A stretch of DNA of 64,000 nt from Lachnospiraceae bacterium (GTDB lineage: Bacteria > Bacillota > Clostridia > Lachnospirales > Lachnospiraceae). Position 1 is the first letter of the stretch; each line of letters starts with the position of its first letter. The notes beneath the pieces were generated by a model. The model was not told the DNA's origin. It made no database searches and saw nothing but the letters and a program-made list of their open reading frames with translations. Location of the stretch: NCBI GenBank assembly GCA_902363445.1, contig CABJAB010000005.1:124001-188000 (forward strand), read 5' to 3'. A program made the position numbers and the translations under genes. Shown piece by piece: positions 1 through 64,000 of the stretch.

Positions 1-1
1 G

Positions 2-388
2 AAGCCGGATGAGAAGTATCTGAACGAGCTGACCCGGGTGCTGGGACTGAAGGAAAGGATGAACCATCTGCCTAACCAGCTGTCCGGCGGACAGCAGCAG
101 AGAGTATCCATTGGAAGGGCCCTCATCAACCATCCGGCTCTGGTGCTGGCAGATGAACCCACCGGGAACCTGGATTCCAAAAACAGCGCTGAGATCGTGG
201 AGCTTTTGAAAGAGTCCAACCGCCAGTATCACCAGACACTTATCATCATCACTCACGATGAGCGGATAGCGCTTCAGGCAGACCGGGTGATATCCATTGA
301 GGACGGACGGATTTCCGGAGATCAGTGGCAGACCGGCAGACAGAGCCAGGCCAGGGAGGCCAGCTGGCGTCAGGGGGTGAGGGTATGA
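2..388 (+). CDS. ABC transporter ATP-binding protein, 5' end cut off by window
   Basis: This is the C-terminal part of an ABC ATPase of the MacB/LolD/BceA type, which powers a FtsX-like permease rather than a classic importer. The reading frame is open from the window edge, so Walker A and the Q-loop are missing. Visible are the ABC signature LSGGQQQRVSIGRAL, Walker B (LVLADEPTGNLDS) and the switch histidine in IIITHDE. The DEPTGNLDS form is typical of this family. The stop codon overlaps the start of the permease gene in an ATGA arrangement, so the two are translationally coupled and form one exporter or lipoprotein/peptide-handling complex. The substrate cannot be read from the sequence. 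Confidence 0.93.
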   Translation, partial: KPDEKYLNELTRVLGLKERMNHLPNQLSGGQQQRVSIGRALINHPALVLADEPTGNLDSKNSAEIVELLKESNRQYHQTLIIITHDERIALQADRVISIEDGRISGDQWQTGRQSQAREASWRQGVRV

Positions 389-3036
389 ACATTGTAAGCA
401 AAGTGACCGTAAAGCATCTGCGGCAGAACCGGAAAAGGACGGCGGTGACGATTCTGGGTATTATGCTGTCGGTGGCGTTGATCACCGCCATTTCAGCGTT
501 TGCGGAATCTTTTCTGGATATGATGCGGCAGAGTGAGATTGTCCAGGACGGAGAGTGGCATGTACAGTTCTATGACGTGGATAAGGAGAAGCTTCCCGCC
601 ATAGAAGAAGATGGGCATGTCGATAAGGCTTCCGTTGTCACTACGGTGGGAACAGCGTCTCTGCCGGACGGAGAGAACGAATACAAACCGTATCTTTTGG
701 TGCAGGGATTTGATCCTACGGCGATGGAAGAGTTCCCGACTACGCTTATGGAAGGGAGATATCCGGAATCGGCGGACGAGATCGTACTGCCGGAACACCT
801 TAAAAGCAATGGCGGCGTTGAATGGAAGGTAGGGGACACCATTCAGCTGGAGATGGGGACCAGAGTCATCCACGACCAGGATGGGGACCGGGAAGCGCCG
901 GCCTACTATGGACTGGAGCCGGATGAATCACTGGAGGATACACATACCGCGTCTTATAAGGTGGTGGGAATCATCGAGCGTCCCCACTTTGAAAGTTATA
1001 ATCAGGCGTCTTATACAGCCATCACATATCTGGACGTATCAGCGCTTGACGGGACAGAAAAGCTGGATGTGTCCGTCAAAGTGAAAAGCCTGAACAAAAG
1101 CCTTTATAGCTGGGCCGACGGGCTGGCGGCGTCTTTGGACGTGGAGTGTGGGTATAATACATCTCTTCTTTCCTATTACCTGCTTTCCGGCAACAATACG
1201 ATCGTGAGTATGCTGACCAGAGTAAAATGGGTCATGATGCTGATCGTGGCCGCCGGTTCTGTCGCAGTCATTTACAGCTCCTTTTCGATATCCATTTCGG
1301 AAAGAAGCAGGTATCTTGGTATGCTGGCCAGTGTGGGGGCGACCAAAAAACAGAAGCGGAATTCGGTATTTACCGAGGCGGCTATTTTGGGAACCATAGG
1401 GATTCCCCTGGGGCTTCTTTTGGGCTTTGCCGGCGTCTTTGTGACAACACAGTGTATTCAGGGGCTGGTGAACGGGATGTATGGCATGGAAGGAGTGACC
1501 ATGCAGGTGATCGTCTCCTGGCCGGGGATTCTGGGCGCGGTGATCCTGGCGGCGGCGACGATCCTGGTATCTGCTTGGATTCCGGCCCGGCGCGCGTCCA
1601 GGATCACTCCTGTGGAGGCCATCCGCCAGAATAAAGACGTGAAGCTGAGTGCGAAACAGGTGAAGACTTCGAAGCTTACCAGAGCGCTGTTTGGATTTGA
1701 GGGAGAGCTTGCCCTCAAAAATCTGAAAAGAAATAAAAAGCGTTACCGCGCTACGGTCCTTTCTCTGGTATTCAGCATTGCCCTGTATCTGAGCGTAGCA
1801 TCCTTTACGGCATATTTGAAGGGAGCCTATCGGATGCAGCTGGGTGTGGACTCATCAAATACGCCGGATATTTCCGTGACTCTTTACCCGGACGAGGAGG
1901 AAGATCAGGAGAACGGCAATGACGAGATGATAGAGCAGATACGCAGTATGGGAAATATCACGGAGTTCGCATCGGCAGCAAACATTTCTTTTAGTTATTA
2001 TCTGGACGACGGAAACGTTCTCAAGGAGGACATAAGAGAGAAGCTGGAGGAGGGCGGAAGCCTGGAAGTCGCCGGAGAAGATGTGGGGCCTTATGTGATA
2101 GGCATCCGTCTTATAGGAATGGATGATGCCAGCCTCAAGGAATTTGCCGCCCGGACAGGAGCGGATGAAGAGCTGCTCTTCGGCACCGCGGGGAACGGTG
2201 TGATCCTGATAAACAAAAGGGGCGATGTGACAAATGGCAGATCATCCTGGAAAGAAAGCTGGAACTTAAAGACAGGGGATTCCGTCTCCGGTTCCTTTTT
2301 CAAGACAGAAGGAGGCGACGGAGCGGGAAACTATAAGGAATCTCTGGAACGTTTGGGATTCACTGTGGCCGGGATCACAGATCAGCTGCCGTTAGGAGGA
2401 TATTATGATACTGATTTCAATAGTATGTGTATGTATACAACTGTGGAAAATGCCGTAAGAGTTGGAAACGAACTGTATGGAGCAGACTGGACGAACGCAT
2501 CCCAGGTATACTTGAGAACAGATGATCATGACGCGCTGAGGGCAGAGCTCAAAAATATGGAGGACGAAGGCAAGAATATATATGTCTACAGCCTTGTGGA
2601 GGAGCAGAAAGCGATCAATGACATGCTTCTTTTGGTCAACGTGTTTGTATATGGATTTATCATCCTGACCGCTCTTATCTGTGTCACTAGCATATTTAAT
2701 ACCATATCCACCAGTATGGCTCTTCGGAGGAGAGAATACGCGATGCTCAAATCGGTCGGCATGGATCCGGCGCGGTTTGGCCGGATGGTCGCCTATGAAA
2801 GTGTATTTTACGGTCTGAAGGCGCTGCTTTACGGATTGCCGATAGGACTGATCCTGATGTACGGCATCTATTTGAGCATAGCCAGCGCCATAGCCACGGG
2901 ATTCTACATCATTTGGGGCCAGGTGGCAATCGCGGTAGTGTGCGTAATGGCGGTGGTGGGACTCACCATGTGGTATTCTTCAAGAAAAATCAAAAAAGCA
3001 AATATTGTAGATGTCCTCAAGGATGAAAATATCTGA
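385..3036 (+). CDS. FtsX-like ABC transporter permease, 883 aa
   Basis: Membrane partner of the preceding ATPase. It has the two-module FtsX layout: a cytoplasmic N-terminus and TM1 near residues 19-41, a large extracytoplasmic domain to about 275, three TM segments around 280-395, then TM5 near 455-480, a second extracytoplasmic domain, and three C-terminal TM segments after about 745. The motif SSFSISISERSRYLGMLASV and the later RRREYAMLKSVGM are the conserved FtsX-domain loops (E-x-G-x-L-x-S-x-G form). I start it at the ATG overlapping the ATPase stop, behind GGGGGTGAGG, rather than at an upstream in-frame codon lying inside the ATPase gene. Families of this size export peptides or antibiotics, or sense them with a two-component system; no such system is adjacent. 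Confidence 0.92.
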   Translation: MNIVSKVTVKHLRQNRKRTAVTILGIMLSVALITAISAFAESFLDMMRQSEIVQDGEWHVQFYDVDKEKLPAIEEDGHVDKASVVTTVGTASLPDGENEYKPYLLVQGFDPTAMEEFPTTLMEGRYPESADEIVLPEHLKSNGGVEWKVGDTIQLEMGTRVIHDQDGDREAPAYYGLEPDESLEDTHTASYKVVGIIERPHFESYNQASYTAITYLDVSALDGTEKLDVSVKVKSLNKSLYSWADGLAASLDVECGYNTSLLSYYLLSGNNTIVSMLTRVKWVMMLIVAAGSVAVIYSSFSISISERSRYLGMLASVGATKKQKRNSVFTEAAILGTIGIPLGLLLGFAGVFVTTQCIQGLVNGMYGMEGVTMQVIVSWPGILGAVILAAATILVSAWIPARRASRITPVEAIRQNKDVKLSAKQVKTSKLTRALFGFEGELALKNLKRNKKRYRATVLSLVFSIALYLSVASFTAYLKGAYRMQLGVDSSNTPDISVTLYPDEEEDQENGNDEMIEQIRSMGNITEFASAANISFSYYLDDGNVLKEDIREKLEEGGSLEVAGEDVGPYVIGIRLIGMDDASLKEFAARTGADEELLFGTAGNGVILINKRGDVTNGRSSWKESWNLKTGDSVSGSFFKTEGGDGAGNYKESLERLGFTVAGITDQLPLGGYYDTDFNSMCMYTTVENAVRVGNELYGADWTNASQVYLRTDDHDALRAELKNMEDEGKNIYVYSLVEEQKAINDMLLLVNVFVYGFIILTALICVTSIFNTISTSMALRRREYAMLKSVGMDPARFGRMVAYESVFYGLKALLYGLPIGLILMYGIYLSIASAIATGFYIIWGQVAIAVVCVMAVVGLTMWYSSRKIKKANIVDVLKDENI

Positions 3037-3041
3037 CCTCA

Positions 3042-3800
3042 TCAGAAGATGACATTCACATTCAGCCTGCTGCAGATTCCGGCGATGTCCGGAGGCGGCG
3101 GGCTGTTGGTGATAATGGAGGAAATCTCGGAAAATTCAAAGGTCCGGTGGAAAAAATGTCTGCTGAATTTACTGTCGTCGGCCAGAAGGACCGTCTTGTC
3201 CGCATGGTTTTTATAGGCCCGTTTGACCAGGGCGTTGTCTTCATCATAGTCGGTGATTCCGGAAGAAGAAGACAGGCCGCGGCAGGAAACAAAAGCCAGA
3301 TCCGCGTGATGCCTGGAGATGAAGTCCGCCGCGTCGGGACCGGACAGGGACAGTAGCTGCGGCTGTACTTTCCCACAGGTGGTATAGACGGTGATTCCGG
3401 GTGCGGGAGCGAGCAGACAGGCGGTTATCAGCCCGTTAGTCAGGACTGTGACGCCGCGTATCTCTGTCAGGCGCCTGGCCAGGGCGATGCTGGTGCTGCT
3501 GGAGTCCAGAAAAAGGGTCTGGCCGGGGGACACCAGCTTTAAGGCCAGATCTGCGATCCTTTCTTTTTTATCCGAGTTGTCACGGATCTTATAGTGGACC
3601 GGCCATTCCAGCTGGCTGTCCTGAAGCGGATAGGCGCCTCCTCTTGTGCGATGGATGAGGCCGTCTGTCTGAAGCTTTTTTAAGTCGCGGCGTATGGTGG
3701 CTTCACTGGCATAGAGGATATGAGAGAGCTCTTCTACGGAGCAATAGGTTTTTTCCTTTAGTAATTTTAAGATTTCCTGGCTTCTGGTATGGGATTCCAT
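3042..3800 (-). CDS. DeoR-family transcriptional regulator, 252 aa
   Basis: Sugar-phosphate-responsive repressor of the DeoR/GlpR family. The N-terminus carries the winged helix-turn-helix, with the family hallmark EATIRRDLKKLQ near residues 33-44 followed by GLIHRTRGGA. The C-terminal sensor domain has the DeoR effector-site signature LFLDSSSTSIALARRL and TVLTNGL. Length matches the family. It starts with ATG seven bases after AGGAGG. It is divergent from a PfkB kinase gene, and a dyad overlaps its own -10, so it probably represses itself and the kinase. It ends five bases from the permease gene, tail to tail. Confidence 0.93.
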   Translation of the reverse strand: MESHTRSQEILKLLKEKTYCSVEELSHILYASEATIRRDLKKLQTDGLIHRTRGGAYPLQDSQLEWPVHYKIRDNSDKKERIADLALKLVSPGQTLFLDSSSTSIALARRLTEIRGVTVLTNGLITACLLAPAPGITVYTTCGKVQPQLLSLSGPDAADFISRHHADLAFVSCRGLSSSSGITDYDEDNALVKRAYKNHADKTVLLADDSKFSRHFFHRTFEFSEISSIITNSPPPPDIAGICSRLNVNVIF

Positions 3801-3841
3801 AAGACCGCCTCCTTAGTTTGTGCAATGGATGATTGAATTCG

Positions 3842-3866
3842 ATCACATTATACCATAAAATGTGAT
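3842..3866. promoter_or_regulatory. Dyad, probable DeoR operator overlapping regulator promoter
   Basis: ATCACATT and AATGTGAT form a perfect 8-bp inverted repeat with a 9-base spacer. Read on the minus strand, the left arm overlaps TATAAT, the best -10 for the DeoR gene. The position is right for an autoregulatory operator. Binding is inferred. Confidence 0.6.
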
Positions 3867-3901
3867 TAATAATGATTGATTTGAAAGTTTTGTCCAAAGT
3901 A

Positions 3902-3930
3902 TTTCATGTGGAGAGAATTTGGATTATAAT
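3902..3930 (+). promoter_or_regulatory. Candidate promoter of PfkB kinase gene
   Basis: A perfect TATAAT at 3925-3930 is preceded, 17 bases away, by a poor -35 (TTTCAT). The weak -35 suggests an activated or repressed promoter. The kinase ATG is about 70 bases downstream, behind AGGAGGAG. Confidence 0.45.
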
Positions 3931-4003
3931 ATTCAAAGAGAGGATTTTTCTGACGGAGCACGGAGGAAGAATCAGGCGATAAGATAGGAGGAGAAGAACC
4001 GAT

Positions 4004-5017
4004 ATGGTAGGAATAGCAATTGCGGGGACGTTGGTGGTAGACAATATCAAAATGATCGATTATTATCCCAAGAAAGGGATGCTGGCGGATATAAGCTCGG
4101 TTGCCAGGGGAATCGGAGGATGTGCGGCGAATACGGCATGCGGGATCAAAGCACTGGACTCATCCATTCCCATCAAGAGCATCAGCCTGGTGGGCAAGGA
4201 TGACAACGGGACTTTCATAAAACAGAGGCTGACAGAGTACGGAATTGATACAGAGGGGATTTTGGCTACGGATAAGGCGGTCACTTCTTTCTCCGATGTG
4301 ATGACCATAGAAAGTACGGGGGAAAGGACCTTTTTCCATGACAGAGGAGCCTGCCGCCTGTTTTCTCCGGAGCATGTGAATCTGGATAAGCTGGACTGTG
4401 AGCTTTTGCTGACGGGATACGGCGCGCTTCTGGACAGTATGGACCTTCCCGATGAAGAATATGGCACAGTCATGGCGCGGTTCTTCCATGACGTAAAGGC
4501 GCGCGGCATTGAGACGGCCATGGATGTGGCGAGCACCAAAGATGAAGGGCTGATGCAGCGATTAGTGATCCCGTCTCTGACCTATACGGACTATCTCATC
4601 GTAAATGAGACAGAAGGCGGGATGATAGCCGGGATTGAGGCAAGAGGCGAGGACGGCGGCCTGAAACGTGAGGCGCTGCCGGAAATCTGCAGAAAGCTGA
4701 TGGCGCTCGGAGTCAGAAAATGTGCCGTAGTGCACGCGCCGGAGATGGGATGTGCTCTGGATGCCGCCGGGAACTATTGTGAGGTGCCCTCCCTCCGCCT
4801 GCCGAAAGGGTACATAGTGGGAGCGGTGGGCGCGGGAGACGCTTTCTGCGCCGGAATCCTGTATTCTATTTATAAAAAGCTGCCCATGCAGGAGGCCCTT
4901 CGTATCGGCGCGGCGTCTGCCGCGGCCAACCTCTCGGCCAGTGATTCCATCAGTGGCCTCCGTTCCATCGAAGGGGTAAAGGAACTGTACGAGAAGTATG
5001 GCGTAAAGGCTGATTGA
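4004..5017 (+). CDS. PfkB-family carbohydrate/nucleoside kinase, 337 aa
   Basis: Ribokinase-fold sugar or nucleoside kinase. The N-terminal region contains the glycine motif GIGGCAANTACGIKAL (PfkB signature 1, about residues 31-46). The C-terminal signature GAVGAGDAFCAGILYSIY holds the anion hole and the catalytic aspartate in GAGD. Starts at ATG behind AGGAGGAG. Substrate is not resolved; the divergent DeoR regulator implies a phosphorylated sugar from a specific catabolic route, but no isomerase, aldolase or transporter lies next to it. It ends nine bases before the convergent SGNH hydrolase. Confidence 0.9.
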   Translation: MVGIAIAGTLVVDNIKMIDYYPKKGMLADISSVARGIGGCAANTACGIKALDSSIPIKSISLVGKDDNGTFIKQRLTEYGIDTEGILATDKAVTSFSDVMTIESTGERTFFHDRGACRLFSPEHVNLDKLDCELLLTGYGALLDSMDLPDEEYGTVMARFFHDVKARGIETAMDVASTKDEGLMQRLVIPSLTYTDYLIVNETEGGMIAGIEARGEDGGLKREALPEICRKLMALGVRKCAVVHAPEMGCALDAAGNYCEVPSLRLPKGYIVGAVGAGDAFCAGILYSIYKKLPMQEALRIGAASAAANLSASDSISGLRSIEGVKELYEKYGVKAD

Positions 5018-5026
5018 ATAAGGTTT

Positions 5027-5668
5027 TTAACGGTCCCGGAAATATTCTGAGACAATGTTTGTGAAGGCTGCGGCGAGTTTGCCATGGCCTTCTTTTGTGA
5101 GATGAAGTCCGTCTCCGCCCAGATCCTTTTCCGTCAGTACCGTCTGGGTGTTAAAGAAGAGGCAGTCCAGCTTTTTTGCCAATGTTTCATAAGTTTTCGG
5201 CAGCAAACGGACTTTTTCCGTGGAGGAGTTGTCAAAGGAGGTCTCAGCCTCCGGAGGGATGATGGGGCCGGGAGCGGCTAATAATATCTGCGGAAGAAGC
5301 GGATATTTGTCCGCCGGATAGTAGAACCGAAGCTTTTTGATCAGATTCTCCATGCCGTCGGTGATCTCCTGGGCCGATACATGATATCGGATCTTGGTAT
5401 CGTTGGAGCCAAGCATGACGATGACAAAGTCCAGGGGAGCATGGCTGATCATGCAGGGAGCCGCATAGTCCAGGGCATTGCGGTAGGGCTCCAGATAATC
5501 GGTAAAGGCAGTCGTGCGGCCGTTCAGTCCCTCTTCAATGACATGATAGCCGCTTCCCAGGGCCTCTGCCATAAGCATGGGCCACCGCTCCTTTTCCGTA
5601 TAGCGCCGTCTTAAAAGAGGCACGTACCCCCAGGTGTTGGAATCTCCGAAGCAAAGAATGTTTTTCAT
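5027..5668 (-). CDS. SGNH/GDSL-family hydrolase (arylesterase-like), 213 aa
   Basis: Serine esterase of the SGNH superfamily. Block I is CFGDSNTWG near the N-terminus with the nucleophilic serine. Block III is MLGSNDTK with the oxyanion asparagine. Block V is DGLHLTKEGH with the catalytic Asp-His pair. There is no signal peptide, so the enzyme should be cytoplasmic. Length and motif spacing fit the arylesterase/TesA-like subgroup. It could deacetylate a sugar or ester substrate related to the adjacent kinase, but that is only context. Confidence 0.9.
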   Translation of the reverse strand: MKNILCFGDSNTWGYVPLLRRRYTEKERWPMLMAEALGSGYHVIEEGLNGRTTAFTDYLEPYRNALDYAAPCMISHAPLDFVIVMLGSNDTKIRYHVSAQEITDGMENLIKKLRFYYPADKYPLLPQILLAAPGPIIPPEAETSFDNSSTEKVRLLPKTYETLAKKLDCLFFNTQTVLTEKDLGGDGLHLTKEGHGKLAAAFTNIVSEYFRDR

Positions 5669-5711
5669 GGAAATCCTCCTTATTTTCGTTAAATTACTGT
5701 ATCCGGTCTGC

Positions 5712-8144
5712 TCATAGGTATCTGCCTGTGGCGGACAGGGGATTACTTTTGATCATGGAGGGCGTTCCGCAGGCGACTATTTTACCTCCGGCATTGCCTC
5801 CTCCAGGTCCCATATCGATGATCCAGTCGGCTCGCCGGATGACCTGGAGATTGTGCTCAATTACGATGACGGTATTCCCTTGTTCTACCATTTTGTCAAA
5901 CAGAGCCATCAAATTTTCTACGTCCAGGGGATGGAGGCCCACGGTAGGCTCATCGATCAAATACAGGTTTTTCTTACCGCGGTTTCGGAACAGCTCCACG
6001 GCCAGCTTTAAACGCTGTTTTTCGCCGCCGGATAAGGTTGTAAGGGGCTGTCCAAGCTCCAGATACCCAAGGCCGATGTCTTTCAGCGTGGAAAGGATCC
6101 GGGCCAGCTTTGCGGTTCCGGAAAAAACTTCTGCCGCTTCATTCACAGACATGCGGAGGATGTCATTGATGGAATGCCCGAGGTATTTGACGGCCAGGAG
6201 CTCCGGAATGAACCGGCTGCCGCCGCAGGCGGGGCATATGACCTCCACATCCTGGAAGAACAGCATATTGCTCACCACATATCCGAGTCCGCCGCAGGTT
6301 TCACAGCGTCCGCTTCCGGTGTTAAAGGAAAAGTCCTTCGGCCCGAAGCCCTTTTCTATGGATTCGGGGAGTCTGCCGAAGAGAGTACGGAGCTCGTCAT
6401 ACGCGCCGGTATAGGTAGCGATGTTTGAGCGCTTCATCGTGGTGAGAGAGGACTGTCTGACTGTGATGAGCCGATCAAAGGAATCGCTTCCGATCACTTG
6501 GTTCGAAACGGCGTCACTACTGGTGAAATGCTCCGCAAGGGCTCCGAATATAAGACTGCTTTTTCCGGCTCCGGATACGCCGGTCACTATGGTGAGACAG
6601 CCTGTTAGGAAACAGACATCGATGTCCACGACATTGTGAGAGTCTGCGTGCCGGATCTCCAGACGGCCGTTTCCGGGACGGGGAGTTCTTCGGACCTCAT
6701 GAGAGGTACGGAAATAATTCCCAGTTATGGAGGCGGGAGAGCGAAGGAGAGACTGATAGTCGCCGGCAGCCAGAATACTGCCGCCGTGACGGCCGGAACC
6801 TGGGCCCATATCAATGATATGATCGGCGGCCCGTATCACGTCCTCGTCATGTTCGATGACGAGAATGGTATTTTCCTTATCTCGAAGCTCTTTTAAGGTC
6901 CGGATGACTCCCTCGGTATCTTTGGGATGAAGCCCCACGGTAGGTTCATCCAGAATATAGAGGATGCCGGTCAGATCGGAATCCAGGGCGGCGGACAGCT
7001 TCACCCTGCGTTTTTCTCCGCCGGAGAGAGTCATGGTCTGGCGGTCCAGATGCAGATAGCCTAAGCCCACGCGGATCAGACGGTCAACCTTGGATTTCAG
7101 ATCTGTTAAATATTGGACAGCGGCGCCTTTCTGGTGGATGTCCAGTTTATTTTCTAGGCCGCGGAGCCAGGCAGAAAGTTCGTCCAGAGGCATTTCGGAC
7201 AGCTGCGGGAGCCGGACGCCGTTCACCGTCACATTCCTGCTGTCTTCCTTCAGCCGCTCTCCACGGCAGGCAGGACATGTTTCGTAGGAGAAAAATTCCT
7301 CCGGAGAATTGCCCTGTCCGGATTTTTCTTCCAGCTTCCGCCACAGGCTGGGAAGAATTCCTTCGAATCTATCAGTTTTAATATCTCCGAAGGCGGTCTT
7401 AAATTCGGGGCTTTCCGTTCCGTACAAAAGAACGGCCATTTCTTTTTCCTGGAACAGGCGAAGTGGTTTTTGAAGATCGAGAGAGATCCCCAGTTGAGTG
7501 AACACTTTTTTTAACAGCTCCAGCTGATAGTCCTTGTATCGGTATTTCCAGAGTGTGACCGCGCCGCTTTCCAGGGAGAGCTCAGGATTCAGGATCTTAC
7601 GGAGATCTGGCTTCCAAACCTTTCCCAGACCGGAACAGACAGCGCAGGCTCCCTTCCTGGTGTTGAAAGAAAAGTGAGAGCGAGTGAGCTTTTCCATCTT
7701 ATGGCCGCAATGGCTGCAGTACATATATACGATGAAATCGTCCTCCATTTTTTTAAATTCCTCCCTGCAGACGGAAGCGTCCACAAGCTTTCCGCAGCCG
7801 GGGCAGGTGCGGACTCCAAGCTTTTCAAAGAGCATTCTTAGATCCGTATAGATGTCGGTGGATGTACCGAGGGAGGAGCGGGGATTGATATTCTTTTCTT
7901 CCTGTCCTATCACGATGGCCGGGGAGGCGTTTTTCACGGCCTCCACATCCGGCTTGTTGATGCCCTGATAAGAAATAGCCTCTAAATATTGTCTCTGGCA
8001 TTCCTGATAGAGGACATCCACCGCCAGCGTCGTCTTGCCGGATCCGGACAGACCGGTGAGGACGACCAGCTTATTCCGGGGGATGCTCACTGAGATATGC
8101 TTGAGATTACCGTGGCTTGCGCCGCAGATCTCAATGTCCTTCAT
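5712..8144 (-). CDS. UvrA-like ABC ATPase lacking the UvrB-binding region, 810 aa
   Basis: A paralogue of the excinuclease subunit UvrA. It has both ATPase halves: Walker A GLSGSGKTT at residues 31-39, signature LSGGEKRRVKLSAAL, Walker B ILDEPTVGLHPKD, then GVSGAGKSS, LSGGEKQRLKLAVEL and LIDEPTVGLHPLD. Zinc-knuckle cysteines (CPGCG, CSHCG, CAVCSGLG, CETCGGLG, CPACGG) are retained. Canonical UvrA is about 940 aa; here only about 40 residues separate the first CxxC from FSFNTRKGAC, and the RKGEH-containing UvrB-binding domain is absent. Such short forms are linked in other bacteria to DNA-damage or drug tolerance. Its ATG overlaps the aroC stop in ATGA, so it is translated with chorismate synthase. 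Confidence 0.88.
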   Translation of the reverse strand: MKDIEICGASHGNLKHISVSIPRNKLVVLTGLSGSGKTTLAVDVLYQECQRQYLEAISYQGINKPDVEAVKNASPAIVIGQEEKNINPRSSLGTSTDIYTDLRMLFEKLGVRTCPGCGKLVDASVCREEFKKMEDDFIVYMYCSHCGHKMEKLTRSHFSFNTRKGACAVCSGLGKVWKPDLRKILNPELSLESGAVTLWKYRYKDYQLELLKKVFTQLGISLDLQKPLRLFQEKEMAVLLYGTESPEFKTAFGDIKTDRFEGILPSLWRKLEEKSGQGNSPEEFFSYETCPACRGERLKEDSRNVTVNGVRLPQLSEMPLDELSAWLRGLENKLDIHQKGAAVQYLTDLKSKVDRLIRVGLGYLHLDRQTMTLSGGEKRRVKLSAALDSDLTGILYILDEPTVGLHPKDTEGVIRTLKELRDKENTILVIEHDEDVIRAADHIIDMGPGSGRHGGSILAAGDYQSLLRSPASITGNYFRTSHEVRRTPRPGNGRLEIRHADSHNVVDIDVCFLTGCLTIVTGVSGAGKSSLIFGALAEHFTSSDAVSNQVIGSDSFDRLITVRQSSLTTMKRSNIATYTGAYDELRTLFGRLPESIEKGFGPKDFSFNTGSGRCETCGGLGYVVSNMLFFQDVEVICPACGGSRFIPELLAVKYLGHSINDILRMSVNEAAEVFSGTAKLARILSTLKDIGLGYLELGQPLTTLSGGEKQRLKLAVELFRNRGKKNLYLIDEPTVGLHPLDVENLMALFDKMVEQGNTVIVIEHNLQVIRRADWIIDMGPGGGNAGGKIVACGTPSMIKSNPLSATGRYL

Positions 8145-9319
8145 ATCGGCTCTCCGTTCAGAAAACGGGGCGCGTCTGCGGCACGTCCGAAAAACTCGCA
8201 GATTTTGTCCATTCTGGCAGACATGCCGGCAAAAAGCATGTCCACCAGTGTAACGGCGACCATGGATTCTACGACCACCACGGCCCGGGGGACGATCATA
8301 GGATCGTGGCGTCCTTTAATGGAAACGGATACAGGGCTTCCGTCCCGCGTGACGGTCTGCTGTTCCCTGGCAATGGAAGGAGTAGGCTTGACCGCGGCCC
8401 TGATGATGATGTCGGAACCGTCGCTCATGCCGCCCAGGATGCCGCCGGCGTGGTTGGTGGATTTGCGGAGGTTCTCCAACCGGTCCTTCCCCGCGCTGCG
8501 ATTGGCAGAAGCCTCGTCCGGGGGAAGGAAGGAATCATTGTTTTCCGAGCCGGCGGCTTTGGCGGCGGCAAAGCCGTCTCCGATCTCAACGCCCTTTACC
8601 GCGCCGATGGAGAAGAGGGCTTTCGACAGATTTGCGTCAAGCTTTTCAAAAACCGGTTCTCCGATACCTGCCGGCATATGGGTGACAATACATTCTATGA
8701 TGCCGCCCATGGAGTCCTTTTCCGCCATTTTTTGTTCGGCAAAAGCCCGTACCTTTTCTGCCGCCGCTGTATCTGGCATATAAAATGGATTTTGAGCGCA
8801 AAGGGACAGATCCATTTGAGAAGCGCCGCAGGAAATGCCTCCGATCTCCTTTGAATAGGCATGAACTTCTATGCCAAGTGTTTTCAGGATCTTTACGGCA
8901 ACGGCTCCCGCCGCCACACGGCCTATGGTTTCCCTTCCGGAAGAGCGTCCGCCGCCGCGGTAATCCCGGAACCCATATTTTTTATCAAAGGTATAGTCCG
9001 CATGTCCGGGACGGTAATAGGAGGCAATCTCAGAATAATCCAGAGAACGCTGGTCTTTGTTGAATACGGCCATGGAAATGGGCGTTCCGGTGGTATATCC
9101 TTCAAAGACGCCGGACAGAATCTGTACGGCATCGTCTTCAGCGCGCTTGGTGGTATATCGGCTCTGGCCGGGCTTGCGCCTGTCCAGATAAGACTGGATA
9201 TCATCTTCACAGATCGGAATGCCTGCCGGGCAGCCGTCTATAACGGCCCCCAGAGCCTTCCCGTGGGATTCCCCCCAGGTGGTAAATGTAAATATCTTTC
9301 CGTAAGTCGAACCTGACAT
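8141..9319 (-). CDS. aroC: Chorismate synthase, 392 aa
   Basis: Converts 5-enolpyruvylshikimate 3-phosphate to chorismate using reduced FMN, the last step of the shikimate pathway. The N-terminal GESHGKALGAVIDGCPAGIP and the FMN-site GGRSSGRETIGRVAAGAVA are family signatures; the C-terminal RHDPMIVPRAVVVVESM is also conserved. Slightly longer than the usual 360 or so residues, with an insertion around the MAEKDSMGG segment. ATG follows AGGAGG. No other aro genes are present in the window, so it stands apart from the rest of the pathway, coupled to the UvrA paralogue. Confidence 0.96.
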   Translation of the reverse strand: MSGSTYGKIFTFTTWGESHGKALGAVIDGCPAGIPICEDDIQSYLDRRKPGQSRYTTKRAEDDAVQILSGVFEGYTTGTPISMAVFNKDQRSLDYSEIASYYRPGHADYTFDKKYGFRDYRGGGRSSGRETIGRVAAGAVAVKILKTLGIEVHAYSKEIGGISCGASQMDLSLCAQNPFYMPDTAAAEKVRAFAEQKMAEKDSMGGIIECIVTHMPAGIGEPVFEKLDANLSKALFSIGAVKGVEIGDGFAAAKAAGSENNDSFLPPDEASANRSAGKDRLENLRKSTNHAGGILGGMSDGSDIIIRAAVKPTPSIAREQQTVTRDGSPVSVSIKGRHDPMIVPRAVVVVESMVAVTLVDMLFAGMSARMDKICEFFGRAADAPRFLNGEPI

Positions 9320-9486
9320 GGCGGTATTGCCTCCTTAAACTTCTTTTTCGATAATTATAGCTTAAGTGGAAAAAGAGGGCAACGGCTTCTTGATATTTGG
9401 GGAAATATTTTCTATAATGACAGAGACTTATGGATAAAACGGAACGGCTGGACAGAAATGCCGGATGGAAAGAAGAGGAGACAAAA

Positions 9487-10179
9487 ATGCTTAAGAGTAT
9501 CATATTCGATATGGACGGCGTCTTGGTGAACAGTGAGCCTGTTCATTACCGGGCGTATCTGATGGCCCTGGAAAAGTGGGGGAAATCACTGACTTATGAC
9601 GAATACAAGAAATACATCGGCACGACGAACATCGTGATCATAGAAGGGCTGATAGAGAAATTTAACCTGCCCATAGACGCGAAGGCTTTTAATGAAATTA
9701 TGAAAGGATATAAAGCATTTTTATATGAACGAGACGGCTATCCGTCCGTGGACGGTGTCACGGAAATGCTCAGATCCCTTAAAAATGCCGGGTATTCCAT
9801 GGCAGTCGCCTCCTCTTCTCCCCATGAGAACATTCTGCTTGCCACAGAGGCATTGGGAATCCAGGAGTATTTCGATCAGCTGATAAGCGGAGAAGGCGTG
9901 CCGAATCCGAAGCCCGCGCCGGATGTGTTCTTAAAAGCGGCCGCGGCGCTGGGGACAAGGCCGGAGGAATGTCTGGTGGTAGAGGATTCCTGTCATGGAG
10001 TATGCGCGGCTAGGAATGCGGGAATGCCCAGCATCGGGTTTGTGAATCCGGATTCCGGGGATCAGGACCTGTCCTGTGCCACAAGACTCACAAAAAGCCT
10101 GCGGGAGGTGAATGCGGATTACGTAAAATCCGTATACGGCAGCTTCCGGCCGCTCAGGGGCGGAAGCCTTCAAATATGA
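9487..10179 (+). CDS. HAD-superfamily phosphatase / beta-phosphoglucomutase-like, 230 aa
   Basis: Haloacid dehalogenase-type phosphotransferase. Motif I is FDMDGVLVNSEP with the nucleophilic and acid/base aspartates at the N-terminus, motif II is VASSSP, the motif III lysine is in NPKPAPDVF, and motif IV is VVEDSCHGVCAARNAGM. The cap is the helical C1 type seen in beta-phosphoglucomutase and sugar-phosphate phosphatases. I choose the ATG behind AGAGGAGACAAAA, not the ATG 57 bases upstream that lacks a ribosome binding site. The last 26 bases overlap the 3' end of the convergent glycerophosphodiesterase gene. Confidence 0.9.
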   Translation: MLKSIIFDMDGVLVNSEPVHYRAYLMALEKWGKSLTYDEYKKYIGTTNIVIIEGLIEKFNLPIDAKAFNEIMKGYKAFLYERDGYPSVDGVTEMLRSLKNAGYSMAVASSSPHENILLATEALGIQEYFDQLISGEGVPNPKPAPDVFLKAAAALGTRPEECLVVEDSCHGVCAARNAGMPSIGFVNPDSGDQDLSCATRLTKSLREVNADYVKSVYGSFRPLRGGSLQI

Positions 10180-11089
10180 ACAGATCAAACTGTGCTTTAA
10201 ACTGTTCCATATCCTCCTTGGAACGTATGGTCCACGCCACAGCCAGATTTTTATACAGATTCCTGCAGATACGCCGGGATACCGCGTCCGCGCAGGTACA
10301 GTCGTAAGCGATGAAATCCGGCTTGGTCAAAAAGTTAAACAGAAGATGGTGAAGAGGAGAAAGGAAAAAATAATGCATGAACGGGTTGTCGTTCTTGAAC
10401 TTTGCAGAGAGCTGGCCGCGGACTATCTGGGGCCGGTTCTTTTTGTACCAGCGGAGTACCAGCGGATTGAAGGACTCGATAAAATACAGTCCGGGATAAG
10501 AGCCCAGCAGCTCGTCGCAGATGGTGCAGACAGAGGTATCGAGCCGCTCCACCTTGTATTCGATCAGCAGCGGGATCCTTCCGTTTACCATATTCAGGAC
10601 ATCTTCGAAACGGGGAATTCTTTCCGTAGTGCCGTTCAGCGTAAATTCCTGAAGCTCTTCATAGGTAAAATCTTTTATTTCACCGGGGACATGGCATACT
10701 CTTTCCAGAGAATAGTCGTGGAATACGACAGGGATGTTGTCTTTTGTGAGCTGCACATCCAGTTCAATGCCGTATCCGGCTTCCACTGCCGCACGAAACG
10801 CAGCCATGGAATTTTCCGGCCTGGCTTCGGATAAGGGTACCTGCTTGTCAGAGGAAACCGCGGCCGCTTTCCGCTTTTTCCGGCTCTTGAACGTCTTTTC
10901 CTTTTGAATGCCGGGCTTTTTGCCCGGCATGGTACTCATATCATGGAGGCCTCTGTGGGCATAATAGTAGCCCATCAGGGAAGCGATGTCGCCCTTATGG
11001 CCGAGGGCGGGCATGATCAGGTACAGATACAGTAAGGACAGGACGACGCATACGAGGACCAGGATCAGGAGTAGAAGAAGGATTGTCAT
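10154..11089 (-). CDS. Glycerophosphodiester phosphodiesterase, membrane-anchored, 311 aa
   Basis: Hydrolyses glycerophosphodiesters to glycerol 3-phosphate and alcohol. A single N-terminal TM helix (about residues 3-26) anchors it. The GDPD catalytic set is present: AHRGLHD with the general-base histidine, PENSMAAF, IELDVQLTKD with metal ligands, and VVFHDYSLER with the second histidine. Between TM and catalytic core there is a Lys/Arg-rich stretch (KTFKSRKKRKAA). Its start overlaps the stop of the metallo-hydrolase gene in ATGA, forming a two-gene operon. The membrane anchor suits recycling of lipid or teichoic-acid head groups. Confidence 0.92.
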   Translation of the reverse strand: MTILLLLLILVLVCVVLSLLYLYLIMPALGHKGDIASLMGYYYAHRGLHDMSTMPGKKPGIQKEKTFKSRKKRKAAAVSSDKQVPLSEARPENSMAAFRAAVEAGYGIELDVQLTKDNIPVVFHDYSLERVCHVPGEIKDFTYEELQEFTLNGTTERIPRFEDVLNMVNGRIPLLIEYKVERLDTSVCTICDELLGSYPGLYFIESFNPLVLRWYKKNRPQIVRGQLSAKFKNDNPFMHYFFLSPLHHLLFNFLTKPDFIAYDCTCADAVSRRICRNLYKNLAVAWTIRSKEDMEQFKAQFDLFIFEGFRP

Positions 11090-11889
11090 AGATCCAGGAT
11101 CTCCCGGTCATCCGGCACAAAAAGCCTGCCGGAATAATATTCATTTCCCTCTGCCGTGTAGTTTCTCTTCCGGTTTTTAATGTCCTTGTCCTCGGTATGC
11201 CACAAAACCAGATTGGGGATATGCAGGCTTTCAGCCAGCTCACAGGCTTCCTTTACGGTGCTGTGATGTTTTTCATAGGGTTTGAACCGTTCCCGGTCTC
11301 CGTACAGACAAAAGGCTTCGTGGAGGAGCCAGTCGCTTCCGGCCACATAAGCTTCGCAGCCCGGGTTATAGGGCTCGTCCCCCGCGCATGTGAGCCTTCT
11401 TCCGCTCTTTAGTGTCGTGGTGAATCCAAATTGTCTGGCTTTTGTGGACAGGATGTCGAAAAAGGTCACGTCATAATCCAGAATGTGTTTCTGGTCGCCG
11501 TTCTGTACCGGCACCAGAAGGATCCGGCTGCCGATGCAGTCACAGAATTTTTTCTGAATGGTCAGAGAGCATAAGGTCTTGATCGTATCCACAAGGCCGT
11601 CATGGCAGTAAATATACAGGTTTCCCTCATACTTTCCCTTCAGGATGGAGGTGGCGATCATGCGGATCATCCATACCATGCCGAGTATATGGTCGTTGTG
11701 CTCATGGGTGACAAAGATATGGTGGATATGATCCAGAGGGACCTCCATGTCTTCGAGGACCGTCAAAATCCCGTTTCCTCCTCCGGCGTCCACAAGGAAA
11801 TATTCCTCATCATCCCGGACGGCGAAGCAGGTATTATAGCATCTGGTAGCCTGGGCGTTGCCTGTGCCCAGGACGTATAATTGTTCCAT
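11086..11889 (-). CDS. MBL-fold metallo-hydrolase, 267 aa
   Basis: Metallo-beta-lactamase-fold hydrolase of the RNase Z/PhnP-like branch. The metal motif is FVTHEHNDHILGMVW (HxHxDH, residues about 59-73), with further ligands in TCAGDEPYN, HHSTVKEA and LWHTEDKD. It lacks the Zn-binding arm of tRNase Z, so a phosphodiesterase acting on a small molecule or cyclic nucleotide fits better. Coupling to a glycerophosphodiesterase suggests a phosphodiester substrate. ATG is preceded by AAGGAATT. Function beyond hydrolase is inference. Confidence 0.85.
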   Translation of the reverse strand: MEQLYVLGTGNAQATRCYNTCFAVRDDEEYFLVDAGGGNGILTVLEDMEVPLDHIHHIFVTHEHNDHILGMVWMIRMIATSILKGKYEGNLYIYCHDGLVDTIKTLCSLTIQKKFCDCIGSRILLVPVQNGDQKHILDYDVTFFDILSTKARQFGFTTTLKSGRRLTCAGDEPYNPGCEAYVAGSDWLLHEAFCLYGDRERFKPYEKHHSTVKEACELAESLHIPNLVLWHTEDKDIKNRKRNYTAEGNEYYSGRLFVPDDREILDL

Positions 11890-12029
11890 AACCGGTAATT
11901 CCTTTCCAATGTAAATGTGTATCTCAGCTTTCTATGGCGATTATACTATGGGCGGACTGAAAATTCAACCCGCCCGCTTCTGCCGTTCCTCAGTTCATAA
12001 AAAATTCAGAAATGTTTTCAGAGGTTTCA

Positions 12030-12058
12030 TTGACTGGAATAAGGAAAGAGAATATGAT
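12030..12058 (+). promoter_or_regulatory. SigmaA-type promoter
   Basis: TTGACT and TATGAT are separated by 17 bases, about 65 bases upstream of the zinc-ribbon protein start. This is a near-consensus housekeeping promoter. Confidence 0.7.
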
Positions 12059-12124
12059 GAATAACAGAGGCGTCGGGAGAATAAAATAAGACGGCGCAGA
12101 GATTACAGATTGGAGAGAAAAGAG

Positions 12125-12526
12125 ATGGGCGGATTTCGTGACAAGGTATCCAGATGGATGTATGGCAGGTATGGCAGCGACCAGCTGAATAAGTGTGTGA
12201 TGGTGTTCACCATTGTTTTTATGGTGATATCCTTATTTACCAGACTTACGGTGTTTTACTGGCTCGCGCTGGCCGGACTGATCCTCATGTATTTCCGTAT
12301 GCTGTCCAAGAATATATATAAGAGAAGCGCGGAGAACACCAAGTATCTGAAGGCGACGGCCGGTATCCGCAGGAGCTTCGCCAGGATGAAGAGCAGGAGC
12401 CAGGACAAGAGCCACTGTTACTTCAAATGTCCTTCCTGCAAGCAGACCGTGAGGGTTCCGAAGGGGAAAGGGAAGATCAGCATCACCTGCCCCAAATGCA
12501 GCGCAGAATTTGTGAAAAAAACATGA
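12125..12526 (+). CDS. Small membrane protein with C-terminal zinc ribbon, 133 aa
   Basis: No named family is recognised with certainty. The N-terminus is a short amphipathic charged segment, then two closely spaced hydrophobic stretches (about residues 24-42 and 46-62), then a basic region, then a zinc ribbon CPSCKQTVRVPKGKGK...CPKCSAEF at the C-terminus. The ribbon resembles the zinc_ribbon_5/MJ0042 type (CPxC-KxxVPKGKGK-I-CPxC). The topology suggests a membrane protein with a cytosolic nucleic-acid or protein-binding tail. The ATG sits seven bases after GGAGAG; an upstream TTG has no such site. It is monocistronic: own promoter upstream and a strong terminator right after it. Confidence 0.75.
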   Translation: MGGFRDKVSRWMYGRYGSDQLNKCVMVFTIVFMVISLFTRLTVFYWLALAGLILMYFRMLSKNIYKRSAENTKYLKATAGIRRSFARMKSRSQDKSHCYFKCPSCKQTVRVPKGKGKISITCPKCSAEFVKKT

Positions 12527-12549
12527 TAAAATAAAATGCGGTATAGTGG

Positions 12550-12592
12550 CACAGCCGCCGGGATGGGAGATTCCGGCGGCTGTGTTTTTTTA
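12550..12592 (+). terminator. Rho-independent terminator
   Basis: A 12-bp perfect stem (CACAGCCGCCGG with CCGGCGGCTGTG), an 11-base loop and a run of seven T's follow the zinc-ribbon gene closely. Confidence 0.92.
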
Positions 12593-12616
12593 ACAGCTGA
12601 ATTTGTTTTTAGTAGT

Positions 12617-12769
12617 AGGTCATTCGGAATGGTGCGGCAGACAGAATACCGGCAGAAAGAGTCCGGGCCAGCGAACCGAAATCGTGACGGTCCGGAACTT
12701 CTGCCGGTATTGAACTAGAACTTAATCGAAACTGACTGATTAAATTTCAAAAAGTGTTTTGTATTATAC
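12617..12769 (+). repeat. Family A repeat, internally deleted copy (A1)
   Basis: This copy keeps the left shoulder GGTGCGGCAGACAG, the left closing arm AATACCGGCAGAA, the segment AGCGAACCGAAATCGTGACG, the right closing arm TTCTGCCGGTATT and the right tail ending near TTTTGTATTAT. About 190 bases of the hairpin core found in copies at 42.4, 56.2 and 62.2 kb are missing, and the left terminal repeat is gone. The closing arms form a perfect 13-bp stem. It sits between a terminator and the 3' end of a chromate transporter gene, whose TAA stop lies inside the right tail. Confidence 0.85.
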
Positions 12770-13339
12770 TCCCCCAAAGTGGAATACGATTCCGATCACC
12801 GCCGAGGCGGCCAGGAATACGATCGGATGCCATTTGAACTTCCTTGTGCAGAGAAGAAGGACGGCGGCCAAAAGAAGTCCTTTCCAATTGAAGAGGTCCG
12901 TGAGCGCGCCGGAGGCTTTCCAGGCGGCCGGCGAAAGAAGCGTCAGGTTTACGACGCCGATGCCGGCGGCGGCTATGAGGCCCACCGATGCGGCGCGAAG
13001 CCCGTAAAAAGCGGCGTCCACCGTCTGATTTCCTTTAAATCGTTCCAGGAAGCCATAAACGAGAAAGATGATGATCACGGACGGCAGGGCCAGAGAAAAG
13101 GTTGCCAAAAGAGCTCCGGGGATGCCGGCGGCGTGGTATCCCACATAAGTGGACATGTTGACGCCTATGGGGCCGGGAGTGGATTCTGAAATGGCGATCA
13201 TGTCGGCCAGCTGGGGTTTTGTATACCAGCCGGTGGCCTCGGAAATCTCATTCAGAAAAGGAAGCGTGGCCAGGCCGCCGCCGACGGCGAAGAGCCCGGT
13301 CTGAAAAAAACGCCAGAAAAGTTCAAATAACACACTCAT
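12764..13339 (-). CDS. Chromate transporter, short-chain CHR subunit, 191 aa
   Basis: One half of a bipartite CHR-family transporter. The N-terminal signature FFQTGLFAVGGGLATLPFL and the SESTPGPIGVNMSTYVGY motif (with the PGP and N-x-ST-x-G pattern) define the CHR domain; five or six TM segments follow. Long ChrA proteins carry two such domains in one chain; here the domains are separate genes. The ATG overlaps the stop of the partner gene in ATGA. The stop codon lies in the terminal bases of a family A repeat, so the last residues could have been fixed by repeat insertion. Despite the name, anaerobe homologues may carry other oxyanions. Confidence 0.92.
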   Translation of the reverse strand: MSVLFELFWRFFQTGLFAVGGGLATLPFLNEISEATGWYTKPQLADMIAISESTPGPIGVNMSTYVGYHAAGIPGALLATFSLALPSVIIIFLVYGFLERFKGNQTVDAAFYGLRAASVGLIAAAGIGVVNLTLLSPAAWKASGALTDLFNWKGLLLAAVLLLCTRKFKWHPIVFLAASAVIGIVFHFGGV

Positions 13340-13878
13340 TTTGACGTACCTCCCAGCTTTTTAATGAGGATTCCGCTGACCAGGGCAAACAGCACGAAGA
13401 TCACGGGAGATAGGCTGGTGAAGAGACTGGCCAGACAGACGGTCAGGAAAATAAGCAGAGTAGGCAAGTCCACCACAGACTTTCGGAACAGGCGGCACAC
13501 AGCATTGAAAATGAGCACGCATACGCAGACCCGAATGCCGGCAAACGCGTTTTTTACAATAGAAAGCTCCGCAAAATTGGTAATAAATGCGGCAATGACG
13601 GTAATGATGATAATAGAAGGTGTGAGAATGCCGAGAGTCGCAGCGATGCCGCCCAGATAGCCTTTCAGCTTCCGGCCGACGAAGGTGGAAACGTTGACGG
13701 CAATGGCGCCGGGAGTGCATTGGCCGATGGCATAGTAATCCATCAGCTCTTCCTCGGTGGCCCATTTCTTTTGTTCTGCCACCTCCCGCTGCAGCATGGG
13801 AAGCATGGCGTAGCCGCCTCCAAAGGTGAGCACGCCGATTTTGGCAAAGGTAAAAAATAAATCAAGGTATGAGCCCAT
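13336..13878 (-). CDS. Chromate transporter, short-chain CHR subunit, 180 aa
   Basis: Partner of the downstream CHR protein and first gene of the pair. It shows FAKIGVLTFGGGYAMLPML near the N-terminus and IGQCTPGAIAVNVSTFVG, the equivalent of the PGP motif but with PGA. Two related short subunits in tandem are thought to assemble as an antiparallel dimer. ATG follows AAGGAAAGG. A TATAAT (13918-13923, minus strand) about 40 bases upstream is the likely -10. No arsenate or chromate regulator is adjacent. Confidence 0.92.
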   Translation of the reverse strand: MGSYLDLFFTFAKIGVLTFGGGYAMLPMLQREVAEQKKWATEEELMDYYAIGQCTPGAIAVNVSTFVGRKLKGYLGGIAATLGILTPSIIIITVIAAFITNFAELSIVKNAFAGIRVCVCVLIFNAVCRLFRKSVVDLPTLLIFLTVCLASLFTSLSPVIFVLFALVSGILIKKLGGTSK

Positions 13879-14105
13879 AGCAGTAGTTTCCTTTCCTTAT
13901 GATTGATTATGATATTTATTATAGCATATTGTGTACCGAAAAACCGTGAAAAAGAGTTGCGTCTCTGTCAAAGAATGGAAAAATATTACGAATAAAATCC
14001 CCGCGGCCGCCCTTGTGCGATGGAAAGGCAGATGATAGAATAGAAGGGACAGAGGATAATTCGGAGTATTTCTTTTGATTTGAACGTATGCCAGGAGGGA
14101 TGACA

Positions 14106-16445
14106 ATGGATGAGTTATTATACAGGTTAATGGACTGGCCGGAGATAGAAGCAGTCGTGTATTCAGAATGTCAGGAACCGGAGGGCGTTCTCGGTCCGCA
14201 TCTGACTGACGACGGAATTTTGATCCAGGCTTTCATACCGACGGCGGTTTCCATGGAAGTGGTCATGAAAAAAGACGGAAAGCATTACAAGATGGAAAAG
14301 GCCGATGAGGCTGGATTCTTTGCGGCCCTGGTGCCGGGCAGAAAGATCCCTCCTTATATATTTGAAGTGACTTATGACAACGGTACGTCACAGGTGCTGG
14401 AGGATCCATACCGCTTCCCGTCCGTTTATACGGAAGCCGATCTGAAACGGTTTGCGTCAGGGATCCATTATGAGATCTATGAGAAAATGGGAGCGCATCC
14501 CATGGTACGGGACGGTGTGGAAGGCGTGCTGTTTTCCGTGTGGGCGCCGTCCGCCATGCGGGTCAGTGTCGTAGGGGATTTCAACTTGTGGGATGGCAGA
14601 CGCCATCAGATGCAGAGGCTGGGGGACTCCGGAGTCTATGAGCTGTTCATTCCCGGCGTCGCTTCCGGCGAGATATATAAATATGAAGTGAAATTCAAGG
14701 GAGGTAATCCCTGCCTGAAAGCGGACCCTTATGCCAATTACGCGGAACTCAGGCCCGCTACCGCTTCCATCGTATATGATCTGGGAAAGTACGAATGGGG
14801 CGACGGAGACTGGATGGCCGACCGGAAAAAGGCGGCAAAACAGGGAACATTGACCGCCGGTCCGATGAATATCTATGAGGTACATCTGGGCTCATGGAAG
14901 AAACGGGAGGATTCGGAGGACGATCATTCAAATCCTTTCTATAATTACAGGGAAATTGCTCCGGAGCTGGCCGCTTATGCAAAAGAGATGGGATATACCC
15001 ATGTAGAGCTGATGCCGGTGATGGAGCATCCGCTGGATGAATCCTGGGGATATCAGGTGACAGGCTATTACGCCCCTACCAGCCGCTATGGGACGCCGGA
15101 TGATTTCCGGTTCTTTATCGATACGATGCACCAGGCGGGGATCGGCGTGATCCTGGACTGGGTGCCGGCGCATTTTCCCAGAGATACCTTCGGCCTTGCG
15201 GATTTTGATGGGACTGGCCTTTACGAACACAAGGATCCGAGAAAAGGAGCACATCCCCATTGGGGGACTCTGATCTTCAATTACGGGCGGCCTCAGGTGT
15301 CCAATTTTCTGATCGCCAACGCCCTTTATTGGGCGAGGGAGTACCACGCAGACGGGATCCGGATGGACGCGGTGGCATCCATGCTGTATCTGGATTACGG
15401 AAAAAACGATGGGGAATGGATTCCCAATATTTACGGCGGAAATGAAAATCTTGAGGCCCTGGAGATGCTCAAGCACCTGAATTCCATCTTCAAAAAAAAG
15501 CAGGTTCCCACAGTACTGATCGCGGAGGAGTCCACCGCGTGGCCCAGGATCACCGGCGATGTGGAGGACGGAGCGGTGGGCTTCGACTATAAATGGAATA
15601 TGGGATGGATGAATGACTTCCTTGGCTATATGCAGTGCGATCCCATTTACAGGACTTATCATTACGGAGAGATGACGTTCAGCCTGATCTATGCCTACAG
15701 CGAGCGGTTTATCCTGGTGCTGTCCCATGACGAGGTGGTTCACGGAAAGGGCTCCATGGTGGGGAAGATGCCGGGAGAGGCCATTGAGTCAAAGTTTGCC
15801 AATGTACGGGCGGCTTATGGATTCATGATGATGCACCCGGGGAAGAAGCTTCTGTTCATGGGGCAGGAATTCGGGCAGATGGATGAGTGGAATGAGAGCG
15901 AAGGGCTCCAGTGGTATCTGCTGAACTATGAGATCCACAAAAAGCTTCAGACGTATGTAAAGGATCTGAATAAGCTCTATCTGGAGCATCCCGCGGTATA
16001 TGCGCTGGATGACGATCCGGATGGGTTTGAATGGATTGACTGCACCAATTCCAAAGAGAATATGGCGGTGTTCCTGAGAAAGGGAAGAAAAGCGGAGGAT
16101 ATGCTTCTGGTAGTCTGCAATTTTGCCCCGGTGGTCCATGAGGCCTACCAGGTGGGAGTTCCATTCCCGGGGAAATACAAGGAGATCCTGAACAGCGACG
16201 CCTTAAAATACGGGGGTACCGGAGTTGTAAATCCGAGAGTAAAACAGTCTAAAAATGTGGAGCACGATGAAAGAGAGAACTCGATCACCATCAAGGCAGC
16301 TCCTCTTGGTATTCAGATTTTCCAGTATATCCCGGCCCTGGAGCAGGTAAAGGGAAATACCGCAGCCAAAAAGAAAGCGAAGAGGTCCGCCGGAAAGACC
16401 GCCGGGATCGAGAAGATCAAGAAGGCGATGATGGAGGAAGCGTAG
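14106..16445 (+). CDS. glgB: 1,4-alpha-glucan branching enzyme, 779 aa
   Basis: Introduces alpha-1,6 branches into glycogen (GH13). Two N-terminal beta-sandwich regions (the second, around VLFSVWAPSAMRVSVVGDFN, is CBM48) precede the TIM barrel. Catalytic residues: nucleophile Asp421 in GIRMDAVASML, acid/base Glu474 in LIAEES, transition-state Asp in LSHDEVVHG. The C-terminus has a Lys/Ala-rich tail (AAKKKAKRSAGKTAGIEK), an unusual extension. Start chosen at the ATG seven bases after AGGAGG; two ATGs slightly upstream overlap or lie too near that site. No other glg genes lie nearby. The mscS gene follows after three bases, so the two are co-transcribed. Confidence 0.95.
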   Translation: MDELLYRLMDWPEIEAVVYSECQEPEGVLGPHLTDDGILIQAFIPTAVSMEVVMKKDGKHYKMEKADEAGFFAALVPGRKIPPYIFEVTYDNGTSQVLEDPYRFPSVYTEADLKRFASGIHYEIYEKMGAHPMVRDGVEGVLFSVWAPSAMRVSVVGDFNLWDGRRHQMQRLGDSGVYELFIPGVASGEIYKYEVKFKGGNPCLKADPYANYAELRPATASIVYDLGKYEWGDGDWMADRKKAAKQGTLTAGPMNIYEVHLGSWKKREDSEDDHSNPFYNYREIAPELAAYAKEMGYTHVELMPVMEHPLDESWGYQVTGYYAPTSRYGTPDDFRFFIDTMHQAGIGVILDWVPAHFPRDTFGLADFDGTGLYEHKDPRKGAHPHWGTLIFNYGRPQVSNFLIANALYWAREYHADGIRMDAVASMLYLDYGKNDGEWIPNIYGGNENLEALEMLKHLNSIFKKKQVPTVLIAEESTAWPRITGDVEDGAVGFDYKWNMGWMNDFLGYMQCDPIYRTYHYGEMTFSLIYAYSERFILVLSHDEVVHGKGSMVGKMPGEAIESKFANVRAAYGFMMMHPGKKLLFMGQEFGQMDEWNESEGLQWYLLNYEIHKKLQTYVKDLNKLYLEHPAVYALDDDPDGFEWIDCTNSKENMAVFLRKGRKAEDMLLVVCNFAPVVHEAYQVGVPFPGKYKEILNSDALKYGGTGVVNPRVKQSKNVEHDERENSITIKAAPLGIQIFQYIPALEQVKGNTAAKKKAKRSAGKTAGIEKIKKAMMEEA

Positions 16446-16448
16446 TCC

Positions 16449-17363
16449 ATGATGATATTACGGACAGAGGAGACAGCGGCGGCCGATGTGGCAGCCGCTG
16501 TGGAACAGATAGGGAACACCTATGGAAAGCAGTTCAAGGAAATGCTTGACAGCCTGCCGATCAAGGCGGCTATCTTTGGTATCAAGGCAATACTCGCACT
16601 TCTTTTGTTCTTTATCGGGAGAAAGATCATCCGGACAGCCGTAAAAATAACGGAGCGTTCTATGGAACGGGCCGGCGCGGAGATCACGGTCCGGAAATTT
16701 GTGAAGTACCTGGTAAGGGCCATCGGTTATATTCTCCTGATCCTGATAATCTTGGGCGTCGCGGGTGTACAGCCCACATCCTTCGCCGCCATTGCCAGCT
16801 CCGTCACGGTTGCTCTCGGCCTGGCTCTGCAGGGGAGCCTTGGGAATTTTGCGGGCGGCCTTCTGATCCTGATTCTTAAGCCCTTTAAGGTCGGTGATTA
16901 TATCATAGAGGACAGTAATAAAAATGAAGGGACGGTCCGGAGCATCGGCCTGGTATATACAGAACTGGTCACATTGGACAACCGTATCATCATGGTGCCC
17001 AACGGGAATCTGGCCAACAGCAGCATGACGAATGTGACGGCTCAGGAAAAACGGCAGCTGGATATGAAGGTCGGGATCTCTTACGATTCAGACCTTAAGA
17101 AAGCCAAGGATATACTGATCAGTCTGGTGGAGGCGGAGCCGCTCGTTCTTGAAGAGGAAGAGCATTTTTCTTATGTGTCGGCGTTGGATGAAAACGCGGT
17201 CACTTTGGGATGCCGGTGCTGGGTAAAGACGGAAGATTACTGGAAGTGCAAGTGGAATCTGACGGAAGCGGTCAAGCTGGCATTTGACGAAAAGGGGATC
17301 ACGATTCCCTTCGGACAGCTGGATGTCCATATAAAGTCGGGGAAAACTGAGGAAAACGGCTAA
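16449..17363 (+). CDS. MscS-family mechanosensitive channel, 304 aa
   Basis: Small-conductance mechanosensitive channel that releases osmolytes under hypo-osmotic shock. Three TM helices precede the beta domain; the pore helix ASSVTVALGLALQGSLGNFAGG shows the Gly/Ala packing pattern, followed by LKPFKVGDYI and the loop MVPNGNLANSSMTN. Length is that of minimal MscS. Two in-frame ATGs are adjacent; the first is used. Coupling to glycogen branching is unusual and has no evident functional reason beyond shared stress expression. Confidence 0.93.
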   Translation: MMILRTEETAAADVAAAVEQIGNTYGKQFKEMLDSLPIKAAIFGIKAILALLLFFIGRKIIRTAVKITERSMERAGAEITVRKFVKYLVRAIGYILLILIILGVAGVQPTSFAAIASSVTVALGLALQGSLGNFAGGLLILILKPFKVGDYIIEDSNKNEGTVRSIGLVYTELVTLDNRIIMVPNGNLANSSMTNVTAQEKRQLDMKVGISYDSDLKKAKDILISLVEAEPLVLEEEEHFSYVSALDENAVTLGCRCWVKTEDYWKCKWNLTEAVKLAFDEKGITIPFGQLDVHIKSGKTEENG

Positions 17364-17370
17364 TTTTCTC

Positions 17371-17400
17371 TTGCAAACACAGGATATAGTGTGCTAATAT
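17371..17400 (+). promoter_or_regulatory. Candidate typA promoter
   Basis: TTGCAA and TAATAT are separated by 18 bases in the gap between mscS and typA, about 65 bases before the typA ATG. Confidence 0.45.
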
Positions 17401-17464
17401 AGGGAAATGTGCAAAGACGGGTATTACAGAGATCCGGAAATGAGAAGAAGAAAGCAGGAAAGTC

Positions 17465-19294
17465 ATGAAGACTACAAGAGAAGATGTAAGAAATATTGCG
17501 ATCATCGCCCATGTTGACCACGGGAAGACCACGTTGGTGGACGAGCTTCTGAAGCAGAGCGGCGTTTTCCGTGTCAATCAGGAGGTCGTGGAAAGGGTGA
17601 TGGACTCCAACGACATTGAACGGGAGAGAGGGATCACCATTCTGTCCAAAAATACGGCGGTGCTCTATAAAGGTACGAAGATCAATATCATCGACACCCC
17701 CGGACATGCGGATTTTGGCGGAGAAGTAGAGCGTGTGCTGAAAATGGTAAACGGCGTTATCCTGGTGGTGGACGCTTTTGAAGGCGCGATGCCGCAGACG
17801 AAGTTCGTGCTGCAAAAAGCGCTGGAGCTTGATCTTTCTGTGATCGTCTGTATCAACAAGATTGACAGGCCGGAGGCACGGCCTACCGAGGTCATCGATG
17901 AAGTATTGGAGCTTCTCATAGAGCTGGACGCATCCGATGAGCAGCTGGACTGTCCGTTTGTATACGCGTCGGCCAAGAGCGGATATGCGATGCTGGATCT
18001 GAACGGGGAAAAGAAGGATATGAAACCTCTGTTTGATACGATTCTGAACCATATCCCCGCTCCCGAAGGAGACCCTGACGCGGATACTCAGGTGCTGATC
18101 AGCACCATTGATTATAATGAATATGTGGGCCGGATCGGCGTCGGCAAGGTGGATAACGGATCTTTGAAGGTGAACCAGGAGGTGGCCCTTGTAAATGCCC
18201 ACGATCCGGAAAAATTTAAAAAAGTGAAGATCAGCCGTCTTTACGAGTTCGACGGCCTGGATAAGATGGAAGTGGCGGAGGCGGGAATCGGCTCCATCGT
18301 GGCCATTTCCGGCATCGCGGATCTGCACATTGGAGATACCTTATGCTCTCCGGAGCATCCGGAGCCTATCCTGTTCCAGAAGATATCAGAGCCTACCATT
18401 GCCATGCACTTTATGGTAAATGACAGCCCTTTGGCTGGGACAGAAGGAAAATTCGTGACATCCCGCCATATCAGGGACCGTCTGTTCCGGGAACTGAACA
18501 CGGATGTCAGCCTGAGGGTGGAAGAGACGGAGGACGCCGACAGGTTTAAAGTATCCGGAAGAGGAGAACTTCACCTTTCCGTACTGATAGAAAATATGCG
18601 CCGGGAAGGGTATGAGTTCGCCGTCAGCAAAGCGGAGGTCATCTATAAACAGGATGAAAAGGGCAGGAAGCTGGAGCCCATGGAGTTGGTATATATCGAT
18701 GTGCCCGACGAGTTTTCCGGTACGGTCATCCAGAAGCTGTCCCTCCGTAAAGGGGAGCTGCAGGGAATGTCGCCTTCCGGGACAGGCTACACCAGAATGG
18801 AATTTTCCATACCGTCCAGGGGCCTCATCGGATACCGGGGAGATTTTCTGACAGATACAAAAGGAAACGGCGTCATGAATCAGCTGTTTGACGGATATGC
18901 GCCGTTTAAGGGGGATATTCAATACCGCAGGCAGGGTTCCCTGATCGCCTTTGAAAGTGGGGAAAGCGTCACCTATGGACTTTTCAACGCCCAGGAAAGA
19001 GGGAATCTCTTCATAGGGGCCGGCGAAAAGGTCTACAGCGGTATGGTAGTTGGCTCCAATGCGAAAGCGGAGGATATTGAGGTCAATGTGTGCAAGACCA
19101 AGCATCTGACCAACACACGTTCTTCTGGTTCCGACGATGCGCTGAAGCTTACTCCGCCCATCGTCATGAGCCTGGAGCAGGCTCTGGACTTTGTGGATAC
19201 CGACGAGCTTTTAGAGGTCACGCCGAAGCATCTTCGCCTTCGCAAGAAGATTCTGGATCCTAGGATGAGAAAACGCGCGTCCATAAATAAATAA
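17465..19294 (+). CDS. typA: Ribosome-associated GTPase TypA/BipA, 609 aa
   Basis: Translational GTPase of the EF-G superfamily that binds 70S ribosomes and helps assembly and growth under stress. G1 is AHVDHGKTT (about residues 15-23), G2 lies in RERGITI, G3 in DTPGHADFGG, and NKIDRPEARP is the TypA form of G4. The C-terminal domain unique to TypA is present, ending KKILDPRMRKRA. Length matches the family. It is monocistronic, with its own promoter region and a terminator shared with the convergent ABC exporter operon. Confidence 0.97.
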   Translation: MKTTREDVRNIAIIAHVDHGKTTLVDELLKQSGVFRVNQEVVERVMDSNDIERERGITILSKNTAVLYKGTKINIIDTPGHADFGGEVERVLKMVNGVILVVDAFEGAMPQTKFVLQKALELDLSVIVCINKIDRPEARPTEVIDEVLELLIELDASDEQLDCPFVYASAKSGYAMLDLNGEKKDMKPLFDTILNHIPAPEGDPDADTQVLISTIDYNEYVGRIGVGKVDNGSLKVNQEVALVNAHDPEKFKKVKISRLYEFDGLDKMEVAEAGIGSIVAISGIADLHIGDTLCSPEHPEPILFQKISEPTIAMHFMVNDSPLAGTEGKFVTSRHIRDRLFRELNTDVSLRVEETEDADRFKVSGRGELHLSVLIENMRREGYEFAVSKAEVIYKQDEKGRKLEPMELVYIDVPDEFSGTVIQKLSLRKGELQGMSPSGTGYTRMEFSIPSRGLIGYRGDFLTDTKGNGVMNQLFDGYAPFKGDIQYRRQGSLIAFESGESVTYGLFNAQERGNLFIGAGEKVYSGMVVGSNAKAEDIEVNVCKTKHLTNTRSSGSDDALKLTPPIVMSLEQALDFVDTDELLEVTPKHLRLRKKILDPRMRKRASINK

Positions 19295-19303
19295 AATAAC
19301 GAA

Positions 19304-19341
19304 AGCACCATGTGACGCAGCTGCGATACATGGTGCTTTTT
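19304..19341. terminator. Terminator between typA and the ABC operon
   Basis: AGCACCATGT and ACATGGTGCT form a 10-bp perfect stem, followed by T's on the plus strand; A's on the other flank (GAAA) make it partly bidirectional. Confidence 0.85.
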
Positions 19342-19370
19342 ACATACGGATATTTGTATCACTGTTTATG

Positions 19371-21104
19371 CTATGCCAGTTTCCAATTCTGGCTCTCTGC
19401 CTGCAGCTTCACCATATGGGAGTAGACACTGTTTTTCTGTATCAGGGTGTCCGGAACGCCTTCTTCTGCTACCTTGCCGTCAGAAAGCACTACAATCTTA
19501 TCCGCGCCTGCGACAGTGCGCATACGGTGAGCGATCACCAGCACCGTTTTATCTGCGATCAGGCGGGAAAGTGCAGTCTGGATCAGAGTTTCGTTTTCCA
19601 CGTCCAGCGAAGCCGTAGCCTCGTCTAAAAGAATAATGGGCGCATTTTTGAGAAAGGCGCGGGCAATGGATATCCGCTGCCGCTCCCCGCCGGAGAGCTC
19701 ACAGCCGTTCTCGCCGATATTGGTGTTCCACTTATGGGGCAGCTTCTCGGCAAATTCATCCACATTGGCCAGCCTTGCCGCCGCCATTACCTGCTCGTCT
19801 GAGGCATCTTTATTTCCGATTCTTATATTTTCCAGAACAGTATTATCAAACAGAGTGACTTCCTGAAATACAATGGAGAAAAGAGACAGCAGCGCCTCCG
19901 GGTCGATTTTGGAAATATCCATGCCGCCCACAGTAATGTTTCCCCGGCTCACATCCCAGAAGCGGGCAGCCAGACGGGAAACCGTGGTCTTGCCGCCTCC
20001 GGACGGCCCTACCAGCGCCGTTACCTCACCCTGCTTTGCGGTGAAGGAAACATCCTTCAGAACCGTTTCTCCGGTGTTATAAGCAAAGGCCACATGGTCG
20101 AAGACAATATCATACCCGTTGTTGGAGAGGAGGCTGTCTCCCTGCTGGATGGGATGGTCAAGGATTTCATTCATGCGGGCGATATTGGTGCGGGTGCTGA
20201 TCACCGCCGCCAGATTCTGCAATGCGCCCTGTAACGGGTCGTATAATCTGGATACCACCAGCAGGAACAGGAAGAAGGTCAAAACATCCAGGCTGCCCTG
20301 TATCAACAGGATAGAGCCCACCAGCGCGACGGTGGCAATGCCCAGCTTTAATACGAGGGAAGCAGATACCACAAAGACTGCAAGCCCGAACTCATTGAGG
20401 ATGGAGCGGTGCTCCACGGCGCGGATCTTCTTTTCCAGCCCTTTCAGATATTCCTGCTCGGCGTTGTTGGCCTTTAAGTCCCGCACCGTTTCAATGCACT
20501 CCTGGATCCCATCGGCGCAGGCCATTTTCACATCCATCGCTTTCTGGTTCAGCTTTTCCTGTACCTTTGCCGAAAAGCCTACGATGGCAAAAGCCACCGG
20601 CAGAACCCACAGCGCCGCCAGCGCCATGCGCCAGTCGTAAAACAACAGGCTGATAGAGATTAAAAGTGTAGAAATGATAGACCCGGCCAGTTCAGGGATG
20701 AAGTGAGAAAAACTCTGCTCCAGAAACGTACAGTCGGCCATAATGGTGCTGGTAAGGTCGGCTAAATCTTTTTTTCCAAAAAAGGAGAGTGGGATTTTCC
20801 GCAGCCGTTCCGCCAGCGTAATGCGGCGCACACCGCTTTCTGTGTAGGTGGCAAAGTAGGTTGCATTGTATTGGAAGTAGGTGGTAAGCAAAATAAGCCC
20901 GACACAAGCTATGCAGCCGACGATATAAAAAGCAATCCTGCTGCCGGGAACGCCGCCGTTCATCAGATCACTGACCAGGGAATACAGAAGCCCCACCGGA
21001 AACATAAAAGACAGATTCTGAAGGACACAGGCCAGGCAGCCCTTCACCAGATCCTTCGCGCCCTGTTCGGAAAGGGCATATTTTTTTTGCAGCCGTTTGA
21101 TCAT
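19371..21104 (-). CDS. ABC exporter, fused permease/ATPase, second subunit, 577 aa
   Basis: Half-transporter with six N-terminal TM helices and a C-terminal ATPase: Walker A VGPSGGGKTT, signature LSGGERQRISIARAFL, Walker B IILLDEATASLD, switch histidine in VIAHRMR. It is complete in both catalytic Glu and His, so both sites of the heterodimer may be active. The start is the ATG nine bases after AGGAGG; a TTG further upstream would translate the ribosome binding site itself. It begins one base after the stop of its partner gene. The pair resembles the YbtP/YbtQ and IrtA/IrtB class of heterodimers as well as multidrug exporters; substrate unknown. Confidence 0.92.
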   Translation of the reverse strand: MIKRLQKKYALSEQGAKDLVKGCLACVLQNLSFMFPVGLLYSLVSDLMNGGVPGSRIAFYIVGCIACVGLILLTTYFQYNATYFATYTESGVRRITLAERLRKIPLSFFGKKDLADLTSTIMADCTFLEQSFSHFIPELAGSIISTLLISISLLFYDWRMALAALWVLPVAFAIVGFSAKVQEKLNQKAMDVKMACADGIQECIETVRDLKANNAEQEYLKGLEKKIRAVEHRSILNEFGLAVFVVSASLVLKLGIATVALVGSILLIQGSLDVLTFFLFLLVVSRLYDPLQGALQNLAAVISTRTNIARMNEILDHPIQQGDSLLSNNGYDIVFDHVAFAYNTGETVLKDVSFTAKQGEVTALVGPSGGGKTTVSRLAARFWDVSRGNITVGGMDISKIDPEALLSLFSIVFQEVTLFDNTVLENIRIGNKDASDEQVMAAARLANVDEFAEKLPHKWNTNIGENGCELSGGERQRISIARAFLKNAPIILLDEATASLDVENETLIQTALSRLIADKTVLVIAHRMRTVAGADKIVVLSDGKVAEEGVPDTLIQKNSVYSHMVKLQAESQNWKLA

Positions 21105-21105
21105 A

Positions 21106-22878
21106 TCATTGTACCTCCTTTGCAACCTTCCACTGAACGGAAGTCTGATAATCCTGCCACATCCGGCTGAAGATACCGTCCTGCTTCAGCAGCTCCCGGC
21201 TGGTTCCGCTTTCCGCGATCCGGCCGTCTTTGACTACATAGATTTTATCCACGCCCGCCACTGTGGAGAGCCGGTGGGCGATCATAATGACCGTTTTCCC
21301 CTTGGACAGCCTGGAAAAAGCGGCCTGCACTCTGCTTTCATTGTCAGGGTCGGCAAAGGCCGTCGCTTCATCTAAAATGATAATGGGCGCGTTTTTCAGC
21401 ATGACGCGTGCAATGGCGATCCGCTGCTGTTCACCGCCGGATAGATAGACGCCCTTGGTTCCGATCACCGTGTCTGCCCCCTGGGGCAGCTTTTCCAAAA
21501 TATCGTCACACTGGGCGCTGTGGAGCGCGGCCAGGATTTCCCTGCGGGTGGCGTCAGGGTTCCCCATCCGTACATTTTCCAGAATGGAGGCTTTGATCAG
21601 GCGGCTGTTTTGAAATACAAAAGACACCGTGTTCATCAGCTCTTCTTTGGAAATGTCTCTCACATCCACACCGCCGATTTTCACCGTACCGCTCTGCGGG
21701 TCCAAGAAACGGGAAATCAAGTTGGCAAGCGTGGTCTTGCCGCCGCCGGACGGCCCCACAAAGGCCGCCGTCTGCCCTTCGGGAATGGTAAGGGAAATAT
21801 CCTTTAATACGTCTTTCTCCCCGTCATAGCTGAAACAGATCTTTTGAAGCTCCACTGAACTGTTCCCTGGATGTTTGGGATGGGCAGTCTCTTCCAACGG
21901 CTCCAAATTCAATACGCTGTCGATTCGCTGGAGCGCGTCCGCCACGATCATGGCGTTTTCACTCTGGAACATGATGCGGGTCAGCGTGACCGAAATAATG
22001 GGCGTGATGATGATGTAAAAGAGCAGATTCAACAGGAAGTCCATGGTGACAGCGTCCCCGGTAAACAGCAATCCACCGGCGATCAGCATGGCGAATACCC
22101 CGTTGATGGCCGCTGTATAGAACATCATGGGGGCCCGCAGCTCCTTCGTGTAGGCCATGACCCATACTTGATAGCGGTCAATGGAATCCTTGAACTTCTT
22201 AAAGGAAAAAATGGTCTGTCCAAAGGTCTTGACCACAGGGATGCCCCGGACGTATTCCACCGCCTCGTTGGACATATCATCCAGAGCGTTCTGGTATTCC
22301 TTCATTTTCTCCTGCATTCGCTGGCCAGTCATGGTCATCATAATGAGAAAGCCCAGTACCACAGGGACAAGGCTCAACAGGCCCAGCCGCCAGTCGAACA
22401 CCAAAAGCAGCGCCAAAAGGCCGCAGGGGGTGGCGATGGCATTGGCCCGGTCAGGGAGTTGGTGTGCCAGATAGGTTTCGGTGGCCGCGCTGGACTCGTT
22501 GACGATTTTGCGCAGCCTGCCGCTGCCAAAGCTCTCCGCAAACCCCAGGGGCAGCCTGACGATATGCTCCATGGCCGCAAGCCGCAGGTTGGTGGCAACA
22601 CGAAAGGCTCCTTTATGGGAGCACATCAGACCGGCGATGTAGACCAGTACCGCGATAACGGCAAACAGCACCGCCATCCAGCCGTTGCGAGTCAGGTATT
22701 GCGCGCGGCCAAAATCCGGCGCAGCCTCCAACACCTCTTGGATGACTTTCCAGATATAGTAGAAAGGCATCAGAGCGAGGAGGGCGCTGACCGCTGAGAG
22801 CGCCCATGAGGCGTAGGTCAAATACTTGTGATTGCCTGCGATCTTCAACAGGCGTGACAGATTCGATTGCTTTTTCAA
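21106..22878 (-). CDS. ABC exporter, fused permease/ATPase, first subunit, 590 aa
   Basis: Partner half-transporter. Six TM helices in the first 330 residues, then ATPase motifs VGPSGGGKTTLANL, YLSGGEQQRIAIARVML, IIILDEATAFADPD and MIAHRLSTV. The Walker-B extension is DEATAFADPD, in place of DEATASLD, as seen in IrtA/YbtP-like subunits. Start is TTG, seven bases after AGGAGG. The TetR gene lies about 100 bases upstream on the same strand with an inverted repeat in between, so regulator and exporter form one unit. Confidence 0.92.
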   Translation of the reverse strand: MKKQSNLSRLLKIAGNHKYLTYASWALSAVSALLALMPFYYIWKVIQEVLEAAPDFGRAQYLTRNGWMAVLFAVIAVLVYIAGLMCSHKGAFRVATNLRLAAMEHIVRLPLGFAESFGSGRLRKIVNESSAATETYLAHQLPDRANAIATPCGLLALLLVFDWRLGLLSLVPVVLGFLIMMTMTGQRMQEKMKEYQNALDDMSNEAVEYVRGIPVVKTFGQTIFSFKKFKDSIDRYQVWVMAYTKELRAPMMFYTAAINGVFAMLIAGGLLFTGDAVTMDFLLNLLFYIIITPIISVTLTRIMFQSENAMIVADALQRIDSVLNLEPLEETAHPKHPGNSSVELQKICFSYDGEKDVLKDISLTIPEGQTAAFVGPSGGGKTTLANLISRFLDPQSGTVKIGGVDVRDISKEELMNTVSFVFQNSRLIKASILENVRMGNPDATRREILAALHSAQCDDILEKLPQGADTVIGTKGVYLSGGEQQRIAIARVMLKNAPIIILDEATAFADPDNESRVQAAFSRLSKGKTVIMIAHRLSTVAGVDKIYVVKDGRIAESGTSRELLKQDGIFSRMWQDYQTSVQWKVAKEVQ

Positions 22879-22945
22879 AAGGGTTCCTCCTTTACCTTTT
22901 TTATGATACAGAGAACGGCGTGCGTTCTACTCATATCCAAACATA

Positions 22946-22961
22946 GTTAGTAATAACTAAC
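22946..22961. promoter_or_regulatory. Dyad between tetR and exporter genes, candidate operator
   Basis: GTTAGT and ACTAAC form a 6-bp inverted repeat with a 4-base spacer just upstream of the exporter operon. It is unlike the dyad upstream of tetR, so it may bind another factor or mark an internal promoter. Confidence 0.4.
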
Positions 22962-22984
22962 CAATGGGCCAAAATCACGGGGCT

Positions 22985-23599
22985 TTACTGCCCCATAATT
23001 TTCATCCATCCAGCAGTATAAAAACTGCGCATTTCCTTGACATAGTTTTCTGCGTCCTGAAGCGGCATTTCGTGGATCACCAGCTCGAAAAAGGTATGGA
23101 ACATGCCTGTGATCAGGATATGCTCCAGCTTGGGGTCGATCTGCGGAGAGGGCCGTCCCAGTTCACTTAAAATCCGTTGGTAGGCGTGCGTACCCTCCGC
23201 CTCGATCTCCACCATTTCGTCGATGAGGCTGGAAAACCGCGTTCCCTCTGAGCAGCAGAGAATAAGTTTACATTCCTCCAAATGCTCGTAAGCATAGTGG
23301 AGCATATCGTACATGCAAAGCCCCGATATTTCGCCCATGACTTCCGGCTGCTGATCCGGCGGAAGTCCGGCGAACTCCCGCTGTGCGTCTTTAAAACGAG
23401 TTAAGATATAGTCGTAGTGTTTCCCAACCAGGGCTTTAAACAGTTCCTCTTTGCTTTTATAGTAGCCGTAAAAGGCTCCGGTGGTCATTCCCACCGATTT
23501 GACGATATCCCGTAGGGAAGCGTCCTTATAACCCTTTTTCAGAAACTCTGTTCTGGCGGCCTGATGGATGCGTTCCAGTGTTGTTAAGCTGTCGTCCGT
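22985..23599 (-). CDS. TetR-family regulator without a canonical start codon, about 204 aa
   Basis: The frame encodes a normal TetR N-terminal domain: LERIHQAARTEFLKKGYKDA, then SLRDIVKSVGMTTGAFYGYY, the helix-turn-helix, then KSKEELFKALV. The only ATG, GTG or TTG in frame is the GTG at 23494, inside the recognition helix region, which would remove most of the DNA-binding domain. Upstream is a strong site AGGAGGTGA, and the codon nine bases after AGGAGG is ACG (23597-23599), followed by GACGACAGC. I place the start there. Either ACG is used at low efficiency, the start was lost by one T-to-C change, or there is a base error. Downstream genes are an ABC exporter pair that it presumably represses. 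Confidence 0.75.
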   Translation of the reverse strand, partial: TDDSLTTLERIHQAARTEFLKKGYKDASLRDIVKSVGMTTGAFYGYYKSKEELFKALVGKHYDYILTRFKDAQREFAGLPPDQQPEVMGEISGLCMYDMLHYAYEHLEECKLILCCSEGTRFSSLIDEMVEIEAEGTHAYQRILSELGRPSPQIDPKLEHILITGMFHTFFELVIHEMPLQDAENYVKEMRSFYTAGWMKIMGQ

Positions 23600-23614
23600 T
23601 CTGGCTCACCTCCT

Positions 23615-23644
23615 ATATAACAGCGTTATATAGCACTGTTATAT
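23615..23644. promoter_or_regulatory. Probable TetR operator upstream of tetR
   Basis: ATATAACAG and CTGTTATAT form a perfect 9-bp inverted repeat with a 12-base spacer. The spacer itself contains TATATAGC, so nested dyads are possible. It lies immediately upstream of the regulator's ribosome binding site, in a position to block its own transcription. Confidence 0.65.
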
Positions 23645-23736
23645 TATATATCCACAGGTGGCATATGTCAAGCCAGACAATGGCTCAATTTTAGGAAATA
23701 TTAAAAATCGATAAACAGGGATTCTTTTTCATTTGC

Positions 23737-23765
23737 TTGACTTATGAAACCACAGGTTTTATGAT
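23737..23765 (+). promoter_or_regulatory. SigmaA-type promoter of the flavoprotein gene
   Basis: TTGACT and TATGAT with a 17-base spacer, about 37 bases before the ATG of the flavodoxin-like oxidoreductase. Confidence 0.7.
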
Positions 23766-23801
23766 TTGTATAACAGGACAGATAGGAGGTATATATAAAA
23801 T

Positions 23802-24425
23802 ATGAAGGTATTGCTGATCAATGGAAGCCCTCATGAGAGGGGAACGACCTACCTTGCACTGAAGAAGGCCGCCGATACACTGGAGCAGCTGGGGATCGAG
23901 ACAGAGATTTTTCATGTAGGAAGTCTTCAGAGTGTCTGCATCGACTGTCGTGTCTGTAAGAAAAAAGGAAACAACCGCTGTATTTACGACGATTCGGTGA
24001 ATGAGGCGCTGGAAAAGGCGGAGACAGCGGACGGATTTATCTTTGGAACGCCGGTCCACTATGCTTCGGCATCGGGCCTTATGACTGCCTTTATGGACAG
24101 GGCGTTCTATGCGGGGAGCGATTTATTCCGTTACAAGCCGGCCGCCGCAGTGGCCTGTGCGAGGCGGGCAGGGACCACGGCCGCCCTGGACCAGATGAAT
24201 AAGTACATGACCATTTCCTGCATGCCCATTGTATCCTCCCAGTATTGGAATATGGTGCATGGAAATATCCCGGAGGATGCTCCCAAGGATGAAGAAGGGA
24301 TGCAGATCATGGAGACTTTGGCAAAGAATATGGCATGGCTTTTGAAGTGCATCGAGATCGGAAAGAAAAACGGGATAGAGCCGCCGGATTTGGAGCCACA
24401 GGTGCGGACTAATTTCATTCGCTAG
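23802..24425 (+). CDS. Flavodoxin-like NAD(P)H-dependent oxidoreductase, 207 aa
   Basis: FMN-binding reductase of the NADPH-dependent FMN reductase / iron-sulfur flavoprotein group. The phosphate-binding loop is LINGSPHERGTTYLAL at the N-terminus. The cysteine cluster CIDCRVCKKKGNNRC at about residues 47-61 is the type that can hold an iron-sulfur centre in ISF proteins. GFIFGTPVHYASASGLM is the second flavin contact. A C-terminal segment lines up with the azoreductase-like subset. AGGAGG is 12 bases before the ATG. Likely acts as a soluble electron-transfer enzyme reducing quinones, metals or nitro compounds. Confidence 0.88.
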   Translation: MKVLLINGSPHERGTTYLALKKAADTLEQLGIETEIFHVGSLQSVCIDCRVCKKKGNNRCIYDDSVNEALEKAETADGFIFGTPVHYASASGLMTAFMDRAFYAGSDLFRYKPAAAVACARRAGTTAALDQMNKYMTISCMPIVSSQYWNMVHGNIPEDAPKDEEGMQIMETLAKNMAWLLKCIEIGKKNGIEPPDLEPQVRTNFIR

Positions 24426-24451
24426 CCGGAGGACAGGAGAAGTAGATTTGC

Positions 24452-25369
24452 ATGATATGCTATGAGATCAAGGAGAAGCTGCAGGCAGTTTCAGAAGAGG
24501 AAGCCGCGGGCTGGGAGGGGAATCTGGCTGCGGTAGTTCCCTTTGGGGACATCGAGAAGTGCAGTATCCTGGAAGGGGCGGAGTCACACGTCCTCATGCG
24601 CCTTAAGGACGCAAGGTTCTGTAAAGCAGAGGTGTATCCGGATATGATCGTCGGCGCTCTATCCGTACCTAGGAAGGAATACAGCCAGGCATATGACAGG
24701 GCGGCTTTCTGCATTCGGGACAAGCGTATTGTTTTTTTGGATGATACCGGTTTTATTAGCGGGATTCTGGAACAGATGAGCGAGGGCAGGTGCTGGCGCC
24801 ATGTGTCCATGGGACATTTTTTCTACAGTTTTCTGGAGCGGCTTATCGAAGAGGATGTGGCGTTTCTGGATGAGCTGGAAAATCAGATTGACGATATGGA
24901 AGAAAAAGCTCTTGACGCAAGGCTCTCCAGATCCTCCCATCAGCCGATGGAGATCATGAAGAAAGCCTTTGCTCTCCACCGGTATTATGCGCAGCTGGCG
25001 GAGATAGGGAGCAAAATGCAGGAGAATCAGAACGGCTTTTTCCATGAGGACGCCGGCAGGATGTTCCAGATTTTCAACGACCGGTGCGGGAGGCTGGCCG
25101 AGGAAGCGCAGATGCTCCGGGAATACGCGCTGGAGGTGAGAGAGATATACCAGACTCAGATTGAGGTCCGCCAGAACAGGAGCATGGCGGTGCTGACTGT
25201 AGTCACGACTATATTTATGCCGCTCAGCCTGATCGCCGGATGGTATGGCATGAATTTTGTATATATGCCGGAAACACAGTGGCGGTATAGTTATCCGATC
25301 ATATGTGTGATCTGCCTGATCATCGTGAGCATCAGCTTCTGGATATTGAAAAAGAAAAAATTCTTTTAA
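24452..25369 (+). CDS. CorA-family divalent cation channel, 305 aa
   Basis: Magnesium or cobalt channel. A large N-terminal cytoplasmic domain with a long helical stretch (residues about 140-240) is followed by two TM helices at the C-terminus; the first ends in the diagnostic YGMNF selectivity motif with VYMPE in the loop. The last residues are Lys-rich (KKKKFF), facing the cytoplasm. It sits 26 bases after the flavoprotein gene and shares its promoter. A strong terminator follows. Confidence 0.93.
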   Translation: MICYEIKEKLQAVSEEEAAGWEGNLAAVVPFGDIEKCSILEGAESHVLMRLKDARFCKAEVYPDMIVGALSVPRKEYSQAYDRAAFCIRDKRIVFLDDTGFISGILEQMSEGRCWRHVSMGHFFYSFLERLIEEDVAFLDELENQIDDMEEKALDARLSRSSHQPMEIMKKAFALHRYYAQLAEIGSKMQENQNGFFHEDAGRMFQIFNDRCGRLAEEAQMLREYALEVREIYQTQIEVRQNRSMAVLTVVTTIFMPLSLIAGWYGMNFVYMPETQWRYSYPIICVICLIIVSISFWILKKKKFF

Positions 25370-25374
25370 CGGCT

Positions 25375-25412
25375 AAGGCCCCCGTCAGAGGGAAACTGAC
25401 GGGGGCCTTATT
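25375..25412. terminator. Bidirectional terminator between corA-like gene and argG
   Basis: AAGGCCCCCGTCAG and CTGACGGGGGCCTT form a 14-bp perfect stem with a 7-base loop; A's and T's flank it so that it can end both convergent transcripts. Confidence 0.92.
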
Positions 25413-25452
25413 ATGATTATGTGAGTTTGTGATACCGGCTGCTTATGGTCGA

Positions 25453-26682
25453 TCAATCCTTATTTTGGGAAATCTCATGCATCTTCATGGCGCGCACCAT
25501 GGTGGAAAGACCGTACAGGTTGATGAAGCCTTCTGCGTCGTGGTGATTGTAGAGGTCGCCGGTGGTGAAGGAAGCTATGCTCTCGTTGTACATGGAGTAG
25601 GGAGAGGTGGTTCCCTGCTTGATGATATTGCCCTTGTAGAGTTTCAATTTGCATTCTCCGGTCACGTATTTCTGAGTGGATTCTACAAATGCCTGGCATG
25701 CCTCGCGCAGAGGGGAGAACCATTTGGCGGAATAAACGATATCGGCGAATTTATTTCCCACATCCTTTTTCATGGCCAGAGTCTCTTTGTCCAGGATCAG
25801 TTCTTCCAGCTGGTCGTGAGCCTCCATGAGGATGGTTCCGCCGGGAGTCTCGTAAACGCCGCGTGATTTCATGCCCACCATACGGTTTTCTACGATATCG
25901 GCGATGCCGATGCCGTGTTTTCCGCCAAGCTTGTTGAGCTCAGTGATCATATCAGACAGTTTCATTTCTTTGCCGTTCAGAGCGACCGGTTTGCCTGCCT
26001 CAAATGTGATGGAGACGGCTTCTGCCTCATCGGGGGCTTTCTCCGGGGTCTGTCCGAGAACCAGCATATGGTCAAAGTTGGGAGCGGCGGCAGGATCCTC
26101 CAGCTCCAGGCCTTCATGGCTGATGTGCCAGATATTCCGGTCACGGCTGTAGCTGTTGTCCGCTTTAAACGGAAGCTTGATATCGTGGCGCTGGCAGTAT
26201 TCCAGCTCATCTTCACGGGATTTCATATCCCAGATTCTCCAGGGAGCGATGATCTTCAGCGTGGGAGCCAAAGCTTTGATCCCCAGTTCAAAACGTACCT
26301 GATCGTTGCCCTTGCCGGTAGCGCCGTGGCAGATCGCGACAGCGCCTTCCTTTTTGGCAATGTCCACGAGTATCTTAGCGATCAGCGGCCTTGCCATGGC
26401 GGTGCCGAGCAGATATTTGTGCTCATATACGGCGCCGGCCTTGATACAGGGAAGGATATAGTCATCGCAGAACTCGTCTACGACATGTTCGATATATAAT
26501 TTAGAAGCGCCGGTGGAGATGGCTCTTTCTTCCAGGCCGTCCAGCTCGTTGCCCTGTCCGACATCGATGCAGACACATACTACTTCGTAATCGTAGTTTT
26601 CTTTCAGCCAGGGAATCAGGACGGAAGTGTCCAGACCGCCGGAATACGCAAGAATTACTTTTTCTTTTTCTTTCATAATCAT
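25453..26682 (-). CDS. argG: Argininosuccinate synthase, 409 aa
   Basis: Joins citrulline and aspartate at the cost of ATP to AMP, the seventh step of arginine synthesis. The PP-loop [16 protein letters not shown] is at the N-terminus; [15 protein letters not shown] and SREDELEYC are conserved family blocks. ATG follows AGGAGG with a short 5-base gap; a second in-frame ATG two codons later is an alternative. It is divergent from argCJBD and has its own promoter with an ARG-box-like site. No argH or argF is in the window. Confidence 0.97.
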
Positions 26683-26747
26683 TTATTCCTCCTCATAAAA
26701 AACGCACACATCTTTTGTTTTTGTTTCTATGCTTCTGTATGTCGCAG

Positions 26748-26760
26748 GTATAAATATACA
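26748..26760. promoter_or_regulatory. ARG-box-like site at argG promoter
   Basis: GTATAAATATACA, on the minus strand TGTATATTTATAC, matches the TGNATWWWWATNC core of ArgR/AhrC operators and overlaps the argG -10. Confidence 0.6.
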
Positions 26761-26781
26761 ACATATTTCAAGAAAATGCAA
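26753..26781 (-). promoter_or_regulatory. argG promoter
   Basis: Minus strand TTGCAT and TATATT with a 17-base spacer, about 70 bases upstream of the argG ATG. The -10 is covered by an ARG-box-like sequence, consistent with arginine repression. Confidence 0.65.
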
Positions 26782-26808
26782 GCCCTAAATTAAAATTTTA
26801 AAAAGTTA

Positions 26809-26837
26809 TTGCATATTATTCATCGATAATGTATAAT
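26809..26837 (+). promoter_or_regulatory. argC operon promoter
   Basis: TTGCAT and a perfect TATAAT are 17 bases apart. The sequence TGCATATTATTCA, beginning in the -35, resembles half-conserved ARG boxes. A leader of about 95 bases separates the likely transcription start from argC. Confidence 0.68.
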
Positions 26838-26901
26838 TATAAATTGTTCGGACGGGAACGCAGGTAAATATGCAGGAAAACCGAAAAAATATGCGGGGGA
26901 C

Positions 26902-26915
26902 TGCATAAAAATATA
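26902..26915. promoter_or_regulatory. ARG-box-like site in the argC leader
   Basis: TGCATAAAAATATA fits TGNATWWWWATNCA at all but one defined position. It lies downstream of the argC promoter, a usual place for a second AhrC/ArgR site. Confidence 0.55.
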
Positions 26916-26938
26916 CGGGATCAGAAGGGAAGAGGAAT

Positions 26939-27979
26939 ATGATTAAAGCAGGGATCATCGGCTCCACCGGATATGCCGGCGCGGAGCTTGCAAGGCTTTT
27001 ATTGGGGCACCCGGATGCGGAGATCATCTGGTATGGCTCCAGAAGTTATGTGGGACAGGAATATGCGTCTGTCTACAGAAACATGTTCCGGATCGTAGAT
27101 GAAAAATGCCTGGACGATAATATGGAAGAGCTGGCCGGGCAGGCGGACGTGATATTTACCGCCACTCCTCAGGGACTGTGCGCTTCCTTAGTAAACGACG
27201 GCATCCTTTCCGGGACGAAGATTGTGGATCTGAGCGCGGACTTCCGTATTAAAAATGTGGATACTTATGAGAAATGGTACGGGTTAAAGCATAAAAGCCC
27301 GGAATACATACCGGAGGCAGTGTACGGCCTCTGCGAAATCAACAGAGAGGATGTGAAGCAGGCCAGGCTGGTGGCCAATCCCGGCTGTTATACCACCTGT
27401 TCCATACTGACGCTGTATCCTCTGGTAAAGGAGGGGCTTCTGGATGTTTCTTCCATTATAATAGATGCCAAATCGGGCACGTCGGGAGCTGGAAGGAGCG
27501 CTAAGACAGCGAATCTGTTCTGTGAGGTAAATGAGAGTATCAAGGCGTACAGCGTAGCTGTACACCGGCATACTCCGGAGATTGAAGAGCAGCTCGGCTA
27601 TGCGGCCGGCCAGCCGGTGCTTTTAAATTTCACGCCTCATCTGGTGCCGATGAACCGGGGGATTTTGATCACGGCTTATGCAAAACTTCTGAAGAAAGTA
27701 TCCTATGAAGAAGTGAAAGCGGTCTATGATCAATATTATTCAAAGGAATTTTTTATCCGGGTCCTGCCAAAGGAAGTGTATCCTGAGACCAGATGGGTCA
27801 AAGGAAGTAATTTCGTGGATATGAATTTTAAGATTGACGAGAGGACCGGACGTATCATTGCCGTAGGAGCTCTGGATAATCTGGTCAAAGGGGCGGCCGG
27901 TCAGGCGGTACAGAATATGAACCTGATGTTTGGACTTCCGGAGGACACCGGCCTTATGCAGATTCCGATGTTTCCGTGA
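26939..27979 (+). CDS. argC: N-acetyl-gamma-glutamyl-phosphate reductase, 346 aa
   Basis: NADPH-dependent third step of arginine synthesis. The dinucleotide fold begins GIIGSTGYAGAELARLL; the active-site cysteine is in VANPGCYTTCSILTLYP, and the catalytic histidine in AVHRHTPEIEEQL. Length matches the long type 1 family. ATG follows AGAGGAA. First gene of an operon argC-argJ-(NSS transporter)-argB-argD. Confidence 0.97.
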   Translation: MIKAGIIGSTGYAGAELARLLLGHPDAEIIWYGSRSYVGQEYASVYRNMFRIVDEKCLDDNMEELAGQADVIFTATPQGLCASLVNDGILSGTKIVDLSADFRIKNVDTYEKWYGLKHKSPEYIPEAVYGLCEINREDVKQARLVANPGCYTTCSILTLYPLVKEGLLDVSSIIIDAKSGTSGAGRSAKTANLFCEVNESIKAYSVAVHRHTPEIEEQLGYAAGQPVLLNFTPHLVPMNRGILITAYAKLLKKVSYEEVKAVYDQYYSKEFFIRVLPKEVYPETRWVKGSNFVDMNFKIDERTGRIIAVGALDNLVKGAAGQAVQNMNLMFGLPEDTGLMQIPMFP

Positions 27980-28007
27980 TACATGGATAGACAGAAAGGA
28001 TGAAAAG

Positions 28008-29234
28008 ATGATAAAGACAGTGGATGGAGGCGTTACAGCGCCCAAGGGATTTAAAGCTGCGGGAGTGCACGCAGGAATCAAGAAGAGCGGGAAGAAGGAC
28101 ATGGCTCTGATATACAGCGAAGCGCCCTGCCTGTCGGCGGGGGTATTTACAACAAATGTGGTAAAGGCCGCACCGGTCAAGTGGGACCAGAAGGTGGTCT
28201 GCGAAAGTCCTTTTGCCCAGGCTGTGGTCGTGAACAGCGGAGTGGCCAACGCCTGCACCGGAAAAGAAGGATATGAATGCTGTACAGAGATGGCGGCGGA
28301 GACGGGAAGGGCCCTTGGCATACCGAAAGAAGCGGTGCTGGTGGCATCTACCGGTGTTATCGGGGCACAGCTGCCTATGGATGCCATCCGATCTGGAATC
28401 GGTAAAATGGCGCCGATACTCGGCTGTGAAAGGTCGGATGCCCGCTTGGCCGCAGAAGCCATCATGACTACAGATACAAAACCGAAAGAGATTGCGGTGG
28501 AGGTGGAATTGGGAGGAAAGACCGCGGTGGTGTCCGGCATGGGAAAAGGATCCGGGATGATCCATCCCAATATGGCTACCATGCTCTGCTTTCTGATGAC
28601 GGACGCCTGTATTGCCCGGGAGATGCTCCAGAAAGCGCTGAGCGCCGATGTGAAGGATACTTTCAATATGATCTCTGTAGACGGTGACACGTCCACTAAC
28701 GACAGCGTAGTCCTCTTGGCCAACGGGATGGCCGGAAATCCGGAGATCACAGGGGAAGGAGAGGATTACGTATTATTCTGCGAAGCTCTTCATGAAGTGA
28801 TGACCGCACTGTCAAAGATGATCGCGGGCGACGGAGAGGGGTGCACCTGCTTATTTGAAGTAAAGGTGTCAGGAGCGCCCGACAAGGAGGCGGCCCGGAC
28901 ACTGGCGAAAGCGGTGGTTACCTCCAGCCTTACAAAGGCGGCTGTATTCGGCCGGGACGCCAACTGGGGAAGGATCCTGTGTGCCCTCGGCTATTCCGGG
29001 GTCTCCTTTGACCCGGAAAAGGTGGATATCTGGCTTGAGAGCCGGGCCGGGAAGCTTAAGATAGTGGAAAATGGCACGGCTGCCGGCTATGAGGAAGAAG
29101 AGGCCACCAGGATCTTGTCGGAGGACGAAGTGACCGCCATCGCCGATGTGGGGGCGGGGGATTTCTCAGCCACGGCATGGGGGTGCGACCTGACTTTGGA
29201 CTATGTGAAAATAAATGCTGACTACCGCTCATGA
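28008..29234 (+). CDS. argJ: Bifunctional glutamate N-acetyltransferase / amino-acid acetyltransferase, 408 aa
   Basis: Recycles the acetyl group from N-acetylornithine to glutamate and can also use acetyl-CoA. The self-cleavage site is in KGSGMIHPNMATMLCFLMTD; cleavage before Thr191 gives alpha and beta chains and frees the nucleophile. TSTGVIGAQLPM and GRDANWGRILCALGYSG are conserved blocks. I use the ATG behind AAAGGATGAAAAG instead of an earlier codon inside argC. With argJ present, a separate argA or argE is not required. Confidence 0.97.
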   Translation: MIKTVDGGVTAPKGFKAAGVHAGIKKSGKKDMALIYSEAPCLSAGVFTTNVVKAAPVKWDQKVVCESPFAQAVVVNSGVANACTGKEGYECCTEMAAETGRALGIPKEAVLVASTGVIGAQLPMDAIRSGIGKMAPILGCERSDARLAAEAIMTTDTKPKEIAVEVELGGKTAVVSGMGKGSGMIHPNMATMLCFLMTDACIAREMLQKALSADVKDTFNMISVDGDTSTNDSVVLLANGMAGNPEITGEGEDYVLFCEALHEVMTALSKMIAGDGEGCTCLFEVKVSGAPDKEAARTLAKAVVTSSLTKAAVFGRDANWGRILCALGYSGVSFDPEKVDIWLESRAGKLKIVENGTAAGYEEEEATRILSEDEVTAIADVGAGDFSATAWGCDLTLDYVKINADYRS

Positions 29235-29241
29235 GTTATGA

Positions 29242-29366
29242 TATAATAGCCGCGGAGGACGAAGCGGAGGCTTCAGCCCTCTGATCAGACATACCATATC
29301 ATAGCTTCGAGGGCGAAGAGGTTTTTCGTTTCAGATTCCCCTTGGAGAAGAAAGGGGTTTTAGAGT
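29242..29366 (+). promoter_or_regulatory. Leader of the NSS transporter with promoter-like box and RBS hairpin
   Basis: The 130-base gap after argJ begins with TATAAT (29242-29247) and has no good -35. CTTCAGCCCTC and GAGGGCGAAG can pair around a 28-base loop. Then CCCCTT (29338-29343) and AAGGGG (29352-29357) form a hairpin followed by TTTT. The AAGGGG arm is the only plausible ribosome binding site for the ATG at 29367. The leader could work as a translational or transcriptional switch; no known riboswitch or T-box motif was recognised. Confidence 0.45.
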
Positions 29367-30740
29367 ATGAAACGAGAAAAATTTTCATCCAGGCTTGGCT
29401 TCATCCTGATTTCCGCGGGCTGTGCCATCGGACTGGGCAATGTGTGGAGGTTCCCCTATGTAACGGGAAAATATGGCGGGGCGGCATTTGTCCTGATCTA
29501 TATTTTCTTCCTGCTGGTGCTGGGGCTGCCGATCATGGTAGCAGAGCTGGCCGTGGGAAGGGCGAGCCAGAAAAGCGCGGCCAAGTCCTTTGACGTGCTG
29601 GAACCGAAAGGGAGTAAGTGGCATTGGTACAAATGGGGCGCCATGGCGGGGAATTATCTGCTCATGATGTTTTATACCACCATTGCCGGATGGATGCTTT
29701 ATTACGTATATAAAATGGCGTCCGGTCAGTTTGCCGGGCTGAACGCCGATCAGGTAGCCGGTGAATTTGCGGGCATGACCCAGCAGCCGGGCCTTATGAC
29801 GGGATTTATGGTCGTCATCGTACTGCTTTGCTTCGGAGTCTGTGCCATAGGGCTGCAGAAAGGCGTGGAGCGTGTCACAAAGTTCATGATGATCAGCCTG
29901 TTCATTATGATGATCGTGCTGGCGGTCCATTCTGTCACATTAAAGGGCGGCCAGGAGGGGCTTAAATTTTATCTGCTCCCCGATTTTGGGAAACTGCAGG
30001 AGCACGGACTCTGGGAAGCCATTTATGCGGCCATGGGGCAGGCGTTTTTTACGCTGAGCCTGGGAATCGGAGCCATAGCCATTTTCGGCAGCTACATCAA
30101 TAAAGAGAGAAGGCTGACAGGGGAGGCCATCAGCATTACGGCCCTTGACACGCTGGTAGCATTGATTGCCGGTCTTATTATCTTCCCGGCCTGCTTTGCC
30201 TATAATGTCAATCCCGGCGAGGGTCCCAGCCTGATCTTTATCACTCTGCCCAATGTATTCAACGCCATGAAATTTGGCAATGTCTGGGGCACCCTGTTTT
30301 TTGTGTTCATGTTTTTTGCGGCGATTTCTACGGTAATTGCCGTATTTGAAAATATCATATCGTTTGCTACGGATTTGACGGGCTGTTCCCGGAAAAAGGC
30401 GGTTCTCGTAAACATAGTGGTCGTCATCGTGCTTTCCCTGCCCTGCGTGCTGGGCTTCAATCTCTGGAGCGGTTTTCAGCCTCTGGGCGCCGGCAGCAAT
30501 GTGCTGGATCTGGAAGATTTCATCGTCAGCAATAATCTGCTTCCCCTGGGAAGTCTGGTGTATCTGCTGTTCTGTGTGACCAGATATGGCTGGGGCTGGA
30601 AAAAATTCACCGGCGAGGCCAACGAAGGAAAGGGAATGAGATTTCCCGGCTGGGTGCGGGGATACGTGACCTTCATCCTGCCCCTGATCGTGCTGTTTAT
30701 CTTTGTATGGGGATATCTGTCCAAGTTTTTCTTCCATTAA
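29367..30740 (+). CDS. Sodium-dependent transporter, NSS/SNF family, 457 aa
   Basis: Na+-coupled amino-acid symporter of the LeuT fold. TM1 carries the hallmark GCAIGLGNVWRFPYVTGKYG that forms the sodium and substrate sites; eleven to twelve TM helices follow, ending in a basic segment and a final helix (LPLIVLFIFVWGYLS). Length is typical of bacterial members with 11 or 12 TMs. It stands between argJ and argB, where no transporter is expected, and could import an arginine precursor or related amino acid. Its own leader suggests independent control. Confidence 0.93.
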   Translation: MKREKFSSRLGFILISAGCAIGLGNVWRFPYVTGKYGGAAFVLIYIFFLLVLGLPIMVAELAVGRASQKSAAKSFDVLEPKGSKWHWYKWGAMAGNYLLMMFYTTIAGWMLYYVYKMASGQFAGLNADQVAGEFAGMTQQPGLMTGFMVVIVLLCFGVCAIGLQKGVERVTKFMMISLFIMMIVLAVHSVTLKGGQEGLKFYLLPDFGKLQEHGLWEAIYAAMGQAFFTLSLGIGAIAIFGSYINKERRLTGEAISITALDTLVALIAGLIIFPACFAYNVNPGEGPSLIFITLPNVFNAMKFGNVWGTLFFVFMFFAAISTVIAVFENIISFATDLTGCSRKKAVLVNIVVVIVLSLPCVLGFNLWSGFQPLGAGSNVLDLEDFIVSNNLLPLGSLVYLLFCVTRYGWGWKKFTGEANEGKGMRFPGWVRGYVTFILPLIVLFIFVWGYLSKFFFH

Positions 30741-30793
30741 ACAGCCGGCTCATGGGAGTCTGAGAATCCGTATCAGGAAAGGGAAGACATAAT

Positions 30794-31690
30794 ATGGAAA
30801 TGGATTCACAGATCATGCATAAGGCGGAGGTCCTTATAGAAGCGCTGCCCTATATCCAGCGCTTTAACCGGAAGATCATCGTGGTGAAATACGGCGGAAG
30901 CGCCATGGTGGACGGGCAGCTGAAGAAAAATGTCATCAAAGACGTCGTCCTTTTAAAGCTGGTGGGCTTCAAGCCGATCATCGTCCACGGAGGCGGAAAG
31001 GAGATCAGCAGCTGGGTGAAAAAGGTGGGAATGGAGCCGCAGTTCGTAAACGGCTTCCGTGTTACCGATGAACCAACCATGGAGATTGCGGAGATGGTCC
31101 TGAACCGGGTGAATAAAAACCTGGTGCAGATGGTCCAGGAATTGGGCGTCAAGGCCGTGGGGATAAGCGGCAAGGACGGCGGACTGCTGAATGTGGAAAA
31201 GAAGCTGCCGGATGGCCAGGACATCGGATATGTGGGAAATGTAAAACACGTCAGTCCGAAGCTTTTGTATGACCTTTTGGAGAAGGACTTCCTCCCGATC
31301 GTCTGTCCCATCGGCTATGACGACAGCTTCCGGACCTATAATATCAATGCGGATGACGCGGCCTGTGCTATAGCGAAGGCGGTCAATGCGGAGAAGCTGG
31401 CCTTCCTCACAGACGTGGAGGGGGTCTACCGGGATTTTGAGGATAAGAGTACCTTGATTTCGGAGCTCACCCTGAATGAGGCGGAGCGGTTCGTAGCGCA
31501 GGGAATGGCGGGAGGCGGCATGATACCGAAGCTTCAAAGCTGTGTGGACGCCTTGAAGCAGGGGGTCTCCAGAGTACATATCCTGGACGGCCGGATTCCC
31601 CACTGCCTGCTTTTGGAAATCTTTACGAATAAAGGAATCGGCACGGCGATACTGAATAGTGAGGAGGAGAGGTATTTTTATGAAGGCTGA
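30794..31690 (+). CDS. argB: Acetylglutamate kinase, 298 aa
   Basis: Phosphorylates N-acetylglutamate, the second step of arginine synthesis. [10 protein letters not shown] near the N-terminus binds ATP phosphates; [11 protein letters not shown] and [15 protein letters not shown] are substrate and nucleotide contacts. An N-terminal helix ([20 protein letters not shown]) is present; in arginine-inhibited enzymes such a helix builds hexamers, so feedback inhibition by arginine is likely. Its last 11 bases overlap argD. Confidence 0.97.
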
Positions 31691-32864
31691 AGAATACATG
31701 GCGCGCGGGGAGAGCGTACTTCTCCATACCTATAATAGGACTCCCATTGTGTTTGACCGCGGCGAGGGCGTCTGTCTCTATGATACCGAGGGAAAACGGT
31801 ATCTGGATTTTGCCGCAGGCATCGCGGTGTTCGGACTCGGCTACCACAATCCGAAATTTGATGCCGCGGTGAAGGCGCAAGTGGATAAGCTGATCCATAC
31901 CTCCAATCTTTATTACAATGTCCCGGCCATTGAAGCGGCGGAAAAGCTGGTGAAGGCGACAGGGATGTCCCGGGTCTTCTTTACCAACAGCGGTACGGAG
32001 GCTATAGAAGGCGCCATAAAGACCGCCAGAAAATACGCGGTGCAGAAGGACGGCCGGACGGACCACGAGATCATCGCGATGAACCATTCCTTCCACGGCA
32101 GGAGCATGGGAGCGCTGTCTGTCACAGGAAATCCCCATTATCAGCAGGATTTCCGTCCGTTGATCGGCGGGGTCAGATTTGCGGAATACAATGACCTGGA
32201 CAGTGTGCTGGCGCAGGTGACGGACCGCACCTGCGCCGTCATTCTGGAGCCGATCCAGGGAGAAGGAGGGATATACCCGGCGGACGCGGAATTCCTCCGG
32301 GCTCTTCGGAAGCTCTGTGATGAAAGGGATATCCTGCTCATTTTTGATGAGATTCAATGTGGGATGGGCAGGAGCGGAAAGATGTTCGCCTGTCAGCACG
32401 CGGGTGTCCTGCCTGATGTGATGACAGTAGCGAAAGCCCTGGGGAACGGACTTCCCATCGGAGCGTTTCTGACTACGGAAAAAGCCGCTTCCCTGGTTCC
32501 GGGAGATCATGGCAGCACCTATGGGGGAAATCCCCTGGTCTGTGCGGGCGCGCGGGCCGTGCTGGATATTTTTGAGAGTGAAGATATCCTGGAGCATGTC
32601 TGTGAAATGGGCGTTTATCTATGGGATAAGCTGGAGAAGCTGAAGGAGAAGTATCCGATCATCAAGGAGCATCGGGGAAAAGGACTGATCCAGGGGCTCG
32701 AGTTCCGGGAATCTCCTGCGGAGATAGCGAGAGCGGCCATAAAACGGGGCGTGATCCTGATAACTGCCGAAAATAATGTCATCCGGTTTGTGCCGCCTCT
32801 GATCATTGAGAAAGAACATGTGGATGAGATGGCAGAGGTACTGGAGGAATGTATAATAGAATGA
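31680..32864 (+). CDS. argD: Acetylornithine aminotransferase, 394 aa
   Basis: PLP-dependent class III aminotransferase making N-acetylornithine. The pyridoxal aspartate is in [14 protein letters not shown], and the Schiff-base lysine in [18 protein letters not shown]. The ATG overlaps argB by 11 bases, behind GAGGAGGAGAGG. The stop codon TGA is formed by the first bases of a truncated family A repeat (a-TGA-TAC), so the last codons abut foreign sequence. Confidence 0.97.
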
Positions 32865-32925
32865 TACAAAATACTTTTTGGAATCATTTCTAGTGAGCTC
32901 CGATCAAGCTTCTGTCGGTGTATAA
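32861..32925 (-). repeat. Family A repeat, strongly deleted copy (A5)
   Basis: On the minus strand this reads as a left closing arm (ACACCGACAGAAG), then directly the right tail CTTGATCGGAGCTCACTAG and the terminal ATGATTCCAAAAAGTATTTT ending GTATCAT. The whole hairpin core and right closing arm are missing. It starts within the argD stop codon. The tail matches the 62.2-kb copy closely, so the assignment is firm even though little remains. Confidence 0.8.
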
Positions 32926-33052
32926 TTGGAACCCTCTGAATTTACTTTTGATTGTCATGATTTTAAACGATTATTCCCTTTTGCGTTCATAAAGCTTTCT
33001 GTTTTGGATAAACTAACAAAAATGTGAGTTGATTCAGAATGGAGGGCTTTTT

Positions 33053-33481
33053 ATGTTTGGAATTCTTATTGCCTTATTGTCTGGTGCGCTTATGAGTGTC
33101 CAGGGGGTATTTAACACAGAAGTGACCAAGGCCAGCAGCGTCTGGGTGGCCGCCGGGTTCGTTCAGCTGACCGCGCTCATAACCTGCGTTGTGGCATGGT
33201 TTATTACCGGGAGACAGCCGGTCCTGGCTGTTTGGCAGGTAGAACCTAAGTACATGCTGCTCGGGGGTGTCATGGGGGCTTTTATCACCTACACGGTAAT
33301 AGAGGCGATGGGAAATCTGGGACCTGCCCGTGCCGCCATGCTGATCGTGGTCGCCCAGGTAGTCGTCGCCTATGTGATCGAATTGTTCGGAATGTTCGGC
33401 GTGGAAAAGGCTGGATTTGAATGGCACAAGCTGGTGGGCATGGTAGTCGCGGTCGCCGGAATTGTGATTTTTAAGTGGTAG
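33053..33481 (+). CDS. DMT-superfamily transporter, YdcZ/DUF606 type, 142 aa
   Basis: Small membrane protein with four TM helices, a half-size member of the drug/metabolite transporter superfamily. The N-terminal helix contains LLSGALMSVQGVFNTEV and the last two helices show the A/G-rich ARAAMLIVVAQVVVAYVIEL and KLVGMVVAVAGIVIFKW. Members act as homo- or heterodimers; a second subunit is not adjacent. ATG follows TGGAGGG. Substrate unknown. Confidence 0.85.
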   Translation: MFGILIALLSGALMSVQGVFNTEVTKASSVWVAAGFVQLTALITCVVAWFITGRQPVLAVWQVEPKYMLLGGVMGAFITYTVIEAMGNLGPARAAMLIVVAQVVVAYVIELFGMFGVEKAGFEWHKLVGMVVAVAGIVIFKW

Positions 33482-33559
33482 GCTCTTGTAAAGGCGGAGG
33501 GTTTCAGGTAGAATAAAAGAGTGTGAGATTTGAGAAGCGTCCGCCGTATGGAGGATGCT

Positions 33560-34231
33560 GTGAAGAGAAAAAGAAAGAATAATGAGATTAGACGAAAGAC
33601 GGTGCGGCCGGCCCTTTTGGCGCTGGCGGCGGCCTTCCTGACGGGTCTTTCCGGATGCGGAAGGACTGAGAATGTATGGCTGGAGACGGAGAGCATATCA
33701 ACCGAAAAAACAGAGGCTTTTACGGATGCAGAAAGTGTGTGGCGGGATACGGCTGACTCTGCAGACAATGAACCGGACACGGCCATTTGGGTCCATGTGT
33801 GCGGCGCGGTATCCGTACCGGGAGTTTATGAGCTTCCGTCCGGAAGCCGGATCTATGAGGCTATAGAGGCGGCCGGAGGCATGGCGGAGGGAGCGGCGGC
33901 AGATTATCTGAATATGGCCGGAACCCTTTTAGACGGGGATAAAGTGGCGGTGCCCTTCCTTTCTGAGCTGCCTCTGGGAGAACAATATGGAGGAGCTGCA
34001 GCGCAAAGCGGCGGTGATCCGGGTGCCCCGGATGACGGTCTGATAGATATCAATCATGCGGAAAAAGAACTTCTGATGACCCTTCCGGGCATCGGAGAAG
34101 CAAAAGCGGAGGCGGTGATCGCCTACCGGGAAGCACATGGAGCCTTTAAGCGGCCGGAGGACATCATGCAGGTGTCCGGAATCAAGGAGTCGGCATATGA
34201 AAGGCTTAAAGATAAAATAACAGTCAGGTAA
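33560..34231 (+). CDS. ComEA-like SLBB/helix-hairpin-helix protein, predicted lipoprotein, 223 aa
   Basis: Double-stranded DNA-binding receptor of the competence type. An SLBB domain (VHVCGAVSVPGVYELPSGSR onwards) is followed by a disordered linker and a C-terminal pair of helix-hairpin-helix motifs (INHAEKELLMTLPGIGEAKA, then PEDIMQVSGIKESAYERL). Most ComEA proteins use a plain TM anchor; here the N-terminus is basic, hydrophobic and ends in the lipobox LSGC, so it would be a surface lipoprotein. The start is GTG five bases after GGAGG; an ATG four codons upstream is an alternative. ComEC lies three genes downstream. Confidence 0.87.
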   Translation: MKRKRKNNEIRRKTVRPALLALAAAFLTGLSGCGRTENVWLETESISTEKTEAFTDAESVWRDTADSADNEPDTAIWVHVCGAVSVPGVYELPSGSRIYEAIEAAGGMAEGAAADYLNMAGTLLDGDKVAVPFLSELPLGEQYGGAAAQSGGDPGAPDDGLIDINHAEKELLMTLPGIGEAKAEAVIAYREAHGAFKRPEDIMQVSGIKESAYERLKDKITVR

Positions 34232-34256
34232 ATGATTGAGAAGCAGGGAGAACGAG

Positions 34257-34946
34257 ATGGCGAACAGAATTTTGGTTGTTGACGACGAAAAGCTGATAGT
34301 GAAGGGAATCCGCTTCAGCCTGGAGCAGGAAGGGATGCAGGTGGACTGTGCCTATGATGGACAGGAAGCCCTGGACTTTGCCAAAAAGAATGACTATGAT
34401 GCGGTGCTTTTGGATGTGATGCTGCCGGTATATGACGGATTTGAAGTCTGTCAGCAGATTCGGGAGTTTTCTGATATGCCGATCATTATGCTCACGGCTA
34501 AAGGTGACGATATGGACAAGATCCTGGGGTTAGATATGGGAGCGGATGATTATATCACAAAGCCCTTCAATATTCTGGAAGTAAAGGCGAGGATCAAAGC
34601 CATCATCAGAAGGAACTCTAAGAAGGCGAAGGACGGGGAGGCGAAAAGTGTCCTGAAGGTCAAGGAACTGACCATGGACAAGGAGAGCCGCCGTGTGTTC
34701 ATCGGGGAGAAAGAGATCAACCTGACGGCCAAGGAGTTCGATCTGCTGGAGCTTCTGCTCACCAATCCCGGCAAGGTATACAGCAGAGAAAAGCTGCTGA
34801 ACATCGTATGGGGATATGAGTATCCCGGCGACGTGCGGACAGTGGATGTACATGTGAGAAGACTGCGTGAGAAGGTGGAGGCGAATCCAAGCGACCCGCA
34901 GTATGTCTATACGAAATGGGGCGTTGGTTATTTTTTCAAAGGATAA
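34257..34946 (+). CDS. OmpR-family response regulator, 229 aa
   Basis: DNA-binding response regulator. Receiver domain: acidic pair in VVDDEK, phospho-acceptor Asp53 in VLLDVML, Thr in MLTAKGDD, Lys in DDYITKPFN. C-terminal winged helix: EFDLLELLLTNPGKVYSREK and the recognition segment YPGDVRTVDVHVRRLREKVE. It is close to WalR/VicR-like regulators. ATG follows AGGGAGAACGAG. The histidine kinase gene overlaps its end. Confidence 0.95.
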   Translation: MANRILVVDDEKLIVKGIRFSLEQEGMQVDCAYDGQEALDFAKKNDYDAVLLDVMLPVYDGFEVCQQIREFSDMPIIMLTAKGDDMDKILGLDMGADDYITKPFNILEVKARIKAIIRRNSKKAKDGEAKSVLKVKELTMDKESRRVFIGEKEINLTAKEFDLLELLLTNPGKVYSREKLLNIVWGYEYPGDVRTVDVHVRRLREKVEANPSDPQYVYTKWGVGYFFKG

Positions 34947-36375
34947 GAAGACACGGGAAAAGAAATTTAATAGATTAAAAAGCCTGCGTTTGATATGGTT
35001 TGTCCTGTTGGTTTTGATCGGTTCCGTACCGGTGGCGGTCATTAACCGGATCGTGCTGGCGACATCCAGCAATAATGAGGTCCAGTCCAGGATTTCCCGG
35101 ATACAGAATCAGTGGATGATCGTGGCTAATCAAGTATCAAAGAGCGGCTACGTGGATAATCCGCAGAATGAAGTCGTCGAATCGGAGCTGGTACAGATGG
35201 CGAGCCTTCAGGACGGAAGGGCTATTGTGGTCAATCAAGGCTTTCGCACGATAAAAGATACATATGATATCGACACCGGAAAGTACAATATTTCAGAATC
35301 CGTTCTGAAGTGTTTTTCTGGTGAAGCAAATGTAAAATACAGTCCTGGGGCCCAGTATATCGAGTTCACCCAGCCCATTTACAGCTCTGACAGCACCAAG
35401 GTGGTGGGGGTCATGATTTTATCGTCTTCCACCCGTTCCCTTGAAGAATTGGCGGACAAGCTGGAAAGCCGTATCTGGATGCTGGAGATCATAGAATTTG
35501 GGATTCTGGTCGTTCTGTCAGCGCTGCTTTCCTCGTGGATGACAAGGCCGTTCCGAAAGATAGCGGCCTCCCTTACCCATGCCACGGAGAACCCGCTGGG
35601 AGAGGAGATAAAGGTCAACGATTACACGGAAACCATGGCGATTTCCGATGCTTATAATAAGACACTCAAGCGTCTGCGCACCCTGGATGAATCCAGGCAG
35701 CAGTTTGTATCCAATGTGTCCCATGAGCTTAAGACTCCGATCACTTCCATCCGGGTACTCGCAGATTCCCTTTTGTCGCAGGAAGATGTGCCGGTGGAGC
35801 TTTATCAGGAATTCATGGCGGATATTTCCGAAGAGATCGACCGGGAAAGCCAGATTATCGAGGACCTGCTTACTCTGGTGCGGCTGGACAAAGCGTCCAC
35901 AGAGCTGAATGTAACTCAGATCAATGTCAATGAGCTTTTGGAGTCGATTCTGAAACGGCTGAAGCCGATCGCCCAGCAGAAAAATGTGGAGCTGGTCCTG
36001 GAAAGCTTCCGGCCTGTCCTGGCGGAGCTGGATAAAACGAAATTCACGCTGGCTATCAGCAATCTGGTGGAGAATGCCATTAAGTACAACGATCGGGACG
36101 GATGGGTTAAAGTGAGCCTTAACGCGGACCACAAATTCTTCTATGTAAAAGTGGCGGATTCTGGCATCGGCATCCCGGAAAACGATCAGGAGCATGTGTT
36201 TGAGCGGTTTTACCGGGTGGACAAGGCGCGGTCCAGAGAAGCCGGCGGCACTGGGCTGGGCCTGGCCATTACCAAAGGGATCATCTATTCCCATCATGGG
36301 GCCATAAAACTATACAGCAAAGAAAATGAGGGCACAACGTTCACGGTGAGGATCCCTCTCATATATATTGCATAG
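34903..36375 (+). CDS. Sensor histidine kinase, about 490 aa
   Basis: Membrane-bound partner of the preceding regulator. Two TM helices (about residues 30-50 and 195-215) bracket an extracytoplasmic domain of roughly 140 residues; a HAMP linker follows, then HisKA with FVSNVSHELKTPITS (His about 274) and HATPase with NLVENAIKYND, DSGIGIPE and GGTGLGLAITKG. The true start is uncertain: ATG at 34903 and TTG at 34924 are both inside the regulator gene, and neither has a strong ribosome binding site. The next gene encodes a GerMN lipoprotein that may act as its accessory sensor. Confidence 0.93.
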   Translation: MSIRNGALVIFSKDKKTREKKFNRLKSLRLIWFVLLVLIGSVPVAVINRIVLATSSNNEVQSRISRIQNQWMIVANQVSKSGYVDNPQNEVVESELVQMASLQDGRAIVVNQGFRTIKDTYDIDTGKYNISESVLKCFSGEANVKYSPGAQYIEFTQPIYSSDSTKVVGVMILSSSTRSLEELADKLESRIWMLEIIEFGILVVLSALLSSWMTRPFRKIAASLTHATENPLGEEIKVNDYTETMAISDAYNKTLKRLRTLDESRQQFVSNVSHELKTPITSIRVLADSLLSQEDVPVELYQEFMADISEEIDRESQIIEDLLTLVRLDKASTELNVTQINVNELLESILKRLKPIAQQKNVELVLESFRPVLAELDKTKFTLAISNLVENAIKYNDRDGWVKVSLNADHKFFYVKVADSGIGIPENDQEHVFERFYRVDKARSREAGGTGLGLAITKGIIYSHHGAIKLYSKENEGTTFTVRIPLIYIA

Positions 36376-36390
36376 CAGGAGGGAAAAGCG

Positions 36391-37365
36391 ATGAGACGGA
36401 ATTTAAGATATCTGCTGCTCCTCCTGGCGGCAGTCTGCGGGCTGTCTGCCTGCGGAAAAAAAGAAGCGGCGCAAGAGGAGTTAAAGGACGGAGAATATTA
36501 TATTTATTATACGAACCAGGCATCTACGAAGCTGAAGACGGAGGTCTGCGCCGCTTCGGCGGGAGAGGATATCCGTGCCCTGGCGGATTTTCTTTTGAAG
36601 AAAATGCAGGAAGCGCCCCAGAATATGGAGCTTATCACAGCGGTACCGGAGGAAGTTAAAATCATACGGACGGAGATGGGGGACAGGGGCCAGCTGTTTG
36701 TTTATTTCAACGCGGCCTACAACGGCATGGAGGCCATAAAAGAGATCATGTGCCGCGCGGCCGTGGTGAAAACGCTCACCCAGATCGACGGAGTGGATTA
36801 TGTGGGCTTTTATATCAATGACCAGCCGCTTTTGGACGCGTCTCAGAATGCCATAAACCTGATGTCGGCATCTTCCTTTGTGGAGAATACCGGAAGTGAC
36901 ACCGCGGAGCTTCAGAGGATTCAGCTGACCCTTTATTATGCGGATAAGACGGGGACTAAGCTGGTAGAGACAGAGAAGACCGTAGTGTGCAGTATGGGGA
37001 TTTCCATGGAAAATCTGGTGGTAAGCCAGCTGTTAAAGGGAGGAGACGGTGAGAGCTCGTATGATACGCTTCCTAGAGACGCGTCAGTTTTGAGCGTCAC
37101 AGTTAAAAAAGGGATCTGTTACGTGAATTTCAACTCCACCTTTTCCACAGGAGCGCTGAACGTGAGTGATTATATCCCGATTTATTCCATTGTGAATTCC
37201 CTCACGGAGCTTCCCAATATCAATAAAGTGCAGATTTCTGTGGAAGGTGCCAGCAGCATAAAGTTCCGGGACAGCATTTCTCTGGAGCAGCCCTTTGAGC
37301 GAAAGATGGATTATGTGGACAATCCCGGGAGCGCAGAGATCATGGAGAGTGAGACTGCCAAATAA
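36391..37365 (+). CDS. GerMN-domain lipoprotein, 324 aa
   Basis: Predicted lipoprotein with signal peptide and lipobox LSAC at about residues 18-21. Two GerMN-like modules follow: around VYFNAAYNGMEAIKEIM in the first half (VEYVGFYIN-type ending) and SVTVKKGICYVNFNSTF with SVEG in the second. GerM of Bacillus is needed for sporulation and germination; actinobacterial LpqB carries the same domain and modulates the MtrB kinase. Here it sits 15 bases after a histidine kinase gene, so an accessory role in that sensor is as likely as a role in spores. Confidence 0.85.
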   Translation: MRRNLRYLLLLLAAVCGLSACGKKEAAQEELKDGEYYIYYTNQASTKLKTEVCAASAGEDIRALADFLLKKMQEAPQNMELITAVPEEVKIIRTEMGDRGQLFVYFNAAYNGMEAIKEIMCRAAVVKTLTQIDGVDYVGFYINDQPLLDASQNAINLMSASSFVENTGSDTAELQRIQLTLYYADKTGTKLVETEKTVVCSMGISMENLVVSQLLKGGDGESSYDTLPRDASVLSVTVKKGICYVNFNSTFSTGALNVSDYIPIYSIVNSLTELPNINKVQISVEGASSIKFRDSISLEQPFERKMDYVDNPGSAEIMESETAK

Positions 37366-37403
37366 GGGCATTGATGCAGGCAGAAAAGAAAGGATCATAG
37401 AGA

Positions 37404-39875
37404 TTGATAAAACGGCCGCTGCTGTGGTATGCAGGCGCTTACGTACTTGGAGAGGTACTCGCCCTGTATGGCCTTAGGGCCTCAGAGTCGGCGATGGTCA
37501 AAGTAGTATTCTTATTAGGAGCGGCGGCGGTTTTTACCGGTATCTCGGTCTGCTGCCGTAAAAGTGTCAAAATGGGGCAAAGTAAGCGGCTGTGGCTTGC
37601 TTTGCCTGCTTTTTTTGTGGTCGGGGCAGCGCTTGCCATGACGGCAGAAAAGGAAACTTATCTCGACCCGGTTTTTACGGCAGGAGATAAAGATGAGCTG
37701 GAGGCAGAAATCTCCGGAGTCATAGAAAGAATAGAAAGAAAGAGCAGGGACACAGAGGAAATCCGTCTGTGTCTTAAGAATTGTACGGGAATCCTGTCCG
37801 GGGAAGGAACAATGAACGGCGGGGAAATATATGAGCTTGGCAGAGTGACCGTGATATTTAAAGAGACACCGGACTCAGTGCCGGAAGCGGCAGAAGGAAG
37901 GAGGGTACAGGTCCGCTGCAGGCTGGCGGCCATGGAAGAACCCGGGAACCCTGGACAGTTTGACAGCAAGGGCTATTACCGGGCGCTGGGGATTTCCTAT
38001 TTTGCTTATGGAGAAGATTTGAAGGAGGCGAGTGGAAGCTGTGATATCCTGCGGGTATCCATGAGGAAGCTTCGGGAATGGATGGCAGAGAATCTGGAAC
38101 AGGCGGCGGGCGGGCAGGAAGCGGGACTGTTTCGGGCTATGGTTCTGGGAGAAAAATGGGCGGCAGAGGAGGAAACAAGAAACCTGTATCAAAATGCGGG
38201 GATTGGGCATCTCTTCGCCATCAGCGGCCTTCATATTTCACTGGCAGGTATGGGAATCTACCGGATGCTGAGAAAGGGAATGAAACGATCCTTTGCGGCG
38301 GCGGCCCTGGGCTGTGCCGGGGCATCCTACTGTTATTATCTGATGACGGGCGAAGGGACGAGCGCCGGCCGCGCATTTCTGATGCTCAGCGTATATGGGA
38401 CAGGACAGGTTTTTGGTCGGCAGTATGATCTTTCGTCGGGGGCGGCTTTTGCGGCGCTCCTGCTGCTGGTGCGTTCGCCGCTCCTGCTGTTCCAAAGCGG
38501 ATTTCAGCTGTCCTTCGGTTCTGTATTGGCTCTGGGGATTTTATATCCCGGCCTTCAGATGGTATTTCAGAAGGAAGATAGGCCGTTTCAAACTAAAGAA
38601 GAAAGAGGAGTCAAGAAATGGGAGGGGAAGCTGAAAATGGCTCTGCTTCCCGGTTTGGCTATTCAGTTGGCCACGATCCCGGTTCAGGCTGCTTCTTTTT
38701 ATCAAATTCCTGTTTTCGGCCTGCTGCTGAATCTATTGCTGCTTCCGTTGTTTCCTATCATTGCGTCCTCCGGAATATTCGGCGCATTTTTGGGAGGACT
38801 GTTTCCCCGGGTCGCCAGAACCATACTTTTACCGGCCAGACTTCTGCTCCGTTTCTATGCGTCTGCCTGCGGCTGGAGCCTTAGACTTCCGGGATCCGTC
38901 TGGCGCACGGGCCGGCCGGAAAGTTGGCAGCTCTTGTTATACGGTGTGCTTTTAGCGGCCTTGCTCTTGTTTGGAAAAAGAGGAACGAAAACAGGGCGGA
39001 CAGCATGGAGACGGACGGTGCGGATAGGGATATGGATTGTGCCTTTCTGCCTGATGCCGCTTTCCTGGCGCGGTCTGGAGCTCGTTTTTCTGGACGTGGG
39101 ACAGGGCGACGGCTGCTTTGTCCGGATTCCGCATGGACCGACATTCCTGATAGATGGAGGCAGCTCCAGCGAAAAAGAGCTTGGAAAATACTGCCTGATT
39201 CCTTTTCTGGACAGCTGCGCGGTAGACAAAGTAGACTATGTCATGGTCAGCCACGGAGATGAGGACCACATTAACGGGATTCGGGAACTGATGGAGGAGA
39301 AGAGGGTCGTGAACCTGATTCTGCCGGAGGGACAGGAAAAGGAGCAGGAGGCTCTGGCGGATATGAAGAACCGGGCAGAGCAGCTGGGAATTTCAGTACA
39401 GTATCTGAAACAGGGAGAGACCTTTCATGCGGGAGAAGCTTCCTTCGCCTGCCTTTGGCCGGAATACGGCATAGGGGATGCGGACAGTGGCCTGGACAGC
39501 AATGAGGCCTCCATGGTGCTGTGGTTTTCCTACAGAAAATTTGACGTGCTGTTTACCGGCGATCTGGAAGGCGCAGGAGAGGAGGGAGTGAAACGGTATT
39601 TGGAGAGATGGGGCGAAAGGGAAGAAAGGAAAATAGATGTCCTGAAGGCGGCCCATCACGGATCCCAAAACGGCTGCTCGGAAGAGCTTTTACGGGAAAT
39701 AAACCCGCTGTATACGGTCATCTCCTGCGGACGGGGGAACCGGTACGGCCATCCGGCAAAAGAAACGCTGCAGAGGCTGGAGGCAGTGCGAAGCCGCGTC
39801 TTCCGCACCGATAAGGATGGAGCGGTGACGGTGAGAAGCGATGGAGCGTATATGAAATTCCGGAAAACAAAGTGA
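37404..39875 (+). CDS. comEC: ComEC/Rec2 DNA-uptake channel with metallo-hydrolase domain, 823 aa
   Basis: Inner-membrane channel for single-stranded DNA in natural transformation. N-terminal TM pair and an OB-like DUF4131 region (to about residue 210), then the competence membrane core (NAGIGHLFAISGLHISLAGMG, then many TM helices), then a C-terminal metallo-beta-lactamase domain with LDVGQGDGCFVRIP, VSHGDEDHINGI, FTGDLE and KAAHHGSQNG. All three parts are intact and length is normal. Start is TTG with AAAGGATC upstream. The competence pair comEA-like and comEC is split by a two-component system and a GerMN gene, which is unusual. Confidence 0.93.
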   Translation: MIKRPLLWYAGAYVLGEVLALYGLRASESAMVKVVFLLGAAAVFTGISVCCRKSVKMGQSKRLWLALPAFFVVGAALAMTAEKETYLDPVFTAGDKDELEAEISGVIERIERKSRDTEEIRLCLKNCTGILSGEGTMNGGEIYELGRVTVIFKETPDSVPEAAEGRRVQVRCRLAAMEEPGNPGQFDSKGYYRALGISYFAYGEDLKEASGSCDILRVSMRKLREWMAENLEQAAGGQEAGLFRAMVLGEKWAAEEETRNLYQNAGIGHLFAISGLHISLAGMGIYRMLRKGMKRSFAAAALGCAGASYCYYLMTGEGTSAGRAFLMLSVYGTGQVFGRQYDLSSGAAFAALLLLVRSPLLLFQSGFQLSFGSVLALGILYPGLQMVFQKEDRPFQTKEERGVKKWEGKLKMALLPGLAIQLATIPVQAASFYQIPVFGLLLNLLLLPLFPIIASSGIFGAFLGGLFPRVARTILLPARLLLRFYASACGWSLRLPGSVWRTGRPESWQLLLYGVLLAALLLFGKRGTKTGRTAWRRTVRIGIWIVPFCLMPLSWRGLELVFLDVGQGDGCFVRIPHGPTFLIDGGSSSEKELGKYCLIPFLDSCAVDKVDYVMVSHGDEDHINGIRELMEEKRVVNLILPEGQEKEQEALADMKNRAEQLGISVQYLKQGETFHAGEASFACLWPEYGIGDADSGLDSNEASMVLWFSYRKFDVLFTGDLEGAGEEGVKRYLERWGEREERKIDVLKAAHHGSQNGCSEELLREINPLYTVISCGRGNRYGHPAKETLQRLEAVRSRVFRTDKDGAVTVRSDGAYMKFRKTK

Positions 39876-39957
39876 CACGGAAACGGGAACATGATATAAT
39901 ATTACACAATATGGATCGTAACAAGAATCAATATAAAAGACCGTTTAGGAGGATACT

Positions 39958-40929
39958 ATGAAGAGACTGATTTCTATCGGAGAGGCGCTGATCGACTTTG
40001 TGCCGCATCAGATTGGATGTGAGTTAAAGAATGTCAAGGACTTTAAAGGAGTAGTGGGGGGCGCCCCCGCCAATGTGGGAGGAGCCTATATCAAACTGGG
40101 CGGGCCGGCGGCGATGATCACTCAGTTGGGAGAGGATGCTTTTGGGGACCGGATCGTGGACGAATTCATAGGCCACGGCATCGATGTGAGCCATGTCCTG
40201 AGAACGGACGAGGCAAATACCTGTCTGGCGTTCGTATCCCTTAAGGAAGACGGAAACCGGGAATTTTCTTTTTACCGGAAGCCCAGCGCGGACATGCTGA
40301 TGAGTGCAGACGTGGTAAAAAAGGAGTGGTTTGAAGATGCCTATGCTCTTCATTTCTGTTCCCTTTGCCTGGGAGATTTTCCGATGAAGGAAGCGCACAG
40401 AAAGGCTATTACCTTTGCGCTGGAATGCGGTGATATGATCAGTTTTGACCCGAATATCCGCCTTCCTCTCTGGAAGGATTACGATGAACTCCGCAGGGCC
40501 ATCCGGGAATTCATTCCCTACGCCCATGTGCTCAAGATTTCAGATGAAGAGCTGGAGTTCATAACCGGATGCACCAGAGTGGAGGACGCAAAAGATGCTT
40601 TGTTCCAGGGAAACGTTCAGCTGGTGATCTATACGAAGGGAGCGGACGGAGCGGAGGCTTATACGAAGACTGCGTCTGCGGAAGCGCCGTCCAGAACGGT
40701 GAAGGCGATTGACACCACTGGAGCCGGGGACGCTTTTATCGGATCGTTTTTATATCAGCTGTCGAGGGACGGCGTTACGATCGATACCCTTAAAGACCTG
40801 ACGAAGGAACAGATGGAGGAATATCTGCTGTTCTCCAACCGTTACTGTGAATACAGCGTACAGGGGAACGGAGCGATTGCATCCTATGCGGCCAAAGAGC
40901 AGTTTGAGGAATTTTTGAAAGAGAAGTAG
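39958..40929 (+). CDS. PfkB-family sugar kinase, fructokinase-like, 323 aa
   Basis: Ribokinase-fold kinase close to bacterial fructokinases. The N-terminus ISIGEALIDFVPH and GGAPANVGGAYIKLGG (signature 1) and the C-terminal DTTGAGDAFIGSFLYQL with catalytic Asp are diagnostic. A TATAAT about 65 bases upstream and AGGAGG before the ATG suggest its own promoter. It is followed after seven bases by holA, so a metabolic gene drives a replication gene. No sucrose transporter or hydrolase is nearby, so the substrate stays open. Confidence 0.9.
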   Translation: MKRLISIGEALIDFVPHQIGCELKNVKDFKGVVGGAPANVGGAYIKLGGPAAMITQLGEDAFGDRIVDEFIGHGIDVSHVLRTDEANTCLAFVSLKEDGNREFSFYRKPSADMLMSADVVKKEWFEDAYALHFCSLCLGDFPMKEAHRKAITFALECGDMISFDPNIRLPLWKDYDELRRAIREFIPYAHVLKISDEELEFITGCTRVEDAKDALFQGNVQLVIYTKGADGAEAYTKTASAEAPSRTVKAIDTTGAGDAFIGSFLYQLSRDGVTIDTLKDLTKEQMEEYLLFSNRYCEYSVQGNGAIASYAAKEQFEEFLKEK

Positions 40930-40936
40930 GAATTAT

Positions 40937-41920
40937 ATGAAGGTATTGAGCCAGGATATTAAAAATCATACGTTTAAGCCGGTCTATTGCCTGTACGGCG
41001 AAGAGGCCTTTTTGAAAAAGAGCTTCAAAAACCAGCTGAAAACAGCAATCATCGGAGAAGATACCATGAATTTTCAGAGCTTTTATGGGAAAGAGGTGGA
41101 CGTGCCCGAGATTATCAGCCTGGCGGATACTATGCCATTTTTTGCTGAGAAACGTTTGATCCTGGTGGAGAACAGCGGTTTGTTTAAAAAGGACGCCGAG
41201 CCTCTCGCTTCTTATCTGTCCGGTATGCCGGACAGTACGATCCTGATTTTTGTGGAAGAACAGGTGGATAAGCGGAACAAGCTGTATAAAAAGGTAAAAG
41301 AGCTTGGGTATGCGGCAGAGCTTTCCAGACAGCCGGAATCCCAGCTCAAAACCTGGATTCTGAGAATCTTAAAGCAGGAGGGAAGACAGATTTCCCAATC
41401 GGCCATGGAGCTTTTGTTGAGCTCCGTGGGAGATGACATGGAGCATATCCGGACGGAGCTTGAAAAGCTCCTTGCTTATACGGAGGGCAGAGAGGGGATT
41501 ACGCCCTCTGATGTGGAGGCTGTCTGTTCGGTGCAGATTACGGGACGGATTTTCGATATGATCACGGATATCGCTGCCAGAAGACAGACCAGGGCATTGG
41601 AGAAATATTATGATCTGATGGCGCTCAAGGAACCGCCGATGCGGATCCTGTTTCTGATAGCCAGGCAGTTCAACCAGCTTTTGGTCGTGAAGGAGCTGGC
41701 GGCATCGGGCAGGGGAAAGGATGAGATAGCCAAAAAGGCGGGCATTCAGCCCTTTGTGGCATCGAAGGCTATGGCCCAGGCGAGGAGCTTTCGGACGGAA
41801 GAGCTGCGGGACTATGTTGGGAAGTGCGTCGAGGCAGAAGAAGCGGTCAAGACAGGACGCATGGCGGACAGCCTGGCAGTGGAGCTTTTGATAACGGAGT
41901 TTTCCAGGGGAAAGTCCTAA
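40937..41920 (+). CDS. holA: DNA polymerase III subunit delta, 327 aa
   Basis: Clamp-loader subunit that opens the beta clamp. N-terminal VYCLYGEEAFLKKSFKNQLK is the conserved start of the ATPase-like domain; the family segment around LSSVGDDMEHIRTELEKLL and the C-terminal collar domain (PPMRILFLIARQFNQLLVVK) are present. Length is normal. In many Firmicutes holA lies next to comEC and rpsT; here comEC is two genes upstream and rpsT is 8 kb downstream, the gap being filled by the repeats, the hyu operon and an aldo/keto reductase. Confidence 0.94.
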   Translation: MKVLSQDIKNHTFKPVYCLYGEEAFLKKSFKNQLKTAIIGEDTMNFQSFYGKEVDVPEIISLADTMPFFAEKRLILVENSGLFKKDAEPLASYLSGMPDSTILIFVEEQVDKRNKLYKKVKELGYAAELSRQPESQLKTWILRILKQEGRQISQSAMELLLSSVGDDMEHIRTELEKLLAYTEGREGITPSDVEAVCSVQITGRIFDMITDIAARRQTRALEKYYDLMALKEPPMRILFLIARQFNQLLVVKELAASGRGKDEIAKKAGIQPFVASKAMAQARSFRTEELRDYVGKCVEAEEAVKTGRMADSLAVELLITEFSRGKS

Positions 41921-41943
41921 ATTTATAGATAAGAAGCAAACAA

Positions 41944-41975
41944 ACAAGACCGGGAATGTATCTTCCCGGTCTTGT
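41944..41975 (+). terminator. Terminator of the kinase-holA operon
   Basis: ACAAGACCGGGAA and TTCCCGGTCTTGT form a 13-bp perfect stem with a 6-base loop. The following T tract is poor (TGATT), so termination may be partial. Repeat B begins right after it. Confidence 0.75.
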
Positions 41976-41979
41976 TGAT

Positions 41980-42313
41980 TATACCTTTGAATATTTTTTA
42001 AAACAAATTTGTCTTATGAATCAGATGAGACAGGAGGAAATCCGCTTCCATCCAGGCGGCTCGCTGGCAGCCGTAACCAGAATTTTTACGGTCTCCAGTC
42101 GGTCCTTTCCAACTGACATGGATAAACCTTAATTTTTCCATGTCAGATTCCAACAAAAATCCGCATGATATGCGATTTTTGCCTCCCTGCGTCCGAGAAA
42201 ATTCTGCTAACGCCTTTGCGGCGCTCGCCTTACGACGGAATCGGATTGTTCCTCCCTCTCCTCTTGCTACGCTGAAATAAGCGTTCATTTGTTGTAAAAA
42301 CTATTGAGGCGGC
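41980..42313 (+). repeat. Family B repeat, copy B1
   Basis: Matches 55919-56240 along nearly its whole length. It begins TATACCTTTGAAT and includes CAGATGAGACAGGAGGAAAT, GGCGGCTCGCTGGCAGCC, CCAGTCGGTCCTTTCCAA and GCTAACGCCTTTGCGGCG. Hairpins: CCGTAA/TTACGG, CTGACATGGA/TCCATGTCAG (42113-42146), and a 12-bp stem with a bulged C at 42154-42181. It has no open reading frame of credible coding character. It lies between the holA terminator and repeat A2. Confidence 0.88.
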
Positions 42314-42351
42314 CCACTTCAGCCCGCTGCCATAAGGCGCGCGGGCTGTGT

Positions 42352-42711
42352 GGATATCCAATTCTTTTCTGGAATCTAAGAAATGAAATTTGACCAGTAT
42401 AGCGCGGCAGGCAGGGCGCCGGCAGAAAGATTCCGGGCCGGCCTAAAGGTGAGCGCCGCAGGGCAGCGGCCGGTGTTCCCCTGGCGGAGGGAGACAGAAA
42501 CGGAAATACCGATTCCGTTTCTGAGCGAACAGGAGATGGGAAATCATCAAGATTTCCCGTCGACATGTGAGCGGTACTGCCAAAGCGGGGACAAAGCGGC
42601 CTTTGCATCGCCAGCGAACCGAAATCGTGACGGTCCGGAACTTCTGCCAGCGCTGAGCTTAAACTTTATTGGAGCTAATTTAAAATGATTCCAAAAAGTG
42701 TTTTATATCAT
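42352..42711 (+). repeat. Family A repeat, full-length copy (A2), 360 bases
   Basis: Bounded by imperfect inverted ends: left GGATATCCAATTCTTTTCTG and right, read inward on the other strand, ATGATATAAAACACTTTTTG. The core is closed by CCGGCAGAA with TTCTGCCAG plus flanking GCGC/GCGC pairs. Inside are GCCGC/GCGGC, CAGAAACGGAA/TTCCGTTTCTG (42495-42523), GGGAAATC/GATTTCCC (42538-42558) and ACCG/CGGT hairpins. Directly after the right end comes ACCCAAGGGCGTCCC, the inverted counterpart of the outer end of the 62.6-kb copy. It lies downstream of both holA and nhaC. Confidence 0.9.
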
Positions 42712-42752
42712 ACCCAAGGGCGTCCCTTTACTCGCGCCAGTTAAATTAAATA

Positions 42753-44207
42753 TTATTTCTTCTGAGCGGCCAGCTTCGCTTTTTTGCTGAACCACATGCC
42801 TTTTCCTCTCACGGGAGAACCGTCTTTTTTAAAGATGGCAAATCCTGTCAGCCCATAGATGATCGCCATAACGGGGCAGAGGAGCGGCAGGAATGAATAC
42901 GGCAGAGAGGACAGCGTAGGCACGCCCAGTACGCCGGATACATAAATCGCGGCCATGGACCAGGGCACGAGGAAGGAGAAAATGGTTCCGCCGTCCTCCA
43001 GGGTCCTGGAAAGTACGTAGGGAGCCACATCCGCCTTATCGTAGGAGTCCTTGAAGATTTCACCGGGCAGCAGGATCGCTACATACTGGCTGGCAGTGAG
43101 CACTACGGTCAGAAGGCAGGTGAACAGAGTGGTGATGACCAGCGGACCGGGCTTGCGCACCAGCGCTTCCAGCTTGCTCAGGATAGCATTCAATACCCCC
43201 ATTCTCTGCAGAAGCTCTCCGAAGGAAAGACAGAGCAGAGCGAGGGAGACCGTGGTCATCATGCTGGAGATACCGCCCCGGTTGAACAGCTTGGCAACAA
43301 CTTCATTCGCAAATTCGAATTTGAAGCCGGTGGCCATGGAATTGAACACAGTCGCAATGTCAAACTGAGGCTGGGCGATGAAGGCCACGACGATGCCCGC
43401 GATGGTTCCAGCGAGCAGAGCCAGGAAGGAAGGTACCTTCCGAACAGCGAGTACGATGGTCAGGATCGGGATCAGCAGCAGGAAAGGAGATACGTTGAAG
43501 GTTGAAGTGATACCTTCTGAAATTGCCGTTACATTGCCCAGATCCACGTTGGAAGCGCTGTACTGGAATCCGAGGACGAAGTATAGAATCGCTGAAATAA
43601 TTGTGGCAGGGACCGTGGTGAACAGCATGGATTTAATATGCAGGAAGATATCCGTGCCGGAAACAGCGGGGGCCAGATTCGTGGTATCGGAGAACGGAGA
43701 CATCTTGTCTCCGAAAATGGCGCCGGAGATGACCATGCCGGCAGTGAGGCCGGGGTTGATGCCGATGCCGTAACCGATGCCCATGAATGCGACACCCAGG
43801 GTACCTGCGGCTGTATAGGAGCTTCCAGTGAAGAAGGAAACGATACAGCAGATGATGAAGCCGACCAGCAGGAAATAGGACGGAGACAGGATCTTCAGTC
43901 CGTAATAGATGATGGAAGGCACTACGCCGGATACGATCCAGGAACCGACTACCATACCTACGCTCATCAGGATCAAGATGACCAATATGGCTTTCTTACA
44001 TCCGTCCAGGATGATTTCCTGGACTTCATTCATAGAAAAGCCGATGCACATGGCGATGATGGCCATGGCCACCAAAACAAGTGCAAATACGGTTACGGTG
44101 GTCAGCTTGAGAACTGCCAGCCCGACTGCCATGATCGCCACCATCACGATCAGGGTAAAGATGGCCATCGGAAATCCCATTCGTTTCGATTCTTTTTCTT
44201 TACTCAT
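42753..44207 (-). CDS. NhaC-family Na+/H+ antiporter, 484 aa
   Basis: Secondary transporter of the NhaC family with about 11-13 TM helices. The conserved GSSYTAAGTLGVAFMGIG and GDKMSPFSDTTNLAP segments form the cation pathway. Some NhaC-type proteins exchange organic substrates (for example malate/lactate in Bacillus) instead of protons. The ATG overlaps the hyuB stop in ATGA, behind AGGAGG, so it belongs to the hydantoinase operon and could import that pathway's substrate. The C-terminus is Lys-rich (SKKAKLAAQKK). Confidence 0.92.
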   Translation of the reverse strand: MSKEKESKRMGFPMAIFTLIVMVAIMAVGLAVLKLTTVTVFALVLVAMAIIAMCIGFSMNEVQEIILDGCKKAILVILILMSVGMVVGSWIVSGVVPSIIYYGLKILSPSYFLLVGFIICCIVSFFTGSSYTAAGTLGVAFMGIGYGIGINPGLTAGMVISGAIFGDKMSPFSDTTNLAPAVSGTDIFLHIKSMLFTTVPATIISAILYFVLGFQYSASNVDLGNVTAISEGITSTFNVSPFLLLIPILTIVLAVRKVPSFLALLAGTIAGIVVAFIAQPQFDIATVFNSMATGFKFEFANEVVAKLFNRGGISSMMTTVSLALLCLSFGELLQRMGVLNAILSKLEALVRKPGPLVITTLFTCLLTVVLTASQYVAILLPGEIFKDSYDKADVAPYVLSRTLEDGGTIFSFLVPWSMAAIYVSGVLGVPTLSSLPYSFLPLLCPVMAIIYGLTGFAIFKKDGSPVRGKGMWFSKKAKLAAQKK

Positions 44208-45874
44208 TTTTCATCCTCCTTGTTTGCAGCCGGGTAACAGGTGCTCATGGTCTCCAGGCTGATTTTTCCCTCTTCGTAATCTTTTCTTACCTTATTAATA
44301 TCACGCTTTGCAGGGTCCCCATATCCGCCGCCTCCGGCCGAAACCAAAGTTACGGTGTCTCCAGATTCCAGGGGGACGTTGCGTACCTTGTTCTGCGTGT
44401 TGATTTTCCTGCCTTCATGGCAGACATCCAGATAGGAAGTGGAACCGCCCATGCCGCCCTGCAGACCCCAGGGCTTCGTCCGGCTTCTTTCTGTGGAAGC
44501 GGCCGCCAGCACGGTATTTTCACTGTCGTCCAGGATACAGATGCCTCTGCGGATGCCCATGCCGCCCCGGTACATGCCGGGACCGCCGCTGTCCTCTTCC
44601 AGCGCATATTCTTTGACTAAAAGAGGGTATTCCATTTCCAGGGATTCGATGGGAAGGTTGGAGCTGTTGGTCATATGTACCTGTACGGCGTCCAGGCCGT
44701 CTTTATTGTAACGGGCGCCGTTTCCGCCGCCGATGGTCTCCACATAGACATAAGGCTTGCCGGAACGGGCGTCTTGTCCGGCGATGCTGAAAAAGGTCAC
44801 GGCTCCGCAGCCCGCGGCGATGACATTTTCCGGATCGATCTTTGCGAAAGCGCCGAAGATAACGTCTGCCAGACGCTGGGTCGTAGTCTCACGGTCAAAC
44901 GTGGGCGCCGGTTCGCTGGCACACACGATGGTGCCGGGTTCAGCCTTTACGTCGATACTGTCAAAGAAGCCGGAGTTGGCGGGTATGGTCTTATCCAGCA
45001 GGCATTTCACTGAATAGAAGACTGTGGCCAGCAGGGCGCTCTTTACGCAGTTATACGGGCCGGTCACCTGAGGATGGCTTCCGGAAAAGTCAAACAGGAG
45101 ATGGTCTCCGGAGACGACCAGCTTCACCCGGATCTGCAGGTTTTCATTGCCGTTTCCGTCATCATCCAGGATGTCCTCAAATTCGTATTCTCCGTCAGGC
45201 AGGTTTTGGATGGCCGTTCTGGCTTTCTTTTCTCCATATTTGAGCCATTCCCGGCAGAATTCAAAGTACGTTTCCAGGCCGATCTTTTCACAGAGCTCTA
45301 CGATCTTGTCCGCGCCGAATTGGTTGGTGATGAGCTGCGCCTGGATATCTCCTCGGCGCTCTTCCTTCAGCTGGAAGTTGAGAAGGATCAGGTCATAGAT
45401 ATCTTTATTGAGCTTCCCCTTTTCATAAAGCTTTACTACAGGAATGCGGAGGCCCTCGTCGAAGATAGTCGGCCCCCTTCTGGAGCGGTCCGCGTGATGG
45501 CCGTTATTTACTACAAAGGCGATCAGCTTTCCTTCATAAAAAACGGGCTTGACCAGGGCAATGTCCGGAAGATGGGAACCGCCGCCGGTATAAGGATCGT
45601 TGGCGATGTAGACATCTCCATCGTATATTTCCGATTTATCCCATCTTTTCAGGAGCTCCTCCACCGCGCCGAAGAGGGAGCTGAAATGGATGGGAATATG
45701 CTGGGCGAGGGAGAGAACCTTGCCTTCCGCATCGAAGATGGCCACGGACAGGTCCTTTCTCTCTTTGATATTTGTGCTGTATGCGGTCTTAGTCAGGATG
45801 ACTCCCATCTGCTCCGCGATGGAGAGAAGGCCGTTGCTTATGACCTCCAGGGTAATGGAATTAATGTGACTCAT
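44204..45874 (-). CDS. Hydantoinase B / oxoprolinase-family subunit, 556 aa
   Basis: Beta subunit of an ATP-dependent amidohydrolase of the N-methylhydantoinase/5-oxoprolinase/acetone carboxylase family. Typical blocks are NSITLEVISNGLLSIAEQMG at the N-terminus, the metal-site region ANDPYTGGGSHLPDIALVKP, FVVNNGHHADRSRRGP and the C-terminal GGGGYGDPAKRD. Length fits HyuB. It overlaps hyuA by 14 bases and nhaC by 4, so all three are translated together. Substrate (hydantoin, 5-oxoproline or other cyclic amide) cannot be told. Confidence 0.94.
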   Translation of the reverse strand: MSHINSITLEVISNGLLSIAEQMGVILTKTAYSTNIKERKDLSVAIFDAEGKVLSLAQHIPIHFSSLFGAVEELLKRWDKSEIYDGDVYIANDPYTGGGSHLPDIALVKPVFYEGKLIAFVVNNGHHADRSRRGPTIFDEGLRIPVVKLYEKGKLNKDIYDLILLNFQLKEERRGDIQAQLITNQFGADKIVELCEKIGLETYFEFCREWLKYGEKKARTAIQNLPDGEYEFEDILDDDGNGNENLQIRVKLVVSGDHLLFDFSGSHPQVTGPYNCVKSALLATVFYSVKCLLDKTIPANSGFFDSIDVKAEPGTIVCASEPAPTFDRETTTQRLADVIFGAFAKIDPENVIAAGCGAVTFFSIAGQDARSGKPYVYVETIGGGNGARYNKDGLDAVQVHMTNSSNLPIESLEMEYPLLVKEYALEEDSGGPGMYRGGMGIRRGICILDDSENTVLAAASTERSRTKPWGLQGGMGGSTSYLDVCHEGRKINTQNKVRNVPLESGDTVTLVSAGGGGYGDPAKRDINKVRKDYEEGKISLETMSTCYPAANKEDEK

Positions 45875-47921
45875 GGAAACGTCCTCCTGTTCTCGTAATG
45901 ATCATGTTGAAATACTCGTCCACCACGGCTTTCTGGTTTTTGAGGATAATGGTGGTGGAATCCATCTGCTCCACGATCGCAGGACCGGGAATCACATTGC
46001 CGCAGTGAAGCAGGTCGCGGTCATAGAGGATGTATTTTTCGCGGCTGCCGTCCTCCATGAGCACCATACGGCTGCCCATGACAGCGGCAGAGGCGTCCTC
46101 TCCTACGAAGTCCTCCCGCTCAATCTGAGGCTTGCCGATATGGCCGATGGCGGACAGACCAAAATTGACGATCTGGATCTCATCGGCGGAAGTATAGGAA
46201 TACAGCCGCATATAAGTTTCGGTGAACTGTCTGGTCAGGTCCTCCATGGAGGTGATGCCGTCATCGACGGATACGACGATCTCATAGTTCTGCCCTTTGT
46301 AGCGCATGTCCAGATAGTATTCCAGCTGGCGGTTTTCGTCCAGGATGTTTTCCTTGTCAAACCAAATCACAGCCTCTTTTTTCAGCCGGCTGTACATATC
46401 CGTGATACAGGAGAACGGCGTATGGTTTAAATCCATGACGCTGGTCTGCACAAAGTCGCGCCGCATATCCTCCGTCAGAAGGCCGTAGGCGGCCAGGAGG
46501 CCGGGAGCCTTTGGAATGATCGCGGTGGACATATTGAGCTCTTCTATGAGCTCGGCCGCATGAAGCGGACCGGCGCCTCCGAAAGCTACAAGCGAAAAGT
46601 CAGTGGGATTGTAGCCTTTTTCCACAGTGACGTTTTTGATCTCCTTTACAATATTGGAATTGCCGACGGTGATGATGCCGCGGGCCGTTTCTTCCACATT
46701 CATATCAATCTTCTCAGAGAGGTTCTCCACTGCTTTGAAGGAGAGCTTGGAGTCAATGGGAAGCTGGCCGTTTAAAAGCTCTTTGTTATTCAGATGTCCG
46801 AGGATCACTCGGGCGTCTGTTATAGTGGCTTCCTTTCCGCCGCGGGCATAGCAGGCGGGACCGGGCTCAGCTCCGGCGCTCTGAGGGCCGACCTTCAGGA
46901 TGCCGCCGCTGTCCACCCAGGCAATGCTGCCGCCGCCGGCTCCGATGGTGGATATATCGATGGAGGGAATCCTTACGGGATACCCGCTGATGTTTTTATC
47001 CTTGGAGCTCTCAATATTGCCGTTTACGATCATGCTGATATCGGTGCTGGTTCCGCCCACATCAAGGGTGATGACGTTTTTATAATCAATCAGATTCGTC
47101 AGATACTGTACGCCGATGACACCCGCGGCCGGGCCGGAGAGACCGGTCTTTATGGGATAAGCAGCAGCCTCCCGGATGGACATGAGTCCGCCGTTGGAAT
47201 GGTTGATATATACCTTTTTGATTCCAATCTGCTCCAGAGTATGCCTCAGGCTGTCCAGGTATTTTTTTACCTCGGGGCCCACAAAGGAATTGAGGACTGT
47301 ACCGCAGAGCCGTTCAAACTCACGGAACTGGTTGGAAATCTCACTGGAGGTGGAAATGTAGATCCCGGGCAGATGCTCTTCAATGAGGGCTTTTACCCTT
47401 GCCTCGTTCTCAGGATTTAAGTATGCGTTTAAGAATAAGACGGCGACAGCCTCGGCGCCGCTCTTCTTGAGCTCTTCTATCAACGCCAGGATTTCTTCAT
47501 CCTGGAGGGCGTCCAGGATCTCACCCTTATAATTCATACGTTCCGTCAGCTCAAATCTCAGATTCCTGGGAACCAGGACGGGAGCCTTGTCCATTTGGAG
47601 ATCATAAAGGTCCGGGCGTTTCTGCCGTCCAATCTCCAGCAGGTCACGGAAACCCTTTGTAGTCACCAGGGCCGTGCGTGCCCCCCGGCTTTCCAGGATG
47701 GCGTTGGTCGCCACGGTAGTGCCGTGGATGAAGCGGTCTACATTTTCATAATTCAGACCGTATTTTTCCACGATCTTACGGACGCCTCCCACAACTGCCT
47801 GGGACTGGTCCTTTAAAGAGGACGGCAGTTTATAGACCATCAGCTCGCCGGTTGTTTCATCAATTGCGCATATGTCGGTGTTGGTGCCGCCGACGTCGAC
47901 GCCGATTCTGATTTTGTTCAC
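45861..47921 (-). CDS. Hydantoinase A / oxoprolinase-family subunit, 686 aa
   Basis: ATP-binding alpha subunit of the same enzyme, an actin-fold kinase-like chain. RIGVDVGGTNTDICAID at the N-terminus is the phosphate-1 motif, LDVGGTSTDISMI the second, and FGGAGPLHAAELIEEL the adenosine motif. The start is GTG behind GAGGGGAGA; an ATG 29 codons upstream precedes a non-conserved stretch and has no ribosome binding site. It is the first gene of the operon hyuA-hyuB-nhaC, with a long dyad in its upstream region. Confidence 0.93.
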   Translation of the reverse strand: MNKIRIGVDVGGTNTDICAIDETTGELMVYKLPSSLKDQSQAVVGGVRKIVEKYGLNYENVDRFIHGTTVATNAILESRGARTALVTTKGFRDLLEIGRQKRPDLYDLQMDKAPVLVPRNLRFELTERMNYKGEILDALQDEEILALIEELKKSGAEAVAVLFLNAYLNPENEARVKALIEEHLPGIYISTSSEISNQFREFERLCGTVLNSFVGPEVKKYLDSLRHTLEQIGIKKVYINHSNGGLMSIREAAAYPIKTGLSGPAAGVIGVQYLTNLIDYKNVITLDVGGTSTDISMIVNGNIESSKDKNISGYPVRIPSIDISTIGAGGGSIAWVDSGGILKVGPQSAGAEPGPACYARGGKEATITDARVILGHLNNKELLNGQLPIDSKLSFKAVENLSEKIDMNVEETARGIITVGNSNIVKEIKNVTVEKGYNPTDFSLVAFGGAGPLHAAELIEELNMSTAIIPKAPGLLAAYGLLTEDMRRDFVQTSVMDLNHTPFSCITDMYSRLKKEAVIWFDKENILDENRQLEYYLDMRYKGQNYEIVVSVDDGITSMEDLTRQFTETYMRLYSYTSADEIQIVNFGLSAIGHIGKPQIEREDFVGEDASAAVMGSRMVLMEDGSREKYILYDRDLLHCGNVIPGPAIVEQMDSTTIILKNQKAVVDEYFNMIITRTGGRFHESH

Positions 47922-48399
47922 GTTAAATCTTCTCCCCTCATTCTGTCTGATATGGCCCCCTTCAGGACGAGTTTCCCGTCGGAGAGCATTTGCTGTTTTA
48001 GCATCCAAGTTTGTATAGGAAATCTCGGAGATCTTTCCTATATAATAAAAGAGCAGTCATATGCATGGTATATGCACATGGCTGCTTTACATCAATGTAA
48101 GCTGTAATCCAAAACGTTCCGGCTGTGGTACGCCCGGAAAAGCTGGTATTAATGTCCTGTAGTGTCAAATTCACTTTTTCTGTCGTCCAATTAACTCCAT
48201 GCCCCCAGGTATATCATAGTGCTCTTTTGAAGCTTGGCGGGCTTCAAAAACAGTCTTGCACCTATTCGATGCAAGCCCAAGCGCAAAACGCTTTCGGCAG
48301 ATTTCCCTTTCCCACAGGCTGTGGTACTGATGATTTCCGCGCCCCTATACATACCTAACAATTATAGCGAATCAAAACATCAAAGTCAACCGAATCCCT
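47922..48399. other. Intergenic region between hyuA and the aldo/keto reductase gene, unassigned
   Basis: About 480 bases without a credible gene. The hyuA-proximal part holds the dyad at 48014-48042 and a possible minus-strand promoter (TTGATG, 17 bases, TATACC). A longer imperfect inverted repeat follows (AGCAG...CTGCT, 48051-48086). The part from about 48110 to 48390 is richer in A+T than its neighbours and contains two tight hairpins, TTTTGAAGC/GCTTCAAAA and CTTGCA/TGCAAG. A 78-codon frame on the plus strand has no protein-like character. It may be a decayed mobile element or the 3' region of the reductase transcript. Confidence 0.5.
48014..48042. promoter_or_regulatory. Dyad upstream of hyuA, candidate operator
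   Basis: TATAGGAAA and TTTCCTATA form a perfect 9-bp inverted repeat around an 11-base centre that itself contains TCTC/GAGA. It lies about 95 bases before the hyuA start. No regulator gene is adjacent. Confidence 0.5.
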
Positions 48400-49527
48400 T
48401 TACTTTTCAAAAATATCGGCAATTACCTTTAATTGGTCCGTAATTTTGATGTGCTGCGGGCAGTGGCCTTCACAGCAGTGACATTCAATACAGTCTGATG
48501 CGGCGCCGCGTCCAAGGGCCTGACGCCGATAGTGCATCTGAGGAAAATTGTTCTGCCCATATTGTTTCATCAGGTTATAGACGGAAAAATAACCGGGGAT
48601 GTTGATGTTCATCGGACATTCATCGACGCAGTATTTGCAGCTGGTACAGGGAATGGCCTGAATCTCCCGGAGGACATCTGTCACGCGGGAAATCCGTTCC
48701 AGTTCCTCTTTGCCGAGGGGATGAAAATCTTCCATATAAGAGAGATTATCTTCCAGCTGGGAAGGAGAGGACATTCCGCTGAGGACCATCATGACCCCTT
48801 CCTGGGACGCGGCGAAACGGATCGCCCAGGATGCAGGAGAAGCGTCCGGAGAATATTCACGAAAGATTTCTGCGGCCTTGTCGGGGAGGTTTGCCAGACC
48901 GCCGCCCTTGGCCGGCTCCATGACGATGACCGGTTTTCCAAACCTGCGGGCTGTTTCCAAACATTTTTTGGATTGGATGATCTCACTGTCCCAGTCTATG
49001 TAATTGAGCTGAAGCTGGACAAATTCCATCTCCGGATGTGCGGTGAGGATTTCCTCCAGGACATCGGCGCGGTCATGGAAGGAAAAACCGATATGACGTA
49101 CTTTTCCCTCCGCCTTCAGCTTTTTCATGAATTCAAAGCCGCCGTACCGTGTGGTTTCTTCAAAACGGTCTCTTCCCATGTTATGGAGCAGATAGTAATC
49201 AAAATAGTCCACCTGGCAGCGCTTGAGCTGGGTATCAAAAAAACGTTCATAATCTTCCGGCCCTTTGACCAGGAAGGTGGGCATCTTATCGGCCAGAAGA
49301 TAGGCGTCGCGGGGGTGCCTCTTTACCAGCGCTTCGCAGACCGCCTCTTCGGAATGCTCCTTATGGTACGGATAGGCGGTGTCGATGTAGCAGAAACCCT
49401 GGGCGAGATATCGGTCGATCATTTTGGAATAAGTGCCGATATCAATGGACGTGGGATCATCGGGATTCAGGAGCGGAAGACGCATCGCGCCGAAACCCAG
49501 TCTTTTTTGCGGATTCAGTTCTGCCAT
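48400..49527 (-). CDS. Aldo/keto reductase with C-terminal 4Fe-4S ferredoxin domain, 375 aa
   Basis: TIM-barrel oxidoreductase fused to a bacterial ferredoxin. N-terminal LGFGAMRLPLL and YIDTAYPYHKEHSEEAVCEAL give the AKR fold and catalytic Asp/Tyr; the lysine is in YLLADKMP. The C-terminus has CTSCKYCVDECPMNINIPG and CIECHCCEGHCPQHIKI, enough cysteines for two 4Fe-4S clusters. This fusion is common in anaerobic Clostridia. Start is the ATG after AAGGAG; an upstream in-frame ATG would read through the rpsT terminator. Likely monocistronic. Confidence 0.93.
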   Translation of the reverse strand: MAELNPQKRLGFGAMRLPLLNPDDPTSIDIGTYSKMIDRYLAQGFCYIDTAYPYHKEHSEEAVCEALVKRHPRDAYLLADKMPTFLVKGPEDYERFFDTQLKRCQVDYFDYYLLHNMGRDRFEETTRYGGFEFMKKLKAEGKVRHIGFSFHDRADVLEEILTAHPEMEFVQLQLNYIDWDSEIIQSKKCLETARRFGKPVIVMEPAKGGGLANLPDKAAEIFREYSPDASPASWAIRFAASQEGVMMVLSGMSSPSQLEDNLSYMEDFHPLGKEELERISRVTDVLREIQAIPCTSCKYCVDECPMNINIPGYFSVYNLMKQYGQNNFPQMHYRRQALGRGAASDCIECHCCEGHCPQHIKITDQLKVIADIFEK

Positions 49528-49550
49528 AGAAATTCTCCTTTTCTCATTTA

Positions 49551-49589
49551 GAATAAAAAATCCTGTCAGCACACCATTCTGACAGGATT
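49551..49589 (-). terminator. rpsT terminator
   Basis: On the minus strand AATCCTGTCAG and CTGACAGGATT form an 11-bp stem with a 9-base loop, followed by TTTTTTATTC. It ends rpsT just before the reductase gene. Confidence 0.9.
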
Positions 49590-49615
49590 CCACTTCGGTT
49601 TATTCAAGTTGTGAT

Positions 49616-49879
49616 TTATGCGATTCCGTTTACCGCTTTTGTCAAACGGGCAACTTTTCTGGAAGCTGTGTTCTTGTGATAGATACCCTTGGAAGCAGCT
49701 TTGTCGATCTCACTGATAGCAACCAATAAACCTGCCTGTGCAGCAGCCTTGTCACCGGCAGAAATAGAAGCTTCAACCTTCTTCACCATGGTCTTGACCT
49801 TGGATTTAATTGCTTTGTTCCTGGCAGTTTTTGCTTCGGCTACCAGAACCCTCTTCTTTGCGGACTTAATATTTGCCAA
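49616..49879 (-). CDS. rpsT: 30S ribosomal protein S20, 87 aa
   Basis: Primary 16S rRNA-binding protein. The sequence begins ANIKSAKKRVLVAEAKTARN and contains GDKAAAQAGLL and IDKAASKGIYHKNTASRKVA, all typical of bS20. The start is TTG seven bases after GGAGGT; the ATG 12 codons upstream would add residues absent from the family. A UUG start for rpsT is also used in Escherichia coli, where it limits translation and allows autoregulation. Confidence 0.96.
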   Translation of the reverse strand: MANIKSAKKRVLVAEAKTARNKAIKSKVKTMVKKVEASISAGDKAAAQAGLLVAISEIDKAASKGIYHKNTASRKVARLTKAVNGIA

Positions 49880-49971
49880 TTTGTACACCTCCAAATCAAA
49901 TAAAATTGTCTTCATTTATCTGGTTTGCATTAAAGCCGGACACGGACAGTCTAATGTAAACATACTTTTAT

Positions 49972-50000
49972 ATTCTATAGGAAAAAGCAAGGGCTGTCAA
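49972..50000 (-). promoter_or_regulatory. rpsT promoter
   Basis: On the minus strand a perfect TTGACA is followed after 17 bases by TAGAAT, about 95 bases before the TTG start. One of the strongest promoters in the window. Confidence 0.8.
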
Positions 50001-50105
50001 TACATATTTCGGGAAAAATTGTAAAAGATAGTAGCAAAAATGAACAGGAAAACTGGCCGGCGGAAAGAGAAAAAACAGGAAGCCAGAGGAAAGGACAGGA
50101 GAAAC

Positions 50106-51113
50106 ATGGAAAAGACAGATAATAATGCGAATGACCTTTGGACGGAAGACGAGCTGCTCGAAAAAACGGAGGGTATACAAGTGCATACAGACCTGGCTCT
50201 GGAGGCCAGAGAGTCAGTCACGGAAGGGGAAGAGGGAATCCCGGGGGTACGGATAGAGGAATCCTGCAACGAAAATTCCGGCGTTAAAGTGACGCGGGTG
50301 GAGATAGTGGATGAACGGGGAGAGAAGGCGATAGGGAAACCAAAGGGAATCTATATCACATTGGAAGCAGAACAGATGGCGGTGCCGGATGAGGGCTATC
50401 ACCGCGAAATCTCGAAGGAGCTCGCGCATTATATCGGGGAGCTTCTGGAAAGCTTCGGACGCCCGCAGTCCGTGCTGGTGGTAGGACTGGGAAACCATGA
50501 AGTGACCTCCGATTCTCTGGGGCCGAAGGTGCTGGATAACCTGATGATGACCAGGCATCTGCGGGGTGAAAATACAGACGGAGAACGGGAAAAAGGGGTC
50601 CGGATCGTCAGCGGGATCGTCCCCGGCGTCATGGCACAGACCGGAATGGAGACTGCGGAGATTGTCAGAGGCGTGGTAAAGGAGACAAATCCGGAGGCGG
50701 TGGTGGTGATAGACGCCCTGGCGGCGCGGAGCGTCAGCCGCTTAGCTACGACCATCCAGCTGAGCAATACGGGAATCCAGCCGGGCTCCGGCGTGGGAAA
50801 TCACCGGCACAGCCTGACGGAGGAAAGCCTGGGGATTCCGGTCATCGCAGTTGGTGTTCCCACTGTTGTAGCGGCGGCCGCCATTGTTTACGATACGGTA
50901 GACGCTTTGTCGGAGCTATTGGAAGCGGCTGGGGCTTCGTCGGCCGCGGACGCGGTGGAAGGGATGCGGATGGATGAGCGGTATCAGATGGTAAGGGAGC
51001 TCATAGAGCCGAGATTCGGCCCGATGTACGTGACTCCCGGAAATATCGATGAACGGGTAAAGAGGCTCAGCTTTACCATCTCGGAAGGGATCAACATTGC
51101 CTTTCAGGGCTAG
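50106..51113 (+). CDS. gpr: Germination protease GPR, 335 aa
   Basis: Spore endopeptidase that degrades small acid-soluble proteins during germination. IQVHTDLALEARE lies just after the N-terminus and marks the zymogen cleavage region; VLVVGLGNHEVTSDSLGPKV, VSGIVPGVMAQTGMET and VVIDALAARSVSRL are family signatures. Length fits the proenzyme. I start at the ATG after CAGGAGAAAC. Divergent from rpsT, as in many spore-forming Firmicutes. Expected to be made in the forespore under sigma G; no clear consensus was identified. Confidence 0.96.
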   Translation: MEKTDNNANDLWTEDELLEKTEGIQVHTDLALEARESVTEGEEGIPGVRIEESCNENSGVKVTRVEIVDERGEKAIGKPKGIYITLEAEQMAVPDEGYHREISKELAHYIGELLESFGRPQSVLVVGLGNHEVTSDSLGPKVLDNLMMTRHLRGENTDGEREKGVRIVSGIVPGVMAQTGMETAEIVRGVVKETNPEAVVVIDALAARSVSRLATTIQLSNTGIQPGSGVGNHRHSLTEESLGIPVIAVGVPTVVAAAAIVYDTVDALSELLEAAGASSAADAVEGMRMDERYQMVRELIEPRFGPMYVTPGNIDERVKRLSFTISEGINIAFQG

Positions 51114-51251
51114 GAAAGAGGAATCATCTGCATGTCCAGGTCATATGATGGTATGAAGTGACCGGCGGTTTTCCGCACGGATAATACAAGCCCTGGGGAC
51201 ATGGATATGGCGGCGGGCTTCCGGGAATTTCCGGGAAAGGAGGAAGGTATT

Positions 51252-52529
51252 TTGAGCTTTTTCAACAGACACCATGATTCACGGGGGAGTGGGGCGGCGC
51301 TGGTCGTGCTGGTGGTATTCGGCTGGTTTCTTCTGCGGGGAGGCCCGGCGCGGCTCACCGCTCTGGCCGCCCGGCTTCCCATGTCCTCCTTTGTATCAAA
51401 GGAAGAAGCCCGGGCTGTATCCGCCGGGGAGGGGGAAAGCGGGGCCTCCGGCCTTAATATGGGCCAGAAGTTCTTAGAATTGGCGTCCGGCGTACATTCT
51501 ATCTCCCTGTTCCTCGGAGAACAGGATACGGCGCTGGCACAGGCGCAGCCGGATCCGGCTTATCAAAATTTTCAGAGAGAAAATGAAATGCACGGTGAGA
51601 CACAGGATGAATCAGAGTCAGCCGCTGAGACAGGAACGGCCGGCACGTCAGAACCGGCGGAGACGACCGCGGCCGGGCAGACGGAGGCGGGCGGGAGTAC
51701 GCCGGAAAATGAGGACGGGGTGGAAACGGCCGCGGAAGGAACCGGAGAGGCGGCAGGTCAGCCGGCCATGGCGGCCACGGAGATCAAAGGTACGGTATAT
51801 ACGGCGGAACAACTGTCGGATTTTGATTTTTTAAAGAGCAAATTTTTTTACGTACATAAATCAACGACCGCGTACCCGGAACAGCTGGATGCCAATATGC
51901 TGATGAGCAAGGACCTGAGCCTGCCGGAGAGCGGCGAACCACAGATTCTTCTGTTCCATACCCACGGCAGTGAAGCCTTTTCCGATTCTGCCGAGGGAGA
52001 CCCGAACATGACCGTTGTAGGAGTCGGAAATTATCTGGCGAAACTTCTGTCAGAGCAGTATGGGATCCAGGTCATCCACAATACGGAGGTCTTTCCTTAT
52101 TCTGATTCGTATTCTATGGCTCTCAGCATGCTGAATCAGACACTGGCTGAGAATCCAAGCATCCAGGTGACCATCGATCTGCATCGGGATTCCGGCGGAC
52201 ATGACGTGGTGGACATCAACGGAAAACCTACGGCGCCAATCATGTTTTTCAACGGAATGTGCCAGACTCCCGACGGACCGCTGGACGGAGTTGAGAATCC
52301 ATATCTGCTCGACAACCTGGCTTTCAATTTTCAGATGAAGCTGAAAGCCGAGGCTTATTATCCGGGATTTACTTTAAGGACTTTCCTGAAAGCCTACCGG
52401 TACAATCAGCATGTGCTGCCCAGGGCGACCCTTGTGGAGGTAGGTACGGAAAACAACACCTTCGAGGAGGCCAAAAATGCCATGGAGCCTTTGGCAGATA
52501 TTCTGTATAAAGTTCTGAGGGGAAAATAG
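51252..52529 (+). CDS. spoIIP: Stage II sporulation protein P, 425 aa
   Basis: Peptidoglycan hydrolase (amidase and endopeptidase) of the DMP complex that drives engulfment. One N-terminal TM helix, a low-complexity Thr/Glu/Ala/Gly-rich linker (about residues 115-180), then the SpoIIP domain with ILLFHTHGSEAFSD, GNYLAKLLSEQYGIQVIHN, VTIDLHRDSGG and TLVEVGTENNT, carrying the zinc-binding His and Glu residues. The start is TTG eight bases after AAAGGAGG. gpr-spoIIP is a conserved clostridial pair. Confidence 0.94.
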   Translation: MSFFNRHHDSRGSGAALVVLVVFGWFLLRGGPARLTALAARLPMSSFVSKEEARAVSAGEGESGASGLNMGQKFLELASGVHSISLFLGEQDTALAQAQPDPAYQNFQRENEMHGETQDESESAAETGTAGTSEPAETTAAGQTEAGGSTPENEDGVETAAEGTGEAAGQPAMAATEIKGTVYTAEQLSDFDFLKSKFFYVHKSTTAYPEQLDANMLMSKDLSLPESGEPQILLFHTHGSEAFSDSAEGDPNMTVVGVGNYLAKLLSEQYGIQVIHNTEVFPYSDSYSMALSMLNQTLAENPSIQVTIDLHRDSGGHDVVDINGKPTAPIMFFNGMCQTPDGPLDGVENPYLLDNLAFNFQMKLKAEAYYPGFTLRTFLKAYRYNQHVLPRATLVEVGTENNTFEEAKNAMEPLADILYKVLRGK

Positions 52530-52643
52530 TGCTGTCTCCCATACATCGCCGCTAAAAAGCCTTGCGGGAAAAATAAACTCGTTGTACAATTGAGTAGCGA
52601 ACTTCGAGTGAGAGAATATACCGATCATATACAGGAGGAAACT

Positions 52644-54455
52644 ATGGCAGCAGACCAGAGTAAGATTCGGAATTTTTGTATCATCGCCCATATCGACCAC
52701 GGGAAATCTACGCTGGCCGACAGGATAATAGAGAAGACTGGCTTGCTCACCAGCCGGGAGATGCAGTCCCAGGTGCTTGACAATATGGAGCTGGAGAGGG
52801 AACGGGGGATCACCATCAAATCACAGGCTGTCCGCACCGTCTATCAGGCGGAGGACGGAGAAGAATATATTTTCAATCTGATTGATACCCCCGGACATGT
52901 CGATTTCAATTATGAGGTGTCCAGGAGCCTGGCGGCATGCGACGGGGCTGTGCTGGTCGTGGACGCCGCCCAGGGGATCGAGGCGCAGACCATGGCAAAT
53001 GTGTATCTGGCCCTGGACCACGACCTGGAGGTATTTCCGGTGATCAATAAGATTGACCTGCCGAGCGCGGAGCCGCAGAGGGTGATCGACGAAATCGAGG
53101 ATATCATCGGGATCGAGGCTCAGGATGCGCCGCAGATTTCCGCAAAGTCAGGTATTAATATAGAAGAAGTGCTGGAACAGATCGTGAAGAAGATTCCGGC
53201 TCCCTCGGGGGATCCGGAAGCGCCTTTACAGGCCCTTATTTTTGATTCTGTTTACGATTCTTATAAAGGCGTCATCGTATTCTGCAGGATCAAGGAAGGA
53301 ACCGTGAAAAAAGGAACGAAGATCCGCTTCATGGCCACGGGAGCCGAATTTGAAACTGTGGAGATAGGATATTTCGGAGCCGGACAGTTCATACCCTGTG
53401 ATGAGCTCTCTGCCGGCATGGTCGGTTATGTGACGGCCAGCATCAAAAACGTGAGCGATACACGGGTGGGCGATACGTTGACAGACGCGGAGAGACCCTG
53501 TGCGGAGCCTCTGCCCGGATATAAGAAGGTGACGCCGATGGTATACTGCGGCCTTTATCCAGCGGACGGTGCGAAATACAATGATTTGAGAGACGCTCTG
53601 GAAAAGCTTCAGCTGAATGACGCTTCCCTTCAATTTGAACCGGAGACCTCCATCGCTTTGGGATTCGGATACCGCTGCGGATTCCTGGGCCTCCTCCATC
53701 TGGAGATCATCCAGGAGCGGCTGGAACGGGAATATAACCTGGATCTGGTGACGACAGCTCCGGGCGTGGTGTATAAGGTCTACAAGACCAATGGAGAGAT
53801 GCTGGAGCTTACCAATCCGTCCAATCTTCCCGATCCCGCGGAAATTGAATATATGGAAGAACCGGTCGTTAAAGCGGAAATCATGGTGACGACAGAGTTC
53901 ATCGGCGCGATCATGGGACTCTGCCAGGAACGGCGCGGCGTGTACATGGGCACGGAATACATGGAAGATACCCGCGCGCTGCTTCGGTATGAGCTGCCGT
54001 TAAATGAAATCATATATGATTTTTTTGACGCTTTGAAATCCCGCTCCAGAGGCTATGCTTCCTTTGATTATGAGCTGAAAGGGTACGAGCAGTCCGAGCT
54101 TGTAAAGCTGGATATTATGATCAATAAGGAACAGGTGGACGCTCTTTCCTTCATTGTTCATGCCGACTCTGCCTACGAACGGGGCAGGAGGATGTGTGAG
54201 AAGCTGAAGGAGGAGATACCGAGGCACTTGTTTGAGATTCCTATTCAGGCGGCCATTGGAAACCGCATCATCGCCAGAGAAACCGTAAAGGCCATGAGGA
54301 AAGATGTGCTGGCCAAGTGCTATGGCGGCGATATCAGCCGGAAGAGAAAGCTCCTGGAAAAACAGAAGGAAGGAAAAAAGCGGATGCGCCAGGTGGGAAA
54401 TGTGGAAATTCCCCAGAAGGCTTTTATGAGTGTGCTGAAGCTGGATGATAAATGA
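52644..54455 (+). CDS. lepA: Elongation factor 4 (LepA), 603 aa
   Basis: Ribosomal back-translocase-like GTPase. G1 [14 protein letters not shown], switch [15 protein letters not shown]4 [10 protein letters not shown], and the LepA-specific C-terminal domain with [20 protein letters not shown] and [16 protein letters not shown]. Length is typical. ATG is behind CAGGAGGAAACT. It overlaps hemW by 4 bases. Confidence 0.97.
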
Positions 54456-55687
54456 TGAGCGGAGGACGCAGAACGCCTCTGGAGCTGTACGTGCATGTTC
54501 CCTTCTGCATAAGGAAATGCGCCTATTGTGATTTCGTATCCGGCCCTGCGGGCGCAGAGGAAATGGCAGGGTATGTAGAAGCTCTTCTGTCGGAGATACA
54601 GGCCGCCGGCAGGATGGAAAAAGTTTCTGGATATAAGGTGGTGTCCGTCTTCTTCGGAGGAGGGACTCCTTCTATTTTAAGAGCGTCCGATGTGGAAAGG
54701 GTCCTGAAGGGTATCCGGAGGGTATTTTTTATGGAAGAAGGGGCGGAGGTCACACTGGAAGCAAATCCGGGGACACTCACGCCGGAGAAGCTTACAGCTT
54801 ACCGCCGGGCAGGGATCAACCGTCTCAGCCTGGGACTGCAGTCGTCGAACGACAGAGAACTGGCTCTTTTAGGAAGGATCCACACATTTGACGTATTCCT
54901 GGAAAGCTATCGTATGGTCCGCGACGCCGGATTTTCCAATGTGAATGTGGATCTTATGGCGGCTCTGCCGGGTCAGACGGAGGAGAGCTTCCGAAAGAGC
55001 CTTGAGGCCGTGGCAGAGCTGGAACCGGCCCCACCGGAGCACGTTTCTGTATACAGCCTGATCGTAGAGGAGGGAACTCCCTTTTACGCCGCTTATCATG
55101 AGGAGGCTGAGGCCAGGGCGGCCGGGGAAGCGGATACCGGCCTGCTTCCATCGGAAGAGGCGGAGAGAAACATGTATTACATGGCCCGCAGCTTTTTAAA
55201 AGAGCGGGGATATGACCGCTACGAGATTTCTAATTTTGCGCGTGCGGGATATGAATGCCGCCATAATATCGGTTATTGGACCGGAATCTCCTACCTGGGT
55301 TTTGGCGTAGCCGCTTCTTCTTATATAGAAGGAAAACGTTTTGTCAATTGTGAGGAGCGTAAAGTATATACGGAAGCCATGGCGGAACTGGAAAAGGACC
55401 GGGATACCGAGGCAGCTCTGAGGACGGTCCGCAGAGAGGAAGAGATCGTCACCAAGGATCGGGCGATGGAGGAATTCATGTTTTTGGGGCTTCGGATGAT
55501 GTGCGGTGTTTCAGAAAAAAGATTTATGGAACGGTTTGGAGTGTCCATGGAAGAAATATATGGCCCGGTCTTGGAAAAGATGGAGCGGGACGGACTGATG
55601 GAGCGGGATGGAATACGGGCGGCATGGAAGCTGACCGACGCCGGAATTGACGTGAGCAACTATGTGCTTGCAGATTTTCTGCTGTGA
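54452..55687 (+). CDS. hemW: Radical SAM heme chaperone HemW, 411 aa
   Basis: Member of the oxygen-independent coproporphyrinogen oxidase-like group. The radical-SAM cluster motif is [10 protein letters not shown] (Cys19, Cys23, Cys26), one residue different from HemN, which has an additional cysteine. [10 protein letters not shown] and LEANPGTL are conserved; [21 protein letters not shown] and the C-terminal HemN_C domain are present. HemW delivers heme to respiratory proteins; in a fermenter its role is less clear. Starts inside the lepA stop (ATGATG). Confidence 0.95.
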
Positions 55688-55773
55688 AAAGAGATGGAAA
55701 AAAGCATGCGGGAAAGGGTCGAGGCTTTCCCGCGTGAGAGTTGGTGGAGTAAAAGAGGTTGGCAATATCTTTT

Positions 55774-55793
55774 ACAAGTATTATCATACTTGT
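55774..55793. other. Small perfect hairpin
   Basis: ACAAGTA and TACTTGT flank a 6-base loop in the gap after hemW. No T-run follows; role unknown. Confidence 0.4.
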
Positions 55794-55848
55794 GAAAATG
55801 AAAGAGTTCCATCAATATTTTGGCTGAAACTATAACAATCCTGCGGCA

Positions 55849-55895
55849 GGCGTATCGGGTCTTCCCATTGTGGGGGCAGATACGCCGCTTTCTTT
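55849..55895 (+). terminator. Probable terminator of the gpr-hemW block
   Basis: GGCGTATC and GATACGCC form a stem with an inner CCCA/TGGG stem, followed by GCTTTCTTT. It lies about 160 bases after hemW and just before repeat B2. Confidence 0.55.
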
Positions 55896-55918
55896 ATAGA
55901 GAATCGGATGTCCTAGGA

Positions 55919-56240
55919 TATACCTTTTAAACAAACTTCTTTCCATTGCCAGATGAGACAGGAGGAAATCCGATTTCATCCAGGCGGCTCGCTGGCAGCC
56001 ATAACCACGATCTTTGCGGCCTCCAGTCGGTCCTTTCCAACTGACATGGATAAAAATCAATATTTTTCCATGTCAGATTCCAACAAAAACCCGTATGATA
56101 TACGGTTTTTGCCTCCCTGCGGCCGGGAAGATCCTGCTAACGGCTTTGCGGCGTTCGTCTTACGATGGAATCAGATTCCTCCTCCTGCTCCTCCTCCCGC
56201 ACCAAAGTATCTTCCGTTTGCTTCAAAAGCTATTGGGACG
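55919..56240 (+). repeat. Family B repeat, copy B2
   Basis: Second copy of the element at 41980-42313. Conserved segments include CAGATGAGACAGGAGGAAAT, CCAGGCGGCTCGCTGGCAGC and CCAGTCGGTCCTTTCCAACT. The hairpin at 56041-56076 is longer than in B1 because the loop bases also pair (AAAAAT/ATTTTT). The hairpin at 56084-56111 differs from B1 at two base pairs, both compensated. It is followed directly by repeat A3. Confidence 0.88.
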
Positions 56241-56557
56241 GGCTGCGGCAGAAAAGACGCCGGCAGAAAGATTCCGGGCCGGCCTAAAGGTGAGCGCCGC
56301 AGAGCAGAGGCTGGTGTTCACCAGGCGGAGGGAGGCAGAAACGGAAATACCGCTTCCGTTTCTGAGCGAACCGGAAGTGGGAAATCATCCGGATTTCCCG
56401 CCGACATGTGAGCGGTACTCCTGGAGTGGGGATAAAGCGGCCCCTGCATCGCCAGCGAACCGAAATCGTGACGGCCCGGAACTTCTGCCGGTATTTTACC
56501 GGAACTTGGTCGGAGCTGAATAAAAAAATGATTCCAAAAAGTATTTTGTATTATCAT
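56241..56557 (+). repeat. Family A repeat, copy lacking the left end (A3)
   Basis: The core is complete: GCCGGCAGAAAGATTCCGG to CCGGAACTTCTGCCGGTATT, with GCCGC/GAGGC, CAGAAACGGAA/TTCCGTTTCTG and GGGAAATC/GATTTCCC hairpins. The right tail ends ATGATTCCAAAAAGTATTTT then GTATTATCAT. The left terminal repeat is replaced by the end of repeat B2. It lies about 90 bases upstream of the hrcA promoter. Confidence 0.88.
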
Positions 56558-56647
56558 TGAATAGACCACTGGCAGTTTGCACAATAAGAAAGCCTTCAAT
56601 TCTGATTTCTAACTTTATGAAGGAAATGTGAATTTCAAAAAAAGATG

Positions 56648-56676
56648 TTGACAAAGTGAAATGGTAGTGCTATCTT
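56648..56676 (+). promoter_or_regulatory. SigmaA promoter of the hrcA-grpE-dnaK-dnaJ operon
   Basis: TTGACA and TATCTT with a 17-base spacer. The CIRCE operator begins 13 bases downstream of the -10, so it covers the transcription start. Confidence 0.85.
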
Positions 56677-56689
56677 ATTGTTATGAATA

Positions 56690-56716
56690 TTAGCACTCTA
56701 TCAAGTTGAGTGCTAA
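56690..56716. promoter_or_regulatory. CIRCE operator
   Basis: TTAGCACTC, nine bases, GAGTGCTAA: a perfect match to the HrcA-binding consensus. It places the whole heat-shock operon under HrcA repression. Confidence 0.98.
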
Positions 56717-56738
56717 CAAGAGATGGGAGGCGTGAGGG

Positions 56739-57785
56739 ATGGAATTGGATGAACGGAAGAAAAAGATTCTGAATGCCATCATCCGCAATTACCAGGAGAC
56801 CGGCGAACCGGTTGGCTCACGCACCATTTCCAAATATTCGGATTTGCAGCTGAGTTCGGCCACTATCCGGAATGAAATGGCAGATTTGGAGGAATTGGGA
56901 CTCATTGTTCAGCCCCATACTTCAGCGGGCAGGATTCCTACAGACAGGGGCTATCGCCTTTATGTGGATCAGATGCTCGGAGATGCCGTGCATGAACCGG
57001 AGCATGAAGTGACGGGAACACAGGACTTTCTCGTGGAACGTATGGACAGGATGGAGCAGGTCCTGAAGCAGATGGCCAAGATCATGGCCGCCAATACGAA
57101 TTATGCTTCTCTGATCTCGGCTCCGAGGTATAACCGGAACAAGGTGAAATTCATTCAGCTGTCCCGGGTGGAAGAGCATAAGATTCTGGCCGTTATCGTG
57201 GTAGAGGGAAACATCATAAAGAATTCTATTTTTGATGTGGATGAGGTCGTCACAGAGGAAGACCTCTTTTCCTTGAATCTGATGCTGAATACCAATCTGA
57301 ACGGGCTGACCATCGAAGAGATCAATCTGGGAATAATTACAAAATTAAAAGAACAGGCAGGTACTCATACTGATGTAGTAGGGAAGGTCCTCGACGCGGT
57401 CGCGGAAGCTATCCGGGTGGATGAGGAAGACCTTCAGATATATACCAGCGGCGCCACCAATATTTTTAAATATCCGGAGCTATCAGACAGCAGCAAGGCA
57501 AGGGAGATCATCCAGGTATTTGAAGAAAAGGAGCAGCTTACCAATCTTCTTACGGATAAGCTGAACGAGGATGGAAAGCAGGGCATACAGGTCTATATCG
57601 GAAATGAGACGCCGGTGCAGAGCATGAAGGACTGCAGTGTGGTCACAGCCACATATGACCTGGGAGAAGGCCTGCAGGGGACCATCGGTATTGTGGGACC
57701 GAAGCGGATGGATTATGAAAAAGTCGTTTCCACGCTCCATACGGTTATGAGCCAATTGGATACCATGTTCAAAAAAGAGGAATAG
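56739..57785 (+). CDS. hrcA: Heat-inducible transcription repressor HrcA, 348 aa
   Basis: Winged-helix repressor that binds CIRCE and needs GroE for activity. N-terminal LDERKKKILNAIIRNYQETG, EPVGSRTISKYSDLQLSSAT and IRNEMADLEELGLIVQPHTS (helix-turn-helix and wing) are diagnostic; the C-terminal GAF-like dimer domain contains IGNETPVQSMKDCSVV. First gene of its own operon, directly behind a CIRCE element, hence autoregulated. ATG follows GGGAGGCGTGAGGG. Confidence 0.97.
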   Translation: MELDERKKKILNAIIRNYQETGEPVGSRTISKYSDLQLSSATIRNEMADLEELGLIVQPHTSAGRIPTDRGYRLYVDQMLGDAVHEPEHEVTGTQDFLVERMDRMEQVLKQMAKIMAANTNYASLISAPRYNRNKVKFIQLSRVEEHKILAVIVVEGNIIKNSIFDVDEVVTEEDLFSLNLMLNTNLNGLTIEEINLGIITKLKEQAGTHTDVVGKVLDAVAEAIRVDEEDLQIYTSGATNIFKYPELSDSSKAREIIQVFEEKEQLTNLLTDKLNEDGKQGIQVYIGNETPVQSMKDCSVVTATYDLGEGLQGTIGIVGPKRMDYEKVVSTLHTVMSQLDTMFKKEE

Positions 57786-57800
57786 AAAGGCGGAATCAAC

Positions 57801-58454
57801 GTGTCGGATACAGATAAGAACTATACAGAAGAGATGATGGAAGACCTGGAATCGGATTCAGCGGAGGATACCCTGGAAGAATCGGTTCTGAATAGTAACG
57901 GGGAAGGCAGCCAGAGGCAGGAAGCCGGGAGCGGAGAGACGCAGGCAGGCGGACAGGAAAAAGAAGCCGGAGAAGAGCCGGAGAAAAAGGGATTTTTCAA
58001 AAAGAAAGAAAAGAAAGACAAAAAAGATGTCCAGATAGAAGAATTGAATGACAGGCTGAAGCGTTCCATGGCGGAATTTGAAAATTTCCGGAAAAGGACG
58101 GAAAAAGAGAAGGCGGCCATGTATGAAATCGGAGCCAAAAGCGTGATCGAGAAGATCCTTCCGGTGGTGGATAACTTCGAGCGCGGTATGGCGACGCTTA
58201 GTGAAAAAGAAGCCCAGACTCCTTTCGCAGAGGGGATGGATAAAATATATAAGCAGCTTCTTACGACCCTTGAGTCTATGGATGTGAAAGCCATAGATGC
58301 GGTAGGGCAGGAGTTCAACCCGGATTTCCACAATGCCGTGATGCATGTGGAGGACGAGGAGAGCGGTGAGAACATCATCGTTGAGGAATTCCAGAAGGGC
58401 TATCTTTACCGGGACAGTGTGGTTCGCCACAGCATGGTAAAGGTGGCAAATTAA
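57801..58454 (+). CDS. grpE: Nucleotide exchange factor GrpE, 217 aa
   Basis: Releases ADP from DnaK. The first 85 residues are disordered, rich in Glu/Ser/Gly then Lys (KKGFFKKKEKKDKKD); then the coiled-coil (LKRSMAEFENFRKRTEKEKA) and the beta-wing domain (GQEFNPDFHNAVMHVEDEES, VVRHSMVKVAN). Start is GTG behind AAAGGCGG. The charged tail makes it longer than many GrpE proteins. Confidence 0.96.
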   Translation: MSDTDKNYTEEMMEDLESDSAEDTLEESVLNSNGEGSQRQEAGSGETQAGGQEKEAGEEPEKKGFFKKKEKKDKKDVQIEELNDRLKRSMAEFENFRKRTEKEKAAMYEIGAKSVIEKILPVVDNFERGMATLSEKEAQTPFAEGMDKIYKQLLTTLESMDVKAIDAVGQEFNPDFHNAVMHVEDEESGENIIVEEFQKGYLYRDSVVRHSMVKVAN

Positions 58455-58492
58455 GTTTCAGAAACAGAAGTTTACACATTTTGAGAATATAG

Positions 58493-60373
<1,881 letters not shown>

Positions 60374-60393
60374 TCCCCCTCCCTTTTTCCTAT

Positions 60394-60434
60394 GATTCAG
60401 GGCGGCCCCTTCCGGGGCCTGCCTTGAATCTTTT
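60394..60434 (+). terminator. Terminator between dnaK and dnaJ
   Basis: GATTCAGGGCGGCCCC and GGGGCCTGCCTTGAATC form a long stem with a TTCC loop, followed by TTTT. It should lower dnaJ expression relative to dnaK. Confidence 0.8.
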
Positions 60435-60489
60435 GGCGTGTTTCAGGACAATAGAAAACAGGGGAGAATATAGAGAAAGGTGAAGAGAA

Positions 60490-61641
60490 GTGGCTGAGAA
60501 TAAGAGAGATTATTATGAGGTTCTGGGCGTTCCCAAAGATGCCGACGATGCGGCGCTTAAGAAGGCATACCGGGTCCTTGCCAAAAAATATCATCCCGAC
60601 ACCAATCAGGGGAATGCAGACGCGGAGGCGAAATTCAAGGAGGCTTCTGAGGCATATGCCGTGCTGAGCGATCCGGAAAAACGGCGCCAGTATGACCAGT
60701 TTGGCCATGCGGCTTTTGAAAATGGAGCGGGCGGGGCGGGAGGCTTCGGCGGTTTTGATTTCAGCGGCGCGGATATGGGCGACATTTTCGGCGATATCTT
60801 CGGTGATCTGTTCGGAGGCGGCAGAAGCCGCGGCCGCGCGGGCAACGAGCCCATGCGCGGAGCCAACCTGCGGACCAGCATCCGGATCACCTTTGAGGAA
60901 GCGCTGTTTGGTTGTGAACGGGAAATTGAGCTGACGACTAAGGATGAATGTAAGGACTGCCATGGCACCGGGGCCAAACCGGGTACGAAACCGGAGACCT
61001 GCCCGAAGTGCAACGGGAAGGGCCAGGTGGTCTATACACAGCAGTCCATGTTTGGCATGGTGAGAAATGTACAGACATGTCCCGAGTGCGGAGGCACGGG
61101 AAAGATCATTAAGGAGAAGTGTCCTACCTGCAGAGGGACAGGAAACACCAGCTCAAAGAAACGGATCGCGGTTTCCATTCCTGCCGGTATCGACAACGGA
61201 CAGAGTGTCCGCATCCGGGGAAAAGGAGAGCTTGGCGTAAACGGCGGAGAGCGGGGAGATCTGCTGGTAGAGGTTGTGGTCTCCAATCATCCCATCTTCA
61301 AACGGCAGGATACCAGCATCTATTCGACGGTTCCGATTTCCTTTGCCCAGGCGGCTTTGGGCGGCGAGATAAAGATCAAGACTGTGGATGGAGAGGTCCT
61401 TTATAATGTGTCGCCCGGAACGCAGACGGATACGAAGATTCGGCTGAAAGGAAAAGGCGTGCCTTATCTGCGGAACAAAAATGTCAGAGGCGATCACTAT
61501 GTGACTTTGGTAGTGAAGGTGCCGGAGAAGCTGACAAAGGAGCAGAAGGAGGCGCTTCAGAAGTTCCAGGAGGCGATGGGAGAGGCCGGAGAAGCAAGTC
61601 CTGCGGAAGAGAAGCATAAAAAGAAGGGTTTTTTTAAATAA
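60490..61641 (+). CDS. dnaJ: Chaperone DnaJ (Hsp40), 383 aa
   Basis: Co-chaperone that stimulates DnaK. J domain with KKYHPDTNQ (HPD motif), Gly/Phe-rich linker ([20 protein letters not shown]), four zinc-finger repeats [24 protein letters not shown] and CPTCRGTG, and C-terminal substrate domains. Start is GTG with AAAGGTGAAGAGAA upstream. Separated from dnaK by a terminator, so it depends on read-through or its own weak promoter. Confidence 0.97.
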
Positions 61642-61737
61642 TATATTTTGATCAGCTTTTCTCATCGGAAGGTTTCCTTTTTGGGAAAAATGTGTTATGC
61701 TAGGAAATAGAAAATTTTTAGATTGCGGGATGAGAAA

Positions 61738-62067
61738 ATGGATAAAAAACAGGCAAAGAAAGTGATTCTGCGCAGGCTTCTCGGCGTATTCGTACTCCTT
61801 ATCGCTTGTGTGGCGGGCGGTACGCTCATGTCGGGACCCAGGCGTTCTCAGGCCTCGGCCTTGGATGGACAAGCGGAGGTCCAAGAGGCGGAAGCGCTTC
61901 CGGCGGCTTCTTCCGTAGATACCGATGGCGAAAGCGATCAGTTTATTTATTACTTTATGATTGCCCTGATAATCTTTGTAGTGATCGTCGGAGCAGTGAT
62001 CGCTGTGGTCAGTACCATTTCATCCGTATCGGCTGCTATTGCAGAGGAAGACGGAGAAGAGGACTGA
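61738..62067 (+). CDS. Small two-helix membrane protein of unknown family, 109 aa
   Basis: Not recognised. A basic N-terminus (MDKKQAKKVILRRLLG) leads into a first hydrophobic helix (about residues 15-33), then a polar Ala/Glu-rich stretch of about 40 residues containing SQASALDGQAEVQEAEALP, then a second longer helix (about 67-95) and an acidic end EEDGEED. The first helix followed by SQASA could instead be a cleaved signal peptide. Start ATG is preceded by GGGATGAG. It follows dnaJ by about 95 bases and has its own terminator. Confidence 0.6.
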   Translation: MDKKQAKKVILRRLLGVFVLLIACVAGGTLMSGPRRSQASALDGQAEVQEAEALPAASSVDTDGESDQFIYYFMIALIIFVVIVGAVIAVVSTISSVSAAIAEEDGEED

Positions 62068-62088
62068 AAGCGGAAAACGGCTGATATT

Positions 62089-62135
62089 AAAGGGTTGTCG
62101 TGAAATGTGTGAAATTTTGCGGCGGCCCTTTTTCT
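62089..62135 (+). terminator. Terminator after the small membrane protein
   Basis: AAAGGGTTGTCG pairs with CGGCGGCCCTT using several G-U pairs, and T's follow. It works as a terminator only in RNA of this strand. Confidence 0.65.
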
Positions 62136-62209
62136 CATTTCATAGTTGTCAGGTCCATCAAAGATTGAGGGGAAGGGGAGTTTGAGGTGGGCTTGCCCGC
62201 TTTGATCAT

Positions 62210-62569
62210 ATGATACAAAACACTTTTTGGAATCATTTTTAGTAAGCTTCGATCAAGCCACAGTTAGACACCGGCAGAAGTTCCGGGCCGTCACGATTTC
62301 GGTTCGCTGGCGATGCAGGGACCGCTTTATCCCCGCTCCAGGAGTACCGTTCACATGTCGGCAGGAAATCTTGATGATTTCCCGTCTCCGGTTCGCTCAG
62401 AAACGGAATCGGTATTTCCGTTTCTGCCTCCCTCCGCCCGGGGAACACCGGCCGCTGCCCTGCGGCGCTCACCTTTAGGCCGGTCCGGAATTTTTCTGCC
62501 GGTATCCTGTCTGCCGCACCGTTTCGAATGATTTCCGTTCCCTTGATTCCAAAAAAGTATTGGATATCC
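62210..62569 (-). repeat. Family A repeat, full-length copy (A4), 360 bases
   Basis: Same length as the copy at 42352-42711, opposite orientation. On the minus strand it begins GGATATCCAATACTTTTTTG, has the closing arms GATACCGGCAGAA and TTCTGCCGGTGTC, the hairpins CAGAAACGGAA/TTCCGTTTCTG and GGGAAATC/GATTTCC, and ends ATGATTCCAAAAAGTGTTTT then GTATCAT. TTTTTGGAATCA is shared exactly between the inward-facing ends. It lies between the small membrane protein and the second NhaC gene, upstream of the latter. Confidence 0.9.
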
Positions 62570-62642
62570 TCTTGTCTCATCTGATTCATAAGACAAATTT
62601 ATTTTAAAAGAATTCAAAGATATACCCAAGGGCATCCCTTAA
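62570..62642 (-). repeat. Left stub of repeat B with outer inverted end
   Basis: On the minus strand this reads AAGGGATGCCCTTGGGTATA, then CTTTGAATTC, then AAATTTGTCTTATGAATCAG and ATGAGACAAGAG, matching the first 55 bases of B1, and then passes directly into the left end of A4. The body of B is absent. AAGGGATGCCCTTGGGTAT is the inverted counterpart of the bases just beyond A2, which makes this the likely outer terminus of a composite element. Confidence 0.8.
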
Positions 62643-62723
62643 TTCATGCCCTCCGGGCAGACGCACTTCGTGCGGTAAGGTATAATAGGAAATACTATAA
62701 AGTGAACGAGCGAGGAGTATGAA
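62643..62723 (+). promoter_or_regulatory. Short upstream region of the second NhaC gene
   Basis: Contains two small hairpins (GCCC/GGGC and CGCAC/GTGCG) and a TATAAT at 62681-62686 without a good -35. GAGGAG precedes the ATG by seven bases. The promoter must lie here or inside the adjoining repeat. Confidence 0.4.
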
Positions 62724-64000
62724 ATGGAAAAAGTGAGAGAAAAGGGAAATATCTGGGGACTTCTCCCCATAGGCGTATTCTTGGTCCTGTTTCTGGGCGT
62801 GGGTTTGATAAGCGGGGATTTCTATGCGATGCCTGCCATTGTGGCGTTTCTGATCGCCCTCTTGGTAGCTTTCGTACAGAACAGGAAGCTGCCATTTTCC
62901 GAGAAGCTCAAGGTGATAGCAAAGGGAGTGGGGGACGAGAACATCATTACCATGTGCCTGATCTTTTTGGCGGCCGGAGCATTTTCAGGCGCGGTAAAGG
63001 CAGCGGGCGGGGCGGACAGTACAGTAGCCCTGGGCCTTTATATCCTTCCGCCGAAGATTGCTGTGGCGGGGCTCATGCTGATCGGGTGCTTTATGTCGAT
63101 TTCCATGGGCACCAGTATGGGGACCATAGGAGCGCTGGCTCCCATAGCTGTGGGAATCAGCCAGAAGACAGGATTTTCCATGGCTATCTGTATCGGGGCG
63201 GTTGTCAGCGGTGCTATGTTCGGCGATAATCTGTCCATGATTTCCGATACCACCATCGCAGCGGTCCGGACCCAGGGCTGTGAGATGAGAGACAAATTCA
63301 GGGAAAATTTCCTGCTGGTCCTTCCGGCAGCAGTGGTCTCGCTGGTCATATATGTGCTCATCAGCCGGAATACCTCGTTTCAAGTGGCTCTGGAGGGGAG
63401 TTTCAATCTCTGGCAGGTGCTTCCCTACATCGTTGTGCTGATCGGAGCGCTGGCAGGAGTTAATGTATTCCTGGTGCTGATTGGCGGTACGGTCCTTTCA
63501 CTGATCGCCGGAGTAGGCACCGGGACGATCGCGCTGTCCCAGATGTTTTCCGTAATGGGAGAAGGCGTGACTTCCATGTATGATATCACCGTCATTTCCA
63601 TCATTGTGGCCTGTATTGTTTCTTTAGTGAAGAAAAACGGAGGGATCACCTGCATCCTGAATCTGATCCACAAAAGGATCCATGGAAAAAAGGGCGGTGA
63701 ACTGGGGATTGCTGTCCTGTCGGTGCTGGTGGATATGGCGACGGCCAACAATACTGTGGCGATCGTGATCGCCGGGCCGATTGCAAAGGAGATTAGTACA
63801 GATTATGGAATTTCACCCAGGCGGACAGCTTCACTGCTGGATATTTTTGCTTCTGTGACTCAGGGACTGATTCCCTATGGGGCGCAGCTTTTGCTGGCGG
63901 CGGGGCAGACGGGGCTGTCGCCTCTTCAGATCATTCCCTACACGTTTTACCCGGTGATAATGGGTGTGACCGTTGTCATCTTTATCATGCTGAGAAAGCA
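62724..64000 (+). CDS. NhaC-family Na+/H+ antiporter, 3' end cut off by window
   Basis: At least 425 residues, open to the window edge and so nearly complete for the family. It begins MEKVREKGNIWGLLPIGVFL, and TM helices follow throughout. Conserved blocks are CFMSISMGTSMGTIGALAPI, FGDNLSMISDTTIAAV and LVDMATANNTVAIVIAGPIA, the cation-site segments of NhaC proteins. It is only distantly similar to the nhaC gene of the hyu operon (GDNLSMISDTT here, GDKMSPFSDTT there). Start ATG is seven bases after GAGGAG; an ATG five bases earlier is out of frame and closes at once. Neighbouring genes give no hint of substrate. Confidence 0.9.
   Translation, partial: MEKVREKGNIWGLLPIGVFLVLFLGVGLISGDFYAMPAIVAFLIALLVAFVQNRKLPFSEKLKVIAKGVGDENIITMCLIFLAAGAFSGAVKAAGGADSTVALGLYILPPKIAVAGLMLIGCFMSISMGTSMGTIGALAPIAVGISQKTGFSMAICIGAVVSGAMFGDNLSMISDTTIAAVRTQGCEMRDKFRENFLLVLPAAVVSLVIYVLISRNTSFQVALEGSFNLWQVLPYIVVLIGALAGVNVFLVLIGGTVLSLIAGVGTGTIALSQMFSVMGEGVTSMYDITVISIIVACIVSLVKKNGGITCILNLIHKRIHGKKGGELGIAVLSVLVDMATANNTVAIVIAGPIAKEISTDYGISPRRTASLLDIFASVTQGLIPYGAQLLLAAGQTGLSPLQIIPYTFYPVIMGVTVVIFIMLRK

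Follow-up and report, generated by a model that had tools for sequence, protein, structure and literature searches.

Five copies of a structured repeat lie beside ordinary genes in the window, by which we mean the whole 64-kb stretch of gut-bacterial DNA analyzed here, with a G+C content of 51.5%. The copy at 42 kb is flanked by genes for DNA polymerase III delta and a Na+/H+ antiporter, the copy at 56 kb by genes for a HemW-type radical SAM protein and HrcA, and the copy at 62 kb by genes for DnaJ and an antiporter; a chromate transporter gene lies beside the 12-kb copy and a class III aminotransferase gene beside the 32-kb copy. The initial annotation described all of these copies as intergenic, and this is nearly so. 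By coordinates and by eye, the repeat end at 32 kb (32861-32864) overlaps the TGA stop codon of the plus-strand ORF 31659-32864, and the repeat end at 12 kb (12764-12767) overlaps the TAA stop codon of the minus-strand ORF 12764-13339. Pfam gave no match for the ORFs running through the repeat, in agreement with the earlier statement that it contains no transposase, and no transposase was found among the window ORFs that were scanned with Pfam (part of a total of 152, most of the others overlapping scanned ones).

When the window was compared with itself by BLAST, its strongest repeats were the 5 places reported earlier, together with a further stretch that we call module B. The best pairwise E value among the 5 copies, 2.2e-110, joins 56244-56554 to the 62-kb copy at 88% identity. 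The copies at 42352-42712 and 62209-62569 (minus strand), which had been described as a pair of identical length, align over 361 nt at 84% identity (E 7.6e-110), and the 56-kb copy is without its left end, as had been stated. Internal deletions had been proposed for the two remaining copies. This is correct for the 12-kb copy, which was matched in 2 segments (12620-12672 and 12667-12769) and has lost its interior while keeping its stem, but the 32-kb piece, matched at 32861-32911, is recognizable solely as a right end. A 25-base pattern taken from the right end occurs 5 times in the window with at most 3 mismatches and is absent from 100 shuffles. Positions 32911-32934, which follow immediately on the minus-strand right end of the 32-kb piece, hold plus-strand letters that by eye resemble the 3' part of the repeat and are perhaps a fold-back remnant.

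The 360-base stretch, hereafter module A, had been taken for the repeat unit, but it is one half of a larger one. At 42 kb, the whole unit measures ~733 bp (about 41980-42712) and consists of module B, a linker, and module A, with module sizes of about 330-360 nt, and module B precedes module A at 56 kb as well (Table 1). The B stretches 42022-42263 and 55950-56193 are 88% identical by BLAST. Since module A is half of an inverted module pair, its inverted ends close one module and not the whole unit.

Table 1. Modules, linker, and remnants of the repeat in the 64-kb window
Feature	Position	Strand	Remarks
Module A remnant, 12 kb	12615-12769	+	basal stem retained, branched interior lost
Right end of module A alone, 32 kb	32861-32915	-	51-55 nt
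Module B, 42-kb copy	41980-42308	-	diverged inverted homologue of A
Linker with G+C-rich hairpin, 42 kb	42309-42352	none	junction from B to A
Module A, 42-kb copy (the repeat first reported)	42353-42712	+	own inverted ends, branched core
Module B, 56-kb copy	55919-56240	-	outer limit set by eye
Module A, 56-kb copy	56243-56555	+	first 49 profile positions absent; linker hairpin also absent
Module A, 62-kb copy	62209-62569	-	full length
Outer 64 nt of module B, 62 kb	62562-62624	-	equivalent of 41980-42043, fused directly to the 62-kb A; rest of B and linker gone

Module B is an old, diverged copy of module A in inverted orientation. A profile built from the 3 larger A copies detects the two B copies, both on the minus strand, at 24.6 and 19.0 bits; it reported nothing in the opposite orientation, and the highest score among 500 dinucleotide shuffles was 2.5 bits. 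The identity between A and B is 51.0-54.4%. The least circular test was a covariance model whose structure was predicted from the 3 A copies alone, although the modelled stretch was cut using the A-B alignment; with this model, the B copies scored 51.7 bits (E 2e-10) and 43.8 bits (E 1.5e-8) and ranked immediately below the A copies. A sequence-only model of the same A alignment without the structure gave the B copies 20.2 and 23.9 bits, but the 2 models are weighted differently (0.59 versus 0.38 bits per position for structure and sequence only, respectively), and as a consequence the A copies score higher with the former too (206-213 versus 170-173 bits). Three models run on the window found nothing further below an E value of 0.1; they cover the central part of the module, which is mostly absent from the 12-kb and 32-kb remnants.

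The fold is conserved between these modules of about half identity. The inverted ends and hairpin core that had been described for module A are present, and the A copies at 42 and 62 kb fold better than their shuffles with z scores of -6.9 and -6.7. The same is true of module B with the linker (z -8.6), the 733-nt unit (z -7.2), the 56-kb unit (z -6.3), the 12-kb remnant (z -4.0), and the opposite strand of the 42-kb A copy (z -3.9), and a 145-nt stretch at 32 kb folds no better than shuffles (z -0.1). With the five A and B sequences aligned, 88.7% of the cells pair, a value reached by none of 500 shuffles, and sliding the pairing partners lowers pairing to 35-53%. Two-sided changes are found in 22 of 77 pairs of this alignment, against a shuffle mean of 13.4 and with none of 500 shuffles matching it, where the structure used for the count was derived from that very alignment and the 5 sequences are effectively one deep split. 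The consensus energy is -66.2 kcal/mol, that of the opposite strand is -58.0, and 100 column shuffles, in which dinucleotides were not preserved, give -34.3 (sd 4.1). The structure models from A alone and from the joint alignment disagree in part of the multibranch region.

Comparison of copies within each module gave a further measure of constraint. Between the B copies at 42 and 56 kb, compensatory pairs number 4 against an expectation of 0.66-0.78 (P 0.002-0.005), and broken pairs number 4-6 against an expectation of 12.5-12.9 (P 0.0002-0.002), with both strands alike. The A copies alone carry a weak signal: on the sense strand, compensatory changes give P 0.01 in 1 of 6 directed comparisons and at least 0.09 in the others, and breaks are few at P < 0.05 in 3 of 6. 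On their opposite strand, none of the 6 comparisons is significant for compensatory changes and 2 of 6 are significant for few breaks.

The repeat had not been recognized as a known family, and a scan of the window with Rfam 15 at the gathering score likewise gave no match in it. The one family found in the window was a lysine riboswitch at 48209-48355 (minus strand, 77.4 bits), upstream of ORFs 45861-48008 and beyond on the minus strand. Relaxed Rfam scans of the repeat returned sub-threshold matches only, which differ from copy to copy. The strongest of these, an L20-leader at 41936-42053 on the minus strand (26.2 bits versus a gathering score of 58.7), was rejected; it covers a terminator and the outer end of module B and does not recur at 56 or 62 kb. 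The terminator-like hairpin in question (41943-41976) lies just ahead of the outer end of the 42-kb copy, and by eye there are others near the 12-kb and 56-kb copies, at 12547-12586 and 55849-55895, likewise just ahead of the outer or left end. An intron-type or IS605-type RNA was set aside, no such Rfam family having been returned. A phage or plasmid origin was also rejected: viral contigs gave no confirmed match to the repeat, matches in plasmids and phages cover at most 11% of the query at E values of at least 0.3, and a comparison of plasmids with 25 kb of the window gave none. The one match among genome contigs, in a Pirellulales genome, amounts to 22 bases, and the repeat structure model R1 found nothing in that Pirellulales genome or anywhere in its class (59 genomes, counting that one), a result that carries no information on relatives of the window. 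The repeat is not described in the titles and abstract openings found in the literature.

It had been considered that the sequence might be tandem duplication debris confined to this region, but copies occur in other named genomes. A search of database proteins with a single sequence gave 44 ORF clusters from 48 candidates, and a profile search gave 87 from 7104; these ORF-cluster figures are not copy counts, as fragments are among them and DNA lacking an open frame escapes such a search. All 72 of the 87 clusters that are named belong to Qiania dongpingensis or to Lacrimispora sp. NSJ-141 / Lientehia hominis, the latter 2 names being taken to denote a single organism, since P0044 and P0097 lie on the same 111,690-bp contig. 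The excerpt of PMC8140505 presents Qiania as a Lachnospiraceae isolate from human faeces, and the organism behind the window is probably closely related. By hand count, Qiania dongpingensis accounts for 53 of the 87 clusters, all on one contig of 3,084,832 bp, and Lacrimispora sp. NSJ-141 / Lientehia hominis for 19, whose 18 distinct locus tags range between LQE92_01070 and LQE92_13860. The other 15 are mostly on contigs of about 0.5-2.5 kb. One of the 87, P0061, was retained although it contains a stretch that resembles a sequencing-adapter chimera. A search with module B gave 10 ORF clusters from 11 candidates, one of them named (NSJ-141), and in 8 of the 87 clusters, by motif, A is preceded in frame by letters of B or the linker (linker only in P0005).

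Adjoining the left end of the 62-kb copy on its outer side is a candidate outer module, C, a 69-nt stretch (62622-62690) that contains small hairpins. The 19 nt with which C begins are found again, 18 of them identical, at 42710-42728, where they directly border the right end of the 42-kb copy and run outward in the same direction; none of 2000 shuffles gave such a match, and there was no match to the start of C at the 7 other repeat ends tested. C may be either a genuine terminal repeat or a separate small repeat. In the database ORF P0057, B is followed by C-like letters, as judged by eye.

We favor, with moderate confidence, the explanation that the copies form a family of DNA elements, non-autonomous and probably mobile, in which the spreading unit is the ~733-bp inverted pair of structured modules (B on the minus strand and A on the plus strand, with the linker hairpin) and the mechanism is REPIN-like. 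The family looks like a large relative of the bacterial miniature mobile elements. The occurrence of 5 copies at unrelated places within 64 kb argues for this explanation, as do the inverted homology of A and B, the two-sided and compensatory changes, the 8 clusters with B or linker letters before A, and the dispersal in Qiania dongpingensis and NSJ-141; the presence of both modules in just 2 of the 5 window copies, the weak covariation among A copies alone, the failure to find a target-site duplication by eye, and the lack of a transposase among the scanned ORFs argue against it. According to the excerpt of PMC3116915, a REPIN is a REP doublet forming a hairpin, a RAYT transposase acting in trans is thought to recognize its inverted modules, and modules that occur singly are regarded as defunct remnants. 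The inverted pairs, the remnant single modules and ends, and the multi-copy spread in few organisms give the present family its resemblance to this scheme, both kinds of element consisting of 2 inverted homologous palindromic modules, non-autonomous and in many copies. By analogy with what has been proposed for REPIN/RAYT, a protein encoded elsewhere would recognize the folded modules as the 2 ends of the unit, and selection on that recognition would keep the fold in replicating copies. Inserted copies would then decay through deletions across hairpins into single modules, stems, and ends, and the lost hairpin interiors would fit deletion across palindromes.

The family differs from REPINs, as far as the excerpts describe them, in its length and in having branched modules that are only 51-54% identical to each other, where REP modules are short. 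Typical REPs also carry a GT[AG]G tetranucleotide 5' of the palindrome (PMC6006769, in excerpt). We do not file the family as REPIN because the module size does not fit and the tetranucleotide gives a mixed picture by eye, with GTGG directly before A at 42 kb but not at 62 kb. The CIR repeats of Caulobacter and Brucella, in the excerpt of PMC2229807, are likewise built of 2 linker-joined arms, each an inverted repeat with a long stem-loop; the present repeat is much larger, has branched and mutually homologous arms, and belongs to another lineage.

It is possible, but we think it unlikely, that the repeat is instead a multi-copy structured non-coding RNA, with the modules transcribed outward from the linker and the RNA functional for the host or the element. 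The structure kept between the diverged modules would suit an RNA, as would the fact that, with RNA parameters, the sense strand (plus for A, minus for B) folds more stably than its opposite by 11.6-24.5 kcal/mol in all 5 modules, a difference that for the A copies is above the level set by composition (1, 0, and 3 of 60 shuffles). For module B, however, the strand difference is at the level of composition (37 of 60 shuffles for both copies), the sense strand is still the more stable, by 5.6-15.6 kcal/mol, when DNA parameters are used, and the compensatory excess in B is equally strong on the opposite strand. Many copies are moreover broken, and a consensus scan found no promoter-like site within the 42-kb unit, the single site at 42727-42756 lying outside it. 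The large RNAs ROOL, GOLLD, and OLE are similar in size and elaborate secondary structure (in part from the abstract of PMC12286853), but the present family differs from them in its lack of an Rfam match, its many dispersed broken copies, and its inverted pairing.

Quite improbable, in our view, is an ordinary MITE of a classical DDE transposon, in which the short termini alone matter and the structured interior is passive. Module A does have clear, imperfect terminal inverted repeats, and by eye TA is found at all 3 left and at 3 of the 5 right outer ends, as in several bacterial MITEs (PMC2229807, in excerpt). In the excerpts of PMC10969869 and PMC2229807, bacterial MITEs also share with the repeat a mostly intergenic location, no transposase, stable stem-loops, truncated copies, and annotated open frames. 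Against this, the internal structure has been retained despite divergence to about half identity, the outer ends of the 733-bp unit are weakly alike by eye, and comparison of the flanks by eye gave no convincing target-site duplication. The same 2 papers give a typical MITE as less than 500 bp, whereas the unit here is about 733 bp, with module A alone at 360, and has 2 paralogous modules with conserved inner structure.

We also regard as improbable a mobile element of paired divergent RNA genes, encoding 2 paralogous RNAs of about 330-360 nt, in which the fold would be selected in both arms and the RNAs would serve, as recognition RNA or as an RNA intermediate, in transposition of the element itself.

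We reject a small protein gene family: although a frame is open through the 3 larger A copies and 87 database ORF clusters match, substitutions are even over codon positions 1/2/3 (10/9/7, 7/10/5, and 6/9/6 in 3 comparisons of A; 10/11/10 in B), single-change codons in A are mostly non-synonymous (12:5, 11:3, and 11:4 non-synonymous to synonymous), the ORFs have no Pfam match, and by motif 30 of the 87 clusters use a frame shifted inside one hairpin, compared with 48 in one frame and 9 unclassed. A further frame shift is found in 4 ORF clusters by motif and in a fifth, P0082, by eye. The even codon positions and the 30 shifted frames indicate that the repeat is non-coding, and in Qiania dongpingensis and Lacrimispora sp. 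NSJ-141, many of the "hypothetical proteins" among P0004-P0100 are very probably translations of it.

Stretches of a non-coding repeat have in this way very probably been entered in databases as "hypothetical proteins". With this family, the known structured repeats of bacteria gain a large two-module form, whose paralogous modules have diverged enough for covariation to reveal the fold that was kept. If the explanation by paired RNA genes were true, it would establish a new type of mobile element that is non-coding. Given complete genomes and RNA data, the family offers a clean test of selection on DNA hairpins versus selection on RNA.
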